Shown in pieces: positions 1 to 64,000 of a stretch of DNA of 64,000 nt. Source of the DNA: Leptolyngbya sp. PCC 7375 (lineage in GTDB: Bacteria; Cyanobacteriota; Cyanobacteriia; Phormidesmidales; Phormidesmidaceae); NCBI RefSeq assembly GCF_000316115.1, contig NZ_JH993797.1, forward strand, positions 2,342,486 to 2,406,485, read 5' to 3'. A program made the position numbers and the translations under genes. Every line of letters begins with the position of its first letter. The first letter of the stretch is position 1. The notes beneath the pieces are model-generated. The model was not told the DNA's origin, searched no databases, and saw nothing but the letters and a program-made list of their open reading frames with translations.

Positions 1-203
1 CCGTCTTTGCCCCTTCTTACGATCGTTTAATCATGCGCACAGCGCTAGCAGGTATGCTCAATGGACAATCTACCCGAGAGATTGAAGGGGGGTTAGAACA
101 GGTACGTACCGGTCAGGCAAATCAATTTCCCTTTGAGCACAACGGTTTAATCGGCAGCATCGAACGCAATGATAACGGGTTTATTCACATCCACGTGCGT
201 TAG
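1..203 (+). CDS. C-terminal end of an unidentified protein (5' end outside window)
   Basis: An open frame enters from the left edge (first full codon at base 3) and stops at TAG 201-203, giving about 66 residues. The end includes FEHNGLIGSIERND and finishes HIHVR. The pattern of a hydrophobic stretch followed by a short 'G.IG.I...NG' ending recalls the C-terminus of type-1 periplasmic binding proteins, but this is only a resemblance. It converges with the prohibitin gene, with a palindrome between them. Function is not assigned. Confidence 0.5.
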   Translation, partial: VFAPSYDRLIMRTALAGMLNGQSTREIEGGLEQVRTGQANQFPFEHNGLIGSIERNDNGFIHIHVR

Positions 204-231
204 AGAAACGAGATCTCTCATATAAAACGAG

Positions 232-273
232 ACCCGATGTAGAGACGTTCCATGGAATGTCTCTACATCGGGT
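232..273. repeat. Dispersed palindrome, copy A (42 nt, core GTTCCATGGAA)
   Basis: Two 20-nt arms pair across the centre CCATGG with a single G/A difference that would form a G-U pair in RNA. The copy lies between two convergent 3' ends (stop at 203 and prohibitin stop at 321). It belongs to the same family as 5756-5811, 6684-6725, 10675-10692 and 24066-24101. It may act as a two-way terminator or be a REP-like dispersed element. Confidence 0.85.
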
Positions 274-320
274 TTGGTAATTAGGCGTAATTATCGACAA
301 CAACGTGATTACGTTCTCGC

Positions 321-1151
321 CTATTCGTTGTCCATGTTGAAGATAAAGGGTACCTGACCGCCCTTGTCTCCCATAACCAACACCCTGGGCATCTGAGAAC
401 CACCCATTTTCCAGGCTTCAATGGCTTCTTTCTGAAGCACCAGTTCACCCCCTTGGGCCTTTAAGGTTTCAGCCAACAAACGCTGGGCTTCGGCGCGACC
501 TTTGGCCCGGTTGACTTCTGCCTGGGCTTCTTGTTCAGCCTGCTGGGCTACATACACAGCTCGACGAGCACTTTGCTCAGCAATTTGCTTTTCTTCTACC
601 GCTCGGGCAAATTCTTCTGAAAATGAGAGATCAACAACACTCGTATCGAGAATGATGATGCCGTACTTTTCTAAACGGCTACTGAGAGTATCGTCAAAAT
701 CTTCCTTTAGCTTAGTTCGTTGCGTAATCGCCTCTTCTACAGTACGACGGGCAGCAGCAATCTTAAAGGATTCCTGGGTCTGGGGGGCAATGATCTTGGT
801 AACTATATTGGCCAACGTTCCCTGCTTTCTGCGGATTTCCACAATATTGCTAGGATCTAACCGAAAGTTAATGGCAAATCGAGCCCGTAAATCCTGAAGA
901 TCCTTAGTGGAACTTTCAGCGGGCACTTCAAATTTCTGAACCGTAACATCGTAAACATCCACAAAAGACACCAGGGGTGGCTTGAAGTGAACTCCTTCTA
1001 ATAAAGGGGCATTTTGGGCTTTCCCTAGAATGCTTAAGACACCGGCCTGACCAGGGTTAATAATGACCAAAGTGCTGGTCAAAATCAGGCCGGTAATAAT
1101 GGCCAAAAGTGCGATCGCAGCTGGCTGCCAGCTACCCGTCCGAGCGCTCAA
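321..1151 (-). CDS. phb1: Prohibitin-family (SPFH/Band 7) membrane protein
   Basis: This is a 276-residue membrane-anchored SPFH protein, close to the usual length of cyanobacterial prohibitin homologues. A single N-terminal transmembrane segment (about residues 7-30) is followed by the SPFH core, with NPGQAGVLSILGKAQ, QKFEVPAESSTKDLQ and EKYGIIILDTSVVDLSF, then an Ala/Glu-rich coiled coil (about 185-245). The start chosen is TTG at 1151 because GGAGGA lies 7-8 nt upstream. The frame stays open to a TTG at 1211 that would add 20 unrelated residues. It lies just downstream of purM on the same strand and may be cotranscribed. Prohibitins form ring complexes that scaffold membrane proteins and proteases; the exact role here is inferred. 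Confidence 0.9.
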   Translation of the reverse strand: MSARTGSWQPAAIALLAIITGLILTSTLVIINPGQAGVLSILGKAQNAPLLEGVHFKPPLVSFVDVYDVTVQKFEVPAESSTKDLQDLRARFAINFRLDPSNIVEIRRKQGTLANIVTKIIAPQTQESFKIAAARRTVEEAITQRTKLKEDFDDTLSSRLEKYGIIILDTSVVDLSFSEEFARAVEEKQIAEQSARRAVYVAQQAEQEAQAEVNRAKGRAEAQRLLAETLKAQGGELVLQKEAIEAWKMGGSQMPRVLVMGDKGGQVPFIFNMDNE

Positions 1152-1217
1152 AATTAGTTCCTCCGAGTGTAGATGGGGAAAATTTTGTCTAAAAAATTTT
1201 TCTTTCCCCAACGTATC

Positions 1218-2282
1218 CTAACCTTCTGGCAACCCGGTGACCACTTTATCTCCATCAATCACAGTGCCAATTTGATAGGCAGACTGAAAATGAGCCAACG
1301 TAGCTTCGGCTTGATCAGCGGGTACAACCAGTACAAAACCAATACCCATATTGAAGGTTTTAAACATTTCAGCAGTCGTTACATTGCCAGCTGCTTGTAA
1401 CCACTTAAATACCGGCAGTATGGGCCAACTATTCGCCTCTATATATATAGATTGATTTTCACCGAGGCAACGAGGCAAGTTCTCAGGAAAACCACCCCCC
1501 GTAATATGGGCCATAGCGTGAATTTCTAAGCCACTCTTCAGGGCAGCTAACACTGGTTTTACATAGAGTTGAGTGGGTGTCAGCAACACCTCGCCCAGGG
1601 ACTGCCCCACTAATAACTCCGGGCATTCATCCCAGCCATAACCGACCGATCGCTCTACGGCTTGCCCACCCAAAGACTCCTGCCGGGGCGCTTCCGCCAT
1701 AATTTTGCGCACCAGACTGTAGCCGTTACTGTGCACACCGCTGCTGGGTAGTCCAATTAAGACATCTCCTATGCGCACCCGAGAACCGTCTAAAATGGCA
1801 CTTTTTTCGACAATACCGACACAGAATCCGGCCATGTCATACTCACCCTGGCCATAAAACCCAGGCATCTCAGCCGTTTCTCCACCTAGTAGGGCACAGC
1901 CCGACTGACGACATCCCTCGGCCACCCCTGCTACCACCTGGGTCAGCTGCTCAGGGGCCAATTGCCCCGTAGCCAAATAATCTAAAAAGTAGAGGGGTTC
2001 CGCCCCTGACGTCAGCACATCATTGACACACATGGCCACAAGATCAATGCCCACTGTATTGTGACGATTCAACATGTGGGCCAACTTGAGTTTGGTACCT
2101 ACACCATCTGTCCCCGAAACCAGAACGGGCTGAGAATATCCCTCGGGAAGCTCAAAATAACCGCCAAACCCACCTAAACCACCCAACACTCCAGGACGGC
2201 GAGTTCCTTCCACCAGGCTGCGAATAGTTTCCACAAACGCACGACCTGCTTCAACGTCCACCCCTGCCTGTCGATAATCCAT
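1218..2282 (-). CDS. purM: Phosphoribosylformylglycinamidine cyclo-ligase (AIR synthetase)
   Basis: PurM performs the fifth step of purine synthesis, the ATP-dependent closure of FGAM to aminoimidazole ribonucleotide in the cytosol. The start is ATG 2282 ([13 protein letters not shown]), with TAAGG 5 nt upstream, giving 354 residues; an upstream in-frame start at 2303 lacks this support. Diagnostic segments are the N-terminal [21 protein letters not shown], the Mg/ATP-binding [13 protein letters not shown], and [13 protein letters not shown] near residue 260. It lies immediately upstream of the prohibitin gene, and about 570 bp of non-coding DNA precedes it. Identification is secure. Confidence 0.97.
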
Positions 2283-2303
2283 AGACCTTACAAGAAATAG
2301 CAT

Positions 2304-2849
2304 CCCTTAGAATACTTGTGGACGGTGGGCATTGCCCACCCTACGTGCTAAGGGCCTCAGCCTCCACGGGAAGATGGGCAATGCCTCCAGTAGACAATGC
2401 CCAAACCTATAGAATCTTCATGATCTGTCCGTTGACAAGAACATTATTGGTCATGGAAACTAGATTTACCACGGGGACAAAGTCTAAAAACGAACTGCAA
2501 AGTTATTGGGCATCTATTAATAATCTGTAATCATTGCAAAGTCATACATAATTTTTCAAAAACTAATTAGTCTGCTAGGACAGCTAGAAAACCGTCTATA
2601 AGCCTTGGCTGTCGAAGCCTGTAACTGGCGAATGAAGAAATTGTAAAGATGTTCCGCAAGGCCATTGTCTGTTTTCCCGGTCAAAAATGCGGTTCCAAAC
2701 AGCAAAATCTTCGTGATAGATTAGCTCGCGTTGCCAATTTTTATTTTGTCCGCGATGCATTGTCATCTTGAAGCTACCCTATTCAATCCATTGAATTTGC
2801 CACTTCTCGCTCTGCGATGTAGACGCATATGCCTGGTGCACTCTGATTT
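2304..2849. other. Non-coding gap between purM and the RlpA-like gene
   Basis: This 546-bp gap lies between divergent genes and should hold both promoters. The only clear structure is the short palindrome at 2324-2340. A 70-codon frame at 2318-2530 runs through that palindrome, has no ribosome-binding site and no recognisable protein pattern, so it is not called a gene. The stretch 2530-2840 is AT-rich in part. I could not fix a promoter there with confidence. Confidence 0.6.
2324..2340. repeat. Short palindrome GGTGGGCATTGCCCACC
   Basis: Perfect 8-bp arms surround a central T, followed by CTACG. GTGGGC/GCCCAC palindromes followed by CTACG resemble short interspersed elements common in cyanobacterial intergenic DNA (from memory). 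A degenerate GATGGGCAATGCC lies about 50 bp downstream. Confidence 0.6.
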
Positions 2850-3764
2850 ATGAACAAAAAGTTTATTGGTCGTGTAGCAGTTGCCACATTGCTTGCCACT
2901 GCCGTTTCGATTCCTGAACGGGTCCATGCCCAAACCTTTGATACAGGTCCCAGTGGAGCTTTTGAGGTTTCAGTCAACGACCAGTCCTTGGAGTCGTCTT
3001 CAACCGATACGCTTCAGAAATTTAATCGGTCGACGACCACCGTTCGCGTTAATGCCCATGCCCATGAAAGTCGGCAAGCTGCAACGGTTTACGTTAAAGA
3101 TATTCCCGTATTAACCTACATCGATTCATCTGAGACAGCTGAGGTTGTATCTGGTTGGGTGCCCCTAGAAGAAGCCGCAACCAACAGTATTATTGCTGAT
3201 GCAACTCAAATGGCATCACAGCTGGAACAATTGAGCGATCGCAACACAGATTTCACCGCCCATTGGGATGACGGCACTTACATGGTCAAAGCTGGAGACA
3301 GCCTGCTAATCACCCTGGGTGCAACAGTGCAGCTTTCCGATGCCACCGAAAATGACGCAGAAAACGTTCTGCAAATTACCAATCGGTTACGCCGTCTGAT
3401 CGGTGATGGTGCGATAGAGCCCATTACTGAAGTCATCGGTAGACCCGAACCACAGCAAGTGGCCGCCATCCGTTCTAGCTATAGCGGCATGGCCTCCTGG
3501 TATGGACCAGGATTTCACGGTCGTATGAGTGCCAGTGGTGAATCCTTTAACCAATACGCCATGACTGCCGCTCACCGCACCCTACCGTTTGGCACTCAAG
3601 TTCGAGTCACCAACTTGAACAATGGTCAGCAGGTTGTGGTACGCATCAATGACCGTGGCCCTTTCAGCCGTGGGCGCATCATTGACCTCTCAGCTGGTGC
3701 TGCCAGTGCCATTGGGCTGCAAGCAGCTGGTGTCGGTCCTGTACAAGTTGAAGTGCTGCGTTAG
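2850..3764 (+). CDS. rlpA: RlpA-like double-psi beta-barrel protein (septal lytic transglycosylase family)
   Basis: This is a 304-residue exported protein. A signal peptide (about 1-27, ending VHA before QTF) is followed by about 180 residues with no recognised domain and a C-terminal RlpA double-psi barrel (about 211-304). Family signatures are ASWYG (215-219), AHRTLPFGT (241-249), NDRGPF (267-272) and IDLS (278-281). The His of AHRT and the Asp of NDRGP correspond to residues needed for glycan cleavage in characterised RlpA proteins. It should act in the periplasm on peptidoglycan. No SPOR domain is present. It is probably monocistronic; a 12-bp hairpin follows at 3807-3851. Confidence 0.9.
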   Translation: MNKKFIGRVAVATLLATAVSIPERVHAQTFDTGPSGAFEVSVNDQSLESSSTDTLQKFNRSTTTVRVNAHAHESRQAATVYVKDIPVLTYIDSSETAEVVSGWVPLEEAATNSIIADATQMASQLEQLSDRNTDFTAHWDDGTYMVKAGDSLLITLGATVQLSDATENDAENVLQITNRLRRLIGDGAIEPITEVIGRPEPQQVAAIRSSYSGMASWYGPGFHGRMSASGESFNQYAMTAAHRTLPFGTQVRVTNLNNGQQVVVRINDRGPFSRGRIIDLSAGAASAIGLQAAGVGPVQVEVLR

Positions 3765-3806
3765 TCTGGGTCTCATCATATGTGGTCATGGCGACACCCA
3801 AGTGTT

Positions 3807-3851
3807 GCAATCATCTAGAGACAGGCTGCGGGCTTATCCCTAGATGATTGC
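3807..3851 (+). other. Stable hairpin between rlpA-like gene and panC/cmk
   Basis: Perfect 12-bp arms (GCAATCATCTAG and its complement) enclose a 21-nt loop, 42 nt after the rlpA-like stop and 70 nt before the panC/cmk start. No T-run follows, so a simple intrinsic terminator is not supported. It could protect the upstream mRNA 3' end or sit in the panC/cmk leader. Confidence 0.6.
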
Positions 3852-3920
3852 CTTAGTAAGACAACTAGGCCGTCTGCTATCGTTAAACCTTGTGTCTAAG
3901 GCGGTTGCCAGGAGACTGTC

Positions 3921-5471
3921 TTGCGTTTACTAAAAACGATAGAAGGACTGCGATGTTGGCTACGCAAACAGTCTGGCTCCATTGGTCTAGTGCCTACCAT
4001 GGGAGCATTGCACCAAGGCCATCTCAGTCTGATTCATCGGGCACGACGCGATAATGAGCTGGTCATTGTCAGCATTTTTGTTAACCCCCTACAGTTTGGC
4101 CCCAATGAGGACCTCGCAGCCTATCCGCGAACCTTAGACTTAGATGCCAGAATATGTGAAGCTGCTGGCGTTGACTGTATCTTCGCGCCAACAGCGTTAG
4201 ACCTTTACGGGCCTAATTTTCAAGACGCTGACGCTCTGGTTACAGTTCTGGCCCCTCCCGCATTGGCGAAACCCCTGTGTGGACAGTTTCGCCCTGAACA
4301 CTTTAACGGAGTCGCCACGGTCGTCACGAAACTTATTAGCCTGGTGAGACCACAGCGCTCTTATTTTGGTCAAAAGGATGCGCAGCAATTAGCCATCATT
4401 CGCCGATTGGTTAAGGACTTAAATCTGCCAGGAAACGTCATTGGTTGCCCAATTGTGCGAGAAGCGGACGGATTAGCCCTTAGTTCTAGGAATAAGTATT
4501 TAAGCGAGCAGGAACGTCAACAAGCAGTTATACTCTATCGGGGGTTAAGGAGAGCCAAAGAGAAGTTTAAAGCAGGTGTGCGATCGCAACATTCTCTCGC
4601 TTGCATCGTCTTTCAGTACTTAGAAACGGCACCCGCTGTCGCTCCCCAGTACATCGAACTGGTAAATCCATATACGTTGGCCCCCTTAGAAAAAGTTGAA
4701 ACAGTTGGTATGTTGGCAGTAGCAGCATTTGTAGGGACTACACGATTAATCGATAACGTTGTTTTACGGGCACGGCGACCCATCATTGCCATTGATGGTC
4801 CCGCTGGTGCTGGTAAATCAACAGTGGCTAGGCAGTTGGCTCAGCAATTGGGTCTGCTTTATTTAGATACTGGGGCTATGTACCGTGCTTTTACCTGGTA
4901 CGTTCTTGCCCAGGCATGCAACCCAGACGATGAAGTTGCTGTTGCTGACCTGTTACCTAAGTGTGAGATCAAGCTTGTTGCAACGCCTGCCGATGCAGGC
5001 CCTCACCCCCCGGAAGTCTGGGTAAACGATACATTGGTCACCCAAGCTATTCGCACCTCAGAGGTCACTGCCAACGTATCCACGATTGCCGCCCAGAGTT
5101 CTGTGCGGGAAGCGCTGGTCAAACAGCAGATGCAATATGGCCTAACCGGTGGTGTCGTGGCAGATGGTCGAGATATTGGGACCCATGTCTTCCCCGATGC
5201 TGAGCTCAAAATCTTTTTAACAGCATCCGTTGAAGAACGGGCTCGTCGTCGTCAAAGAGACTTGGCTAACCAGAACCAGCCTGTTCCTGAGCTGTCTGAT
5301 TTGGCTCAGGCCATTAGTGAACGTGACCATAAAGACAGTACGCGAGAGATTTCTCCTCTGCGCCAAGCAGATGATGCCATTGAAGTTGTTACAGATTCTC
5401 TGGCCATTGAAAGCGTCTTGGATAAGCTGTTGACCCTCTATAAAGAAAAAGTTGTCAGTGATGAAGAGTAA
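3921..5471 (+). CDS. panC/cmk: Bifunctional pantoate--beta-alanine ligase / cytidylate kinase
   Basis: This 516-residue fusion is typical of cyanobacteria. Residues 1-280 are PanC, which condenses pantoate with beta-alanine using ATP for CoA synthesis; signatures are VPTMGALHQGH (24-34), SIFVNPLQFGP, YFGQKDAQQ and ALSSRNKYL. Residues 285-510 are CMP/dCMP kinase with the P-loop GPAGAGKST (293-301), YLDTGAMYRA, VADGRDIGTHVFP and the nucleotide-binding RERD/RARRR region. The start is TTG 3921, with AGGAGA 5 nt upstream. A terminator lies about 250 nt downstream. The two activities belong to unrelated pathways; the fusion is well known in the phylum. Confidence 0.97.
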   Translation: MRLLKTIEGLRCWLRKQSGSIGLVPTMGALHQGHLSLIHRARRDNELVIVSIFVNPLQFGPNEDLAAYPRTLDLDARICEAAGVDCIFAPTALDLYGPNFQDADALVTVLAPPALAKPLCGQFRPEHFNGVATVVTKLISLVRPQRSYFGQKDAQQLAIIRRLVKDLNLPGNVIGCPIVREADGLALSSRNKYLSEQERQQAVILYRGLRRAKEKFKAGVRSQHSLACIVFQYLETAPAVAPQYIELVNPYTLAPLEKVETVGMLAVAAFVGTTRLIDNVVLRARRPIIAIDGPAGAGKSTVARQLAQQLGLLYLDTGAMYRAFTWYVLAQACNPDDEVAVADLLPKCEIKLVATPADAGPHPPEVWVNDTLVTQAIRTSEVTANVSTIAAQSSVREALVKQQMQYGLTGGVVADGRDIGTHVFPDAELKIFLTASVEERARRRQRDLANQNQPVPELSDLAQAISERDHKDSTREISPLRQADDAIEVVTDSLAIESVLDKLLTLYKEKVVSDEE

Positions 5472-5720
5472 CACACACTGATAACGACTAGCCTCTTGCT
5501 CAGACCGCCCATAAAAACCAGGGGTAAATATACGTAAATTGGCTCAGATTTTCCGTCAATTTTGGCTCTAATTTACGTGTTTACGAGGAAGCTTTTACCC
5601 ATATAAGCAGGTGAAAATAAAGCTAATTCTGAAGAACGCATGCAAGGCGACTAATCATCCGAGGGGGCATTTGGATGGTTTATTTGAATCTTGTATCCAT
5701 GCGTTTTACAGGTGAGCTGT

Positions 5721-5755
5721 CTGACCCTGGGGGCTTTATGGGGTCAGGCATTTTT
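5721..5755 (+). terminator. Intrinsic terminator downstream of panC/cmk
   Basis: A 7-bp stem CTGACCC/GGGTCAG with a 13-nt loop is followed by CATTTTTCTTTTT. It lies 250 nt after the panC/cmk stop, so it ends either a long 3' UTR or a small RNA made from the 5472-5720 gap. The T-run merges with the palindrome beginning at 5756. Confidence 0.7.
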
Positions 5756-5811
5756 CTTTTTAAACGTTTGTCGGGTCGTTCCATGGAACGACCCGACAAA
5801 CGTTTAAAAAG
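5756..5811. repeat. Dispersed palindrome, copy B (56 nt, perfect)
   Basis: This is an exact palindrome with 28-nt half-sites centred on TTCCATGGAA. It sits between the panC/cmk terminator and the yebC stop, a convergent gap, ending 7 nt from the yebC stop codon. It is the longest member of the family. The outer arms (CTTTTTAAACG) differ from other copies; only the central 12 bases are shared. Confidence 0.9.
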
Positions 5812-5817
5812 AATCTT

Positions 5818-6582
5818 CTAAAAGACCGCTGCTAAGATCTCCTCTTGCATATCAAAGTTAGCAGTCACCGATTGCACATCCTCAAGATCTTCCAAAGCAT
5901 CCATCATTTTTAATAGAGACTTTGCTTGATCGATATCGGTCACATCAACTGTATTACTCGGTACCCAGCGCACCTCAATATCCTTCACTGTATAGCTTTC
6001 ACCTTTGAGATGAATGCTGAGATTCTCCAGATCGCTAGGGGGGCACAACACTTCTGCACCGGGGGTATCTTCATCCACTTCGGTCAATTCGTAAGATTCA
6101 GCTCCACCTTCAATGGCCGCTTCTAATAGGGCATCTTCTTCCAACTCACCCTTGACGACAACCACACCTTTTTGGTCAAACATCCAGCCGACACAGCCAG
6201 TTTCGCCAAGGTTGCCACCGTTTTTGCTAAACGCCGCTCGCAGATCGGCAGCGGTGCGGTTGCGATTATCGGTCAGGGCTTCCACCAGTACAGCAACACC
6301 GCCCGGACCATACCCCTCGTAACGAATGGATTCTAAGTCACCATCGCTACCTAATTTGCCAGTCCCTTTTGCGATCGCACGGTCAATGTTGTCATTGGGC
6401 ACCCCCGCTGCTTTCGCTTTATCAATGGCCGTCCGCAGCTGAAAATTACCATCGGGGTCACCGCCACCATGCTTTGCTGCCACAATAATTTCCCGTGACA
6501 GCTTGGCAAATACTTTGCCCTTAACCGCATCAACCCGCGCCTTTTGGCGTTTGATATTGGCCCATTTGCTATGCCCTGCCAT
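5818..6582 (-). CDS. yebC: YebC/PmpR-TACO1 family protein
   Basis: The 254-residue protein starts MAGHSKWANIKRQKARVDA, the invariant YebC N-terminus, followed by AGVPNDNIDRAIAKGTG, YEGYGPGGVAVLVEALTDNRNRT and FSKNGGNLGETGCVGWMF. Length is normal for the family. Members have been described as DNA-binding regulators in some bacteria, and as ribosome-associated factors that relieve stalling (TACO1 and recent bacterial work). Which applies here cannot be seen. It lies downstream of glk on the same strand, separated by about 145 bp containing palindrome C. Confidence 0.95.
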   Translation of the reverse strand: MAGHSKWANIKRQKARVDAVKGKVFAKLSREIIVAAKHGGGDPDGNFQLRTAIDKAKAAGVPNDNIDRAIAKGTGKLGSDGDLESIRYEGYGPGGVAVLVEALTDNRNRTAADLRAAFSKNGGNLGETGCVGWMFDQKGVVVVKGELEEDALLEAAIEGGAESYELTEVDEDTPGAEVLCPPSDLENLSIHLKGESYTVKDIEVRWVPSNTVDVTDIDQAKSLLKMMDALEDLEDVQSVTANFDMQEEILAAVF

Positions 6583-6683
6583 ACTGCCTTAGTCGTCATA
6601 CACTAGCCCACTATTGTAGCGAGAAGTTTTGCAAGGAAATTGGAAAGGTTGGGAAAGAAATAGGGAATGGGCAATGGAAAAAT

Positions 6684-6725
6684 CTGCCCTGTAGGGGCAT
6701 TCCATGGAACGCCCCTACAGGGCAG
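6684..6725. repeat. Dispersed palindrome, copy C (42 nt)
   Basis: The 20-nt arms read CTGCCCTGTAGGGGC on the outer side and meet at CCATGG, with one A/G difference. It begins 2 nt after the glk stop (minus strand). This is the only member of the set lying between co-directional genes (glk and yebC). Confidence 0.88.
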
Positions 6726-6727
6726 CC

Positions 6728-7747
6728 TCACGCCAGTTGTCCCGCCCGTAACGCTGCCCCAATCAACCCTACGCTTTGATTGGTAACCAGGTGAACGGGC
6801 ACATTATCCAGCAGTGGGCCCACGCGGCCTTTGTGGCTAAAGGCTGTGAGAAAACTGCCGTCGCGGATCAGAGGCATGTTTTTGGCAGTGACGCCACCGG
6901 CTACGTAAAGGCCGCCGTAGGGTAAAAGTTTGAGGGCTAAATTGCCAGCTGCCGCCCCATAGGCATCAATAAAAATTTCCATGGTGCGGCCAGCAAGACG
7001 GTCAACGGTGGCAGCTTTGGAAATGGCAGCGGCTGGATCGGGAAGTTCGCTGCGTTTGCCTGCGCCTTGCTCCCAATTGCGCACCACTTGAGCGAGTTCT
7101 TCGGACTCAGTGGCAAAGTTGCGATCGCGTAAAAACTGATAGATAGAGACAATACCCTGGCCAGAAACCACCCGCTCGACAGAAACACGGGAAATAGAAT
7201 GCTTGTCTAACAGGTAATGCAGTAACTGAAACTCCAGTTCAGAGCGAGGGGCAAAGTCGGCATGGCCACCTTCAGAAGGAAATACCTGGTATTGGCCACC
7301 GCAGTTAATTAAAAACCCCTGGCCCAGGCCAGTCCCAGCACCAATAATGGCAATGGGCGCTTGCTCATCATGGGTTCCCGACTGTAACGTACACACATCA
7401 TCTGGCGTTAGTCCTAGCACACCATAGCCGACGGCAGCAAAGTCATTGATCAGCTCTACCGTTTTGAGACCCAGTTCGTCAGCGATGCGATCGCCACTCA
7501 GAGACCAGGCTAAATTTGTGAGCTGGGAACGATTATTGACCACAGGTCCAGCAATAGCAAAGCAGGCAGCTTGGGGCTGGGCATTTGAAACTGCTGCCAG
7601 GAAGTCTTTTACCATAGGCACCAAATCAGCATAATCACCACTGACAAAGCGCTGTTCATGGAGCGTTGCTTGGGGATTAGTGCCAGACTGCACCAACCGC
7701 AAAATTGTTTTGGTACCGCCGATGTCACCCGCTAGTAGTTGCATCAT
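6728..7747 (-). CDS. glk: Glucokinase
   Basis: This is a 339-residue ATP-dependent glucokinase of the Glk (PF02685, non-ROK) family, feeding free glucose into glycolysis and the pentose phosphate path. Visible signatures are the N-terminal phosphate loop LAGDIGGTKT, INDFAAVGYGVL, IGAGTGLGQGF and PSEGGHADFAPRSELE, and a C-terminal GGLYVAGGVTAKN. Two adjacent Met codons open the frame (7747 or 7744). The gene is divergent from cofH, with about 150 bp between them. It may be transcribed with yebC, but palindrome C lies between. Confidence 0.95.
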   Translation of the reverse strand: MMQLLAGDIGGTKTILRLVQSGTNPQATLHEQRFVSGDYADLVPMVKDFLAAVSNAQPQAACFAIAGPVVNNRSQLTNLAWSLSGDRIADELGLKTVELINDFAAVGYGVLGLTPDDVCTLQSGTHDEQAPIAIIGAGTGLGQGFLINCGGQYQVFPSEGGHADFAPRSELEFQLLHYLLDKHSISRVSVERVVSGQGIVSIYQFLRDRNFATESEELAQVVRNWEQGAGKRSELPDPAAAISKAATVDRLAGRTMEIFIDAYGAAAGNLALKLLPYGGLYVAGGVTAKNMPLIRDGSFLTAFSHKGRVGPLLDNVPVHLVTNQSVGLIGAALRAGQLA

Positions 7748-7896
7748 AATGATTTCGAAATCAGGTCAAATTTAACGTGATAGTTGGAGAATATAGAAAG
7801 TCGTTGGCACGCCCTTTTAGATACCCCGCGATCATCGACGATCTCTTGAGGAATTAATTTCCCACAGTCCATTAGATCTATACCGCAACGAGTGTA

Positions 7897-9048
7897 ATGC
7901 CCCTCCCAGTAGTCCCGACCATAGCCGACATTTTAGACCGAGCCCTAGACGGTGAGAATATTTCGCCAGACGACGGCATCACCTTACTGAGCCAGACCAC
8001 AGCCGCAGCCGTGGAAACCATCCGAGCAACTGCTGATCAACTACGTCAACAGCAAGCGGGAGACACCGTCACCTATGTGGTCAATCGCAATATAAATTAC
8101 ACCAACATTTGCGAACAGCACTGTAGCTTTTGTGCGTTTCGTCGCGATGCAGGGCAGGCGGGGGCTTACTGGCTCAGCTGGGAAAATATTCTAGAAAAAG
8201 CAACCGCTGCCGTAGAGACAGGGGCAACGGAAATCTGCATGCAGGGAGGCCTGCACCCAACGGCAAAAATTAACGGTCGCTCTTTGGACTATTACCAACA
8301 GCTCGTCACCACCATCAAGGCAACGTTTCCTCACCTCCACATCCATGCTTTCTCACCCCAGGAGGTGCAGTTTATTGCCCGCGAAGACAATTTAGACTTT
8401 GCAACGGTCATAGGTGAACTGGCCCAAGCCGGTGTCGGCTCACTCCCAGGTACCGCAGCTGAAGTGCTTGATGATCGGGTGCGACGGGTGCTCTGTCCTG
8501 AAAAAATTGACACTGCCACCTGGATCGAGATTGTCACCCAGGCCCACGAGCTAGGCATGCCCACCACCAGCACCATGCTGTCAGGCCATATTGAAACCAT
8601 TGAGCAGCAAATTGGCCACTTTGAAAAACTACGTCAACTGCAACAGCGCTCTTTAGCAAAGGGTGACACAGGCATCACTGAGTTTATATTGTTGCCCTTT
8701 GTGGGACAGGATGCCCCAGCTCCCTTGCGGAAGCGAGTCGGTCGAGATCAGCCAGTGATCTCAGATGCACTATTGCTAACGGCAGTGGCCCGTATTTATT
8801 TGGGTCGTTGGATCAAAAACCATCAGCCTAGCTGGGTAAAACTTGGTCTGGATGGTGCTACTGAAGCCTTACGCTGGGGCTGCAACGACATTGGTGGCAC
8901 CCTGATGGAAGAGCACATTACCTCTATGGCCGGAGCGCAAGGGGGGACCTGTCAGTCAGTGGAAGATTTGACGGGTGCGATCGCAACCCTTAATCGTCCC
9001 AGCCAACAGCGGGATACCCTATATAACTGGATGACGATCAATTATTAA
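7897..9048 (+). CDS. cofH: Radical-SAM FO synthase subunit 2 (CofH)
   Basis: This 383-residue radical-SAM enzyme carries the [4Fe-4S] motif Cys72-x3-Cys76-x2-Cys79 within [12 protein letters not shown], typical of CofH. CofH joins a tyrosine-derived fragment to the flavin precursor to make FO (8-hydroxy-5-deazaflavin), working with CofG. In cyanobacteria FO serves as a photolyase antenna pigment. CMQGGLHP and [13 protein letters not shown] also fit CofH. The related menaquinone enzymes MqnC and MqnE are the main alternatives. No cofG or photolyase gene is in the window. Confidence 0.87.
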
Positions 9049-9166
9049 CAGACGCATCTAATCGTTAATGTTTACTCAAATCTATTTCCATACCAATAGC
9101 AGATTTGTAGAGTAGTGCAGGACCATTAATCAGTTCGAATTCCAAGCCCTAGCATCCGTTAGCTGC

Positions 9167-9895
9167 ATGCTTAAAATAGTCAGCATCTTACCTCCTGCCA
9201 AGCAGCATAAGCTCCGCAAACATCTCAACCAGCATCGATCCCTATTAGAACTTGATACGTCTAGCTATGGTGTAGGACGACAGCGTTATTGGCTTGAACA
9301 TCAGCCGATTTTAGGCAGCTGTGGTCGGTCTTATCAACCCGCCGTGCAGCACGCCCAGTTTTGGGACTTCTGCCACACCATCTATCAACGGGCTAGCCAA
9401 GTTGCCCTACCCGATCAGGACGCACTTACCCCCGATGTGGGACTCGTTGCCTATGGCAGTGTGGGCATTCGTGAGCATCGCGACGATCCCTATGCCGCCT
9501 GTCTAGCTGTCAGTATTAACCTGTCAACTGTGCCAACTCAGTGGGGATATACCCCTAACTATACTGGCTACGATAAACTCCACCAAAAGCGTGCCACGGA
9601 AAAAATCCATCGCTTACCACCGGGGTCAATTATCGTGTTCAACAGTCAAAATCCCCATCGAGTGATTAGCCCTGACCTCGAACGCTGGTCCATTAACCTG
9701 TGGCGGATCGCCCCCTCCTGTCGCCCTTACTTTCAGAGCTATGTAGACGCTTATCCCCCGGCTGTCAATAATGCGGTAAGCTTTTTCCCACAGGTGGGAG
9801 AAAAAAGCTATGGCCAAAATCGAGATCAAGGATGTGCAAATTGGGGATCTGAACTGGGTATATCGCGAGCTCGTTCCCGACACCCCCAACGATAA
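9167..9895 (+). CDS. 2OG-Fe(II)-oxygenase-like protein of unknown substrate
   Basis: The 242-residue frame has a central REHRDD (about 107-112), a SINLS strand, and PPGSIIVFNSQNPHRVISP with a downstream R (RWSINLWR). This order (HxD, distal His, Arg) matches the metal and 2-oxoglutarate ligands of the double-stranded beta-helix dioxygenases, though I do not recognise a specific family. The last 28 codons overlap the next gene by 86 nt in another frame and look unlike a protein core (GCANWGSELGISRARSRH). Either the overlap is a coupling device or the 3' end has shifted frame. It probably forms an operon with the hydrolase. Confidence 0.7.
   Translation: MLKIVSILPPAKQHKLRKHLNQHRSLLELDTSSYGVGRQRYWLEHQPILGSCGRSYQPAVQHAQFWDFCHTIYQRASQVALPDQDALTPDVGLVAYGSVGIREHRDDPYAACLAVSINLSTVPTQWGYTPNYTGYDKLHQKRATEKIHRLPPGSIIVFNSQNPHRVISPDLERWSINLWRIAPSCRPYFQSYVDAYPPAVNNAVSFFPQVGEKSYGQNRDQGCANWGSELGISRARSRHPQR
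9779..9809 (+). promoter_or_regulatory. Hairpin covering the ribosome-binding site of the alpha/beta hydrolase
   Basis: AGCTTTTT and CCCA on the left can pair with TGGG and AAAAAGCT on the right (8 + 4 bp, one 3-nt bulge, 4-nt loop). The right arm contains GGGAGA, the only Shine-Dalgarno-like sequence for the ATG at 9810, and ends at the base before that ATG. It lies inside the upstream reading frame, so ribosomes finishing that gene would melt it. This is the classic geometry of translational coupling; that it works this way is inference. Confidence 0.6.
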
Positions 9896-10661
9896 GCCAC
9901 CTGTCTTGATGCTCCATGGTCTGGTATCCCAAGGTTACAGCTGGCGCGATGTTCAGCCAGCGCTGGCTGAACAGGGGTTTCGTAGCATTGCCCCTGATTG
10001 GATTGGCCACGGCTCTTCTTCAAAACCTGATAAACGTCAGTTTGCTTATGACCAGGCCACCTATCTCACAGCCCTTAGCGACTATATCGAGACTCTGGAG
10101 CTGAGCCGTTTTTCCCTAGTAGTGCAGGGGTTTTTAGGGGTTACTGGTTTACTCTACGCTGCTCAGAACCCTGACAAAATCGAAAGATTAATTATTCTCA
10201 ATACACCTCTCCCACCCAAGGCAGAGCTACCTTTCTCTGTAAAAATGATGGGCTGGCCCTTTGTGGGTGACATGGTGACCCAAGACCCGCTCTTGGTGGA
10301 TCGCACCCTGGAAGGTGGTGGTCCTTACCAGGTCTCGGATGACGATCTAGATGTTTACCGCCGTCCATTCCTAAAAAGCTCTGATGTGGGCCGTTCATTG
10401 ATGTGGACAATCCGCGCGATGAAAATGCCTCAAATTACTGAGCAAATTTCCCAAGGGTTTGCCAACTGGTCACGCCCTACCTTAGTGGCTTGGGGCATAT
10501 CGGACCCCTGGCTATCAGCAGAAAGCGCCAAAGCATTCGCCAAAGGAGTTGAAGATGGCGAGTATATCGAAATGACAGAAGTAGGCCATTATGCCCAAGA
10601 AGATTGGGCTGAGAAGGTGAGCGAGGCGGTGGTGCCATTTCTACGAAAGCAGGAATTGTGA
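9810..10661 (+). CDS. Alpha/beta-hydrolase-fold protein lacking the nucleophile
   Basis: The 283-residue protein has the fold of haloalkane-dehalogenase/epoxide-hydrolase relatives: oxyanion HGLVSQGYSWR (36-46), APDWIGHGSS (61-70), the acid Asp232 in WGISDPW and His260 in VGHYAQED. At the nucleophile elbow, where VVQDWG or GxSxG is expected, the sequence is VVQGFLG (104-110), so Gly107 stands in place of Asp or Ser. The protein may be a non-catalytic binder or use different chemistry. The start is ATG 9810 inside the previous gene, with its ribosome-binding site in a hairpin. Confidence 0.85.
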   Translation: MAKIEIKDVQIGDLNWVYRELVPDTPNDKPPVLMLHGLVSQGYSWRDVQPALAEQGFRSIAPDWIGHGSSSKPDKRQFAYDQATYLTALSDYIETLELSRFSLVVQGFLGVTGLLYAAQNPDKIERLIILNTPLPPKAELPFSVKMMGWPFVGDMVTQDPLLVDRTLEGGGPYQVSDDDLDVYRRPFLKSSDVGRSLMWTIRAMKMPQITEQISQGFANWSRPTLVAWGISDPWLSAESAKAFAKGVEDGEYIEMTEVGHYAQEDWAEKVSEAVVPFLRKQEL

Positions 10662-10674
10662 GGGATTTTTGGAT

Positions 10675-10692
10675 GACGTTGCATGCAACGTC
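10675..10692. repeat. Dispersed palindrome, copy D (18 nt, GTTGCATGCAAC core)
   Basis: GACGTTGCATGCAACGTC is a perfect palindrome, followed by TCTACA, which extends the family consensus on the right side only. It lies in the convergent gap between the hydrolase stop (10661) and the membrane-protein stop (10714). The core differs from the CCATGG copies by replacing CCATGG with GCATGC. Confidence 0.75.
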
Positions 10693-10713
10693 TCTACAAC
10701 CAAAACCTAAAAC

Positions 10714-11079
10714 TCAAAACTCTTCTTTGGTGGGCAATTGCTTTTTTAGCTCTGCCAACAATATCGCCTGCTCTTCCTGAAGGCTGTTTAATCGCTGCAA
10801 GATTGTTGCAACGTGTTGTTCTTGGGCTGATTCTCCAGCTGTGGTCTTGGTAATGAGCCAACGCCCCAAGGAGAAGGGAGAGCGTCCTAGCCACTTAAGT
10901 AGACGGCGCAGCAGTTGACCAGCAAGGGAAAGGCCGACTTGGAGCAGAATAATTAGAGAGATTGCGATCGCAACCAGCCAATAAGGATGATGTAATCCCC
11001 ACAAAACTGCTGTTTCAGTTGGCGTTAATATCGCCCCTGTGACTATCCCGTCTAACCATAAACTGATCCCACCGCTCAC
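10714..11079 (-). CDS. Small membrane protein with C-terminal coiled coil
   Basis: The 121 residues contain one strong membrane segment (about 34-56, WLVAIAISLIILLQVGLSLAG), a basic region RRLLKWLGRS next to it (cytoplasmic side by the positive-inside rule), and a C-terminal heptad-like helix (about 85-118) rich in Leu/Gln/Glu. The N-terminal part may be a re-entrant or amphipathic segment. No named domain is recognised. It lies downstream of the 11146-12207 hydrolase on the same strand (66-bp gap) and may be cotranscribed. Confidence 0.72.
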   Translation of the reverse strand: MSGGISLWLDGIVTGAILTPTETAVLWGLHHPYWLVAIAISLIILLQVGLSLAGQLLRRLLKWLGRSPFSLGRWLITKTTAGESAQEQHVATILQRLNSLQEEQAILLAELKKQLPTKEEF

Positions 11080-11145
11080 GACTCACTCTCCCATCCGCTT
11101 TGTTAATGGGTCTGCAGACATTAGTCAGACATTAGTCCCACCGTC

Positions 11146-12207
11146 TCAATCATCCCGTCGTCTGTGTCGTCTCCATCCCTTACGTCCTTTTAATTCCCGT
11201 TTAACTGCAATATCCCACTTGTCCACCAGGGTCATCATGGCAGGCATATCGCGGGACACTTTATCTTGCCAACCCAGATCAGCCACCACCGAATTAAATG
11301 TGCGGCGTTTGGTCATGCGATAGGCAATTTCCTCCACCTCTTCCCAAGTCAGATTACTCTCAATGTAGGCCTTCGTAATCACATTCAACAAGTTGGTAAA
11401 TCGATTCCCCTCTGCTTCAGTCATCATCGTATGGGGGATATCTAACACCCGATCAAAGCTGTTGTACCAGCAATAGGGTTGATGTTCTAGCGCTGCTTCA
11501 AAAAAGCGCTGATGATCATAGTTATTCACAGCGCGATCGCTTTCACTAGAGATCATAAAGATCGGGGCAATGGGAGACTTTTTAACCCGCTTAAAGTTAT
11601 ATTTTGCAATTCGTAACACTGCTCGCAGGGCAGAAATTTCAAACCCTGGATAGCTGGGACCCATTAAATTTTCCCATTCAAAATAGGTGTCAATATGTCT
11701 AACAAATAGGTCAATTACCTTGCTGCTGGCACTAAAGTAAGGCGCAAACAAAAGTGCTCGATAGATATCAGCAGCTTTTTCCATTGCCAGCCACGTCGCC
11801 AGGGTCGCACCACCAGACAAACCACCAATAATCACCTTCGAGCCCATTCTCTGGGCTATTTTGAGCCACTGCAACCCAAACTTGAGATAGATGCGGGGGT
11901 CATCTGTTAGCGGCGGGGGATTACCCGGTCCCCATTGACCTGCCAAACCATGCATCGGTAACAAGGGCACTAGCACATTACACCCCGCTTTGTGCAAGGT
12001 TTCTGCCATGGGAATAAACTGATAAGGACCAGCCGTAAATCCATGGAAAAACAGACACACTTTTTCAGTGGGTTCGCTATGAAATAAAAAATATGACCGA
12101 CAGAGATTATCAATTAGCGATAGCTCTGACTCACGAGCTGATATTTTGCTCTTCAGAACATTTTTAAGCGTTAGGTAGTCTGCCATAGCAACCTGATATC
12201 TGGGCAT
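11146..12207 (-). CDS. Alpha/beta hydrolase (serine hydrolase, lipase-like)
   Basis: In this 353-residue protein, VCLFFHGFTAGPYQF (oxyanion region), the nucleophile elbow GGLSGGATLA, an Asp in MISSESDRAVN and His in IPHTMMTEAEGN form a plausible Ser-Asp-His triad. The C-terminus has about 80 extra residues ending in a strongly basic tail (KGRKGWRRHRRR). The substrate is unknown; a carboxylesterase or monoacylglycerol-lipase-like activity would be usual for the fold. Translation could instead start at Met8 (12186). No signal peptide is seen, so it is probably cytosolic. Confidence 0.82.
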   Translation of the reverse strand: MPRYQVAMADYLTLKNVLKSKISARESELSLIDNLCRSYFLFHSEPTEKVCLFFHGFTAGPYQFIPMAETLHKAGCNVLVPLLPMHGLAGQWGPGNPPPLTDDPRIYLKFGLQWLKIAQRMGSKVIIGGLSGGATLATWLAMEKAADIYRALLFAPYFSASSKVIDLFVRHIDTYFEWENLMGPSYPGFEISALRAVLRIAKYNFKRVKKSPIAPIFMISSESDRAVNNYDHQRFFEAALEHQPYCWYNSFDRVLDIPHTMMTEAEGNRFTNLLNVITKAYIESNLTWEEVEEIAYRMTKRRTFNSVVADLGWQDKVSRDMPAMMTLVDKWDIAVKRELKGRKGWRRHRRRDD

Positions 12208-12296
12208 AGACGAATACTACCGCTCAGACTCAGCATATTCCTAAAGATTGCGGGACTGCTTAATTATCAGCTCGCCTTAACGCACAGATAACACGA

Positions 12297-12623
12297 CTAC
12301 TCTTGAGAGGCAGGTTGTTCGGTTGATTGCTCTTCAGGTTGCGTGTCAGCAGCATTGCTCGTCAACAGCAGCACCGCTCCGCGACCGTCTACGATGCACG
12401 AACCACGTTCATCAGGCAATTCTGCAATGGACCAAAGAATCAAAAAGGTTCCGTCTTCCATGGCCTTTGAAGGAGCAAGTTTTGGCGTCTTCTCAGCGGT
12501 AGCAACGGTTTCATAACAGCGATGGGCAATCGCTTCAACATCGTCAGGAATGACTGGCTTCTTAGGACCACAAGCACTTACTCCAGTCAGCAGCACTAAC
12601 CATAAATAACGCAGCTTGCCCAT
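12297..12623 (-). CDS. Putative lipoprotein
   Basis: Starting at ATG 12623 gives 108 residues beginning MGKLRYLWLVLLTGVSACGPKK, a textbook lipoprotein signal with lipobox GVSAC (Cys18). The open frame extends 23 codons further but that extension would disrupt the signal. The mature part is short, carries two further Cys and ends in a Glu/Gln/Ser tail. No domain is recognised. The protein should be anchored in the membrane facing the periplasm. It lies alone between the hydrolase and a divergent DUF1499 gene. Confidence 0.7.
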   Translation of the reverse strand: MGKLRYLWLVLLTGVSACGPKKPVIPDDVEAIAHRCYETVATAEKTPKLAPSKAMEDGTFLILWSIAELPDERGSCIVDGRGAVLLLTSNAADTQPEEQSTEQPASQE

Positions 12624-12770
12624 AGGCTTAGCCCCCAGATAGGGTTGATGTCGTACCGCACGGCACCCATTAGATATCCTCGACAGAATCATTCCTTAAA
12701 TTGGTAACGCCCTTACAATCAATAGGAGCTGAAGGGAATCAAAGTAAACCGACAGATCTTGGCTACGTGG

Positions 12771-12833
12771 GGAGTCAGGAACCAGGAATCAGAAGTCAGC
12801 GAAGGGCTGGATTTTGACTCCTGAATTCTGACG
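12771..12833. repeat. Degenerate intergenic repeat (GAGTCAGGA/TCCTGAATTCTGAC type)
   Basis: GGAGTCAGGAACCAGGAATC followed by an AGAAGTCAG module faces a partly complementary TTGACTCCTGAATTCTGACG. Such SAGTCAGGA/GAATTCTGAC stretches are familiar as dispersed non-coding repeats in cyanobacterial genomes (from memory). It lies in the divergent gap upstream of the DUF1499 gene. Confidence 0.45.
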
Positions 12834-12910
12834 TCCGGCTTAACCAGAATTTTTCGGCTTAAATGAGTCCCTACTGATAGCAGCTTACAGAACTTTTAGA
12901 CCCAGTCCCC

Positions 12911-13417
12911 ATGCAATTATTTCGCGTATTACTTCCCCTGTTAGTTGCCGTTTGCTTAGTGTTCACCAGTGCCCCTGCGATGGCTGCACCTATAGCTGTT
13001 TTACCTGGTTTACAGGGTGTCTTTACGGGCACACCGCCGACTAACATCGGCATTCATGATCAGCAACTGGTTGCCTGCCCTACGTCGCCTAACTGTGTCA
13101 GCAGCAGTGCCAGCGATGATGAGCACTATATTGCACCGATTGAGTATACGGCTGACAAAGACGCTGTGCGCGATCAGCTGGTGGCCATTATTAACAATCA
13201 GCCGCGCACTGAGATTATCGAACAGACTGATGACTATATTTTGGTGGAGTTTACCAGCCGTCTGATGGGGTTTGTGGATGATGCTGAGTTTTACTTTCTG
13301 CAAGATGGTAATAGCATTGCAATGCGCTCTGCGGCACGGTTAGGAGAGTCAGATCTAGGCGTGAACCGTCGACGTTTGGAGCAGTTTCGTTTGGCACTAC
13401 AGAGTTTAGGGGCTTAG
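12911..13417 (+). CDS. DUF1499 domain-containing exported protein
   Basis: The 168 residues have a signal peptide (about 1-25, ending AMA before APIAV) and a DUF1499 domain whose hallmark CPTSPNCVSS is at about 56-65, followed by the conserved VEFTSRLMGFVDDAEFY region and a C-terminal SDLGVNRRRLEQFR. The family is widespread in cyanobacteria and chloroplasts with no established biochemical role. The two cysteines of the CPxxPNC motif could form a disulphide after export. It is a stand-alone gene. Confidence 0.88.
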   Translation: MQLFRVLLPLLVAVCLVFTSAPAMAAPIAVLPGLQGVFTGTPPTNIGIHDQQLVACPTSPNCVSSSASDDEHYIAPIEYTADKDAVRDQLVAIINNQPRTEIIEQTDDYILVEFTSRLMGFVDDAEFYFLQDGNSIAMRSAARLGESDLGVNRRRLEQFRLALQSLGA

Positions 13418-13524
13418 TATCAGCGCTATTGCTTTCAGGAAAGCTGGCCTTCTGAGTAAAGCCCTGAAAGCAATTATTTATCCCTGAAATTCCCCCTCAT
13501 CCTAAATCCTTCTCCCTGGGGAGA

Positions 13525-13602
13525 AGGACTTTGAGAATCAGAAACCTCAAAGGACTTTGAGAACCAGAAACCTCAAAGGACTTTGGGAACCAGAAACCTC
13601 AT
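13525..13602. repeat. Tandem repeat, 3 x 26 bp
   Basis: Three near-identical 26-nt units (AGGACTTTGAGAATCAGAAA then CCTCAA) run head to tail at 13525, 13551 and 13577, differing at three positions. They follow a CCCCCTCATCCTAAATCC / CTTCTCCCTGGGGAGAAGG module of the kind common in cyanobacterial intergenic DNA. They lie between the DUF1499 gene and the GNAT gene. There are no spacers, so it is not a CRISPR. Confidence 0.85.
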
Positions 13603-13637
13603 AGGTTGCCCCTACTCCTCATCACTATCCAAACACC

Positions 13638-14486
13638 GTGACCTCAACCATCTACCAAATTCGACCCATGACTCGCGGTGAGCTTGACCTCGCCGTTGAC
13701 TGGGCTGCGGCAGAAGGCTGGAATCCAGGCCTGCATGATGCCGATTGCTTTTATAATGCCGACCCCACAGGGTTTCTGATGGGATTTCTAGATGGAGCAC
13801 CCATCGCTTCAATTTCAGCCGTTAAATACGGTGAATCCTTTGGGTTTATTGGCTTTTATATTGTGAAGCCAGAATTTCGGGGGCAAGGATATGGGCTAGC
13901 CATTTGGAATAGTGCACTTGAATATTTAAAAGGACGAAATGTCGGTCTAGACGGCGTAGTTGCTCAGCAAGATAACTATGTTAAGTCTGGGTTTAGCCTG
14001 GCGTATCGGAATATTCGCTACGCAGGTGTGGGTAATGGTCAAGCGGATGATTCGGGCTGTGTGCCGCTGGCAAATCTGTCGGTAGAAACCGTGATTGCAT
14101 ATGATGGACGATTTTTTCCTGAGGTGAGATCGCACTTTACCCCATGCTGGATCGCGCAACCCAACAGCCACGCCGTTGCCATGGTGCAAGGACAAACCCT
14201 AAAAGGATATGGCGTTCTGCGCCTCTGCCACAGCGGATACAAAATTGGTCCCTTATTTGCCGACACAGCAAACGTTGCCGATGGCATTTTTCAGGCCCTA
14301 ATAGCTAACGTGCCAGCAGGGGACTCATTTTATTTAGATGTACCGGAAGTCAATGGTGCAGCGGTCGCACTAGCCAAGCGATACAACATGAACTACGTAT
14401 TTGAAACCGCACGGATGTATACCCAGACGACTCCAGAATTGCCGCTCACTGGAATTTTTGGGGTGACTACATTTGAGTTGGGGTAG
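13638..14486 (+). CDS. GNAT-family acetyltransferase with C-terminal second lobe
   Basis: The 282-residue protein begins (GTG 13638) with IRPMTRGELDLAVDWAAAEGWNPG, which matches the N-terminus of YitH-like GNAT proteins, and has the acetyl-CoA loop RGQGYGLAIW near residue 80. A second GNAT-like lobe (about 150-275) includes KGYGVLRLCHSGYKIGPLFAD, the pattern of the Acetyltransf_18/DUF1248 region. The substrate is unknown. An internal ATG at 13668 is an alternative start. It is followed after 69 bp by the CrtI-type gene and may be cotranscribed. Confidence 0.85.
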   Translation: MTSTIYQIRPMTRGELDLAVDWAAAEGWNPGLHDADCFYNADPTGFLMGFLDGAPIASISAVKYGESFGFIGFYIVKPEFRGQGYGLAIWNSALEYLKGRNVGLDGVVAQQDNYVKSGFSLAYRNIRYAGVGNGQADDSGCVPLANLSVETVIAYDGRFFPEVRSHFTPCWIAQPNSHAVAMVQGQTLKGYGVLRLCHSGYKIGPLFADTANVADGIFQALIANVPAGDSFYLDVPEVNGAAVALAKRYNMNYVFETARMYTQTTPELPLTGIFGVTTFELG

Positions 14487-14555
14487 TGCAAAGGCCCTAG
14501 AACGCTACAATATTAGAAATATTAAGTGTTCGTTACATTGGGATGGGAGTTGGTT

Positions 14556-16202
14556 ATGGGGCGCAAGCAGGCCATCGTCATTGGAGCTGGAATTGGTGGA
14601 CTTACCATGGGTATCCGTCTCCAAAGCTTAGGATTTGATACCACTATTGTGGAAATGCTGGATGCCCCTGGTGGTCGCGCTTATGTGCGTAAAGCAGATG
14701 GTTTCACCTTTGATATGGGTCCCACAGTTATCACGGTGCCCCACTTTATTGAAGAATTGTTCTCTCTGGAGCGTGATCGAGCAGCCCTAACCCAGGACGA
14801 CTTCCCGGCAGAAATTGTCGATGAAAGCAAGCGTATCAAGTCCGGCATTTCCGGTGGACCCAACACCAGTCGCTACGTCAAGATTGTTCCTGTACTCCCC
14901 TTCTACCGCATCTACTTTGATGATGGCACATTCTTTGACTACGACAGTGACCCTGAGAACACTCGCCGACAGATTCTAGAGCTGGGTGAACCCGGCGACT
15001 TTGAAGGGTACCAACGTTTCCACGCTGCAGCTAAAGCCGTCTTTGATCGGGGCTTTTTGGAATTGGGCTATACCCATTTTGGCAGCGTCGGCTCCATGCT
15101 CCGGGTAGTGCCTGAACTGCTGAAACTAGACGCTGTACGGACTCTATTTAGCTTTACTAGCAAGTACTTTAAGAGTGACAAACTGCGCCAGGTCTTTAGC
15201 TTTGAACCGTTGCTGGTGGGCGGCAATCCCCTTTCAGTGCCTGGCATCTACGCCATGATCCACTTTGTTGAGAGCACCTGGGGCATTCACTTTGCCATGG
15301 GGGGTACCGGCGCTTTGGTCGGTGGCTTTGTCAACAAGTTTGAGGATCTGGGTGGCAAGATTGTTTACAACACCAAGGTCAACAAAATTAATGTCACAAA
15401 AGAGAACGGTAAGAAAATAGTCAAAGGCATTACCTTAGCTGACGGCACCGTCATGGCAGCTGAGGCTGTTGTTTCCAATGCCGATTGGGCCACCACCTAC
15501 GGCAAGATGATTGAGCCCAAGTATCGCTTCTGGAATAGCGATCTACGGGTTAAAGTGACTCAACAGTCCATGTCGGCATTTGTTATATACCTGGGCTTTA
15601 AGGCCGATGGTAATGAGAGCACCAAACTGCGACACCACAGCATTATCTTAGGGCCTCGCTACGAAGAACTGTTAAAAGATATCTTTGGTCGCAAGATTAT
15701 GCCCAAAGACTATTCTCAATACGTTCACCTACCGACGTTGACAGATCCGTCTCTAGCCCCCGAAGGACACCATGCAGCCTACATTCTTGTACCTGTTCCT
15801 AATAATGCCTCTGGCATCAGCTGGGATGAGATGGGTGAAAAACTAAAAGACAATGTGTTGACGTTCATGGATGAACGAGGATATCTGCCTAATATCAAGG
15901 AGCGTCTGGTCCATTGCAGTTACATCACACCTGACTACTTTGAGACTACGCTACAGGCCCACATTGGTAATGCCTTTGGCCCTGAGCCCACATTGATACA
16001 GTCGGCATTCTTTAGACCCCATAACCGCAGTGAGGACATTGCCAACCTATACATGGTCGGTGCAGGCACACAGCCTGGTGCAGGTACGCCCAGTGTGATG
16101 ATGTCTGCAAAGATGACAGCCCGCTTAGTAGCAGAGGACTTTGCCATTGCCCCTGAGATTGTAGGGGGTGTTGCTGAAGGAAAAGAGGCTTCTCTCGTTT
16201 AG
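14556..16202 (+). CDS. crtI: CrtI-family carotenoid desaturase/oxidoreductase
   Basis: This 548-residue flavoprotein (ATG 14556, GGAG 8 nt upstream) has an N-terminal FAD loop [10 protein letters not shown] (10-18), [20 protein letters not shown], and the CrtI-type C-terminal signature [39 protein letters not shown] also matches CrtI rather than the plant-type CrtP, CrtQ or CrtH proteins used by most cyanobacteria. CrtI desaturates phytoene towards lycopene in the membrane. The protein is about 50 residues longer than usual, mostly from an insert near 80-115 ([20 protein letters not shown]). A different carotenoid substrate is possible. Confidence 0.82.
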
Positions 16203-16580
16203 GCAAGCTGTTCACACAAACGAACAACTTGTTTTTTCCCGATATGACACTTTTTGTTCAGTGTTAACGTTTTAACCGATCACAACTTATCAGCTGAGGG
16301 CCAGTTTGCTGTAATAGCGGCTGGCCTTTAAGTTTAAGCATTGTCATGTCTGGTATTTAGGACATGCGATCGCAAAGGTAAAGAAAAACTAAGAGTCTTT
16401 ACCTACTTTTCAAAAACCAAGCCATCATCTTGGGTAAGCGAACATAATTAACACTTTGATGGTGATGGGTCCATTAATCATCATTCAAGTCCTACAAGTG
16501 ACAGGTATGAGGAGTGTATGTGTTGAGGTGACTTAGGAAAGCCTAGGTCATCTTGTTGATCGTTATACCAAGGAGTTCCC
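16203..16580. other. Non-coding gap with weak terminator and 5' UTR hairpin
   Basis: Two structures are visible. GGCCAG/CTGGCC at 16299-16326 followed by TTTAAGTTT is a weak terminator candidate for the CrtI gene. A 12-bp hairpin at 16526-16553 (AGGTGACTTAGG, AAAG loop, CCTAGGTCATCT) ends 17 nt before the ribosome-binding site of the small ORF at 16581. A HIP1-like GCGATCGC lies at about 16367. No other frame is convincing. Confidence 0.6.
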
Positions 16581-16757
16581 ATGACACTTTTTCCCGCAAT
16601 TATAGTGTTCGCTACTGTTTTTCTGCTCTTTTCCAAAGACGTCCTTGGCAAAAAAGAAGAGCCCAGGAAAAAGCTAAAGACTAATGCGTCTGAGACTAGT
16701 ATGTCCGATGTATTGCTCAGATATAAGCTACTGAATGAACTGGGAGAAAAGCCCTAG
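16581..16757 (+). CDS. Small single-pass membrane protein (58 aa)
   Basis: ATG 16581 follows AAGGAG with 5-nt spacing, a strong ribosome-binding site, and the frame ends at TAG 16755. The protein begins MTLFPAIIVFATVFLLFSKD, a single membrane helix, followed by a charged tail with KKEEPRKKLK and DVLLRYKLLNELGEKP. A strong terminator follows 50 nt after the stop, so promoter-side hairpin, RBS, ORF and terminator make a complete small transcription unit. I do not recognise the family. It may be a small regulatory or assembly subunit of a membrane complex, but nothing shows which. Confidence 0.7.
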   Translation: MTLFPAIIVFATVFLLFSKDVLGKKEEPRKKLKTNASETSMSDVLLRYKLLNELGEKP

Positions 16758-16806
16758 CGACATCAACTTGTCCACAACTGCAATTTCAACTGGGTACCAA
16801 AATAGT

Positions 16807-16856
16807 GATGAGAGCCAGTTTCTATTCAGACAAACTGGCTCTCATCCTTGTTTTTT
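16807..16856 (+). terminator. Strong intrinsic terminator after the 58-aa ORF
   Basis: A perfect 15-bp stem GATGAGAGCCAGTTT/AAACTGGCTCTCATC with a 10-nt loop is followed by CTTGTTTTTT. It lies 50 nt downstream of the TAG at 16757. Confidence 0.88.
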
Positions 16857-17103
16857 AAGCGCCATTAAACTTTAACCATCACAACAGCAGCATTCTATTG
16901 AGGCCTTTATTCAGTTGCTTCTCAAGCATAAGCTTGAACAGACTCAACGATACAAACGACTGCCAACTACCAGCACCAGCTATTGCCCTGACTGTTTGTA
17001 CTACACCTGACATAAAGGACCCCTGCGGGTCATGTATAAGATTTATCCGAAATCCATACTTAAGGGATTGTTGTTTAAGCGACAGCAGTCAAGGTGTCTG
17101 TCT

Positions 17104-17622
17104 ATGTCTACACAACTCATCCCACAAAGCCCGATTTTACTCCGAGCCTATTGCGATGACGATTGGTCAGTTGTATGTGACATCCATGATCGCGCTCGGC
17201 CTCATGAGCTAAAAGGTTCTTGCGATGCCAATAGCTTTTTGCCCCTGGCAGAGGACCCAGAAGATATCGACAATTTTCATCGCTCAGAAAAATTTGTTGC
17301 CTGCATTCAAGGCCAAGTCGTTGGTTTTGTCGGCGTTGACGACAATTTAGTTGCCTGGCTATATGTAGACCCAGATTACTTCGGCATTGGCATTGGCAGA
17401 GAACTTCTACAGCTGGGGTTAGAGCTCGCTGGCCCCCAAGCCTGGACAGTCGTTTTGAGCGGCAATACCCGTGCCCGTAGGCTCTATGCCAGCGAAGGCT
17501 TTCAGGTAGTCCATACCTTTGAAGGTAGCAATGCAGGCTATCCATGCACCTGCCTGGAGCTATCCTTCAAGCCCAATCCCATAAAATTACCCCAAGAGCA
17601 AACGCAGTTTTATGCAGCCTAA
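17104..17622 (+). CDS. GNAT-family N-acetyltransferase
   Basis: The 172 residues from ATG 17104 (AAGGTG upstream) begin MSTQLIPQSPILLRAYCDDD. GFVGVDDNLVAWLYVDPDYFG and GIGIGRELLQLGLELAG form the beta4/acetyl-CoA loop of the fold, and GNTRARRLYASEGF is the usual C-terminal motif seen in small-molecule and protein acetyltransferases such as RimI relatives. An in-frame upstream start (17032) would add 24 unrelated residues. The following small membrane protein begins 32 bp after the stop, so they are probably cotranscribed. The substrate is unknown. Confidence 0.85.
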   Translation: MSTQLIPQSPILLRAYCDDDWSVVCDIHDRARPHELKGSCDANSFLPLAEDPEDIDNFHRSEKFVACIQGQVVGFVGVDDNLVAWLYVDPDYFGIGIGRELLQLGLELAGPQAWTVVLSGNTRARRLYASEGFQVVHTFEGSNAGYPCTCLELSFKPNPIKLPQEQTQFYAA

Positions 17623-17654
17623 CTAGGTCAAGCTAAGCAAATAGTCAAATCATC

Positions 17655-17993
17655 ATGAACACAGTCACAATTGTGTTGTTTGCGATCGCAGGCATCACCC
17701 TATGTTCTAATGTGTGGGCATATTGGCTCAACTCCAAGTATCACACGTCTGACTATATGGGTGCATCAATTAATTTCCATGCCGGAAATTTTATGGTGGG
17801 TTTATTTACCGGTCTAGGGATTGCCCTGCACATCAGCTGGCCATGGTGGTTAGGCATTATCGGCCTATTAGCCTGCTGGACTGGCAGCACTCCGCTTATG
17901 TGGCTTGTCCATTTAGCCCTAGCTCCATTTCGTCGACCTCATCCCAGAACAACAGAGCTAAGACATAGACAAGTAAATCGTCAACGTACTTAA
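17655..17993 (+). CDS. Small three-helix membrane protein
   Basis: The 112 residues show three hydrophobic segments (about 2-24, 44-62 and 64-91) separated by short loops with HTSDYMGASINFHAGN, and a basic Arg/His-rich C-terminus (RRPHPRTTELRHRQVNRQR). No domain is recognised. It follows the acetyltransferase after 32 bp on the same strand. The basic tail predicts a cytoplasmic C-terminus. Confidence 0.68.
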   Translation: MNTVTIVLFAIAGITLCSNVWAYWLNSKYHTSDYMGASINFHAGNFMVGLFTGLGIALHISWPWWLGIIGLLACWTGSTPLMWLVHLALAPFRRPHPRTTELRHRQVNRQRT

Positions 17994-18138
17994 CAACAAC
18001 TCGTATCTTGACCGTTGCTGATCCAGGGAATACCTCGATCTGGCAGAATTTTCCTACATTTGCATTGATCAGATTAACGCCTCCCGAGGATCAGCAACAC
18101 TATATCTTTTGACCCATAAGACTATGCTTAGAGTCGCC

Positions 18139-18588
18139 ATGAATATTCGAATTGCCCAGCGGCAAGATATTGAAACACTGTTTGAAATCAGAACCAGCGT
18201 TATTGAAAATCATCAATCCCGTGAAGACATCGCTGAACTAGGGATTACTCCAGAATCGATCGCAGAAATGCTTGAAACCAACTGCTGCGCCTGGATCGCT
18301 GAACTAGATGGTGAGAATATTGGTTTCTCCATTGCCAATAAAACAGAAAAAAATATTTTTGGCATGTTTGTACGCCCCAACTTTGAAGGTCGGGGTGCCG
18401 GTCGTCAGCTGATGCAAGCTGCTGAAGATTGGTTATGGTCCAGCAACATTAATGAGATTTCGCTAGTCACTGGAAATAATCCCAACTTGAGGGCTTATGG
18501 CTTTTATCTTCACCTGGGTTGGACACCCATCGAAGTCGAACAAGATGGAGACTTTGCAGGCGAGATGAAATTCATCAAACGCCTTTAA
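18139..18588 (+). CDS. GNAT-family N-acetyltransferase
   Basis: This 149-residue GNAT begins at ATG 18139 (MNIRIAQRQDIETLFEIR), the normal family opening; TTG 18109 and ATG 18124 are in-frame alternatives. WIAELDGENIGFSIA, IFGMFVRPNFEGRGAGRQLM (acetyl-CoA loop RGAGR) and NNPNLRAYGFYLHLGW are the core motifs. The substrate is unknown. It is a separate unit about 145 bp after the small membrane protein, and one of four unrelated GNATs within 7 kb. Confidence 0.85.
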   Translation: MNIRIAQRQDIETLFEIRTSVIENHQSREDIAELGITPESIAEMLETNCCAWIAELDGENIGFSIANKTEKNIFGMFVRPNFEGRGAGRQLMQAAEDWLWSSNINEISLVTGNNPNLRAYGFYLHLGWTPIEVEQDGDFAGEMKFIKRL

Positions 18589-18781
18589 GAGCAAGGGTTA
18601 CGTGTATCGAATGCTACTGTTGTTTCAAATTTATAAGTATGCACTAATGCAACTACTATTTTAAGTACAAAGAGGTATTAAGCATTATTTCAAATCGACT
18701 TTTTCTATTTAGCTCAAAAAAGTGTTGGGCAATACTTAAACTATCAAAACCATTATTCTAGCTAGATTCTCTACCACCAGA

Positions 18782-19315
18782 ATGTTAGAAAAACTCTTCA
18801 CTGGGGCCGCTGTAGGATTTATTGCACTGTTAGCACTGGTCAAATCAACCTATGCATCTCCTAGCGAGCCAGTGACTGTCGATGTCTACGGCTCATCCTA
18901 CAGTGTTGAGTTAGATCATGAGGCTACAGACCAGGTACTTAGAAACCAACCATGGTGGGGCAACAAAGCCCTCGCCAGCGAACTATGTGAAGCTTTAGTG
19001 TATGAAGGCGAAGACATTGCCAGTGTCGGATTTAACACTATGGAAATCAGTGGTGAAGATTACATTGAAGCTTATCTGGTCATGCCCCTCGCCACCTGTA
19101 GTGGACCAGTTTTAATTTCCCAAGCAGATATTGGACAAATGACTGGCGGCACATTTTTTGTTGTCTCAGGTAATGTTTGCTTCACAAGCAATTCAGAAAC
19201 TCTCAGTGCTCAAGTTCCTAAGAATCATCCCCTGAGTCAGAACCTATACATAACGCCTCAAAATGTGAGCGTGTTAAATTGTGGCTATTTCAATAACTCA
19301 ATCTTGTATTACTAG
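18782..19315 (+). CDS. Secreted hypothetical protein
   Basis: The 177 residues start with a signal peptide (about 1-25, cleaving near TYASPS). The mature part has four Cys (in SELCEALVY, LATCSGPV, GNVCFTS and VLNCGYF), which could form two disulphides in the periplasm. No domain is recognised. An AT-rich gap of about 190 bp precedes it. It is followed by about 290 bp without a convincing gene. Confidence 0.65.
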   Translation: MLEKLFTGAAVGFIALLALVKSTYASPSEPVTVDVYGSSYSVELDHEATDQVLRNQPWWGNKALASELCEALVYEGEDIASVGFNTMEISGEDYIEAYLVMPLATCSGPVLISQADIGQMTGGTFFVVSGNVCFTSNSETLSAQVPKNHPLSQNLYITPQNVSVLNCGYFNNSILYY

Positions 19316-19604
19316 AGGTATCGGCGGCCCATGTGGAAGCTATAGAGTTAAGCAGCGCACAAAAATAGGCATCAACGGCAACCCTTTGACACTTGTGTTT
19401 TATCTCCCATAGTAAACTGCTGAATGTATTCAGCAGTTTACTGCAAACATAGTCGCTGATATTCAGAGCTTTCAGCCATAACTGATGTTGTGAACAATGT
19501 GCGCCAAGCTACAGTTATGATGCCTAACGTAGGATGCCTAACGACAGCATCATAAAGATGCAGCAAGGCCGTACCGATTGCATATTGGTCAAATGTAAGC
19601 AAAC

Positions 19605-19754
19605 TTAAGCGTGAGAGTGCTCGTCGAATGAGTCAGAAGGCTGCTTGAAAGGTAATGAACCACTAATTGTCCAGCACAAAACCGGACAAAATACGATGCA
19701 ATAGACTGTCAGTACGGTAATTAGCTCGGTAGCGGTTAAAGCGTTAGATGTCAT
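19605..19754 (-). CDS. Small single-pass membrane protein (49 aa)
   Basis: ATG 19754 has a perfect AGGAGG 8 nt upstream, and the frame ends at TAA 19605. The protein begins MTSNALTATELITVLTVYCI, with one hydrophobic segment (about 10-33) containing three Cys, then PFKQPSDSFDEHSHA, an acidic and His-containing tail. It is too short for most gene finders. No family is recognised, and nothing links it to neighbours, which lie on the other strand. Confidence 0.6.
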   Translation of the reverse strand: MTSNALTATELITVLTVYCIVFCPVLCWTISGSLPFKQPSDSFDEHSHA

Positions 19755-20026
19755 GAGAATCGCCTCCTAAAAATACACATTGCAGAGGCGCGTTCCTTCA
19801 GGAAAATATCCCTACTTCCGTCCTTCAATATTCAAAGCTTTTTGAATCAAAGGATGAACGGTCTTTACGTCTATATTCTATGTTACACATACCCTAAATG
19901 GTCAAGGAGTACAGCCAAAATGTCTACAATTCATAACAGAATCAACCTGAATTTATCTAGCCACTAGAATCATTTTTTTTAGTATGAAAATCAGGTTACA
20001 AATCAAAACGATTGAGGTAAAGATTC

Positions 20027-20566
20027 TTGAATAGAGCGATTAGGGAATTGGAAACTAATGACATTGACCAAATTATCCAATACTTTCTGAAAGCAGATTC
20101 TAACGTCCTTAAAGGCATGGGAGTTGAACCTACCAAGTTACCCAGTGCTGATGAATGGAAAGCCCTTCTGAACAAAGACCTTAACTGCCCAATATCTGAA
20201 AGACACTTTTACTATGTGCTCTGGGAATTGGATAACCATGCCATCGGTCATTCCAACATTAATAAGATTACATTTGGTCAAGAAGCCTACATGCATTTAC
20301 ATCTCTGGGAACCTCAAACGCGCCAGAGAAATCATGGAACTTATTTTATTGGGCAAAGCATTAGCAAATACTTTCAGACATTTGAACTTAAACGATTAGT
20401 TTGTGAGCCTTATGCTATGAATCCAGCCCCTAATAGAACCTTGGCTAAAGTGGGGTTTGAGCTCGTTAAAACCTATGAAACAACTCCAGGCTGGATTAAC
20501 TTTCAGCAAACTGTTAACCGATGGATCTTAAGTAAAGCAGCATGGACAACATCCGTAGCTATATAA
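20027..20566 (+). CDS. GNAT-family acetyltransferase (RimJ/RimL-like)
   Basis: The 179 residues start at TTG 20027 with GAGG upstream. The N-terminal IRELETNDIDQIIQYFLKADS resembles a GNAT beta1-alpha1 unit; MHLHLWEPQTRQRNHGTYFI supplies the acetyl-CoA loop region (RQRNHG rather than a canonical Q/RxxGxG/A), and CEPYAMNPAPNRTLAKVGFE is the RimJ/RimL-type C-terminal motif. The altered loop makes catalytic activity uncertain. It converges with the small gene at 20578. Confidence 0.72.
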   Translation: MNRAIRELETNDIDQIIQYFLKADSNVLKGMGVEPTKLPSADEWKALLNKDLNCPISERHFYYVLWELDNHAIGHSNINKITFGQEAYMHLHLWEPQTRQRNHGTYFIGQSISKYFQTFELKRLVCEPYAMNPAPNRTLAKVGFELVKTYETTPGWINFQQTVNRWILSKAAWTTSVAI

Positions 20567-20577
20567 ACTCATATATC

Positions 20578-20865
20578 TCACTGAGTATCTGGGTTTAAGG
20601 GCACAATATATTGATTATTGGCTCGAACATAACAGGTATAAGCAACAGCAAAGTCATCCACCACCCTACGCTGCACATCCCTTAAGTTTGCGTTCACTTT
20701 GAGCCAAGGTTGACCGTTGACCAGGCTAATGGCATCATCGCCCTCAAAGACAGAGTCAACAACCGCACCATAGGCCAGTGCAACGATGACATCTCCGTTG
20801 TTGCTGCGACAGTTAAGGCCCGGGTCATCCGTCTCGACAACAACCCATTGCCAGTGGGGATACAT
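20578..20865 (-). CDS. Small SH3-like protein, possibly N-terminally truncated
   Basis: The 95 residues contain WVVVETDDPGLNCRSNNG, a typical start of a bacterial SH3 domain (second Trp and a GLNCR motif), then WLKVNANLRD and a C-terminal TCYVRANNQYIVPL. No Shine-Dalgarno precedes ATG 20865, and the frame stays open upstream for about 18 codons (reading ...YVDAWFVIG) to a TAG with no start codon. This looks like the C-terminal half of a larger exported SH3 protein whose beginning was lost, but a short intact gene is also possible. Confidence 0.5.
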   Translation of the reverse strand: MYPHWQWVVVETDDPGLNCRSNNGDVIVALAYGAVVDSVFEGDDAISLVNGQPWLKVNANLRDVQRRVVDDFAVAYTCYVRANNQYIVPLNPDTQ

Positions 20866-20941
20866 GCCAATGACAAACCATGCGTCTACATAAGTAGGCG
20901 CATGGTTGCAGGCTATCTCCTATTGAGCATGACTTGCCTGC

Positions 20942-21646
20942 TTATGCAGCCATATCAAATAACAGAATCTCAGTGTCATCTGTCTGACTTGCTATAGAGA
21001 CTGCTTCAGAGGCCGAAATTGCGGCTCCATCACCGGCACTCAGGAGATTCTTATTCAAGTTAATCTGCCCGCGCACCACCTGAACCCAGGCAAGACGATT
21101 TTCTTGCAGCGTGTAGTCAACTTGCTCCTTTACGCCCAAGCGAGCCGCATAAAGATTCATATCCTGATGGATGGTGATGGATCCATCGCGACCGTCTTGG
21201 GAACCAACCAAGCGTAATCTGCCCTGTTTTTCTTCAGGGCTAAAGTACGTTTGCTCATAGCCAGGCTCAATGCCTTGCTTGTCAGGCAACACCCAAATTT
21301 GGAGAAAGTGTACAGGACTCTCTTTAGAAGCATTGTACTCACTGTGGCTAATACCACTACCTGCAGACATGCGCTGCACATCACCAGGGCGGATGATGGA
21401 GCCATTGCCGATACTATCTTTATGCTCTAAAGCACCGTCCACAACATAGGAAATAATCTCCATATCGCGATGGCTATGGGTAGGAAACCCTCGACCTGGA
21501 GCCACCTTGTCTTCATTAATAACTCGCAGAGTACCAAACCCCATATGGGCTGGGTCATAATAGCTGCCAAAAGAGAAGGTATGACGGCTATCGAGCCAAC
21601 CAAAATTAGCATTACCTCGTTCTGATGCAGGGCGAACAGTCATCAT
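20942..21646 (-). CDS. Pirin-family (YhhW-like) cupin protein
   Basis: This 234-residue bicupin has the pirin signature [21 protein letters not shown] (about 51-71) with metal ligands in HSH and further ligands in SGISHSEYN. Members bind Fe and some have quercetin dioxygenase activity (YhhW). A strong GGGAGGTAGACCT precedes the ATG at 21646. It is divergent from a LysR regulator across about 170 bp, a common arrangement in which the LysR protein controls the pirin gene. Function in this organism is unknown. Confidence 0.92.
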
Positions 21647-21687
21647 AGGTCTACCTCCCGTGTGGTGTATTGGGTGGAACTAATCCA

Positions 21688-21716
21688 ATTATGAATTGCG
21701 TCTTTAAAAAAGACAA
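21688..21716 (-). promoter_or_regulatory. Candidate promoter of the pirin gene
   Basis: Read on the minus strand, TTGTCT (21716-21711) and CATAAT (21693-21688) are 17 nt apart, about 40 nt upstream of the pirin ATG. The flanking inverted TGCGTC...GACGCA (about 21697-21735) in the same divergent gap is a plausible LysR-type site. No experimental support. Confidence 0.4.
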
Positions 21717-21817
21717 TAATCAATTCAATTGACGCATTGTCCTTTTTTAGGCAACAATGAACCTACTTGAGATTCACGAAAAAAGCTATTCAAGATTGAT
21801 TGAAAGGATAGGTCAGC

Positions 21818-22717
21818 ATGGATAAGTTTGCGGCCATTCATGCATTTGTACAGGTCGTGGAAGCTAAGGGCTTTGCCGCCGCCGCGCGGGACATGGGTAT
21901 GTCGCGATCAGCAGTCAATAAATTAGTGATTAGCCTAGAAACAGAATTAGGGGCACAACTTTTGCAACGCAGTACCCGCAAGGTCACGCCAACGGCGACG
22001 GGTACCGCCTTTTACGAACGCTGTTTGGGTATTCTGGCAAACCTGGAGGAAGCTGAGTTGGCGGTTTCTCAAGCCCAAGTTGAACCGGTCGGACCGCTGC
22101 GAATCAATGCTCCAATGACCTTTGGCACCATGCATTTAGGCCCCATTCTGGCAGATTTTATGGCGCAATATCCTGGGGTCCAGGTGCAGCTGACGTTGGA
22201 AGATCGGTTTATAGATCCATTAGCAGAGGGATTCGACCTCACGGTACGCATTGCCCAACCCCAAACATCCCTGCAGTTGGTGGTGCATGAACTGGCTCAA
22301 CTCAACTGTTTACTCTGTGCTGCGCCTGAATATTTATGGCATCGAGGAATTCCCCGATCAACGCAGGATTTGGGTAACCATAATTGTTTGGCCTATGGTG
22401 AATTGTCAGGTCGCCATGAGTGGGTATTATCAAATGGCAATAAAGAAAATAGAGTCACTGTCACTGGGTCAATGTGCTCAAATAATGGTGAAGTGCTCAG
22501 GGACGCATCCATTCGCGGATTAGGGATTGTTTTATTGCCTCAGTTCATTGTTAAGCAAAGTTTAGCTTGCTGGGACCTGCAAGAAGTGGTGTTGGATTAT
22601 CAACCTCGGGCATTATCGCTATGTGTGATTTACCCGATCAATCGACATTTATCCCCTAAAGTACAGCTGCTAACAGCATTTTTGCAGAAACGGTTTGAAC
22701 GATTGTTTACGCCATAG
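21818..22717 (+). CDS. LysR-family transcriptional regulator
   Basis: The 299 residues comprise an N-terminal winged helix-turn-helix (1-60: [20 protein letters not shown] then [20 protein letters not shown]) and a LysR substrate-binding domain (about 90-295) resembling the CrgA/PtxR group ([17 protein letters not shown]). It is transcribed divergently from the pirin gene, its likely target. The inducer is unknown. Confidence 0.95.
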
Positions 22718-22752
22718 CTGAGATAGCTTGTATGGGTCATGTTGCCTGTCAG

Positions 22753-23187
22753 CTAGCCCTTCGCTAATCGTTCACAGACAAACTCTTCCATCTCTTCATA
22801 GAGAAACTGTAGCTTGAGACCCGACTCGATATCAGCCGCTTGATCGCTGAGTTCCATAAGCTCACCCACCCGATTGGCAATGACTTCGCTGGAATTGTAG
22901 AGAGTGTCAGGGGCTATCCCACCTCGACGTCCGGCTTCTAAAAAAGTGGCCTCCAGGTCTTCTCGTAAGTAAGCCGGGTCAATAATTCCGTTAGGAAAGC
23001 TCACCGCTAGATAAGCGCGGCACTCTAGCTCCATCCGATCAACGCTGTTATTCAACATCACGGAGTAGCCATCCTGATTCACAGTACCCGCTACTTCAGG
23101 GGTATTTTCAGCAGGAATTACCTGGGCCATCGCCGGAGTTCCATAGAACACTACGGAGCCAAGGACAGAAAGCAGAAACGATTTCAT
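22753..23187 (-). CDS. Exported hypothetical protein
   Basis: From ATG 23187 the protein has 144 residues: signal peptide MKSFLLSVLGSVVFYGTPAMA (cleavage before QVIPAE), then a mature part of about 123 residues with two Cys (ELECRAYLA and FVCERLA), mostly predicted helix, acidic. An upstream in-frame start adds seven residues (MLYPCFP) and spoils the signal. No domain is recognised. It converges with the LysR gene. Confidence 0.68.
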   Translation of the reverse strand: MKSFLLSVLGSVVFYGTPAMAQVIPAENTPEVAGTVNQDGYSVMLNNSVDRMELECRAYLAVSFPNGIIDPAYLREDLEATFLEAGRRGGIAPDTLYNSSEVIANRVGELMELSDQAADIESGLKLQFLYEEMEEFVCERLAKG

Positions 23188-23316
23188 AGGGAAACAGGGG
23201 TAGAGCATGCCGACATGTGGGCCTAACCAGATACTATATCTTTACACTGATGTAACCACGGGTTTTGCCCAGTTTTTAGAGTGTTTTTTAGCTTGTCTTA
23301 ACGTATTACGCTGTTT

Positions 23317-24048
23317 ATGCAAATCACTCAGCCCCAAAGTCCAGACACCCCTATTCACCCAATTTTTGACCGCCCCTGGTATCGCCGATTTGAAGCGTGG
23401 CTTGGCAACTCATCTCCCCTAGGCAATGCGTCTATTTTTCCACCGGAAACGTTCCCTTGGGCAACAACACTTGAGAACAACTGGACTGTCATTCGCCAAG
23501 AGCTGGATCAGGTGTTAGCTGATGTGGATGCTTTGCCCAGTTTTCAGGATATTATGCCGCGCCAGAATCGGATTAGCCCAGATAATAAATGGAAAACCTA
23601 TTATTTTTGTGCGTTTGGCTTTGTTGCTACTAAAAACTGTGAACAATGCCCTCAAACCTGGGAGCTGCTCAAGGATATTCCTGGCTTAAAGGTGGCTTTC
23701 TTTTCTATTTTGGCCCCTGGGAAACACATCCCTGAACATCGCGGCAAACACAAAGGCCTAATTCGCTATCATCTGGGCCTCCGGGTGCCAGAACCGAAGG
23801 AAGCCTGTCGCATTCGGGTGGACACCACCATTACCCATTGGGAAGAGGGCAAAAGCTTGATCTTTGATGACACCTACTACCACCAGGTTTGGAACGACAC
23901 CAATGGCTATCGTGTGGTGTTGTTTCTAGATCTTGAGCGCCCCTTTAATTTTCCTCTGTCTTGGGTAAATGCGGCTGTATCCAAACTTTTAGCGCTATCA
24001 CCCCAGGTGAAACAGGCTAAGGAAAACTACGAAAGCTTTAGCCGATAG
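23317..24048 (+). CDS. Aspartyl/asparaginyl beta-hydroxylase family protein
   Basis: This is a 243-residue AspH/LpxO-type Fe(II)/2-oxoglutarate oxygenase. The hallmarks are FFSILAPGKHIPEHRGKHKG with RYHLGLRVP, then SLIFDDTYYHQVWNDTNGYRV, which supply the two metal-ligand His and the 2-oxoglutarate-binding Arg. An N-terminal stretch FDRPWYRRFEAW is typical of membrane-associated relatives acting on lipids or proteins. The substrate is unknown; LpxO-like lipid A hydroxylation is one option. It ends in a convergent gap with palindrome E. Confidence 0.9.
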   Translation: MQITQPQSPDTPIHPIFDRPWYRRFEAWLGNSSPLGNASIFPPETFPWATTLENNWTVIRQELDQVLADVDALPSFQDIMPRQNRISPDNKWKTYYFCAFGFVATKNCEQCPQTWELLKDIPGLKVAFFSILAPGKHIPEHRGKHKGLIRYHLGLRVPEPKEACRIRVDTTITHWEEGKSLIFDDTYYHQVWNDTNGYRVVLFLDLERPFNFPLSWVNAAVSKLLALSPQVKQAKENYESFSR

Positions 24049-24065
24049 GAACGGTGTATAGAGGC

Positions 24066-24101
24066 GTCTGTAGAGGCGTTCCATGGAACGCCTCTACAGA
24101 C
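24066..24101. repeat. Dispersed palindrome, copy E (36 nt, perfect)
   Basis: GTCTGTAGAGGCGTTCCATG forms the left half; the right half is its exact complement. It fills the convergent gap between stops at 24048 and 24102, touching the stop codon of the minus-strand gene. It is the best match to the family consensus. Confidence 0.9.
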
Positions 24102-24590
24102 CTACCACCATCTGACTGCCAGCATGGGTAGCTCTGGCAAATCGTCTTCCGTTGGCCACTCGACTGGTTTGTAAGTTCCAAAAATATGGTCCCACCAGTC
24201 AACGCCCAGGCCAAAGTTGTGGTTCCACATGCCGTACTTGTGGTGTATGTAGTGGACGGGCATCTTCATCCAGAAGCACTTGCGAGGGTTTTCATGTTGT
24301 AGCTGATGGGCATAGGCAGAAAAGGCGGCATACACTAGCGCGCCGCTGGCCCAGCCTAAACCCACCAGCAGGGAAAATATAAAGGGAATGGCCATTGCGA
24401 TCGCACTTCCCAGTACATAATCTCGAAACTCCCACACCACACCCTGGCCTTCATTACGGCGATGGTGATCGCGATGGCGCTGGCCAACTTGAGGAGAGGC
24501 ATGCATCAGCCGATGCAGCCAATACTCAACAAAACTGGCAAACACAAAGGCCGCTACAAAGCTAATGACAAAAACTAGAGGCTGAGGCAT
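24102..24590 (-). CDS. Fatty-acid-hydroxylase/sterol-desaturase family membrane oxygenase
   Basis: From ATG 24590 (GGAG 7 nt upstream) this is a 162-residue di-iron membrane protein with the His clusters HRLMH, HRDHH, HQLQH and HYIHHKYG, spaced between two or three membrane segments. These match PF04116 and the bacterial carotenoid hydroxylase CrtZ group. The short length suits CrtZ-like or fatty-acid-hydroxylase-like members; the substrate cannot be told from sequence. It is divergent from the GH3-like gene, with under 100 bp between. Confidence 0.88.
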   Translation of the reverse strand: MPQPLVFVISFVAAFVFASFVEYWLHRLMHASPQVGQRHRDHHRRNEGQGVVWEFRDYVLGSAIAMAIPFIFSLLVGLGWASGALVYAAFSAYAHQLQHENPRKCFWMKMPVHYIHHKYGMWNHNFGLGVDWWDHIFGTYKPVEWPTEDDLPELPMLAVRWW

Positions 24591-24685
24591 TGATAACTCC
24601 ATTAAGGACAAACACAGAGGCACGCCAATAAATCTACTGCTTCATCTTATTATTGTGAAGGATTTTTACGCAGACAAGACGGATT

Positions 24686-26380
24686 GTGAAGTTGCCCATG
24701 CCCCATGCCCCCATGCATTTATCCCTAACTGTGTTTGCGATGGCCGCCCAGTGGCAGCAACGAGCCTTTACCCGTCAGCTGCCCCAGGCCCAAGCCATCC
24801 AGGCTCGCTTTCTGCAAAAATTACTGAAAGAACAGCAAGACACGGCCCTGGGAAAGGCATTAAAACTAGACCGCATCAGTAGCCTTGAAGAATTTCGCCA
24901 GCGGGTGCCCTGTTGGCACTATGACGGATATTCCCCTTATTTTGAACGGGCGGCAGCTGGCGAAACTAACGTGGTATCGCCGTTTCCGGTGCAGGAATTT
25001 AACATGAGCAGCGGATCCACTGGCAGCCGCAAGCTCATCCCCATCACTAAACGAGTTCAGCAAACTCGATCCTATGCCAATCAGGTTGCCATGGGTTATG
25101 CCTTTGAGCAAGCTCAAGCCCAGGGTAGAGGTTTGGGGCAGCTATTACTAACCACATTGATGACGCCCTTGGGTCAAACTGAGGGTGGCATTACCTATGG
25201 CCACGTCAGCGGTAATCAGCTAAGAAGCACCCATCCTTGGGTCTTCCAACAGCTATTTTCCCAGCCCTACGATGCCATGCTGGTGAGCGACACAGCTGCC
25301 CGTAACTATGTCTGTCTGTTATTTGGGCTCCGTCAGGAAAAACTCACTTCCATAGCTGCCAACTTTCCGCTCATTATGCTGCAGTTTTGCGGCTACTTAG
25401 AACGTTTTGGGCCAGCCTTGATCGACGACATTGGCCGCGGTGACATTTCCCAAAACATTCTTCTAGAGCCTGAACTGCGTCAGACTCTACAAAAACGCCT
25501 ATCGCCTCAGCCTCAACGGGCCAAACAGCTACAAACCTTACTCAAGCAACATGGGTGTTTATTACCTCGCTATGTCTGGCCAAATTTATCTTTTTTGGTC
25601 ACCGCCCGTGGCGGCCCCTCAGATTTTTACTTCGAGCGTTTTGACAAATATTTTGGTAAAACACCAATTTTTGGGGGCACCTATGCCGCCTCAGAAGCTA
25701 CATTTGGTAGCTACTGTCGACTTGATGCAGATGGGGCTATTTTAGCTATCAAAACAAACTTCTTTGAATTTGTTCCTCCCGATCAATGGGAAAAGAGCAA
25801 TCCCCAAACGTTACTTCCTCACCAGCTAGAAGTGGGTGAATATTATCGTGTGCTCGTCACCAACTACTCAGGTTTTTGTCGTTATGACATTGGCGATGTC
25901 CTACAGGTGGTGGATAGGTACCAAGGTGTGCCAGTAATCGTCTTCCGTTATCGCCAGGGGGGAATACTCTCAGCGATTTCAGAAAAAACCACTGAATATC
26001 ATGTTACCCAGGCAATGGCAGCTTTGCAGGGCAATCTCCCCATCGAAGATTTTTGCGTCACTCTCTCAAAATCTCTCATTGATCCCTATTACGTTCTCAA
26101 TATGGAATTGGCAGAAGCGACAAAACTCGCTGAGCCACAACAGTTTTTGCAAACATTTGACCGCCATATGCAACGGGCCAATGAGTCTTATGCATTGAAG
26201 CGTAAGAAAAATGATATTACCTCCCCTCAGCTCAACCTTTTAGCCGCCGGTAGCTTTAAGCAACTACGACAGCAGCGTTTAAAGTCAGGGGTTTCTGATG
26301 ATGCCCAGGTAAAACTATCGCACATTAGTAGCGATCGCACGTTGCTGGATGGCATAACAATCATTCAGCAGATTCGTTAA
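24686..26380 (+). CDS. GH3-family acyl-adenylating protein
   Basis: The 564 residues belong to the GH3 family: FNMSSGSTGSRKLIP is the ATP/AMP motif, GGTYAASEATFG is motif II and RVLVTNYSGFCRYDIGDV is motif III. Plant GH3 enzymes link jasmonate, auxin or other acids to amino acids; bacterial homologues are of unknown substrate. The N-terminal half is helical, as in the family. The start is uncertain: GTG 24686, ATG 24698 and ATG 24713 are all in frame. It is divergent from the hydroxylase-family gene. Confidence 0.87.
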   Translation: MKLPMPHAPMHLSLTVFAMAAQWQQRAFTRQLPQAQAIQARFLQKLLKEQQDTALGKALKLDRISSLEEFRQRVPCWHYDGYSPYFERAAAGETNVVSPFPVQEFNMSSGSTGSRKLIPITKRVQQTRSYANQVAMGYAFEQAQAQGRGLGQLLLTTLMTPLGQTEGGITYGHVSGNQLRSTHPWVFQQLFSQPYDAMLVSDTAARNYVCLLFGLRQEKLTSIAANFPLIMLQFCGYLERFGPALIDDIGRGDISQNILLEPELRQTLQKRLSPQPQRAKQLQTLLKQHGCLLPRYVWPNLSFLVTARGGPSDFYFERFDKYFGKTPIFGGTYAASEATFGSYCRLDADGAILAIKTNFFEFVPPDQWEKSNPQTLLPHQLEVGEYYRVLVTNYSGFCRYDIGDVLQVVDRYQGVPVIVFRYRQGGILSAISEKTTEYHVTQAMAALQGNLPIEDFCVTLSKSLIDPYYVLNMELAEATKLAEPQQFLQTFDRHMQRANESYALKRKKNDITSPQLNLLAAGSFKQLRQQRLKSGVSDDAQVKLSHISSDRTLLDGITIIQQIR

Positions 26381-26412
26381 CCCAGAGGACCTACCTTAGA
26401 CTGGGACCAACC

Positions 26413-28161
26413 TCAAAACGGCGTGTATTGCACTGAGAAATAAATCCCACTGTCCTGTAGTCCTTCATCGTCCGTATCCAAATCTACTAAGGGAATGCCC
26501 CAGTCTATGCGGGCCGACACGTTGTTGCTCTGTTGCCAGAGTAGGCCAAAACCAATACCTGCCAGCGTATCGGGTCCCGGTGAACTACCGTCATCATTCC
26601 AAACGGTGCCCACATCGACAAAGGGCGTCACTTGCAACAGGCCATCCAGCTCTGGCACCCTGGCGATGGGCCAGCGCAGCTCTGCCGATAACAGCGCCCC
26701 GTTATCCCGTCGCAAAGCATCTTGCCGATAGCCTCGTACGCTTTGACCACCGCCTAAACTGAACTCTTCCTGGGAGAGCAAATCGTCAGTGGTCACCTGA
26801 ATGTCACCCCGTAGAAAAAAGAGCTGATCTGGTTTGCCCAACAGTTTTACCCATTGCCCCTGGCCTCGCCAGGAAAAGAAACGGCTGTCAGGTGCATCAG
26901 TATTGATGTTGGCATCAAGTAAATCAACACCGACATTGAATTGAGATCGCAATGCCAGTACATGACTCTGACTACGCTGGGTCCATTCTTGAAAAAACCG
27001 CACAGTACTAATGCGAGTGCGACCATTATCATCGGCCCCCGGAGACAGGGGAAATGGCCCAATATCATCAATGCCTAAACGGGTCTGGCTGGTCTGGTGG
27101 GAGAGTGTGAGGCCCAAAGCCGCCGACTGGGTGGGGGTTTCAATCAAAGGGCGACGATAACCCAACTCATAATAGGCACTGTCAGAGGAAATATCGAGCA
27201 CTGAGAAGGCAGAATTGATCACCTGGCTATCGGCATACCCAGCGGCCAGTCGAACCGTATCATCATTGGGGCTAACCGGCAGAGTATAGCTAAAGTCCAC
27301 ACCATCACTGCCATCAGTGTGCTTATAGCCCAGAGTAATGCGATCGCCAATACCCAATACGTTGCCTTCGTCTACACCGACACTTACCTGAGTCCCCCCA
27401 ATATTGGGCGACCGGCTGTTGGCCAAGCCCGTATTAACCGCAAATGAATCAGCCTCAACAATATCGATAACCAGCAAACTAGTGCCCTGACTCACACCTG
27501 CCTGCAAATCAGCAGAAACTGTCTCAATTAATGGATCTAGCTGTAACCGCTGCAACCCCGCTAAAAGGTTATCAACGTTAAGCGGTGGCTGGGCCACCAA
27601 ACCTACACGGCTCCGCACATAGTCGGGCTGTAACCGCTGGGTGCCCCGAACAATAATTTCTTCTAACTCACCCTCAATCACTTGAACAATGACCGTATCA
27701 TCGACCAGGGTTTGGGGTGGAATAAACGCCCCTGACGTTAAATATCCTGCATCTAAATATCGATCAGTAATCGCCGAACGCAGTTGTAACAGTTCATTAA
27801 AACTAACCTGGCGACCACGATACTGGTCCAGCAGATCCGCAAAATCGTCTGCATCAAAAATCGTACTGCCAACAACTTCAATATCTGCCACATAGAAAGC
27901 AGCATCACCCTCACCTAGATCATCCTGCGGCGATAATGTATCTCCACCAGGCGATAGCAACTCATCGGGCGAAGGTAACGAAGGTGGCAAGGGTTCATCT
28001 GGCAACGGTATTTCGGGGGGGGTATCAGGAGGGAGCGGCGATACCTGGGCTATGAGAGCGCCTGAAGGCCTTTGGCCAATAGCCGAATACAAGAGTAAAC
28101 AGCCACATTGCCCTAAACCCAACAATACTTTAGCTAATAATTTGTCTCTCAATGCCATCAT
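26413..28161 (-). CDS. Two-partner secretion outer-membrane transporter (TpsB/FhaC/ShlB)
   Basis: This 582-residue exported protein has an N-terminal hydrophobic segment (about 10-38), a Pro-rich linker (41-80), POTRA domains (about 88-240, with FYVADIEVVGS and VIEGELEEIIVRG) and a 16-strand barrel. VRGYR at 475-479 is the conserved L6-loop motif. TpsB proteins translocate a TpsA partner across the outer membrane; the clear candidate is the exoprotein at 37709-40381, 9.5 kb upstream on the same strand. The rest of the co-directional block separates them. Confidence 0.93.
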   Translation of the reverse strand: MMALRDKLLAKVLLGLGQCGCLLLYSAIGQRPSGALIAQVSPLPPDTPPEIPLPDEPLPPSLPSPDELLSPGGDTLSPQDDLGEGDAAFYVADIEVVGSTIFDADDFADLLDQYRGRQVSFNELLQLRSAITDRYLDAGYLTSGAFIPPQTLVDDTVIVQVIEGELEEIIVRGTQRLQPDYVRSRVGLVAQPPLNVDNLLAGLQRLQLDPLIETVSADLQAGVSQGTSLLVIDIVEADSFAVNTGLANSRSPNIGGTQVSVGVDEGNVLGIGDRITLGYKHTDGSDGVDFSYTLPVSPNDDTVRLAAGYADSQVINSAFSVLDISSDSAYYELGYRRPLIETPTQSAALGLTLSHQTSQTRLGIDDIGPFPLSPGADDNGRTRISTVRFFQEWTQRSQSHVLALRSQFNVGVDLLDANINTDAPDSRFFSWRGQGQWVKLLGKPDQLFFLRGDIQVTTDDLLSQEEFSLGGGQSVRGYRQDALRRDNGALLSAELRWPIARVPELDGLLQVTPFVDVGTVWNDDGSSPGPDTLAGIGFGLLWQQSNNVSARIDWGIPLVDLDTDDEGLQDSGIYFSVQYTPF

Positions 28162-28355
28162 CCGATTGATATGCCATCCGGCAAAGTTAGAAACTATAAG
28201 CTGTCTCAGGGTGGCCCGTTCGTAGCATGATTTTCAACGTTTCAGCAGTATGAGCGTTTGATAACGGGGTCTAGAATAACAGAGAAACGATGTCAACGAA
28301 CCTATGCCAATGGCATCAATATCGCCTACCAACAACGTTAATCTGCTTTCATTAG

Positions 28356-29753
28356 CTAAATTATTCCAGATTGGAGCGGCAACATCAGGGTAAAACACGT
28401 TCCCTGTCCTAAAGTAGATGTCACATCAATAGAGCCACCGTGCTTATCAACTACAATTTGCCGCACGATAGCTAATCCCAAACCTGTCCCCCGACCAACC
28501 TCTTTGGTTGTAAATAAATGATCAAAAATGCGTGGTTTGATCGCCTCATCCATACCTGCGCCGTTATCTTCAATTTTTATCACAATATTATTATTATTTA
28601 CTGCCAAGCCAGTGCTGACAGTTATCAGATTTACTCGGGATTGACGCATGTCACAACTGGATGATTGATTAACATCATCCAACGTATCAATGGCATTGGC
28701 TAACAGATTCATAAACACCTGATTGAGTTGCCCCGCAAAACATTCAATTTCTGGAATATTCTGGTAATGTCTCTTAACTGCGATTTCTGGTCTAGTTTCA
28801 TTGGCCTTGAGGCGATGTCGCAGAATTAGCAATGTGCTATCAAGACCTTCATGGACATTAAACAATACCTTATGTTCTTTGTCTGCCCGTGAAAAAGTTC
28901 GAAGACTATCGCTAATATTATGAATACGCTCCATGCCAGTGAACCAGGAAGACAAAATCTTTGCTAAGTCCTGGCGTAAAAATTCCCATTCAATTGTTTC
29001 AATCTGCTCTTGAATGGCCTGCCCTGGCTCTGGAAATGTCTTTTGGTACGCTTCAACTAAAGCTAACAGATCTTGAATATACTCTTGGAGGGGTTCTAAA
29101 TTACCTTGCAAAAAACTAATAGGGTTATTGAGCTCATGGGCTACACCTGCCACCAAATTCCCCAATGCCGACATTTTTTCGCTTTGGACTAGCTGTAACT
29201 GAGCCTGCTGCAATTTTTCTAGGGAATCTGACAATTCAGCCGTACGTTGCTCAACCCTATGTTCAAGTTCTTGAGCTAATTGTTGCAGCCGAGATTCTGC
29301 CACAGTTTTGTCAGTAATCTCCTGGGTTAACAATTTATTCTTTTCTTCTAACTCTTGAGCCAGAAATTTCAAATGCAAATGAAGTTTGACGCGAGCGATG
29401 ACTTCTTTTTGCTGAAAAGGTTTAGTGATATAATCTACAGCCCCCATCTCTAACCCACGCACTTTATGGTCAGAATCCGAGAGGGCGGTCATAAAAATAA
29501 TGGGTATTGCTTTCGTTTTAGCGTTAGTCTTTAGCCGCTGACAGGTCTCAAAACCATCAATACCTGGCATCATCACATCCAGTAAAATGAGACTAGGCTG
29601 AGCATATTGAGCCTGTTCAATGGCAGATACTCCATCAGTCGCAACCAGCATCGTCCAATCATTACCTTTTAGCACATCGGACAGCATTTTTAAGTTTGTG
29701 GGCTTATCGTCCACAAGCAAGATCCGCACTGGTTTATCAAAGGAGACACTCAT
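28356..29753 (-). CDS. Response-regulator/histidine kinase (REC-HisKA-HATPase)
   Basis: The 465 residues carry an N-terminal receiver (phospho-acceptor Asp59 in LILLDVMMP, Lys111), a coiled-coil linker (about 128-190), a HisKA with [11 protein letters not shown] (His206), and a C-terminal HATPase domain ([25 protein letters not shown]). This is an input-by-phosphorelay kinase of the kind common in cyanobacteria. Its start overlaps the CHASE2 kinase stop by 4 nt (ATGA), so the two are translationally coupled, and the CHASE2 kinase is its likely donor. Confidence 0.94.
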
Positions 29754-32551
29754 AAAAATCTTCTCGATGACACGTGAGCTTGCAATAGTTGTTTGATTTC
29801 TGAAATTTGAAAATTTTCAGCCAACTTTTGTAGGGTGTTAATTAACTGTTGTGATTGAGCGTCTGTCACCACCAGGGTCTTTAGCCTTTGTTCAATACCT
29901 TGAACGTTCCCCATCATCGCCCAGTCATAAAGCTCATCTAAAACAGCATCAGGAATTAAAACAGGTATATGGACACCTATGTCAGCAGGCTGACGTGTGT
30001 CAAGGGTAAGATTATTAAAATCGCTCTCATCATATATCCACTGTAGGTCGAGTAGCGTTTTTAGCGTTTCTGTTAAAGCATCTAAATCAATGGGTTTGGG
30101 TAAGAAAACATTAGCTCCAGCCGCTAAACTTCGTTGGCGGTCAGCTTCAAAAACACTAGCACTGATGACAATGGTAGGTATGGCATTGAGTTCTTGTGTC
30201 TGGCGTAACTGCTGAAGAAATTCAATGCCATCTAAATTTGGCATGATCAAGTCAGTAATAATCAGATCAGGGGGTTGCTGTTTGACAAACTCTAGGCCTG
30301 CGCGGCCATTATCAACACTATGGGCTTGGAATCCCATGTAATCGAGAAAATCTAACAACAGGTTAGCGTCTTCCGCACTGTCATCAACCACTAAAATACT
30401 AGGGACTTTCCCTTTAACGCCAACAATGGTTTGATTTGAAGCAATCGGGTGATTACCATCGCCATAGTCCAAGACAGGAATTTCCAAGTCCATCCAAAAT
30501 AGACTGCCTTCTCCTGGCGTACTGCGCACCTGAAGTTGGCTACCCATTAAATTGACAATTTGTTGACTGATCGCCAACCCTAAACCTGTGCCTTCTGACT
30601 TACGCTGGCTATTATCAACCTGTTCAAATGGTCTAAAAATCTGTTCCAATTGATCCGCAATGATGCCAATTCCCGTATCTTCAACCGATATGCGTAACCG
30701 ACAACTGTGAGGTAGCTGTGGTGAATGACCAGAATGGAGATTATCCAATTGTTCTACTCTGAAAGTAACGCTGCCTTGATCGGTAAATTTGATCGCATTG
30801 CCAATCAAATTGATCAAGACTTGGCGAAATCGTTTTTCATCAATCCGCACGATCTGAGGCAGGGGGTAATCAAGGTCAACGTTAAAAGCCAGCTGCTTGG
30901 CACTAGCCCGAATTTGACACATCTCAGCCACACCAGATAAAAGTGGTTCTAGATAAACATCTTTGGGAAACAGTTCAAGCTTACGTGCCTCAATTTTTGC
31001 AAGGTCCAAAATATCGTTAATCAAAGTAAGCAAATGATTGCCACATTGATGAATAACTGAAATTTTATTGTGTTCTTCGTTCGTTAACGTCCGTGAGTTT
31101 TGCAAAATTTGGGCATATCCCAAAATGCCATTAAGGGGAGTACGCAACTCATGGCTCATGTTGGCTAAAAACTCACTTTTTGCTTGATTAGCACTATCAG
31201 CAGCCTGTTTAGCTTGAGCCAGTTCTTGGGTGCGTTCCTTTACTCTTGTTTCCAGGGTGAGCGAATAATCCAAAAGCTGTTGGTTAGAAAATTCTAATTG
31301 TTGATTTGTGAGTTGTAACCGATGCTTTTTAAAGCGACTAGTCGTTGCGATCGCGCTACCCACCAAAGCAGCCATCGGTGATACCACAGGGACTACCCAT
31401 CCCAGCAAAAAGCTGACATAACTTCCCCCCAGCAACAACACAGTACCCATTGCCGTGACAATACTTGGCATTAAAAACCAGCGCTGCTGACGATTTTCTT
31501 GATGATTATAGGTTTCCAAAAACCAGTTGCCCACGGTTCCAAATAAGGACCATAGGATAATCCAGGCCCATTGATACTCCCATGTCCATCCCTTCAATAA
31601 AGGTCGCTGTCCCAGGGCAATGTTTAATAGATAACTGGTAATGTTGGCATGGACAAGCACACCAGCCATACGCCGATCCGTAGGCATGAAGCTATTACTG
31701 TAGGGAGTACCAAAAAAGTCCTTAGTACTGGCTGCCACTGAACCGATATAGACAATGCGATCGCGCATCAAATTCTCAGGAATATTACCAGCCAGCACAT
31801 CCATAATTGAAATTTGCTGATATCGTTGACTGGGGCCATGCCAACCCATCAAAATTTGATAGCCCCCCAGCTCACTATGGGTATAGCCTGCCGCCCGTCG
31901 CACCATCGGCAAAAAATCAGCCTGCCCTAACCGAAAGTGCTGTCGATCAGAATTTATAGCTTCAAGAAAAATATTATCCTTTTCTAAATAATTAAGGGCG
32001 GCTTGAGTACCCAACCCAGTTTTAATAACAGACGTTCGTTTATCTTCAGCAACGATTAAAATACGTCGAATTGTTTGATCTTTGTCTACCACAAAATCGG
32101 CAACAGCCACCTGGCCAGAGTCTGCCAAGATCGGTGGAGGGGCTACCTGCGTACCAAAAACCTTTTCAACACCGATGAGTTGAGGCGTTGTCTTAAAAAC
32201 ATCCAATAATTGTTGGTGCCCTGGCTCTTCCGGTAAATCTCGATAAAGATCTAACCCAATCACTCGAGGCTGCTGAGTTCGAATATTGTTCAACACCTGG
32301 GCCAAGGTTTCATCAGTAATCGGCCAGTGCCCCAACGCCTGGATATCTGGCTCATCTATGGTGACCACCACTACCCGCTCGTCAGTAGGCCCTAACCAAC
32401 GACGACGATAGAACTCATCGCGTATAGTCCATTCCAGCAAATTTAATAGACCAAACCCATTAGCAAACATCACAATAGCCGCCACGCTGGGTGCCACCAG
32501 CCAAATGGGCTTAGCTTGTTGAATAAATTGTCTCAGGGCAATTAAAAACAC
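29750..32551 (-). CDS. CHASE2-domain hybrid sensor histidine kinase
   Basis: The 933 residues run: an N-terminal TM helix, a periplasmic CHASE2 sensor (about 35-320, [10 protein letters not shown] ... [18 protein letters not shown] ... [12 protein letters not shown]), three TM helices (about 322-400), coiled coil (405-450), HisKA (His467 in [13 protein letters not shown]), HATPase (about 575-690; [15 protein letters not shown]), a receiver (Asp767 in ITDLIMP, Lys819) and a C-terminal helical region of about 110 residues. It starts with GTG 32551. CHASE2 is an extracytoplasmic sensor of unknown ligand. It couples with the 28356-29753 kinase. Confidence 0.95.
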
Positions 32552-32705
32552 GTACTGATTAATCTATCTGTCAAAATTACACTCCATGCAGATGTTATGA
32601 AGTATTCAAGATTTTCTGTCTAAATCAGTCAATGATGATCGACACACACCATTCACCAGCACAGTTTAGACTTCATTTTTAACAGGTAATATACGCTGCG
32701 GGTAA

Positions 32706-33593
32706 TTAAAGAAAAGACTGCTCTAACAGTACATCTAAACCAACCGATCCAAGGAATTCAGTCCAGTTAGCAACCGTATCAGCCTGGGTTTGAGAGTTGA
32801 TTTGTAGCGCAGCCAGTTGCTCAGCAGCATCGTACCAAATACCAGCCTGGGCTAATGCCTTAGCTTTAGCTAAACCATCTTGCGTAGGACAATCTGCCTG
32901 AGCCAGCACCAAGGCCATATCAACTCGCTTAATCCAAGCTGTCACGTAGGGACTACCTGGATTAATATATTTGCCCGTTTGCAATGTGACATACCATTGA
33001 TAATATTCACCAATGGATAATTCTGGAGCCCCCTCTGGCAGAGTAATCCTTAAAATGCCATCAGCCTTATTCAGAGGAACAACCTGACGATAAATGACTG
33101 ATTGCGTCTCATCTTTAAGACTAAAAATTGCAGTATGAGCCTCAGTTTCAGGCAAATAAGCCATGATTGTAGGTCGCGCTGAAACAGTGAGGCCATAAAG
33201 AGTTGATGGGGTTACCGCCAACATAGCAGTCACATTGTTGTTATGGGCAAATTCATCTACTGCCCCAACATTTGGCAAGAATAGTGCAATATCTTCAGCA
33301 TCCCCTACTCTAGACGCGCCACTCGCAGCTTGGTCAGGGGCAGAATTTTCTGGCGGTGGAATAAAACCAATGCGCGTCGCACCGCCATCTGCACTTGCAG
33401 GTGCTGAATTATCTTGAGGCGGAATAAATCGAATACTACTACCGCGAGAGGCCCCCCCATCAGCTTGAGGGGGGGCGGTGTTATCACTTGGAGGAATAAA
33501 GGTCACGGCTAAGCCTGGCGATAGGGTGACTAGCCAGACACCTAGAACCGTCCCAGCAAATCTGACCAAACGTATCGACACGCCACACTTCAT
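32706..33593 (-). CDS. DUF928 domain-containing protein
   Basis: From ATG 33593 the protein has 295 residues; a signal peptide (about 1-29, SPGLAVTF) is followed by three imperfect copies of an FIPPxDNxAPxxADGGASR unit (about residues 30-95), then a DUF928 domain, with GLTVSARPTIMAYLPE, IGEYYQWYVTL and AKALAQAGIWYDA. DUF928 proteins are periplasmic, mostly cyanobacterial, and of unknown function. The GTG at 33608 adds five residues. The gene lies between the CHASE2 kinase and the IS insertion within the two-partner-secretion block. Confidence 0.85.
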   Translation of the reverse strand: MKCGVSIRLVRFAGTVLGVWLVTLSPGLAVTFIPPSDNTAPPQADGGASRGSSIRFIPPQDNSAPASADGGATRIGFIPPPENSAPDQAASGASRVGDAEDIALFLPNVGAVDEFAHNNNVTAMLAVTPSTLYGLTVSARPTIMAYLPETEAHTAIFSLKDETQSVIYRQVVPLNKADGILRITLPEGAPELSIGEYYQWYVTLQTGKYINPGSPYVTAWIKRVDMALVLAQADCPTQDGLAKAKALAQAGIWYDAAEQLAALQINSQTQADTVANWTEFLGSVGLDVLLEQSFL

Positions 33594-33608
33594 AGTCATC
33601 AGCCTCAC

Positions 33609-34027
33609 TCAACCCCCAGTAAGATTTCTGAAGTAATGATCCATAGGAACACAATCTTGCAGATGACCCCTTATGAAAGCACCAAAAGCATGACTGACCT
33701 TCGGCACACCGCATCAAAATTGAAGGCTGAAGGTTCCTTTCAAAAAATATGCATTGTATGAAAGCACCAAGACGTCAACTAGAGCTAGAGTAATTCTTTA
33801 ATAAACAGATTTCTAATGGAAATTGTAACTATTTAGCAACAATATCGCTGTCATCCATGACAAGTCTTTGTCAATTTTAATAAAAAAGGAACCACTTACC
33901 CTTATTTATTTCAGCACCTTACGGCGCAAAATAATAAAAAATAGGCTCAATAGCTGTTTTAGGGAGGTTGCTAAATTCAAGATGAGCAGAGTAGTGTCAT
34001 GGAATAAAGCCCCCGGTCAGCCTACCT
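33609..34027. other. Gap between DUF928 gene and the transposase
   Basis: This 419-bp AT-rich stretch separates the DUF928 gene from the transposase. It includes a 13-nt direct repeat ATGAAAGCACCAA at 33673 and 33758. A 77-codon minus-strand frame at 33484-33717 is an overlapping shadow of the DUF928 start. The IS left end should lie in the last 100 bp, but I could not find a terminal inverted repeat. Confidence 0.5.
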
Positions 34028-34956
34028 ATGCTAACGCTTTCCAAGTTAATCGATGAGGACAAATGCTACGAGACTATTCGCACGATGCGTTGGCCCGATG
34101 GTGTTTGCTGCACTGATTGTGGAGCGAAAAACATTACCAAACGAGGGAAGCATGCAACCTATTCAGCGCGGCAACGCTATATCTGTGGCGAGTGTGGTCG
34201 CCACTTTGATGACTTAACCGACACCATCTTTGCGGGTCGTCATCAACCGTTAAAAACCTGGATAGCATGCTTATATTTGATGGGTCTCAATGTCTCCAAT
34301 CAACAAATTGCCGACGAGTTGAGTCTGCACAAAGATGACGTGCATCAGATGACGAGTGAGTTACGCCAAGCGGTGGCCGACAAGCGCCCAGAAGTCCAGT
34401 TATCAGGGACGGTGGAGTTTGATGAAGTCTATGTGACAGCCGGTCATAAGGGGCAACCAGAGCAGGTTAAAAAAAAGGGCGCAAGGGACGCAGACGTAAA
34501 CTCAAAGGGCTTCGGGGGCGCGGTACGCTCGAAACGGAAAAACCGCCGATCTTCGGGATGATTCAGCGAGGTGGAGAAGTGGTGATTAAAATGCTGGCAA
34601 ATGTTCAACAACAAACCATCAAGCCCATCATTCAGTCCATGGTGAAACCGGGCACCCTCATCTATACCGACGAGTATGACATCTATGCTCGTTTAGAAAC
34701 TTGGGGCTATGCTCACAAGAGTGTTTGCCACAGTGCCGGAGAATATGCCCGAGATGACGATGGAGATGGCTTCTGTGAAGTCCATGTCAATACGATGGAA
34801 GGTTTCTGGTCATTGCTGCGGTCATGGTTGAGACCTCATCGAGGGATCTCACAAGAAAAATTACCGATCTATTTGGGGTTCTTTGAATTTGTGCATAATG
34901 CTAGAAAAAGAGGGAAAGCCTTGCTGGGTAGTCTATTGAGCACCTTGCTTGTCTAA
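34028..34956 (+). mobile_element. IS1595-type insertion sequence (transposase region)
   Basis: The two-frame transposase at 34028-34956 marks an insertion sequence opposite in direction to the flanking genes. It separates the CHAT gene from the DUF928 gene. Terminal inverted repeats and target duplication were not found, so the true ends (probably within about 34.0-35.1 kb) are not fixed. The insertion splits an otherwise co-directional block. Confidence 0.8.
34028..34956 (+). CDS. IS1595-family transposase in two overlapping frames
   Basis: The first frame (34028-34561, 177 aa) has a zinc ribbon with CCTDCG and YICGECGRHFDD, then DDE-type EFDEVYVTAG. The second frame (34558-34956, 132 aa) has LIYTDEYDIYARLE and HVNTMEGFWSLLRSWLRPH, the IS1595/ISXO2 core. 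Joined by a -1 shift at the A8 run (34469-34476), the product reads ...KKGRKGRRRKLKGLRGRGTL and on into PPIFGMIQRGG, which matches the family's single-frame architecture. Either programmed frameshifting or slippage makes full transposase, or the copy is a frameshifted remnant. Catalytic residues appear intact in both parts. Confidence 0.85.
34469..34476 (+). promoter_or_regulatory. A8 slippery run joining the transposase frames
   Basis: Eight adenines followed by GGGC sit just before the two frames diverge. A -1 shift here reconstructs a normal IS1595 transposase. A7-A9 runs are known sites of -1 ribosomal frameshifting and of RNA polymerase slippage in IS genes. They are also mutation-prone, so an assembly or single-base indel is the alternative. 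Confidence 0.6.
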
Positions 34957-35012
34957 CTCCCTGAAACGCCGATTGAGCCAAAAATAATCAGAAAGACCTT
35001 TGCCATGAGCTT

Positions 35013-35080
35013 TCCCCGTAAATCCACGGAAAGACTGTTGTGAGAAAGTATGGGCAGTTTTTCCGTAAATCCACGGAAGT
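35013..35080. repeat. Two copies of hairpin TTCCGTAAATCCACGGAA
   Basis: CCGTAAATCCACGGA occurs at 35016-35030 and again at 35063-35077, 47 bp apart, each able to fold a 5-6 bp stem with a 6-nt loop. They lie between the transposase stop and the stop of the CHAT gene (minus strand), so they could be terminator-like for the CHAT transcript or belong to the IS right end. Two copies are too few for a CRISPR. Confidence 0.6.
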
Positions 35081-35107
35081 TTCTTGTCTTCTTTTAACAG
35101 GCTCACC

Positions 35108-37708
35108 TCAGAGCCAATTACCAATGAGTACATAGGCTGACCAGAAAAAGGGATCGGCAAAGTCTTTTTTGTTTAAAAGGTTTAATTGTGCCTGGCGCAG
35201 GGCTTCTGCTTTAGTTATTCCAGATTGTCCTAAATTTTTATAAACATCAATCATCAGCTGCTTAGCCACTTCATCCTTCACAGACCAAAGTGTGGCCAAC
35301 GTGGAACGGGCCCCCGAGCGCACCGCTAATCCAGCCAAACCTAGCAAGGCCCGATCATCCCCTGTAGCAGTTTCACAGGCACTCAAGGTTAATAGCTCAA
35401 TCGCCTGACTACGGTCTGCTTCTCTACGTTGCAGTAGCTCTGACAGTTCATTGATATTGATCGCTCCATCCCAAGTCAGGAAAAAGGTTTGGCTAAAATC
35501 AGAGCTAAACTGACCATGACTTGCCAAGTGGAGAATATTGACTTGGCGAGCGGCCAAGCTCTCGCGTAAAGCTTGACGCGTAAACTGTTGATCTAATAGC
35601 TGAGATGAAGGAAATAGCTTACTGATATTGGCCACCTCTTCTTTAACGGCAGGCAATGCCGTTAAACGGCCACGAGCTTGACTAATACCAGCAACAATCC
35701 CCCTAGCATCTTGGCGATCTAATGCATTAGCAGGTAGAAGCTTTAAACCAGGGGATAGGGCAACAGCATATTTTTCAATTAGGTACTGCTGTCCATCGTG
35801 GAGAGCGGCCATGGGCAAATTGCGTAGCAGACCGTCTAAAACAAATACCAGTGTTTGATCTGACTTGAGGATACCAGCGTCTTCTGCCGGACGGATCAAC
35901 CAGCTATACAGGGTTTGAGCATAGCTTAACTGTTCCTGGAAATCGGTAGATGGATGCAAGCTCGCCAAAAATGAACGCAATGTTACCTCAAGAGTCGTGT
36001 ATTCAATCTTGGTTTCGTACACTTGCAGCGGATGCTCGAACTGAGAGTAAATGACCGCCAATCGATCATCCAGAATGATGGCATAGACAACCGTAGCGTT
36101 GGGATCAATTTGCTCCACGTTACTACTCTCGATGTCGATACAAGCTTCCCGGAAGAAATTATCTAATGCAGCTATCTGCAGGTTTTCTAAAACGAGTCGT
36201 GCTTTTTCTAGAGAGTCCTGACTACCTTCCCTCAGGAGTTGTGAAACAAGATCTCGATAAACGGGCTCGACCTGCTCTCGATAAGAAAATTGAATATCTT
36301 GATTGATCGCTAGCAGATCCCCTCTTAACAGCTGAAGGGCGTCCACAGCCTTGGTATAAGCTTCGATGGATGATTGTAATTCTCCCTGTTGCTCCAATAG
36401 CTTGCCCAGTTGCCAGGCTGACTGAGCAATGATGTCTGCCGACTGAATTGATTCGGCTATAGCAAGGGATTTTTGGGTCAGATTAAGGGCATCGGTAGAT
36501 TGTTGGTTCTGACGATAAAGCTGTCCCAACTGAAAGAGAGAATACGCTTCTGCACGCTGATCTTTGAGTACGCTTGCGGCCTTAACGCCATTGGTCAATA
36601 GCTGATGTATTTGAGGTGCAGATAGGGGCTGAGCATCGCGGGGGAGGCGGGCCAGGTGGTGAGCCAGGTTCACCGTACTGTATATGGTTGTCCGGCTAAG
36701 GGGCAGGGTAACAAGCTGTGTTTGAATTTGCTCTGTGATTTTTGGAATCGCGATGGTGTCGTTGAGTTCAATATAGGTGGAGAGTTTATCTAAACGAGCC
36801 TGAAGCTGATCGAGGGGAGTGAGCGCCGCGTCCTCTGCAGCCTGGAAGTACTCTAGTGCCTTATGGGGTGACTCTATCCTGGCGGCCAATTTACCAATAC
36901 TTAAGAAAATAGAACTGAGTTCAGATTGAGATGCCTCTAAATCGCGGGCAATTTCAAGACTTTGGGCCAGAGCGTTATAACTCTGCTGGGGAGAACCGAT
37001 TAGCTGTAACGCTTGCCCCAAACTGCGCAGTGCTGCAATTTTTAACTCACCGTCAGGCATAGTATCTAGCTGTTGCGTAATGGTTTGCAACTGTTGCTTG
37101 GCACGTCGGTAAAACCCTAACGTTTGTAATGCCTGGGTCTGATTAATTCGAGCCCCTAAAGCACCTGCTGTGTCACCGACCTGGAGATAGTAAGTCTCCG
37201 CCTTTTGCCAAAGCTCTAGAGCCGTTTTAGCCTGCCCACTATGGTTAAGGACCAGGCTGGCTTGCGTATTCAGAGTTTGAGCCCAAAGAATGGGTTCTGC
37301 AAGGGAGGCGCGCTCTAGCAACGTGCGACTATTTTCAATTGCTTGATGGGCCTGGTCCCAATTATTGAGCGCTTGATGGGCAGAGGCAATGCCATTCCAG
37401 CCCATGACTTGACGGGCTAGATCTCCTTGCTGAGCAGCTTGCTGGACTGCCATTTGCCATTGTGCAATGGCAGTGGCGAACTGTCCTGATTGGTAGTAAG
37501 TGCGTCCGGCAGCCAGGGGGGCTGTCTCAGGGGCAATCTGCAACGCAGCAGGTATATCTTCGGTAACGGCTGGAACAGGTAAAGCAAGGGGGCCAAGGGC
37601 GATCGCAACCGCCCCCAAAAATCCCAATACCCCAATCCCAAACCAATGGAGTCCTTTAAAGTTGAACAACGTCAATCCCATCTCACCTAGTCTATTTTCT
37701 CCCATCAT
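35108..37708 (-). CDS. TPR-CHAT domain protein with N-terminal membrane/signal segment
   Basis: The 866 residues begin with a hydrophobic segment (about 22-46, FGIGVLGFLGAVAIALGPLA), so the protein is probably exported or membrane-anchored. Tetratricopeptide-like repeats fill about 65-460. A C-terminal CHAT (caspase-HetF-associated TPRs) domain occupies about 595-866, with both catalytic residues: His731 in HLASHGQ and Cys778 in LSACETATG. CHAT domains are caspase-like cysteine peptidases. The start codon directly follows the TpsA stop (TAA-ATG), implying coupled translation. It may process or monitor the exoprotein, an inference from arrangement. Confidence 0.93.
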   Translation of the reverse strand: MMGENRLGEMGLTLFNFKGLHWFGIGVLGFLGAVAIALGPLALPVPAVTEDIPAALQIAPETAPLAAGRTYYQSGQFATAIAQWQMAVQQAAQQGDLARQVMGWNGIASAHQALNNWDQAHQAIENSRTLLERASLAEPILWAQTLNTQASLVLNHSGQAKTALELWQKAETYYLQVGDTAGALGARINQTQALQTLGFYRRAKQQLQTITQQLDTMPDGELKIAALRSLGQALQLIGSPQQSYNALAQSLEIARDLEASQSELSSIFLSIGKLAARIESPHKALEYFQAAEDAALTPLDQLQARLDKLSTYIELNDTIAIPKITEQIQTQLVTLPLSRTTIYSTVNLAHHLARLPRDAQPLSAPQIHQLLTNGVKAASVLKDQRAEAYSLFQLGQLYRQNQQSTDALNLTQKSLAIAESIQSADIIAQSAWQLGKLLEQQGELQSSIEAYTKAVDALQLLRGDLLAINQDIQFSYREQVEPVYRDLVSQLLREGSQDSLEKARLVLENLQIAALDNFFREACIDIESSNVEQIDPNATVVYAIILDDRLAVIYSQFEHPLQVYETKIEYTTLEVTLRSFLASLHPSTDFQEQLSYAQTLYSWLIRPAEDAGILKSDQTLVFVLDGLLRNLPMAALHDGQQYLIEKYAVALSPGLKLLPANALDRQDARGIVAGISQARGRLTALPAVKEEVANISKLFPSSQLLDQQFTRQALRESLAARQVNILHLASHGQFSSDFSQTFFLTWDGAININELSELLQRREADRSQAIELLTLSACETATGDDRALLGLAGLAVRSGARSTLATLWSVKDEVAKQLMIDVYKNLGQSGITKAEALRQAQLNLLNKKDFADPFFWSAYVLIGNWL

Positions 37709-40381
37709 TTAACGAGGCGATAATGAACAGGTAGCCCTGAGATTTGGTGGAACAGCGGCATTAGCTGTAACTAGCTCAACTTGACCAAGCTCATTCTTGT
37801 ACCAGACATTGGCCTCCGCTAATGTCGCATCAGTGGACACATCCGGTACCTCACCCTGCACGTCACCCTGGGCGGGGTTGAGAAAAGGAGTGAGGTCGCG
37901 GGTATCAGTCCAGGTGAGAGCTCGACTCATATTCTCAGTCGGGACCACAGGAACGCCCCCTCGCCCCGTGGCAATAAACCGATTACTCCCACCCGTACAC
38001 CCTTGAGCAACCTGGTTACTCGTATCAGCCAAGCTTGCAGGCAGTTCTACCAAACCGGCATCTGGTTGGACATCAAAGTTACTAATGGCAACCGTACCAC
38101 TAAGACCAAACTCAGAACTTGCGGTAATGTCGTTATTTGGGGTGAGTTGCCCACGGAACACTAACCCAAACAGCCCCTTGGTCGTAATATCAATGTTGCC
38201 ACCACTGCCAAATACTGCATTGGCAACAATGTCACTGTTCTCTAAACCAACTATCACGGGAGCCGTTAGGGTAATGTTTCCCCCTGTTGCCATGCCCGTG
38301 GCGCTGGTAATTATCTGACTATTCTGACGCAGCAAGATAACGTCAGTTGCCATGATGTTGAGATCCCCTTCATTACCTCCAGTTACCTTAGCTTGAAGGG
38401 TGCCATTGTTCAGAGAGAGTCTCTCAGTAGAAATCGTTAAGTTACCCGCAGCGCCGCCATCAAGGCTATTGACTGATACACTGCCCCCATCACGAACCGT
38501 AATCTGGTTACCGATGAGATTAACTGAACCCGCATCGGCACTGGTTCTCGAACCAGACATAATGCCGCTACTCAGCAGATCATTCGTCGATTGGCCGATG
38601 ACCTCAATGTCATCGGCACGAATCGTTACGCTTCCTGCATTACCAGTTCCATCCGTAGACGCTGTAATTTGCCCACCGTTATACACAGTTAAGCGATTTG
38701 CTTCAATATCTAACGACCCACCATTGCCCGTCGAACCCTTCACTGCATTGGCCACTAAACCACTGACTGCCCCAGTAAAATCTATAATCGGATCAGCAAC
38801 GTCTATTTCATCCGCTCGAATAGTAATATTTCCCCCATCCCCATCTCCAACTGTGTTGACAGCGACTTTACCCCCCTGCACAACACTTAATCGCGGAGTG
38901 GTGATACTCAAGTTGCCAGCATTACCAGTAGAGCCAGGTTCAGCCGTAGAAAATAGACCACTTGACAAAGGTCCCGCTACAGATGTGTTAAATCCAGTAA
39001 TTTCCACAAAGTCTGTTGCCACCACGACTAACTCACCAGCATCACCACCTGCCCCCTGAAGCGGCCCTGTGCCTATCTGGGCTCCATCACGTAGGACTAA
39101 AGATCCAACATTCAGTTTTAAATCACCACCATTTCCAGCATCAGACCCTACTCCAAACACATCATTAGTCAACCGTGAAATACCCTGAGCAGTTAATTGC
39201 TCAGCAGTAATTTCAATGTCTCCTCCTCGTCCAGTGTCAAACGTGCCTGAACTAAGAACAGTTGCAGCTTCATTTCCGTCAGGATTACCCAAAAGAAAAA
39301 TCTCGTTTGCGTTGATGGTCATACCACCACTAACACCTGAAGCCTCAGTATCGGTGATGATCCAGGCGGCTTGACTCAGTAATAACTGGCTGACCTCAAG
39401 CACCAAATGGTTACCTCGTCCCTCATCAAAAACATTCACGAAGATAGCACTGGTAATATCGCTGCTATTTGTACCAGTCACCTCTAACTGTTCAGACGCT
39501 CGAATGGTCACCGTTCCACCATCGATTGGTCCCAGATTAGAGGCTTCCAAAGTAGCATTACCAAGTAACCTCACATTACGCCCCTGAACTTGGAATCTAC
39601 CACCGCCATCACCACTGACATCAGCATCGGTGCCTTGGTCGAGGGTAATATCCTGAAAAGAGGTTGCTTTGGTGTAGGCCAGCACAAAAGTATCTAAATC
39701 CAGACCAACTTGACTACCGGAGGCTACGCTACCTAGAGACAACATGCCTTCAGGGGCGTTCAAGAGACTTGCTGTAAACTGAAGATCTCCCCCTAAGAAT
39801 CCTAGGGATTCTCCTGGATTAACCACTAGACTTCCTTGCTCCACAGTAATTGGCCTGGCAACAGTGCCAAACTGTAGGCCTACTGGCACACTCACTGACA
39901 ACAAAGGAGCATCTCCAGGCTCACGGCTGCTGAAACTCAGACCATCATTGAATAAAACACTTTCTGCTGTACTGGCAAAAAATGAGCCTGGCAACAACAA
40001 CTCTACATTAGCGCCAAAGGTAATGCCGTTGGGATTAATCAGAAAGAAATCTGGATTGTTACCACCAGTTAGCTGTAATCGTCCATCTATCAAAGAGAGA
40101 TTTGTACCGGTTACGCGACTAATAACAACATCTACAGTACTCTGAGTGCCATCTAACTGAAATAGAACATCAGCTGTATTCGGTGAAAATTCTTGAAAAC
40201 TATGGAACAGTGTGGTCAGTTGCTGGCTACCTCCAGTGACTGTAAAGGAAGCATTGCCTGAAACGGTTGTACCCACCGTTCCATCGGAAACTACGTTCTG
40301 GCCATAGCTAGGGCTAACATATACCAAAACCCCGAGCAGACCCAGCAGACCCACACGCCAGGCAAATAGTCCATTGCTCAT
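37709..40381 (-). CDS. Two-partner secretion exoprotein (TpsA, filamentous haemagglutinin-like)
   Basis: The 890 residues have a signal peptide (about 1-27, SPSYG before QNVV), an N-terminal TPS domain (about 30-270) with the secretion motif NPNG at 116-119, a long beta-helix passenger of GN.G.L.I...L.V..GG repeats (about 290-790), and the C-terminal signature NRFIATGRGGVP found in cyanobacterial members. It should be carried to the cell surface by the TpsB at 26413-28161. Function could be adhesion, aggregation or contact-dependent activity; no toxin domain is visible. The stop codon abuts the CHAT start. Confidence 0.93.
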   Translation of the reverse strand: MSNGLFAWRVGLLGLLGVLVYVSPSYGQNVVSDGTVGTTVSGNASFTVTGGSQQLTTLFHSFQEFSPNTADVLFQLDGTQSTVDVVISRVTGTNLSLIDGRLQLTGGNNPDFFLINPNGITFGANVELLLPGSFFASTAESVLFNDGLSFSSREPGDAPLLSVSVPVGLQFGTVARPITVEQGSLVVNPGESLGFLGGDLQFTASLLNAPEGMLSLGSVASGSQVGLDLDTFVLAYTKATSFQDITLDQGTDADVSGDGGGRFQVQGRNVRLLGNATLEASNLGPIDGGTVTIRASEQLEVTGTNSSDITSAIFVNVFDEGRGNHLVLEVSQLLLSQAAWIITDTEASGVSGGMTINANEIFLLGNPDGNEAATVLSSGTFDTGRGGDIEITAEQLTAQGISRLTNDVFGVGSDAGNGGDLKLNVGSLVLRDGAQIGTGPLQGAGGDAGELVVVATDFVEITGFNTSVAGPLSSGLFSTAEPGSTGNAGNLSITTPRLSVVQGGKVAVNTVGDGDGGNITIRADEIDVADPIIDFTGAVSGLVANAVKGSTGNGGSLDIEANRLTVYNGGQITASTDGTGNAGSVTIRADDIEVIGQSTNDLLSSGIMSGSRTSADAGSVNLIGNQITVRDGGSVSVNSLDGGAAGNLTISTERLSLNNGTLQAKVTGGNEGDLNIMATDVILLRQNSQIITSATGMATGGNITLTAPVIVGLENSDIVANAVFGSGGNIDITTKGLFGLVFRGQLTPNNDITASSEFGLSGTVAISNFDVQPDAGLVELPASLADTSNQVAQGCTGGSNRFIATGRGGVPVVPTENMSRALTWTDTRDLTPFLNPAQGDVQGEVPDVSTDATLAEANVWYKNELGQVELVTANAAVPPNLRATCSLSPR

Positions 40382-40560
40382 ATCTACAGGTCAGTACCCA
40401 TATAGCAGCTTAGTTTTAGGCCCATAATACCCGCTGTCTCAATGATTAATCAGGGGCTAGGGTTCACGTTTGCACCCGTTCCCTCTTTAGAGTAGCAAAA
40501 ATAGCGATGCGATCGCACCAAAGCCGTTACCCTAGAATGCGACGATTCACGACAACGCCT

Positions 40561-41322
40561 ATGCTGGCCTCCCTGCTCACCCTCAAGGATATCGATAAAG
40601 TTTATCAAAACGGTACAGTCGCTTTGCAGGGGCTCAATCTAGATGTCAAACCGGGGGAATTCATTAGCCTGGTGGGGCCATCGGGCTGTGGAAAAAGCAC
40701 CGTACTGCGTTTAGTGGCCGGGTTGGGTGCCCCCACAGGCGGCATCATGGACTGGCAAGACCCTAGCCAGCAGCGGCATCTAGCCTTTGTATTTCAAGAT
40801 CCCGCCCTCATGCCCTGGGCCAGCGTTGTGGACAATATTCATCTCCCTCTCAAGCTGAAGGGGCAGTCATTACGCTCTGTGCGGGCAAGCATTCAAGAAA
40901 CCATCAACACCGTTGACCTCTGCGGCTGCGAACACAGATATCCTCGCCAGCTATCAGGGGGGATGAAAATGCGCGTATCCATTGCCCGAGCACTGGTCAC
41001 TAAACCTCAAATACTGCTAATGGATGAACCCTTTGGTGCCCTGGATGAAATGACCCGTAGCCGTTTGAACAGTGACCTGCTACATCTATGGGAAGCCAAA
41101 CATTGGACCGTCTTATTTGTCACCCACAATATTTATGAAGCAGTCTATCTCTCCACACGGGTTATCGTTATGGCAGCTTGCCCTGGACGAATTGTGGCAG
41201 ATATTCCCATTGAAGCAGCCTATCCCAGAACAGATTCGTTTCGCACATCGTCACAGTTTAATCATTATTGTCGCGAGATTATGGCCGCTCTATCGGCAGA
41301 AGAAGGTGTGAGTGTAGGATAG
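40561..41322 (+). CDS. ABC transporter ATP-binding protein (nitrate/sulfonate/taurine family)
   Basis: From ATG 40561 the protein has 253 residues: Walker A GPSGCGKST, Q-loop FQDPALMPW, signature LSGGMKMRVSIARAL, Walker B ILLMDEPFGALDEMTR and switch His in VTHNIYEAV. This is the SsuB/TauB/ThiZ group, feeding cytosolic uptake of sulfonates, nitrate or pyrimidine-like compounds. In-frame ATGs at 40507 and 40537 are alternatives. It forms a cluster with the permease (68-bp gap) and an amidohydrolase. No substrate-binding protein is in the cluster. Confidence 0.93.
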   Translation: MLASLLTLKDIDKVYQNGTVALQGLNLDVKPGEFISLVGPSGCGKSTVLRLVAGLGAPTGGIMDWQDPSQQRHLAFVFQDPALMPWASVVDNIHLPLKLKGQSLRSVRASIQETINTVDLCGCEHRYPRQLSGGMKMRVSIARALVTKPQILLMDEPFGALDEMTRSRLNSDLLHLWEAKHWTVLFVTHNIYEAVYLSTRVIVMAACPGRIVADIPIEAAYPRTDSFRTSSQFNHYCREIMAALSAEEGVSVG

Positions 41323-41389
41323 CGGACAAAGGAGAAATGCGTAGGGTGGCACCGCCCACAACCAAGAAAACAACACCATAGAACAGACC

Positions 41390-42235
41390 GTGCCCACCAT
41401 CATAAAACCTAAGATAGGGAATCAAAAACAGGTGTTTAAGCAGAGAAAACCAGCAGCTGTGTGGAATTGGCTAGCTCCAGCATTGGTAGGCATTACAGCC
41501 GTCATTGGTTGGGATATTTTTGTCCGCGCCACCAATACTCCACCTTATCTCTTACCAGGGCCAGGGCTGGTGATTAAAACTCTAATAGAAGAATGGGGAG
41601 ATTTATTCCCATCACTGTTGATCACAGTTCAAATCACAGTGATGGCTTTTTTAGCTGCTGTGATTTCAGGCTTGTTGATTTCTGTTTTATTTGCCCAAAG
41701 TAAGTGGGTGGAGCGCAGTTTTTTTCCCTATGCGGTGATCTTGCAGACAACGCCAATTGTTGCGATCGCACCCCTAATTATTATTTGGCTACAAAACAAC
41801 ACCTTTATGGCCCTGGTGGTATGCGCCTGGATTGTAGCCTTTTTTCCCATTGTGTCTAACACCACCCTGGGTCTCAACAGCGCTGACCACAACCTCCAGA
41901 ATCTGTTTGAAATCTATGGAGCGTCTCGCTGGCAAACCCTAATTCATCTGCGTTTGCCCAGTGCTTTACCTTATTTTCTAGGCGGTTTGCGCATCAGCGG
42001 CGGTCTCGCCCTAATTGGGGCAGTCGTCGCTGAATTTGTGGCGGGCACTGGCGGTAGCCGGTCTGGCATTGCCTATCAAATCCTAATTTCTAGCTTTAAC
42101 CTGCAAATTCCTCGTATGTTTGCCGCTCTGTTAATGACGACAGTGCTAGGGGTGGCTATTTTTGTTGGGTTAACGGTCCTGTCCGATCGCCTGCTCCAGC
42201 ATTGGCATGAGAGCGCGGTTCGGCGCGAGAATTAA
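41390..42235 (+). CDS. ABC transporter permease (SsuC/TauC/ThiX-like)
   Basis: The 281 residues start at GTG 41390. Six hydrophobic segments and the EAA-type loop EIYGASRWQTLIHLRLPSALP mark an inner-membrane permease of the BPD_transp_1 class partnered with the ATPase upstream. GLRISGGLALIGAVVAEFVAG is typical of sulfonate/pyrimidine-precursor permeases. The absence of a neighbouring binding protein means the substrate is unassigned; the downstream amidohydrolase suggests a pyrimidine or related cyclic amide. Confidence 0.92.
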   Translation: MPTIIKPKIGNQKQVFKQRKPAAVWNWLAPALVGITAVIGWDIFVRATNTPPYLLPGPGLVIKTLIEEWGDLFPSLLITVQITVMAFLAAVISGLLISVLFAQSKWVERSFFPYAVILQTTPIVAIAPLIIIWLQNNTFMALVVCAWIVAFFPIVSNTTLGLNSADHNLQNLFEIYGASRWQTLIHLRLPSALPYFLGGLRISGGLALIGAVVAEFVAGTGGSRSGIAYQILISSFNLQIPRMFAALLMTTVLGVAIFVGLTVLSDRLLQHWHESAVRREN

Positions 42236-42278
42236 CGTAAAAGACATTAGCTACTGAAAATAGGGAGTGGGGAACGGC

Positions 42279-43634
42279 ATGATGCCTAAAACTGGATTTG
42301 TTGCTATTCCTGATGAAGACCATTATTGGTTAGCCAATGGTCGAATACCCGTTTGTTTTTTGGAGAATGATACGGACCTCAAGCCGATGCCATCTTTACA
42401 GGCATTTCCACACCAAGAAGACCTAGTGGCGGTGGATGTCGAGGTGCGGGGGGGAGCGATCGCAAGTATCAGGCCAACGGACGCAGCAGATTTCCCCCCC
42501 CAACCGGCCATAGAACGACAAGTAGATCTACAACAAGGTTTAATTTGGCCTGGCTTTGTTGATATGCACACCCATTTGGATAAGGGGCATATCTGGCCAC
42601 GCTGCCCTAACCCCAACGGCACATTTATGGGAGCCTTAGAAACTGTACGACAGGACCATGGCAACTGGCACCCTGACGAACTGTATCAGCGCATGGAATT
42701 TGGCCTGAAGTGCAGCTACGCCCACGGCACCCAGGCTATTCGCACCCATTTAGACAGCTTTGGCCCCCTAGGCAAAACCAATTTCACCGTATTTGACCAG
42801 CTGCGACGTCAGTGGAGCGATCGGCTCACCTTACAAGCCGTCTGCCTCGTATCCCTCGATTATTTTCTTACCCCCGACGGTGAACCTTTAGCTCAGCTAG
42901 TGGCCAGTTTTGGCGGCATCCTCGGCGGCGTAGCCTACATGAATGAAGACATCATCGCCCAATTAGATCAGGTCTTTACCCTGGCCAAACGCTATGGTCT
43001 GAATCTCGATTTCCATACAGATGAAAGCCTCGACCCAGGGGATATAACCCTGCGCTATGTGGCAGAAGCCGCATTACGCCATGACTTTCAAGGCTCAATT
43101 ACCTGCGGTCACTGCTGTAGCCTATCGGTTCAGCCCCCTGAAGTCGTCGAAAAAACCCTCTCACTGGTCAAAGCTGCCAATATCGGCATTGTTAGCCTGC
43201 CCATGTGTAATTTGTATCTGCAAGATCGCCGGTCTGCTTACACGCCTCGCTACCGTGGGGTGACCATCCTGCATGAACTGCATCACTACGGCATACCCGT
43301 AGCACTTGCTAGCGATAACTGCCGAGATCCGTTCTATGCCTATGGCGATCATGATGGGTTAGAGGTGTTTAAACAATCAGCTCGCATTGGTCACCTCGAT
43401 CATCCATTTACCCACTGGCCCAAAAGTCTAGCCAGTCGCCCTGCCCAACTCATGGGTCTAGCCAATATGGGAACGTTAGCCCCCGGCAATTGGGCCAGTC
43501 TAATTTGCTTTAAGGCCCGCACGTTGAATGAGTTAGTAGCCAGGGCTCAGTGGGATCGAATAGTGCTCCACCAAGGAAAACAAATAGATACAACGCTACC
43601 CGACTACAGTGAGCTCGATACCTTGTTCACATGA
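42279..43634 (+). CDS. Cytosine-deaminase-like amidohydrolase
   Basis: The 451 residues from ATG 42279 (AGGGAGTGGGG upstream) carry the metal- and substrate-binding motifs of the CodA group: DMHTHLDKGHIWPR, LDFHTDESLDPG, GHCCSL and ASDNCRDPFYAYGDHDG. CodA-type enzymes hydrolyse cytosine to uracil and ammonia, with isoguanine or related rings as other substrates. Placed directly behind an ABC importer, it probably acts on the imported compound. GTG 42267 is an alternative start. Confidence 0.85.
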   Translation: MMPKTGFVAIPDEDHYWLANGRIPVCFLENDTDLKPMPSLQAFPHQEDLVAVDVEVRGGAIASIRPTDAADFPPQPAIERQVDLQQGLIWPGFVDMHTHLDKGHIWPRCPNPNGTFMGALETVRQDHGNWHPDELYQRMEFGLKCSYAHGTQAIRTHLDSFGPLGKTNFTVFDQLRRQWSDRLTLQAVCLVSLDYFLTPDGEPLAQLVASFGGILGGVAYMNEDIIAQLDQVFTLAKRYGLNLDFHTDESLDPGDITLRYVAEAALRHDFQGSITCGHCCSLSVQPPEVVEKTLSLVKAANIGIVSLPMCNLYLQDRRSAYTPRYRGVTILHELHHYGIPVALASDNCRDPFYAYGDHDGLEVFKQSARIGHLDHPFTHWPKSLASRPAQLMGLANMGTLAPGNWASLICFKARTLNELVARAQWDRIVLHQGKQIDTTLPDYSELDTLFT

Positions 43635-43674
43635 GCATGATTAACGTGAGCATAACTAAGCTTCAACGTCGAAT

Positions 43675-44361
43675 CTAGATGCGGCCTTCCAAGCCCACAA
43701 TACGTCCAGCTAGACGATCTAATGAAATTTCTGCTGCTTCAGCCACTTGCGGATGGCTGTCCTTGGCCAAATATCGTAAGGCTGATGTCCCCTTATCGCT
43801 AGGTATATTGCCTAAGGCTTCGGCTAATCGCTGGCGTACTAGCCAATCGTCAGATTGAGCAAACGCCAAAATTTCATCCAGGGCTTCTAGGTCACCGATT
43901 TCACCAAAGGCAGCAATGGCCGCTTGCTGCAGAATCACCTCTGGGCTATGGAGAGCCTGAATCAGAGCATCGTGGGCACGGGGATCTTTGAGATTGCCCA
44001 AGGATACCGCTGCACTAAAACGTACCAGCCAATCGGTGTCTTCATAGAACGAATGAATCAGGGGTTCAAATGCGCGGGGATCTTCCAAATAACCCAAGGC
44101 ACCTGCCGCATCTGCGCGGATTCCATAGTCTGGATCAGTCTCTAAAATTTTGACTAAAAGGGGAAAACTTTCGTCAGTCTGCTTAACACCCAACGCAAAA
44201 ATTGCCATTGAGCGAACCTGCTGATTGTCATCATCCAGAACCAACTTAATCAGCTCTAATGCATCCGGCCCCGGTACGTCTCGCAAAGCCGCCAGCGATA
44301 GCTTTTTATCTTTGAGATCGCCAGTTTTAAGTTTCTCAGCAAGAACGACGAGATCGAGCAT
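43675..44361 (-). CDS. HEAT-repeat protein (PBS-lyase HEAT-like, NblB-like)
   Basis: The 228 residues are a run of about six HEAT-like repeats (for example DYGIRADAAGALGYLEDPRA, WLVRFSAAVSLGNLKDPRA, WLVRQRLAEALGNIPSDKG). Such repeats occur in phycobilin lyases (CpcE/F type) and in NblB, which is needed for phycobilisome breakdown in starvation. The length fits NblB better than CpcE, but repeats alone do not settle function. It converges with the amidohydrolase gene. Confidence 0.85.
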   Translation of the reverse strand: MLDLVVLAEKLKTGDLKDKKLSLAALRDVPGPDALELIKLVLDDDNQQVRSMAIFALGVKQTDESFPLLVKILETDPDYGIRADAAGALGYLEDPRAFEPLIHSFYEDTDWLVRFSAAVSLGNLKDPRAHDALIQALHSPEVILQQAAIAAFGEIGDLEALDEILAFAQSDDWLVRQRLAEALGNIPSDKGTSALRYLAKDSHPQVAEAAEISLDRLAGRIVGLEGRI

Positions 44362-44691
44362 GACATCGTTAGTAGGGTCTTATATATGAAATTAATTATA
44401 GATAGGATTTTAAGTGTGTGGAACCATTAATGCCAGGCACTGGGTTTGATCCCATCACATTTTATAGGGTTGTGGGGAGCCCAATGAACACCTACATGTC
44501 CTAAAAAAATATTAGGGTGAAGCAGCGAGTTCACTGTTTAAGGTTAAGAGGAATTTGATTAGAAAAGTGCGGAATTCCGAACAGGGTCTCTGAAGAAACC
44601 TATACAGAGAAATCACAACCAGCGTTTTATACCCACGTTGGCCCTTGGCTTTCTGACAGCACCTGTAATATTAGTTAAAGGACTCTGCACC
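44362..44691. other. Non-coding gap upstream of the 35-aa ORF
   Basis: This 330-bp gap lies between the HEAT-repeat gene (minus strand) and the small basic ORF (plus strand), so it should contain two promoters. A TAATAT near 44666 is a reasonable -10 for the small ORF. I see no further structure. Confidence 0.45.
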
Positions 44692-44799
44692 ATGGCTTAT
44701 TTGGCCCACAACAAACGTAACAAACGTCGTAACCGCCATCGCTTTGCTCCTGCGCCCAATGGCAAGCCCAGACGTACACGTTCTGGCGGTGCTCGGTAA
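44692..44799 (+). CDS. Small very basic protein (35 aa)
   Basis: ATG 44692 follows AAAGGA 9 nt upstream, and TAA is at 44797. The protein begins MAYLAHNKRNKRRNRHRFAP; roughly a third of residues are Arg or Lys. The composition resembles small ribosomal or RNA-binding proteins. No family is recognised. It sits 123 bp before the Nif11-like gene. It is supported by a plausible ribosome-binding site and by its coding-like composition, not by homology. Confidence 0.55.
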   Translation: MAYLAHNKRNKRRNRHRFAPAPNGKPRRTRSGGAR

Positions 44800-44922
44800 A
44801 ATTTCTGTTTTTGTTAACATTAGCTGCGGGGCAGAGTTGTTATAGCTAGTGATATGAATAGACCTTTTAGAGTATTAACTCGTGAGGGACTTTTCACTAG
44901 ATAAATTGAACAACCTACCCTG

Positions 44923-45318
44923 ATGCTGCCCATGACTACCCATAATGTCCTGCAATTTATGCAGAAAACCGCTGACAATATCGCACTCCAGAAGCAGCTT
45001 GAGCAATTGCTGGGCTGTGGGGACGGCGACATTAGTTCCAGCGTCAACCTTGATCCCGAAGAATCTTTAGCCCTTAGCCAGCGGGCTCCTAAAGTGATTG
45101 AATTAGCCGCATCCATGGGCTACCAGTTTTCTAATGATGAGCTACTGTCAGTTATTGATGCATTTAGACAGCATCAAAATGGCACCCTGTCTGATGACGC
45201 TTTTGCCAAACTTCTAGGGATCAGATCAGGAGAAAGTATACGCCCAGCCGTGCAGAACAACGTTAAGCGTCTTGCCAACTATCTATCTAAAACTTACTTG
45301 GGTGTACATCTGTCTTAA
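44923..45318 (+). CDS. Nif11-like peptide family protein
   Basis: The 131-residue (or 128 if ATG 44932 is used) protein has FMQKTADNIALQKQLEQL and KVIELAASMGYQFSNDEL, the two helices of the Nif11/nitrile-hydratase-leader family. Members include leader peptides of RiPP precursors and non-processed proteins. There is no GG-type leader-core junction and no modification enzyme nearby, so it is probably not an active RiPP precursor. A good terminator follows at 45349. Confidence 0.7.
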   Translation: MLPMTTHNVLQFMQKTADNIALQKQLEQLLGCGDGDISSSVNLDPEESLALSQRAPKVIELAASMGYQFSNDELLSVIDAFRQHQNGTLSDDAFAKLLGIRSGESIRPAVQNNVKRLANYLSKTYLGVHLS

Positions 45319-45348
45319 CGATGCATCCCATCAGCACTGTCCAAATCG

Positions 45349-45390
45349 CCTGGGTTTTCAAAAGCAACGGTTGAAAGCCCAGGTTTCTTT
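45349..45390 (+). terminator. Intrinsic terminator after the Nif11-like gene
   Basis: Arms CCTGGGTTTTCAA and TTGAAAGCCCAGG form a 13-bp stem with one G-U pair and an 9-nt loop, followed by TTTCTTT. It is 30 nt after the stop at 45318. Confidence 0.85.
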
Positions 45391-45739
45391 ATTGGTTTAA
45401 ATAGGAATGGAACTGTCATTTAGCCTCAATAATGCCTAAACAATTCTCACTCTCATGAAAAAAGTGTTATGTCATCACAACAAAATGAACAACAGAAAAA
45501 TTAGGCATAGAGAATATTTTTTTACGTAACACTGCCTTGAGAAACGTAACGACTCTGGATCAGAAATCCTACCTCCGTTAGAGTGTCATTGGACTATACA
45601 TGGTCCTGATATCGTGGCAGGCGATTACTCTAGCTAGTGTATATAGGCTGAGTTTCCAAGGCTAATCACTCTGGATATGGTGAATCCCAGGGGAAGTCTA
45701 TCGCCAGTCTCTTTTTAGAAGATTTTTGTCTATAGTGCA
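45391..45739. other. Gap upstream of the DUF3536 gene
   Basis: About 350 bp precede the DUF3536 gene, with no convincing ORF. GTGTCATTGGACTATAC and GTGCAGTGTCACATAAC near the start of the gene are candidate promoter elements. Nothing else stands out. Confidence 0.45.
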
Positions 45740-48319
45740 GTGTCACATAACATGGTTAATTTCCATTCTGTGACGACATCATTCTCTGATAATCAAGGGT
45801 TGATGCCGTCGTCTGAGGTACTTTCATCTGAGGTGCCCTCGTCTGAAGTATATGTATGTGTTCATGGGCACTTTTATCAGCCACCTCGAGAGAATCCCTC
45901 ACTAGAAGTAGTTGAGCGGCAGCCGGGAGCAGCCCCTTTCCATGATTGGAATGAGCGGATTTTGCGTGAGTCCTATCGTCCCAATGCATTTGCCCGCGTC
46001 ATGGATCACCAGGGCCAGATACTGCAGATCATCAACAACTACGAATTTATTAGTTTTAATATTGGCCCTACGCTGATGAGCTGGCTAGCTCGCCATGATA
46101 TTGAAACATACCGACAAATTTTGGCTGCTGATAAACGTAGTTGCGATCGCAATAACGGCCACGGGAATGCCATTGCCCAAGTCTATAACCACATCATTCT
46201 GCCCCTGGCCAACGAACGTGACAAGCTAACCCAGGTGCGATGGGGCATTGCAGATTTTCGTAAGCGATTTAATCGTGATCCCGAAGGCATGTGGCTGGCG
46301 GAGACAGCGATTGATCAAGATACGCTGCGGGTCTTAATCCAAGAGGGCATTAAGTTCACCATTGTGGCTCCGTCCCAGGTACAGCGTTGCCGTCAGATGG
46401 CAACTGGGGATCAGGCCGCTGGAGAATGGCATCAGGTGGGTGGTGGCCAGATTGATCCCACCCGCCCCTATCGCTGTTTTGTGCCAGGTTTACCGGCAGG
46501 GCAAAACTACATTGATATTTTTGTCTACGACGGGCCGATCTCTGGGGACATGGGCTTTAGCGATATTTTGCAATCGTCCCAGTCCTTTGCTGACCGCATC
46601 GGCCAGGCCATTCGTGGCGAGCGCAAAGGGGCTCAGTTAATTTCCGTCGCCACCGATGGAGAAACCTTTGGTCACCACCGTGGTGGGGCAGAACGTGCCT
46701 TAGCCTATGCTCTGCAAAATGAGTTTATTGATCGGGGCTGGAATGTCATTAGCTATGCCCGTTATCTCAGCCTATTTCCCCCCACCTGGGAGCTGGAACT
46801 GAAACCGGTCACGGCTTGGAGCTGTGCCCACGGTGTAGAGCGCTGGCAAAATGACTGCGGCTGCGGTGGCGGCGGTGAGTGGCACCAGCAATGGCGCGCC
46901 CCATTGCGTCAGGCCCTAGATTGGCTGAGGGATGAGCTAATCGAGATTTACGAAATTACTGGGGAAGAGCTGTTTAAGGATGCTTGGGCGGCACGGGATA
47001 GCTATATCAATATTATTTGCGATCGCACCCCCCTCACCATCAAACAATTTTTCGCCAAACATCAGCACCATGAGCTGACACAGGTTGAGCGCACCGATGC
47101 TTTGTCTCTCTTAGAGATGCAGCGCCATGCCATGCTGATGTATACCAGCTGTGGTTGGTTCTTTGAAGAAATTTCCCGTCCAGAAGGCACCCAGTTACTC
47201 CGTTACGCGGCCCGTGCCATTGAACTAGCGGAAGAAATCTGCGGTGAGTCGCTAGAAGAAGACTTTATTGCCAAGCTAGTCCTGGCCCCCAGCAATGTCC
47301 CCCTATTTAGGGATGGCGCTGGTGTCTATCGAGCCCAGGTACGCCCTGCCCGCATCAGCGTCGAGCAGGTGGTGGCCCACTATGCAATGTCCTCCTTGTT
47401 TCACACCTATCACCGTGAACAGCGTCTGTACTGTCATACACTAACGCACCAGGACTATCAAAAACAGACCATGGGAGCCCTTACCCTAGCCCTGGGTCAG
47501 GTGACCATTGTGTCAGAAATTACCCAGGCGCAGGGCTGTTATACCTTTGCCGTATGTCATCTAGGGGGCCAAGAATTCCTGTGTGGCATTCGCCCCTTCA
47601 AAAATCGAATTGCCTATGCCCGGGCCAAAGAAGCCGTACTAGGAATTTTTGCCCAGGGCAGCATTGTCCAGACAATTGATGCTATCCAAACTCAGTTTGG
47701 AGAGTACACCTTTAACTTGCAACAGCTGTTTAGTGAAGAACGACAGCACATTATGCAGCTGCTGAGCCAAAATACCTTGGATCAGCTTAACCAGCTGTAT
47801 ACCCAAATTTATCGGGAAAACTATGGCGTGCTCATGGCTTTTCATCGAGAAAGCATGGATGTTCCCCGAGAACTACAGGTAGCTGCTGAAATCACCCTTA
47901 GCCACCGTGTTATCGACGTTTTGCGACGGTTAGAACAAGACCTTAGTGATATTGACGAACACATTTTAGCCATCAGCACAGGCTATCTAGGAGAGCTAGA
48001 GGGTATCGCTATTGAAGCCAATCATTTGCGATGTCACCTCACCCTACCCCAAGCGACACCGATTTTAGAGGGCTTAATCTTACAAGCTCTACGCCAAACA
48101 TTGCAGATTGAAACCGATGCGACGAATCAAGCCTGTACCCTCGCCGTCAATCCAATTGCTATTCAAGGCATTAAACGGTTAATTGTCTTGGGGACTAACT
48201 TGGGACTCAATCTCAATTTAGAGCGATCCCAGGAGGTGTATTACAACTACGTACAACAGTGCCCGTCCATACCCAGCCTAGGACAGGCACTGGGCATCGT
48301 AGAATCAGCCCAGAGGTAA
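45740..48319 (+). CDS. DUF3536 glycoside hydrolase family 57-like protein
   Basis: The 859 residues (GTG 45740, or ATG 45752) start with a Ser/Glu-rich lead, then the GH57 N-terminal motif VCVHGHFYQPPRENP, NIGPTLMSWLARH, the catalytic-site WLAETAIDQDTLR and VATDGETFGHH. GH57 enzymes act on alpha-glucans (amylases, branching enzymes). The C-terminal 450 residues are the DUF3536 part. Activity on glycogen-like polymer is plausible; characterised DUF3536 proteins are few. It stands alone with its own promoter region; a palindromic terminator follows at 48331. Confidence 0.93.
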   Translation: MSHNMVNFHSVTTSFSDNQGLMPSSEVLSSEVPSSEVYVCVHGHFYQPPRENPSLEVVERQPGAAPFHDWNERILRESYRPNAFARVMDHQGQILQIINNYEFISFNIGPTLMSWLARHDIETYRQILAADKRSCDRNNGHGNAIAQVYNHIILPLANERDKLTQVRWGIADFRKRFNRDPEGMWLAETAIDQDTLRVLIQEGIKFTIVAPSQVQRCRQMATGDQAAGEWHQVGGGQIDPTRPYRCFVPGLPAGQNYIDIFVYDGPISGDMGFSDILQSSQSFADRIGQAIRGERKGAQLISVATDGETFGHHRGGAERALAYALQNEFIDRGWNVISYARYLSLFPPTWELELKPVTAWSCAHGVERWQNDCGCGGGGEWHQQWRAPLRQALDWLRDELIEIYEITGEELFKDAWAARDSYINIICDRTPLTIKQFFAKHQHHELTQVERTDALSLLEMQRHAMLMYTSCGWFFEEISRPEGTQLLRYAARAIELAEEICGESLEEDFIAKLVLAPSNVPLFRDGAGVYRAQVRPARISVEQVVAHYAMSSLFHTYHREQRLYCHTLTHQDYQKQTMGALTLALGQVTIVSEITQAQGCYTFAVCHLGGQEFLCGIRPFKNRIAYARAKEAVLGIFAQGSIVQTIDAIQTQFGEYTFNLQQLFSEERQHIMQLLSQNTLDQLNQLYTQIYRENYGVLMAFHRESMDVPRELQVAAEITLSHRVIDVLRRLEQDLSDIDEHILAISTGYLGELEGIAIEANHLRCHLTLPQATPILEGLILQALRQTLQIETDATNQACTLAVNPIAIQGIKRLIVLGTNLGLNLNLERSQEVYYNYVQQCPSIPSLGQALGIVESAQR

Positions 48320-48330
48320 GCTTACCCAAC

Positions 48331-48365
48331 CTTTATCAGCGATAAAGGCTTTATCGCTGATAAAG
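48331..48365. terminator. Bidirectional hairpin in convergent gap
   Basis: CTTTATCAGCGATAAAG and its complement are 17-nt perfect arms separated by a single base. It is placed between the DUF3536 gene (stop 48319) and the minus-strand gene whose last three codons and stop (48351) are inside the hairpin. No strong T-run follows on either strand, so it may also be an mRNA-stabilising element. Confidence 0.75.
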
Positions 48366-48962
48366 CACGCGAGCTTCAAATCCTAATCGGCGAGCTTCCC
48401 GCACTCGGGCAGCCGCATCAGAATGACTGCTATAACGCCCAATGTTAATAAACTCCCCCTGACGTACATAGTCTATGGTGGCATTACCAAAGGATTGTTG
48501 AACTTGTCCTAACTTTCTACGTGACTCGATAACGGCAGCCACATAGGGCGTATCATCTCCCTGCTCATTGCCGCCATTGCGACCATCTTCTACGACCACC
48601 TCAACTGTATTGGGGTTGAGACCCAGGATATCGAGGGTTTGTGGACCAGCCACCCCCGTCACCGGCAAATCGTACAGCTGCTGAAACTCTGCCACAGCAG
48701 CCTGGGTCATGGGGCCATAGGCACCATCGACCGGACCTGTTTCAATCCCGTTACGATTCAAAGCTTGTTGCAATGCAGCGACAGCTTCGCCCGAATCACC
48801 CGGCCCCAGGGAAGGTGTCGTCACGGACCGAGGCACCCCACTAGGACTAGGCAGTGGCGGTGGTCCTGGAGGGGGCGGTAGGCGCTGCTGAGCATTACCA
48901 GGCGACCCTAGAAGTAGAAAAATACTGCTAACGACGACAGCTGTCAGTAACTTAGGCATCAC
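48351..48962 (-). CDS. Peptidoglycan-binding-domain protein with SPOR-like C-terminus
   Basis: The 203 residues have a signal peptide (1-25, GNA before QQRL), a Pro-rich linker, one peptidoglycan-binding domain (about 50-115, PGDSGEAVAALQQALNRNG), and a C-terminal domain (about 140-203) containing YVAAVIESRRKLGQVQQSF and GEFINIGRYSSHSDAAARV, a SPOR-like pattern. It should act in the periplasm or on the wall. It is a paralogue of the gene at 49131-50015. Its stop codon lies within the hairpin at 48331-48365. Confidence 0.85.
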   Translation of the reverse strand: MMPKLLTAVVVSSIFLLLGSPGNAQQRLPPPPGPPPLPSPSGVPRSVTTPSLGPGDSGEAVAALQQALNRNGIETGPVDGAYGPMTQAAVAEFQQLYDLPVTGVAGPQTLDILGLNPNTVEVVVEDGRNGGNEQGDDTPYVAAVIESRRKLGQVQQSFGNATIDYVRQGEFINIGRYSSHSDAAARVREARRLGFEARVLYQR

Positions 48963-49130
48963 AATAATTCCTGACTATAATGCGACAGATGCTAACTCAG
49001 CGTACAAACAGCTGCTCAGCTATATACGCTCATGCCAGCTCAGTGGATATCAGTCCGGCTCAGCTGGATGGCGTATATATTAGCGGATGATCACCGAAAT
49101 TGTACTGATTAGCGTGGCAATCACTCCCAT

Positions 49131-50015
49131 TTAATCCCGTAGCACCCGTGCGTCATAACCAAGGTCACTGGCGAAATCAGCCCAAGTATCAGCATCGGAC
49201 TGGTCGAAAAAGCGGCCAATGCTGATATATTCGCCTAGATTATTCCGCTCCACCGTGGCATTGGGAAAATCTTCTTGAACCTTACTCAGCTGAGACGGAC
49301 CAGCAATAATCGCGGCAACATACCGTCCCCGAGGAGACCGACTACTGTCAGCATCACGAATAGACCTATCCCCAGTAGTACCACGACTGCCATCGGCACG
49401 ACTGCCATCGGCGCTAAATCCCATATCTATCAAGGTGGTTCGATCGGCAATGCCATCAACCGGTAGATCTGCTGTTCGCTCGTAGGTTCTGATCGCTTGC
49501 TCAGTCTGAGTGCCATAAACACCATCTGCCTCCAGACTGAAGCCAAAGGTTCTGAGTACTCGCTGTAGAATTCGCACATCGTCTCGACTGGAAGCAGGCG
49601 TGATGCGATCAGAACTAATTGCCCCGTGCACAGGATGGGATAGGCCGACAGGTAAACGCGACAGGTCAACCCCGAGCAAATCTAAGGTTTCCACATCAGC
49701 AATTCCAGTCACATCGAGACGGCGAATACGTTGGAACTGTCGCACTGCTTGGGTAGTGGCTGGACCATATACGCCATTGATGGACGAAGGAAACAACCCG
49801 ATACTGTCTAGCTGTCGCTGTAGCTCTAGCACAGCAGGGCCCCGATCGCCTTCCCGAAGACGGAGCCGACTTTGAGCAATTAAAACAGACCCATCAAATC
49901 GGGTTGGAGTCTGAGCCATAACGGGCACACAGCTTAACAACCAGACACCCACAAGCAGCTTGACACTGAGGCGAGCAGTATGACGAATGGTGGGCAAAAA
50001 AACCGAAACGCTCAT
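49131..50015 (-). CDS. Exported protein with two peptidoglycan-binding domains and SPOR-like C-terminus
   Basis: From ATG 50015 (TTAGGAC 8 nt upstream) the protein has 294 residues; an upstream ATG at 50057 is also in frame. The signal peptide ends near VMA, followed by peptidoglycan-binding domains (REGDRGPAVLELQRQLDSIG and DDVRILQRVLRTFGFSLE), a Ser/Arg/Asp-rich linker with ADGSRADGSR, and a C-terminal domain matching the neighbour at 48351 (GEYISIGRFFDQSDADTW, ARVL). The pair probably arose by duplication. Confidence 0.85.
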   Translation of the reverse strand: MSVSVFLPTIRHTARLSVKLLVGVWLLSCVPVMAQTPTRFDGSVLIAQSRLRLREGDRGPAVLELQRQLDSIGLFPSSINGVYGPATTQAVRQFQRIRRLDVTGIADVETLDLLGVDLSRLPVGLSHPVHGAISSDRITPASSRDDVRILQRVLRTFGFSLEADGVYGTQTEQAIRTYERTADLPVDGIADRTTLIDMGFSADGSRADGSRGTTGDRSIRDADSSRSPRGRYVAAIIAGPSQLSKVQEDFPNATVERNNLGEYISIGRFFDQSDADTWADFASDLGYDARVLRD

Positions 50016-50578
50016 GGCTTGTTGTCCTAATGTCATCATTTCTAACAAATACAACATCCGGCTAAGTGAAATTACGCCCAGATTTTCTCCGATATGCGCG
50101 ATATGTCTATTAAATCACCTGGCTAAGGAATATAAGCCTTCGTCAATATCAGCACGCATAATTACGTAAAAATATCAGCTATTTAAAGCTGGTATAAGGG
50201 CAATTTTGCCTTGGCGTTATCCTAGGACACCCACCTATGGCTTCAGGTGTTTTGTCCTAGGATTAGAACCAATCGATAAACGAATACTGGGAAAGCAATC
50301 GGTTTTAGCTACAATAAGCGCAAACAAAGCGTGAAAATTTGTAACACATTCCGGATTGAGCTATTTTAATTGGCTTAAGCGCTTGCCATCAATGCTCATA
50401 TTTTCCAGCTGTTACCTCTAATAAAACCTGGTTTCAGCCTGGCATTCTTACAGCAAATAGGGCTAACCCATATTGTTCAACCTGCGACATGTGGCTGTAG
50501 TTGTCCCATGCCCTATGTTTGTCGTATCTGGCTGTAGCAAATCCTGATGTCCCCCTAGTCCTATCTCGCTAAGACCGT
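50016..50578. other. Divergent gap between wall protein and K+ channel
   Basis: The 563-bp region should hold both promoters. It includes the 11-bp-arm hairpin at 50219-50263. A 60-codon frame at 49987-50169 is not supported by a ribosome-binding site. Otherwise it is AT-rich with no clear ORF. Confidence 0.5.
50219..50263. other. Stem-loop with 11-bp arms ATCCTAGGACA/TGTCCTAGGAT
   Basis: The arms are perfect; an inner CACCT/AGGTG extends the structure, leaving an 8-nt loop. It lies about 315 nt upstream of the KirBac-like gene and about 200 nt from the minus-strand gene start. It could be an operator for a dimeric regulator, a terminator-like element, or part of an unannotated RNA. Confidence 0.6.
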
Positions 50579-51529
50579 ATGCTAAAACCTCGACTTCGTC
50601 GTGCCTCAAGACGGCTATTGCTGTACCGAGAGCAACGTTACCCCAATATTGAGCGGATTGGGGTAACCCATTCCCATTGGGGAGACCTTTATCACATCTT
50701 ACTGACCATTTCCTGGCCGGTATTTATCATGCTGGTCAGCGGTTGCTATCTACTGGTGAATAGTCTGTTTGCCATGGCCTATGGTCTGGATGCGAATGCG
50801 ATCGCAAACATTCGAGACGGTCACTTTCAGGACTTATTTTTCTTCAGCGTTCAGACCATGGCCTCCATCGGCTACGGTGCCATGTACCCCACCAGTACAT
50901 ACACCCACTGGCTAGTGGTGATCGAGGCAATTTTTGGTGTGTTTTTCATCGCGGTCACTACCGGGCTGGTATTTGCCCGCTTCTCCCTTCCCACCGCTCG
51001 AATTCTATATAGTCGCGTCGCAGTGGTAGCCCCCTTTAATGGTGTCCCCACATTGATGTTTCGCACTGCCAATGAGCGCCGTAACTACATACTAGAAGCA
51101 CAGCTGTGGGTTACCCTCGTTCGGGATGAAACCACTGAAGAAGGTGAGTACATTCGCCGCTTCCACGATCTCCCCCTGGTCCGTTCCCATACACCCGTAT
51201 TTAGCCTCTCCTGGACCGCCATGCACCGCCTGACCAGCGATAGTCCATTCTATGGTGAAACCCCAGAAACATTACGCCAAAACCGAGCTGAGATTATTGT
51301 TACCCTCACCGGTTTAGACGAAACTTTATCCCAGACAATCCATGCACGCCACTCTTTCAGTGCATACGACATCTACTGGAATCATAAGTTCGTAGATATT
51401 ATTTCAACCAACGATAAAGGTCGTTCTGTCGTGGACTACAATCATTTTCACTCGATTGAGCCCGTGGAACAACATAGTACAACCCATCGAAATCCTCAAG
51501 AGCAACTCACCAGCTGGACCTCCCATTAA
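50579..51529 (+). CDS. Inward-rectifier-type potassium channel (KirBac-like)
   Basis: The 316-residue protein has an N-terminal slide-helix region, TM1 (about 40-62), the pore loop VQTMASIGYGAMYP with selectivity filter SIGYG (96-100; usual TVGYG/TIGYG), TM2 (about 110-135) and a Kir-type cytoplasmic immunoglobulin-like domain (about 150-290). This layout is KirBac. The substitution of Ser for Thr at the first filter position is mild. It functions as a tetramer in the plasma membrane, conducting K+. A terminator lies between it and the convergent gene. Confidence 0.9.
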   Translation: MLKPRLRRASRRLLLYREQRYPNIERIGVTHSHWGDLYHILLTISWPVFIMLVSGCYLLVNSLFAMAYGLDANAIANIRDGHFQDLFFFSVQTMASIGYGAMYPTSTYTHWLVVIEAIFGVFFIAVTTGLVFARFSLPTARILYSRVAVVAPFNGVPTLMFRTANERRNYILEAQLWVTLVRDETTEEGEYIRRFHDLPLVRSHTPVFSLSWTAMHRLTSDSPFYGETPETLRQNRAEIIVTLTGLDETLSQTIHARHSFSAYDIYWNHKFVDIISTNDKGRSVVDYNHFHSIEPVEQHSTTHRNPQEQLTSWTSH

Positions 51530-51578
51530 ACCAACAGGTGCCCCTGATACCTGAAGATTTGCCCCCCAAAAGTAAAAA

Positions 51579-51613
51579 GCCAGAGGACATCATTGTTGTT
51601 GATGCCCTCTGGC
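51579..51613 (+). terminator. Intrinsic terminator after the K+ channel gene
   Basis: GCCAGAGG pairs with CCTCTGGC; inner ATCA/TGAT extends the stem. TTAATACTCTGATTTTT follows. It lies 50 nt after the channel stop. Confidence 0.65.
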
Positions 51614-51671
51614 CTTAATACTCTGATTTTTAACCTGGGAACCCCTTATGGCTCAATTGCCACGCTTTTGC

Positions 51672-52907
51672 CTAAACCAGCAGGGTGAAAAGCTTCACCA
51701 TCAGCTTTGTACGATTGATAGGCTTACTGATATAAAAGGAAGCACCACACAGTTTGGCGCGAATACGGCCAATAAGGTTGGCTTTCCTAGCCATCAGAAT
51801 AATCGGTACATCCTTATACTGGGGATGCCGACGCAGGTGAGAGCATAGGTCAAATCCGTCCAAACCTTCCATCGCAGTGGTCAGCATAATCAAATCAGGC
51901 TGACACTTTGCCAGGTCTGCTACTGCTGTAGCCACGTCATCCACTGATGTAATGGAAAAGACCGTGTCTTCTAGAAACTCTCTCAGCTCCCGCAAGGATT
52001 GACTATCAGAATCAATACAAACGAGCTGATACGAAGGAGAGCCACCACCTGCAACCATTTGAGCAGGATTAAAAGTATCAGGGCTCAGTACCTGTAAAGA
52101 GGACTCAAATGTGCTGGAAGACGACGCCTGATTGAGCAGGGTATCAATATCACTCTTTGGCTGAACCAGTTGATCAATAACCTTTCCTGGCTCAGGTATA
52201 ACCACCTCCTGTTGTTTAACAGGAGGTGGCGTATTCCGCTTGGATGAAAAGGTTTCTGCCTCTTGATGACATTGCTCAACCAATGTACGAATATCTAGCG
52301 TACAAAAAGCTGGGTAATCAACAATATTGCTAAAGCTATTAACCTCATAGCTGCCTCGGCTAACCCGTAGTAGCGATGTGATTGTAGTCACTGCCAAAGC
52401 ACGAATAAATTGCCCTGCTTGGTCAAAGGTGATGTGCTCTTGCTCTACGAGCCAGCGAATAGCTCGATAGTCAGCAGTCAAATCATTGTCCTGGTGCGTA
52501 TATTGCCGATGATAGAGCTGCAACTGGGCTAGAACCAAATCGGAAATTGCGTCAGGAAACAGCTGGCGTCCTTCAAATCTCAGTGCATCGAATCCATTCT
52601 GAGAACTCGTTGCAAACAGGAGCTTACCCCGCTGTAGCCATAGAGACCAGCGAACATCATTGGAAACCACCAAGAGTTCGCCACTCACTTGACGCCCGAC
52701 AAGCTGAGCTAGCAACGTGAGCGGATGTAATGTTTTTTGTGTAATAGTGCCTGCTAAAACCATGGGAAGAGTTCCGGTCAAAGAACGGTATTCGAAGGGG
52801 TAAAAATCAGATAGAGCAGCGATGGATGATGACTTCAGGATTAGTGGAAACAGATTCGATACAGTCGTGACAATATCGAAATTGCAGTCTCTCCCTGGTG
52901 TAGTCAT
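51672..52907 (-). CDS. PatA-like response regulator with degenerate receiver
   Basis: The 411 residues combine an N-terminal PatA-type domain (DUF4388-like, about 52-210, GTITQKTLHPLTLLAQLVGRQ with SGELLV) and a C-terminal CheY-like receiver (about 292-411). Asp residues in VCIDSD and the Lys of ISKP are present, but the expected phospho-acceptor Asp is Thr343 in LIMLTTAM. Phosphorylation at the usual position is therefore not possible. PatA-class proteins control heterocyst spacing, phototaxis or similar. Met49 (52763) is an alternative start. Confidence 0.82.
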   Translation of the reverse strand: MTTPGRDCNFDIVTTVSNLFPLILKSSSIAALSDFYPFEYRSLTGTLPMVLAGTITQKTLHPLTLLAQLVGRQVSGELLVVSNDVRWSLWLQRGKLLFATSSQNGFDALRFEGRQLFPDAISDLVLAQLQLYHRQYTHQDNDLTADYRAIRWLVEQEHITFDQAGQFIRALAVTTITSLLRVSRGSYEVNSFSNIVDYPAFCTLDIRTLVEQCHQEAETFSSKRNTPPPVKQQEVVIPEPGKVIDQLVQPKSDIDTLLNQASSSSTFESSLQVLSPDTFNPAQMVAGGGSPSYQLVCIDSDSQSLRELREFLEDTVFSITSVDDVATAVADLAKCQPDLIMLTTAMEGLDGFDLCSHLRRHPQYKDVPIILMARKANLIGRIRAKLCGASFYISKPINRTKLMVKLFTLLV

Positions 52908-53590
52908 CCAAGCAATTCAAAAGAAATTAATTGCCTTGCACTCTCTTGATATAAATAAAGATGAGAAGTAATTAACAACTAAGTAGATACACCTATATTG
53001 AAATTAAGCTCAAGCTGCTCCAGGCACAGAATCTGTATTTTCCTAGAGTTTCTTTCAAATTGAACTTAACGACAATCGAAGAACACAAGCTTGAACGATT
53101 CATTTCACGGTTATATTGACTAATTTCAATCAACTGTTTTAGAAATGCAAGTATTTTCGTAGGAACTGGTCGAAAGTTTATATGTTTTGCTTTAGCAGTT
53201 TATATAAATCAAATTTTAAAATTTGATGTTTCAATTGATGCACCTTCCGGATATGTACGTAAATCGTATTTTTAATGATGCCATGCTTAGCTCACATCCA
53301 ATGTGAGACTTAGTTTTTAGAAGGCTCAGGCATTTGAACGGTTCCTTAAAATTACAGTAAACCTCATATACAGACTTCCAAACATACGTAGGTACATGGC
53401 TCTTTTCTAACAGAATACCCAGCCACCAACCAGGTCTTTTCAGACCATATTTATACGCACTTTTGCTGATAAAACTGCATTTCTAGCAAAGTGTCATGGA
53501 CATATTCTTTCAACAGCCGTGAAAGTGTCCGTCGAGCTGTCTCACAAACATCGGTATATTTGACGAAGGAGAACAACTCCGCAGAGAATC
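52908..53590. other. 683-bp AT-rich gap between ppk and PatA-like gene
   Basis: No ORF with a plausible ribosome-binding site was seen on either strand. A weak hairpin GGACATATTCTTTCA/TGAAAGTGTCC lies at about 53498-53531, 60-90 nt beyond the ppk stop, and may end the ppk transcript. The rest (about 52960-53480) is AT-rich and would suit promoter or untranslated leader of the PatA-like gene, or a small RNA. Confidence 0.45.
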
Positions 53591-55768
53591 TTAGTAGACC
53601 TTGACACCTCTAGCCTGTTCCATCAAATATTGATGGGTACTCTTTTCCACCTCCTTGGATTGCGGCTGACGCTGTACATAGGTACCGTCTGACTGCATCT
53701 CCCAAGCCTGACGATTGTCGGCAAGACAAATATCCAAAATATTGCTCAGCTCTCGGCGTAAATGAGGGGCTAGAATCGGTGTCACAGCTTCAACTCGGCG
53801 ATCTAAGTTGCGGGGCATCCAATCGGCACTACCAATGTAAAACTGCTCATTGCCATCATTCTGAAAGTAGAAAATACGAGAGTGCTCTAAAAATCGTCCA
53901 ATGATACTAATGACTCGAATATTTTCGCTCACAGCTTTGACACCAGGCGTTAAACAACAGACACCCCGCACAATCAGGTCGATACTGACCCCCGCTTGAG
54001 ATGCCTGGTAGAGAGCCTGGATAATACCGGGGTCTACAAGAGAATTCATCTTGGCAATGATGCGCCCCTTATCACCATGGGCAGTTTCCTGATGAATTAA
54101 TGCCAGCATGCGCTCTCGCAAAGTAATAGGTGCAATCAGCAGCTGACGATACGCTTTTTGTCGTGAGTATCCCGTCAAGTAGTTAAAGAGATCGGTTAAG
54201 TCTGCGCCCAGATCTTCACTACAGCTCAGCAGGCCCAGATCTGTGTACAGCCGGGCGGTCTTAGGGTTGTAATTGCCAGTGCCGATATGAACATAACGAC
54301 GGATGCCATCGTGTTCTTTACGCACAACAAGGGCAACTTTAGTGTGGGTTTTCAGACCTAAGAGCCCATAAACCACATGTACCCCTGCTTTTTCTAGGGT
54401 ACGGGCCCAGTTAATGTTGTTTTCTTCATCAAAACGAGCTTTTATTTCTACTAAGGCAACAACTTGTTTCCCATTTTCAGCTGCTGAAATCAGCGCATTG
54501 ATTATGGGAGAATCTCCGGATGTGCGATAAAGCGTCATTTTAATCGTCAGCACATCCGGATCAGTTGCCGCCTGAGTAATAAATTGTTGAACGGTGGCCG
54601 CAAATGAAGTATAGGGATGATGAACTAGACGATCGCGACGGCGAATAATTGAAAATACATCATCGCCTTCACCGTCGGTCTCATCATGGTTGATGCGGTG
54701 CCATGGCAAAGGAATCACAGCATTCCAGTCAGGATCTTTCAACTCTGGCAGAGGTAATCCAATTAATTTCATCAAATCACCTAGACCAATAAGACCTTCG
54801 ACGTCATAAATATCGTCCTCGGTCAAATCCATTTCTGAAAGCAAGGTGGCACGTACCTCAGGAGACGTATTTGCCTGGAGCTCTATACGCACTAGGGAGC
54901 CTCCCAGACGCCGCTTACGCAGTTCTTGCTCCAGCGCCAACATTAAATCATCAGCATCATCCTCTTCTACAAACAAATCGGCATTACGGGTAATGCGAAA
55001 CGTGTAATAGTCTTCGATTACCATGCCAGGGAAAAGGAACGCGAGGTTTTGGCCAATCACTTGTTCTAGGGGTATAGCAGCCCAGAGTGCGCCCTTCGGT
55101 TGTTGTGACTTAGGCAATTGGATAAATCTTGGTAAAACCTTAGGTACTTTGATCCGGGCAAAGTGAGTTTCTTCAGAATCTGCTTCCCGCACCACAACCG
55201 CCAGATTGAGACTCAGGTTAGAAATATAGGGAAAGGGATGGCCCGGATCTACGGCCAGTGGTGTCAATACCGGAAATATTTGATCTTCGAAATAGGCTTG
55301 TAGGTAAGCCACTTGCTTGCTGCTGAGATCGTCATAGTCCAGCAGATAGATGCCGTGTTCATGGAGCTGAGTTCTGACTTGCAAAAAGCAATCTTGTTGC
55401 TGAGCAAATGTTGGCCTGAGCTTATTGCCAATGGCTTGCAGATGTTCCATAGGGGTACGACCATCAGCAGTACGACGACTGACCTGGGCTTCAATTTGTT
55501 TTTTGATCCCCGCCACGCGCACCATAAAAAACTCGTCTAGATTATTACTAAAAATCGCTAAGAACTTTAGCCGCTCTAGCATGGGTGTACGTGGATCTAG
55601 CGCTTCGTGGAGCACTCGTTCATTAAACGAGAGCCAGCTTAATTCTCGACTGATGTAATAGTTAGGCGAGGTTAAGTCAATATCAGAGGATACGGCTTTA
55701 GCTTGGCTATTGACATCATCATCTGTAGACCTCTTAGGTGCCGTTTTCTCAGCGCTTTTATCCAACAT
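53591..55768 (-). CDS. ppk1: Polyphosphate kinase 1
   Basis: The 725-residue protein makes polyphosphate from ATP. It opens with a Lys/Asp-rich lead, then NYYISRELSWLSFNERVLHEA, PLAVDPGHPFPYISNLSLNL, RFDEENNINWARTLEKAGVHV, the autophosphorylated His in GLKTHTKVALVVRKE, HIGTGNYNPKTARLYTDLGL and a C-terminal SADWMPRNLDRRVE. All are standard PPK1 features. A small gene lies 35 bp upstream on the same strand. No phosphate-starvation box was looked for in detail. Confidence 0.97.
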   Translation of the reverse strand: MLDKSAEKTAPKRSTDDDVNSQAKAVSSDIDLTSPNYYISRELSWLSFNERVLHEALDPRTPMLERLKFLAIFSNNLDEFFMVRVAGIKKQIEAQVSRRTADGRTPMEHLQAIGNKLRPTFAQQQDCFLQVRTQLHEHGIYLLDYDDLSSKQVAYLQAYFEDQIFPVLTPLAVDPGHPFPYISNLSLNLAVVVREADSEETHFARIKVPKVLPRFIQLPKSQQPKGALWAAIPLEQVIGQNLAFLFPGMVIEDYYTFRITRNADLFVEEDDADDLMLALEQELRKRRLGGSLVRIELQANTSPEVRATLLSEMDLTEDDIYDVEGLIGLGDLMKLIGLPLPELKDPDWNAVIPLPWHRINHDETDGEGDDVFSIIRRRDRLVHHPYTSFAATVQQFITQAATDPDVLTIKMTLYRTSGDSPIINALISAAENGKQVVALVEIKARFDEENNINWARTLEKAGVHVVYGLLGLKTHTKVALVVRKEHDGIRRYVHIGTGNYNPKTARLYTDLGLLSCSEDLGADLTDLFNYLTGYSRQKAYRQLLIAPITLRERMLALIHQETAHGDKGRIIAKMNSLVDPGIIQALYQASQAGVSIDLIVRGVCCLTPGVKAVSENIRVISIIGRFLEHSRIFYFQNDGNEQFYIGSADWMPRNLDRRVEAVTPILAPHLRRELSNILDICLADNRQAWEMQSDGTYVQRQPQSKEVEKSTHQYLMEQARGVKVY

Positions 55769-55803
55769 TTTTGTAGATATCCCTAGTCTATTTCTGACTT
55801 GTT

Positions 55804-56010
55804 CTAGAAAACATCACGCTCACGACCGACCCACCACTCGCCCAATTTCATTAGGTCGTCATGGATATCTGCCACCTGCTTAGCATAGTCATCCGCCGAT
55901 AGCTCATGACGACGTTCTTGAAGCTTTTTGAGCCGTAATTGTATAAGCAGCCAAGGTTTACTAATACCGTCAGTTGCTTCAATATATTTTGCTAACTCAT
56001 GGCTGTTCAT
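55804..56010 (-). CDS. Small conserved-looking cytosolic protein (68 aa)
   Basis: ATG 56010 is preceded by GAGGGAAACC. The protein is helical, charged (LRLKKLQERRHELSADDYAK then VADIHDDLMKLGEWWVGRE) with no membrane segment. It precedes ppk1 by 35 bp on the same strand and is probably cotranscribed. I do not recognise it. Confidence 0.7.
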   Translation of the reverse strand: MNSHELAKYIEATDGISKPWLLIQLRLKKLQERRHELSADDYAKQVADIHDDLMKLGEWWVGRERDVF

Positions 56011-56127
56011 AGGATGGTTTCCCTCGCAAATAGTAAGGTAAGGTCACTGACAGAGGTATATTTTTTTCACACCATCTTTACCTTACTGAAAAATCCAGAC
56101 TCGTTATGGCGAACCGTCCTAATGAGT

Positions 56128-56171
56128 AAACCCGCAGAAGGGGAAGCACTTTAGCTCCTCTCTGCGGGTTT
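56128..56171 (-). terminator. Terminator hairpin after the TM-helix protein gene
   Basis: AAACCCGCAGA and TCTGCGGGTTT form an 11-bp stem, with inner GGGGA/TCCTC pairs. It lies 55 nt downstream of the minus-strand stop at 56226. The T-run is longer in the plus direction (TTTTTAATT), so it may work both ways. Confidence 0.75.
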
Positions 56172-56225
56172 TTAATTAAGTTAGCATCCTATCAAGTATT
56201 TGGGATGCTTGTATCCCTGAGCAGA

Positions 56226-57848
56226 TTAACGCTTCAGGGTATTTACCCAATCACGCAGGTTTTCAGCAGCCACATCACGTCCACCCAAACCAAAGGAGAT
56301 CGCAATTGCCACAGCCACAGACCCTAACAATAAACCAAAGGCAAGGTTAACAATGCTGGTGGCCAAACCGATGTGCTGTAGAGCCATCGAGCCCACTAAA
56401 GCAATAATGGCAATCCGAGCAGTCTGGGCCAGGGTATTCGACGAAGACATGCCCATACCGCTAACCAAACGGAAGGCTAAGTTCGCCGCATATAGGCCAA
56501 CGGCGAAGATGAGAACACCGGTTAGCACTCGGGCCGAGACAGCCAGAATATTGCTAACAATTTCAGTTAGAACGGGAAAACCAAGAATTTCAGTAGCAGT
56601 CACTGCACCGAGTAGAACAATGCCCACTAGAGCAATGATCCCAACAATCTCAGAAGGGGTCTTTTGAGGTGGCTCTACGGCGGGCATGGGCTCACCTTCA
56701 GCCAAGGTAGACACTTCAGGTTCGGGTGCAGTGAGTTCAGGGAAACCAAGCAGGCTAGTAACATTGTCAAAGCCGATACCCGATAGTAAACCCACCACTA
56801 AATCGGACACAAATTGACCAATGAAGTAGAAGACCACCAATACTACACCAGCAGCAAGTACCTGAGGAATGATAAAGAGCACTCGCTCCAACATCTCCAC
56901 GGCAGGCCCAGAAATTGCCTCAATGTTGAGCTCATTTAGGGCTGCGATCGCAGCTGGGATCAAGATCAAGGTGTAAACCAAAACACCCGCCAGGCTAGAA
57001 ATAGAAGTGCCATCATCAGGGCGAGAGGCAAGACCAAAACGAGCGCCAAAGTTATCAGCCCCCGTTGCCATCAGCAGATTGGTGACGATTCCTTTAACAA
57101 TATTGGCAACCAACCAACCAATACCAAAGACAATAGCGGCGGTAATGATCTGAGGAATGGCCGATAGGAAATTGCTGAGCAGCTCTTCAACAGGACCTAA
57201 TAAACCGGGCAGCTGTAGAGCACTCAGTACCAGCGGCAAAGATAGGAGGAAAATGAACCAGTAAACGACATTCCCTAGGGTGTCGTTTACCTGGAAAGAA
57301 TTGCCTTCAGAATCAACGCCCGTCTGTTCAGACAACCGCTCATCCAGGTTAAAGCGACCAAGACCGTTAACAACAGCGGACTTAACTACCTTAGCAATCA
57401 CCCAAGTAACAAATAGGATGACAGCTGCACCTGCGAGACGAGGCACATACTCAAAGACAGTTTGCAATAAACCGCCAATGGGCTGTGAAACCGAATCCAA
57501 TTTGAGCGCATTCAAAATGGCGATCAAGAAGAAAAGCATCACCACCCAGAACACGACGCTACCGACCGTGCTCTCGACAGAGACATCATTCCCTAACCCA
57601 GCCTTACTAGCTAGCTGATTGTCGAGATTTGTTTTACTGAGCAAAAATTTAACAAATGCTTTCGCAATTGTGGCAATCACCAGGCCCACAATTAAAAGCA
57701 AGAAGGCACCAAGCAAACCAGGCAAAAACGTACCCAGCTGATTGCTAATGCTACTCGTAAATTCAGTAATCGAATTTGTCTGAGCAAGATTGAATGTAGG
57801 GTTCAAACTTAACCAGTCAAACCCAACCACCCCGTGGAGTTGAGTCAT
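56226..57848 (-). CDS. Mechanosensitive-channel-family TM-helix protein (five repeats)
   Basis: The 540 residues hold five copies of the conserved TM-helix unit (PF05552-like), at about 35-75, 130-170, 215-255, 320-360 and 435-475, each a Pro/Leu/Gly helix ending in V..K/N.V. The pattern occurs in the YfgG/MscS-related cyanobacterial families, but no MscS pore or beta domain is visible. Function as a channel or sensor is inferred. A Pro/Glu-rich loop (AEGEPMPAVEPPQKTP) sits between repeats 4 and 5. Confidence 0.83.
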   Translation of the reverse strand: MTQLHGVVGFDWLSLNPTFNLAQTNSITEFTSSISNQLGTFLPGLLGAFLLLIVGLVIATIAKAFVKFLLSKTNLDNQLASKAGLGNDVSVESTVGSVVFWVVMLFFLIAILNALKLDSVSQPIGGLLQTVFEYVPRLAGAAVILFVTWVIAKVVKSAVVNGLGRFNLDERLSEQTGVDSEGNSFQVNDTLGNVVYWFIFLLSLPLVLSALQLPGLLGPVEELLSNFLSAIPQIITAAIVFGIGWLVANIVKGIVTNLLMATGADNFGARFGLASRPDDGTSISSLAGVLVYTLILIPAAIAALNELNIEAISGPAVEMLERVLFIIPQVLAAGVVLVVFYFIGQFVSDLVVGLLSGIGFDNVTSLLGFPELTAPEPEVSTLAEGEPMPAVEPPQKTPSEIVGIIALVGIVLLGAVTATEILGFPVLTEIVSNILAVSARVLTGVLIFAVGLYAANLAFRLVSGMGMSSSNTLAQTARIAIIALVGSMALQHIGLATSIVNLAFGLLLGSVAVAIAISFGLGGRDVAAENLRDWVNTLKR

Positions 57849-58159
57849 TGTTCTCTATTGCCTACTGAACATCTACATGTGCCGAACATGGCACTACACC
57901 TATGTGCAAAAAAAATCATGTTTGCCCATAGGTTAGCGCCTAATTTCATTTTTTTTTCCCGGAAGCTACATTAATAGCAGACTTTGTAATAAATCCCCTG
58001 TATTTCTAGGTACAACCGCCCATAATTCATGATTTCCTGGGGTTGTCAAGCAACAATTAGCCGATTTTAGGCATTTTTTGCTACTTCACGTATGCAGAAG
58101 ACTACTCAGTCCATGGATTACTCCGGGCATTGCTGATCCCCAGGCACTGACTCCTCAGA
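57849..58159. other. Gap between gyrA and TM-helix gene
   Basis: About 310 bp, with poly-A and poly-T runs (near 57907-57956). No ORF and no strong hairpin is seen. It should contain the promoter of the TM-helix gene and the end of the gyrA transcript. Confidence 0.45.
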
Positions 58160-60958
58160 CTACTCATCACCAGATGCGTCATCGCCAGATGCGTCATCGC
58201 CACTAGCATCTTCTAATTCATCGTTAACAGCAGCATCAGCTACAGACTCATCTACGGGCTCGGGGGACGACTGATCAGTTTGAGCCTCCGCTGCGATCAC
58301 AGCCTCTGTGACGTCATCTTCTGTGATCACAGCCTCTGTGACGCCATCTTCTGTGATCACAGCCTCTGTGACGCCATCTTCTGTGACGCCATCTTCTGTG
58401 ACGCCATCTTCTGTGACGTCATCCGCAATCTCCAGCTCAGGCACAACAGCAACCGCCGCGATCGCATCATCGCCATCCAAACGCTGCAGTTGCACGCCCG
58501 TTGCCATTCTTGACTGGATTGAAATGGCATCAATTGCCTGACGAATGATGATGCCGCGTTGGGTAACTAACATGAGCTCATCCTTGGAGTTTACAATTCG
58601 AAGGGCGACTAGCTCATCATTTTCCTTGCGGAATTTCATACCCACCAAGCCCATACCAGCCCGATTTTGCAGGCGGAAATTATCCACAGGCACCCGTTTA
58701 CCCAAGCCACCAGCCGCAATAATCAATACCCAGGGACCACAATCTCCTTCGTCGGCCACAGTCGCCTCATCATTCTCATCATCACCTACATCAGACGCTG
58801 CCACCTGAGCAGTAACCGCCGCAGGCAAGATATCCATGCTAATCAGCCGATCACCATGCCGCAGAGACATTGACTTCACACCACGGGTGGGGCGTCCCAA
58901 GGGTCTGAGCTGATCGTTGTCAGCCCTAAAGTGAATTGTCATCCCCTGCTGAGAACCAATAATAATGCTGTCTTCAGCGCGGGCTAAGCGGACCCATCGC
59001 AGCTGGTCGCCCTCTTCTAGAGAAATAGCAATCAGACCATTGGCCCGAATATTGCCAAAGGCAGATAGGGCCGTCTTTTTAATAAAGCCCCCCTGGGTGA
59101 GCATGACCAGGTACACATCTTCGGCAAACTCTTGCACACCCAGCACTGACGTCACTTTCTCTTCCCGAGGAATGGGCAACATTTGCACAATTGGGTTACC
59201 CCGTGCTACCCGAGACCCCTCCGGAATCTGATAAGCCCGCAGCGTATAGGCCACACCTCGATCGGTAAAGAACAGCATATGGTCGTGGGTGCAACAGGTA
59301 ATGAAGTGCTCAATGGCATCATCGTCCTTCATCCGCGTACCTGACTTACCACGAGTCGCTCGATTCTGCGCCTCAAATGTAGACACAGGCATACGCTTGA
59401 TGTAGCCTTGCTCGGTCACCAGAATAACGACCTGCTCATTGGCAATTAAAGAAATATCCGTCAGCTCATCTTCAGCTGCTTCAATTACAGTGCGCCGTTC
59501 ATTGGCATGGTTACTACGCAGCTGCTGTAATTCTTCCTCAATAATGGCCAGAATGCGTTCACGACGAGCCAAAATATCACGCAAATCGGCGATTTTCTCC
59601 TGGAGAGCTTCATGCTCCTGCTGAATTTTGTCAGCTTCCAATGCGGTCAAACGACGCAGCTGCATCTGCAGGATGGCATCGGCCTGGGCAGACGATAGCT
59701 CATAGGATTCCATCAGTTCCTGTTTCGCAGTGCCCACATCGGCGGCATGGCGAATCAGTGCAATCACCGCATCCAGATTATCCAGGGCAATCAGATATCC
59801 CTGTAAAATATGATCTCTCTCTTCAGCCTTACGCAGCTCATACCGAGTCCGTCGGGTAATTGTCTCTACTCGAAACTCTAAAAAGACCTCTAAAAACTGT
59901 CGCAGTGTTAACAACTGAGGCTCACCATTGACCAAGGCCAACATGTTGACGCCAAAGTTGTTCTGTAACGGCGTTTGCTTGTAGAGATTGTTGAGCACCA
60001 CCTTAGGATAGGCGTCTCGCTTGAGTTCGATGACGATACGCATGCCGTCGCGATCGCTCTCATCACGGATATCGGAAATGCCGTCTAATCGACGATCGTT
60101 AACGAGTTCAGCAATCTTCTCAATCAGACCAGCCTTGTTAGTTTGATAGGGCAGTTCCGTAACAATAATGGCTTCTCGATCAGGACGACCTGGGTATTCA
60201 ATGGTCTCAATGGAGGCCACAGCACGCATGGTGACAGAACCACGACCTGTCAAATAAGCATCGCGAATGCCGTTGCTGCCAATAATCTGAGCCCCTGTGG
60301 GGAAATCGGGTCCAGGAATATGATTCAGCATCAGTTCCTGACTAGTGATTTCAGGATTTTGAATCAGGGCAATCACGCCATCGACCAGCTCACCAAGATT
60401 ATGGGGAGGAATGTTAGTCGCCATCCCCACGGCAATTCCAGAAGACCCGTTTAGCAATAACTGAGGTATCCGTGCAGGCATGACGGTGGGTTCTTGCTGA
60501 GAACCGTCAAAGTTATCTGCAAAGTCAACAGTCTCGGATTCGATATCTTGCAGCAGGGCATGACTGGTTAGCGCATGCAACCTTGACTCGGTATATCGCA
60601 TGGCCGCTGGCGGATCATTGTCGATGGAACCAAAATTTCCATGGCCATCAATCAAAGGGGATCGCATGGAAAAGTCTTGAGCCATCCGCACCAGGGCGTC
60701 GTACACAGCGGTGTCGCCGTGGGGATGGTATTTACCTAAAACTTCACCAACAACACGAGCACATTTTCGGAAAGGTCTATCCGCAGTTAAGCCCAATTCG
60801 TGCATAGCGTAGAGAATGCGACGATGCACGGGCTTTAGACCATCTCTAGCGTCCGGCAAGGCCCGCCCTACAATGACGCTCATGGCGTATTCTAAGTAGG
60901 ACCGGGACATCTCGTTGCGCAGATCAGTGGATACAATCCGCTCTTGGGGATTACTCAT
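58160..60958 (-). CDS. gyrA: DNA gyrase subunit A
   Basis: From ATG 60958 the protein has 932 residues, longer than the usual 850-870. It has [40 protein letters not shown], the active-site Tyr in [30 protein letters not shown] and the GyrA box-like [15 protein letters not shown], followed by six beta-pinwheel blades. The last 80 or so residues are an acidic tail of [15 protein letters not shown] repeats and DASGD units. The tail is encoded by tandem DNA repeats (58291-58425 and 58166-58210). GyrA with GyrB introduces negative supercoils. Confidence 0.97.
58166..58210. repeat. 3 x 15-nt tandem repeat in gyrA 3' end
   Basis: Units ATCACCAGATGCGTC, ATCGCCAGATGCGTC and ATCGCCACTAGCATC are adjacent. 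On the minus strand they encode DASGD repeats. They lie in the last 50 nt before the stop codon. Confidence 0.85.
58291..58425. repeat. 3 x 30-nt and 3 x 15-nt tandem repeats in gyrA tail
   Basis: Three 30-nt units (CTG.GATCACAGCCTCTGTG plus ACG.CATCTT) at 58291, 58321 and 58351 are followed by three 15-nt units (CTGTGACG.CATC..) at 58381, 58396 and 58411. They encode [10 protein letters not shown] decads and EDGVT pentads. No spacers, so it is not a CRISPR. Confidence 0.9.
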
Positions 60959-61268
60959 ACGGAAAAGAGACTCCAAAAATGCCGGAAAAACAATACCTAA
61001 CTTGATAAATTCTTAGCAGGTTTTTTAAGGTCCCAAATTTAGGGATATTTAGGAAAGTTTTCCTGGGAAATTTTTACTAAGAATGCATAAAATCTTAGCA
61101 CATTACTGGCATTCTTGATGATCACCGTAACCCAATAAAAAAGGGGGTTTGAGGTGGATCCTATGTCACTGTCTAGCCCCACGAATTATCCATGGGGATG
61201 TTCCGACAAAAGGAGTTCTCGAAAAAAGTAATTTGCAATGGCCTTTAAAGACTCTGGAGAGAAAATTA
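60959..61268. other. Gap between gyrA and the deacetylase gene
   Basis: This 310-bp stretch between divergent genes should hold both promoters. An extended frame from 61149 would add 40 residues to the deacetylase but lacks a signal, whereas the downstream GTG has a good ribosome-binding site. A long A/T tract (60983-61095) fits a leader. Confidence 0.5.
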
Positions 61269-62219
61269 GTGATACCCACCACTGCCCCCTTTCGCATCAT
61301 CTATTCCGACCGTTTTTTGGACCACGATACAGGGCCGGGCCATCCTGAAAATGCCGGCCGATTAACGGCGGTGGTCACAGCCTTGAAAGCCCATGCCATG
61401 GGCAACCAGTTGGAGTGGGTAGAACCTTGCGATCGCAACCCCCTAGACTGGATTAATGCTGTCCATGATCCGGCCTATGTCCTGACCCTGCAACGCATTG
61501 CTGAACGGGGCGGCGGGCGATTGGATGCCGATACTCCGGTGTCAGCCGCCAGCTACCAAATTGCCCTACTGGCCGTATCTGCTTGGTTAGACGGGGTGGA
61601 CTATGTTACGGACAACCAGGGTGCCTCTGGGTTTGTCCTCGCCCGTCCTCCGGGTCACCATGCGGAATATAGTCAGGGTATGGGGTTTTGTCTGCTAAGC
61701 AATGTTGCGATCGCGGCCCGCTACGCCTTAGAAAAACCTGGTATTGATCGAGTTGCCATTCTTGACTGGGATGTTCACCATGGCAATGGTACCCAGCAGC
61801 TAGTCAGCAATCAACGTCAGATCGTCTACTGCTCTTTACACCAAATGCCCGCCTACCCCGGCACTGGTCAAGCAGGGGAAACAGGGATGCACGGCAATGT
61901 GCTCAACATTCCCATGGCCTCAGGTAGTACCGTCAAGGATTATAAACACCGGTTTGAACAGCAAGTAGTCCCATTTTTTCAACAGTTTCAGCCAGATTTA
62001 TTACTCGTCAGTGCGGGATACGATGCCAACGCCTCTGATCCCCTGGCAGGCATCGATTTAATGCCCGCAGACTATGGCTTTTTGGCAGCAGCCTGTCACA
62101 AAGTGGCCCCCCGAGTCCTATTTGGACTAGAGGGGGGCTACGATTATCAGGCCCTTAGCCAATCAGTGATTGCCACCATTGAAGCAGTCCTACAGACTAG
62201 AAATCTAAGGGCAAGCTAA
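61269..62219 (+). CDS. Histone-deacetylase-family (arginase/deacetylase superfamily) protein
   Basis: Starting at GTG 61269 (GGAGAGA 6 nt upstream) gives 316 residues. RPPGHHAE, VAILDWDVHHGNGTQQ, LLVSAGYDANASDPLAG and LEGGYDYQAL contain the conserved His pair and Zn ligands (Asp-His-Asp). Relatives act on acetylated lysine, polyamines or acetoin-related compounds (AcuC). The substrate cannot be told. It converges with the phosphorylase gene across a terminator. Confidence 0.9.
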   Translation: MIPTTAPFRIIYSDRFLDHDTGPGHPENAGRLTAVVTALKAHAMGNQLEWVEPCDRNPLDWINAVHDPAYVLTLQRIAERGGGRLDADTPVSAASYQIALLAVSAWLDGVDYVTDNQGASGFVLARPPGHHAEYSQGMGFCLLSNVAIAARYALEKPGIDRVAILDWDVHHGNGTQQLVSNQRQIVYCSLHQMPAYPGTGQAGETGMHGNVLNIPMASGSTVKDYKHRFEQQVVPFFQQFQPDLLLVSAGYDANASDPLAGIDLMPADYGFLAAACHKVAPRVLFGLEGGYDYQALSQSVIATIEAVLQTRNLRAS

Positions 62220-62246
62220 AAGCCCTAGAAGAGCATGCTTCAACGA

Positions 62247-62281
62247 AAAAGCGAGGAGAGGGGGTTTGCCTGCCTCTCCTC
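62247..62281 (-). terminator. Terminator of the alpha-glucan phosphorylase gene
   Basis: GAGGAGAGG/CCTCTCCTC (9 bp) with an 11-nt loop; on the minus strand it is followed by GCTTTTTCG. It lies 8 nt downstream of the phosphorylase stop and also 34 nt after the deacetylase stop. Confidence 0.75.
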
Positions 62282-62288
62282 TTATCCG

Positions 62289-64000
62289 TTAGGCAGTTAC
62301 CTGGGTGGCTTCCATAGCCTCTAAATAGCCAATGACAATGCTTACATTGTCTGGATCGGCCCAAAGAATGAGGCGCGGCATATAGGAACTACTCAGATAT
62401 TCATGCTTAGGCAACACCCTTAGAGAGAAGCCCTGAAGACCACTTTGGGTGTATGCAACATTGAGGTTATACAAGCTGCTGCCATCGGCATCTTGACCGC
62501 GATAAACCATCTCTGTTGCTTGGCCACCTTGCAACTCGCCATCAATGTCGATTCCCCCTTGGTAAAACTCCACCGAAACATCCGAGGCCTTCAATTGCCC
62601 CAAATTAACGCGAGCATTGACCTGTAGCGGTTCATTCACCTGCAAACCAACATCATGGGATAGATAGATTTCCGCGATAGAAATCTGTTGCCAGTGCTGG
62701 TACAAGTCTGACTGCCACTGGGCTAGAGCCTTAGCTGGAGCATAGCTCTCGGCGACCAACTGCCGTCCTCGATCCGACGCTGCAAAATATCCTTGGTTGG
62801 CATAGTCCTGGAGCATGCGGGCCGTATTGAAGGTCGGGGTATTCAACCGGATAGCATCCTTCATCTTCGCCACCCACCCACGGGGAATTCCATGGCTATT
62901 GCGATCGTAGAAGAGAGGGACAACGGCGGTCTCTAACAGCTCATAGAGGTCATTGGCCTCCACTTCATCCTGATAGTCTGGATCATCGTAGTCTTCACCA
63001 GAACCGATGGGCCAGCCTGTGCGTACATAATCCGCCTCATCCCACCAGCCGTCTAACACACTCAGGTTGGGAAGACCATTCATTGCCGCTTTCATCCCAC
63101 TGGTTCCCGATGCTTCCCGAGGACGACGGGGGTTATTCAACCAGACATCACAGCCTGATACCATCCAGCGGGCGACGTGAATGTCATAGTTAGGAACGAA
63201 CACAATGGAGCGATCTAAGCCTTCATCACGGGTAAAGTGAATAATATTGCGGATCAGCTCTTTGCCTGGAATATCCTTAGGGTGAGCCTTACCAGCAATC
63301 ACAAACTGCACACGCCGCCCCAAGGTGTTAGAAACAATCTTCCGCAGACGTTCAACATCTCTCAAAAAGAGGGTGGCGCGCTTGTAGGTGGCAAATCGGC
63401 GAGCAAAACCAATGGTAAGAGTACCAGGGTCTAACACTTCTTGGGCCCGTTCCATTTCTAAATGAGAACCGCCTCGCTCCTTCACCGCTTTGTGTAGCCG
63501 GTCTCTAACAGACACGACCAGGTGAGAACGACAACTTTCGTGGTTGCGCCAGATCTCTTCATCGGGAATGGCAGCCACTTTGTCCCATAACGGATCATCC
63601 ACACCGACGCTATCCCAGTTAGGTCCTAAGTAACGGTCATAAAGCTCCTGGGTAGATTTAGCCACACAGCTGCGGGTATGGACGCCATTGGTGATGGAAG
63701 TAATCGGCACTTCATTCACTGGCAGACTGGGCCATAGACCACCAAACATCTTACGGGATACAGCACCGTGGAGCTTGCTCACACCGTTGACAAATGAGGC
63801 CATCTTAATGGCCAAAACCGCCATACTGAACGGAGCATCGTGATCTACGTCATCCTCTCGTCCCAGCCCCAAGAAATGCTCATGGGACAGACCAAAGCGC
63901 ACGGCATAGTGCCCTAAGTAATGGAATATTTTTTCTGGGGGGAAGAGGTCAATGCCTGCCGGGACAGGGGTGTGGGTAGTAAACAGCTGAGTTGCCTGGG
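62289..64000 (-). CDS. glgP: Alpha-glucan phosphorylase (partial, 5' end outside window)
   Basis: The frame is open to the window edge; residues visible before the first listed Val include FTTHTPVPAGIDLFPPEKI, so the true start lies beyond 64000. The visible 570 residues are the C-terminal two-thirds of a GT35 phosphorylase of the DUF3417-bearing (TIGR02094) type. ITNGVHTRSCVA, RFATYKRATLF, PNYDIHVARWMVSGCDVWLN and the PLP-lysine motif EASGTSGMKAAMNG are present. It releases glucose-1-phosphate from glycogen-like polymers. It ends with a terminator. Confidence 0.93.
   Translation of the reverse strand, partial: QATQLFTTHTPVPAGIDLFPPEKIFHYLGHYAVRFGLSHEHFLGLGREDDVDHDAPFSMAVLAIKMASFVNGVSKLHGAVSRKMFGGLWPSLPVNEVPITSITNGVHTRSCVAKSTQELYDRYLGPNWDSVGVDDPLWDKVAAIPDEEIWRNHESCRSHLVVSVRDRLHKAVKERGGSHLEMERAQEVLDPGTLTIGFARRFATYKRATLFLRDVERLRKIVSNTLGRRVQFVIAGKAHPKDIPGKELIRNIIHFTRDEGLDRSIVFVPNYDIHVARWMVSGCDVWLNNPRRPREASGTSGMKAAMNGLPNLSVLDGWWDEADYVRTGWPIGSGEDYDDPDYQDEVEANDLYELLETAVVPLFYDRNSHGIPRGWVAKMKDAIRLNTPTFNTARMLQDYANQGYFAASDRGRQLVAESYAPAKALAQWQSDLYQHWQQISIAEIYLSHDVGLQVNEPLQVNARVNLGQLKASDVSVEFYQGGIDIDGELQGGQATEMVYRGQDADGSSLYNLNVAYTQSGLQGFSLRVLPKHEYLSSSYMPRLILWADPDNVSIVIGYLEAMEATQVTA

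Follow-up and report, generated by a model that had tools for sequence, protein, structure and literature searches.

What brings a secreted exoprotein, a caspase-like protease, a DUF928 protein and a pair of sensor kinases together in one cyanobacterial locus? The six minus-strand genes that raise this question occupy part of the window (the whole stretch of 64,000 nucleotides from Leptolyngbya sp. PCC 7375 that was analysed), and all of the open reading frames and domains given for them in the initial annotation were reproduced with Pfam. Our preferred answer, to which we assign a probability of about 50%, is that the whole set forms a trans-envelope signalling module.

The genes are accompanied by an insertion. 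The initial annotation described a head-to-tail arrangement, which holds for the six genes themselves but not for the interval between the CHAT gene and the DUF928 gene, where a plus-strand IS1595-family insertion sequence of 1,036 bp (about 33944-34979) separates the two. Its transposase is encoded by two plus-strand ORFs (34028-34561 and 34558-34956; Zn_ribbon_IS1595, PF12760, and DDE_Tnp_IS1595, PF12762), its termini are GGCTCAAT...ATTGAGCC, and it is probably flanked by a 7-8 bp target duplication (AAAAATA). The element matches 40 places in the genome, 22 of which are near-full-length and 99-100% identical, this copy counted. The same locus in Adonisia turfae CCMR0081 (96-97% DNA identity) lacks the element and has a CHAT-DUF928 gap of 456 bp. 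Like the Arg-motif repeats of DUF928 and the swapping of receptor outputs described below, the element was absent from the initial annotation. Directly 3' of CHAT lie two hairpin-forming TTCCGTGGATTTACGG(AA) repeats (35011..35078, minus strand), which are present in A. turfae too; we considered them as a dispersed repeat and ruled this out, as these two copies are the sole ones in the genome. Scans of the locus for sigma-70-like and terminator-like sites found them no more numerous than in shuffled sequence.

We assessed whether the gene set is a local accident and found that its linkage exceeds chance. In this genome, 14 of 15 DUF928 genes are paired with a CHASE2 gene. The order TPR-CHAT, DUF928, CHASE2 hybrid kinase with response regulator, response regulator-kinase recurs in Nostocales, Oscillatoriales and Leptolyngbya-type genomes, and the co-occurrence in other cyanobacteria that was expected at the outset was thus found. 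When one DUF928 locus was taken from each of 40 genomes, CHASE2 was nearby in 22, CHAT in 17 and TPS in 13, against a chance level of a few per cent as estimated from CHASE2 density. DUF928 occurs in 49 of 146 genomes, and all 49 also have CHASE2 and TPR-CHAT relatives. Two points count against the signalling module here: 12 of the 40 DUF928 loci have no partner nearby, and one collection of compared loci was seeded with CHAT. Among the paralogs of this genome, DUF928 distances are correlated with those of CHASE2 (r=0.46, p=0.0005, n=14) and CHAT (r=0.41, p=0.017, n=9) but not significantly with those of TPS (r=0.14, n=10), although such correlations may arise by joint duplication and do not require contact. 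Segmental duplication could yield the linkage as well, and the genes might then simply be inherited side by side after duplication, without acting together. We regard this as very unlikely, since the set persists while gene order and strand differ between loci, gene presence agrees across genomes, and the TPS-CHAT fusions described next are independent of one another.

The secreted part of the locus resembles two-partner secretion of the FhaB/FhaC type, with which it shares a TPS-domain exoprotein and a POTRA_2/ShlB transporter. TpsA (890 aa; 37709..40381, minus strand) has a signal-peptide-like N-terminus, as read from the sequence, followed by the TPS domain (residues 30-264; PF05860, 1.3e-35; also NCBIfam TIGR01901, filamentous hemagglutinin N-terminal domain) and a passenger. 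TpsB (582 aa; 26413..28161, minus strand) matches POTRA_2 (PF08479), POTRA, ShlB (PF03865) and Omp85 and is the putative cognate exporter; it starts 194 bp past the last kinase gene and is the least constant neighbour of the set. What differs from FhaB/FhaC is that the exoproteins here are paired with or fused to CHAT and that 28 TPS domains in this genome face only 7 ShlB transporters above the cut-off. Of these 28 exoproteins, 21 adjoin or are fused to a CHAT domain (12 TpsA/TPR-CHAT neighbours and nine single-frame TPS-CHAT proteins). The fusions, in which CHAT forms the C-terminus, have arisen independently at least five times. CHAT is therefore tied to the TPS exoprotein, most strongly where the two share one reading frame. 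A conserved "tail" of ~40 residues following CHAT in the fusions was considered as a sorting signal and rejected, being the normal C-terminal end of CHAT that the profile misses.

TPS exoproteins of FHA-type systems often undergo proteolytic processing. CHAT could be an adhesin maturation protease whose substrate is TpsA (or, in the fusions, CHAT itself), which it would trim or release, with the kinases regulating expression of the locus and DUF928 as an accessory. At 42 places TpsA directly precedes CHAT on the same strand, which fits this alternative, as does the placement of CHAT in the fusions, which corresponds to the processing region of FhaB-type proteins. It is nevertheless doubtful, given that TPS does not co-vary with DUF928 in this genome, that DUF928-CHASE2 pairs exist with no TPS nearby (loci L084, L086 and L087), and that it leaves the swapping of outputs unexplained. 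The processing of the adhesin by CHAT, as initially proposed, is likewise not directly supported, and it is the exoprotein that fails to track the other components within this genome.

The TPR-CHAT protein itself (866 aa; 35108..37708, minus strand; Pfam CHAT, 3e-58) is a predicted exported protease. Its start was said to abut the TpsA stop, which is true of the most upstream ATG only. The start common to A. turfae, Met10 (37681), is preceded by AGGTGAG and lies 27 bp past the TpsA stop here (87 bp in A. turfae); Met10 is likely the true start. Both catalytic residues noted earlier were found, His731 (codon 35516-35518) and Cys778 (35375-35377, both on the minus strand), and the dyad is invariant in the alignment (95/95 linked and 11/11 fused CHATs). 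A cytosolic prediction would have counted against the proposed location of the protein outside the cytosol; instead, export is predicted from a hydrophobic N-terminal segment, which 87 of 91 linked CHATs possess, the other four having truncated ORFs or borderline values. A search of the PDB by sequence returned TPR proteins only for the whole TPR-CHAT profile and no match for the CHAT part alone. With Foldseek, the best solved-structure matches of the CHAT model were Csx29 (E about 1e-15) and separase (1e-13), at TM scores normalised to the query of about 0.3-0.5. The dyad together with this modelled fold places the protein among clan CD separase-like peptidases, and proteolysis is predicted.

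The Csx29 match invites comparison with Craspase (type III-E CRISPR), in which Csx29 cuts Csx30 and, according to PMC10028731 and PMC11106740, cutting of one partner starts signalling. The TPR-CHAT fold and the Cys/His dyad are common to both systems. The protease here differs in being predicted to be exported, in lacking an adjoining gRAMP/Cas7-11, and in being grouped with TPS, DUF928 and CHASE2. Between positions 22000 and 45000 of the window there is no unexplained ORF of gRAMP size; the ORFs around the CHAT gene are TPS, IS1595, DUF928, CHASE2 and kinases.

On the cytoplasmic side, the CHASE2 protein (933 aa; 29750..32551, minus strand; Pfam CHASE2, 2.4e-58) carries CHASE2, HisKA, HATPase_c and REC and is a hybrid two-component kinase. 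The gene of the REC-HisKA-HATPase kinase (28356..29753, minus strand) overlaps it by ATGA at 29750-29753, as first described, and this pairing recurs in about 20 related loci. The outputs carried by 44 DUF928-linked CHASE2 proteins are diverse: CHAT (11), GGDEF (9, with EAL in 4), cyclase (8), HisKA_3 (6), AAA_35 (5), TIR (1) and SpoIIE (1). That the kinase controls the peptidase, as the initial annotation proposed, is not supported, and the inner part of the receptor is freely exchanged (HK, GGDEF, EAL, cyclase, AAA, TIR, CHAT). A readout role fits this exchange better, and we read the kinase as a readout rather than as the controller of an adhesin-processing protease. The TIR and CHAT outputs, along with the expansion of paralogs within one genome, could also speak for a conflict or recognition system, in which surface TPS-CHAT proteins act on neighbour cells or phages and CHASE2-TIR/CHAT/AAA proteins trigger defensive death or dormancy. 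This seems highly improbable to us: the domains that recur most as outputs (kinase, GGDEF, cyclase) belong to ordinary signalling, no small gene resembling an immunity gene was seen as a constant neighbour, and among the PADLOC models for described anti-phage defence CHAT and DUF928 match none, while the kinase matches weakly through REC.

The possible link between protease and receptor is the DUF928 protein (300 aa; 32706..33608, minus strand; PF06051, 3.6e-41). It has a signal-peptide-like start, three Arg motifs, and a modelled beta-sandwich domain (residues 124-297) with C-terminal helices. The motifs are tandem copies of FIPPxxNxAPxxAxxGA[ST]R (33309..33500, minus strand; residues 37-55, 61-79 and 82-100). 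Across relatives the copy number reaches six, with Nostocales having up to about six near-identical units of about 22 residues. The most conserved letter of the motif is its terminal Arg (Arg100 is Arg in 97/101 relatives), after which come small or polar residues that lead into a disordered linker. This near-invariant Arg is a candidate protease site. Two Cys residues (both present in 78 relatives, neither in 16, and in none the first without the second) form a conserved, disulfide-like pair that links the stretch following the motif with the domain. The motif could alternatively be a docking element, its FxPP..AP..GGASR copies binding a neighbouring DUF928 beta-sandwich (or CHASE2) and the repeats setting oligomer size, with the target of CHAT elsewhere. 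The Cys pair is in keeping with docking, and so is the third copy, which is modelled beside the domain as partly ordered rather than as a free loop (pLDDT 65-80). We had considered that the motif might be confined to DUF928 proteins adjoining CHAT; this was rejected, as 13 of 17 DUF928 proteins with neither CHAT nor CHASE2 adjoining keep it (loose pattern). The motif is therefore not tied to an adjacent protease, which again agrees with docking and, like the modelled order of the third copy, counts against the signalling module. We still find docking quite unlikely, considering that the conserved Arg and what follows it are as expected for a P1 site. A sequence search found no DUF928 relatives in the PDB, and the fold search gave only an Ig/FnIII-like match (MtxA C-terminal domain, 4z29; E 7e-4, TM about 0.5) that is too weak to name a function.

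Within the trans-envelope signalling module, TpsB would display TpsA, and the exported TPR-CHAT, in the periplasm or at the surface, would watch or be triggered by the exoprotein or its contacts. Once activated by an event at the level of TpsA or of the envelope, CHAT would act on DUF928, the putative extracytoplasmic partner of the inner-membrane CHASE2 receptor, most plausibly by cleaving the GGASR-type motif behind its conserved Arg. Altered DUF928 would then engage CHASE2, whose cytoplasmic part would give the output: at this locus a phosphorelay of the hybrid kinase and the coupled REC-kinase, and elsewhere the synthesis of c-di-GMP or of cyclic nucleotides, or else an AAA ATPase, a TIR domain or a further CHAT domain. 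Support for this module was computed here: the genes are recurrently linked, TPS and CHAT are fused in places, CHAT has the dyad, the fold and an export segment, DUF928 co-varies with CHASE2, outputs are swapped, and DUF928 carries the Arg motif and the disulfide-like Cys pair. From them we infer its physical contacts, protease activity, substrate and direction of signalling. A protease-activated receptor system, in which exported or exoprotein-borne CHAT cuts DUF928 after the conserved Arg and the product fires CHASE2, is in our estimation unlikely. Under it, cleavage in Nostocales would free up to about six near-identical DUF928 peptides of ~22 residues; the protease would in some loci be built into the surface exoprotein itself, and some CHASE2 receptors would bear another caspase-like domain on the cytoplasmic side, so that the signal would pass inwards by a caspase-to-caspase relay.

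No description of a TPS-CHAT-DUF928-CHASE2 set was found in the literature searched. Leptolyngbya boryana Dgc2 and a Trichodesmium metacaspase-CHASE2 protein likewise combine extracytoplasmic CHASE2 with a GGDEF or caspase-like domain. CHASE2 ligands are given as unknown in PMC10581220 and PMC3501461; neither mentions DUF928, CHAT or hemagglutinin, so CHASE2 is not linked there to DUF928, TPS or exported CHAT. One CHASE2-DUF928 neighbourhood has been reported, the WD40/CHASE2/DUF928 cluster of Nostoc punctiforme (PMC5587647), which concerns one species, is tied to WD40 genes, lacks CHAT and TPS, and carries no claim of generality. The Synechocystis DUF928 protein sll1891 is acid-stress responsive, as cited in PMC5587647.

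Among bacterial sensor domains CHASE2 is a common one for which no ligand is known, and DUF928 can now be offered as a named candidate partner. Cyanobacterial genomes also carry dozens of caspase-like CHAT proteins with no assigned role, for which the linkage offers DUF928 and TpsA by name as candidate substrates. If our reading is true, a separase-family protease would be located outside the cytoplasm. The linkage unites DUF928, CHASE2 and CHAT, each with no assigned function, ligand or role, in one testable pathway, and their joint inheritance with the secreted surface protein in many cyanobacteria points to an undescribed route by which signals may pass from the cell surface to the interior.

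ORF calls and domain searches confirmed the genes, strands, coordinates and domains of the six-gene locus at 26413-40381 (minus strand: TpsA, TPR-CHAT, DUF928, CHASE2-HisKA-HATPase-REC, REC-HisKA-HATPase and TpsB), but the initial annotation had overlooked a plus-strand IS1595-family element at 33944-34979, between the CHAT and DUF928 genes (ends GGCTCAAT...ATTGAGCC; transposase in two ORFs). The element has 40 matching places in this strain's own genome, of which 22, including the window's, are near-full-length copies (99-100% identity), the rest being fragments and divergent copies. The counterpart locus in Adonisia turfae CCMR0081 (L001; DNA 96-97% identical) has the run TpsA, TPR-CHAT, DUF928, CHASE2-HK-REC, REC-HK and TpsB without the element at that site. 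The insertion is therefore recent, and it may be polar on the operon's lower half in this strain. The TpsA stop abuts the CHAT gene as described only if the most upstream ATG is taken as the start; with the start common to L001 (Met10), which lies 27 bp downstream and is preceded by AGGTGAG, it does not. Directly 3' of the CHAT stop, at 35011-35078, are two palindromic hairpin repeats (TTCCGTGGATTTACGGAA), also present in L001 and without further copies in the strain's genome, which form a possible RNA or regulator site.

Profile searches of the strain's 9.42-Mb genome, with neighbourhoods annotated by profiles grown from the window's domains, returned 15 DUF928, 25 CHASE2, 28 TPS and 7 ShlB-type genes above cut-off, together with 45 CHAT-related places. 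A CHASE2 gene adjoins 14 of the 15 DUF928 genes (<1 expected by chance, by our estimate from 25 genes in 9.42 Mb), and CHAT is encoded in 10 of these 14 clusters too, with or without fusion to TPS. In total, 21/28 TPS exoproteins adjoin a separate TPR-CHAT gene (12) or are fused to CHAT in a single frame (9); both domains were found by Pfam in those fused frames that were checked. Because 28 exoproteins face just 7 ShlB-type transporters above cut-off, most exoproteins of this genome must go through shared transporters or through other pores of the Omp85 type.

The co-occurrence of the gene set elsewhere in cyanobacteria, as initially proposed, was borne out. The order TPR-CHAT, DUF928, CHASE2-HK-REC, REC-HK is conserved across Nostocales, Oscillatoriales and Leptolyngbya-type genomes, and 57 long loci located via the CHAT protein contained DUF928 (46), CHASE2 (44), TPS (39) and TpsB (10). 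Since this set was CHAT-seeded, we also drew a DUF928-centred sample (40 genomes, one locus each, chosen among listed higher-scoring genes and thus not strictly random), in which CHASE2 (22), CHAT (17), TPS (13) and TpsB (8) occurred within ~10 kb, and none of the four in 12/40. DUF928 was detected in 49/146 sampled genomes of the phylum, all in the window's own class, and all 49 carried CHASE2 and TPR-CHAT relatives, with genome size a partial confounder. The window locus belongs to a large and so far unnamed family of cyanobacterial gene sets. L104:1920-16012 is an array of four TPR-CHAT genes; TPS, DUF928 and CHASE2 are not among its neighbours in the same genome.

Pairwise distances of DUF928 and CHASE2 were correlated across 90 loci (r 0.84) and among 14 paralogous pairs within the strain's genome (0.46; p 0.0005). 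The corresponding values were 0.73 and 0.41 (p 0.017, n=9) for DUF928-CHAT, and 0.56 and 0.14 (not significant, n=10) for DUF928-TPS. These correlations mark CHAT, DUF928 and CHASE2 as the core and the exoprotein as an exchangeable outer part; joint duplication can also produce correlated distances, without contact between the proteins. The earlier designation of the locus as an adhesin-processing system exceeds the evidence. Single-frame TPS-CHAT fusions, about 1,300-3,900 aa long, are spread over many families and start with signal-peptide-like and TPS sequence. Judging from the CHAT-domain tree, on which the TPS-CHAT type is a single group and four TPS-TPR-CHAT proteins require four separate origins, CHAT joined TPS at least five times. 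A TPR-CHAT protein at L112:8110-11964 has an N-terminal extension resembling a TPS passenger, lacks the TPS domain, and clusters with an Acaryochloris TPS-TPR-CHAT fusion.

With regard to the protease, the N-terminal hydrophobic segment and catalytic residues (His731/Cys778) first noticed in the window CHAT are common to its linked relatives, the segment in 87/91 proteins and both aligned residues in 95/95 linked and 11/11 fused domains. The segment is also found in most of the unlinked TPR-CHATs in that set (16/22), so export would be a trait of the TPR-CHAT family and would not distinguish this locus. Predicted export could involve a cleaved signal peptide or a membrane anchor, with a periplasmic or surface location. 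The structure model of the 866-aa TPR-CHAT is confident (pLDDT 87.5), and its best solved-structure matches are separase and Csx29, the TPR-CHAT protease of Craspase.

The globular part of DUF928 was modelled as a beta-sandwich followed by helices; sequence searches found no relative of known structure, and the structural match was weak. The stretch from the export signal to the domain carries the motif FxPPxxxxxPxxxxGG(A/G)(S/T)R, with one copy in most proteins, three in the window and up to six in Nostocales (units of ~22 residues). Its strict form is present in 73/118 DUF928 proteins (5.5 expected from shuffled N-termini), and its final Arg is conserved in 97/101. Of 2,089 ORFs other than DUF928, just 3 carry the motif together with its context, one of them resembling a DUF928 gene cut at a contig end. 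A Cys just past the Arg and one in the sandwich are both present in 78 proteins and both absent in 16, the window's included; 7 have only the second and 0 only the first, joint variation such as a disulfide would give. An Arg and flexible segment tied by a putative disulfide would be the expected look of a protease-activated protein, for which CHAT is the obvious candidate protease. Docking is another possible role, given that the motif is retained also in DUF928 proteins without adjacent CHAT and that its last copy is partly ordered in the model.

The inner part of DUF928-linked CHASE2 proteins, a hybrid kinase in the window, is freely exchanged. The 44 scanned carried CHAT (11), GGDEF (9), nucleotide cyclase (8), HisKA_3 kinase (6), AAA_35 (5), EAL (4), SpoIIE (1) or TIR (1) domains, and His and Cys are kept in the 15 CHASE2 proteins truly bearing a CHAT region. 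AAA_35 is an additional kind of receptor output; long non-CHAT N-terminal regions occur in CHASE2 genes near DUF928 at L050, L061, L065, L068 and L168, that of L050 being confirmed as an AAA_35 ATPase domain. In the DUF928-linked receptor at L092:10559-13810 the cytoplasmic end consists of several TIR domains, which resemble Thoeris-type TIRs. Output exchange on a constant DUF928-CHASE2 pair suggests that information passes from DUF928 via CHASE2 inward, the reverse of the kinase control over the peptidase first envisaged.

In the open-access journal literature searched, we found no report joining CHAT with either DUF928 or two-partner secretion. A single CHASE2-DUF928-WD40 cluster has been noted in Nostoc punctiforme (PMC5587647), where a Synechocystis DUF928 protein is cited as acid-responsive. 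Metacaspase-CHASE2 proteins (PMC3501461, PMC2853523) and a CHASE2-GGDEF protein, its CHASE2 ligand stated to be unknown (PMC10581220), have also been described. Overall, a trans-envelope signalling module with a predicted exported caspase-like protease fits best.
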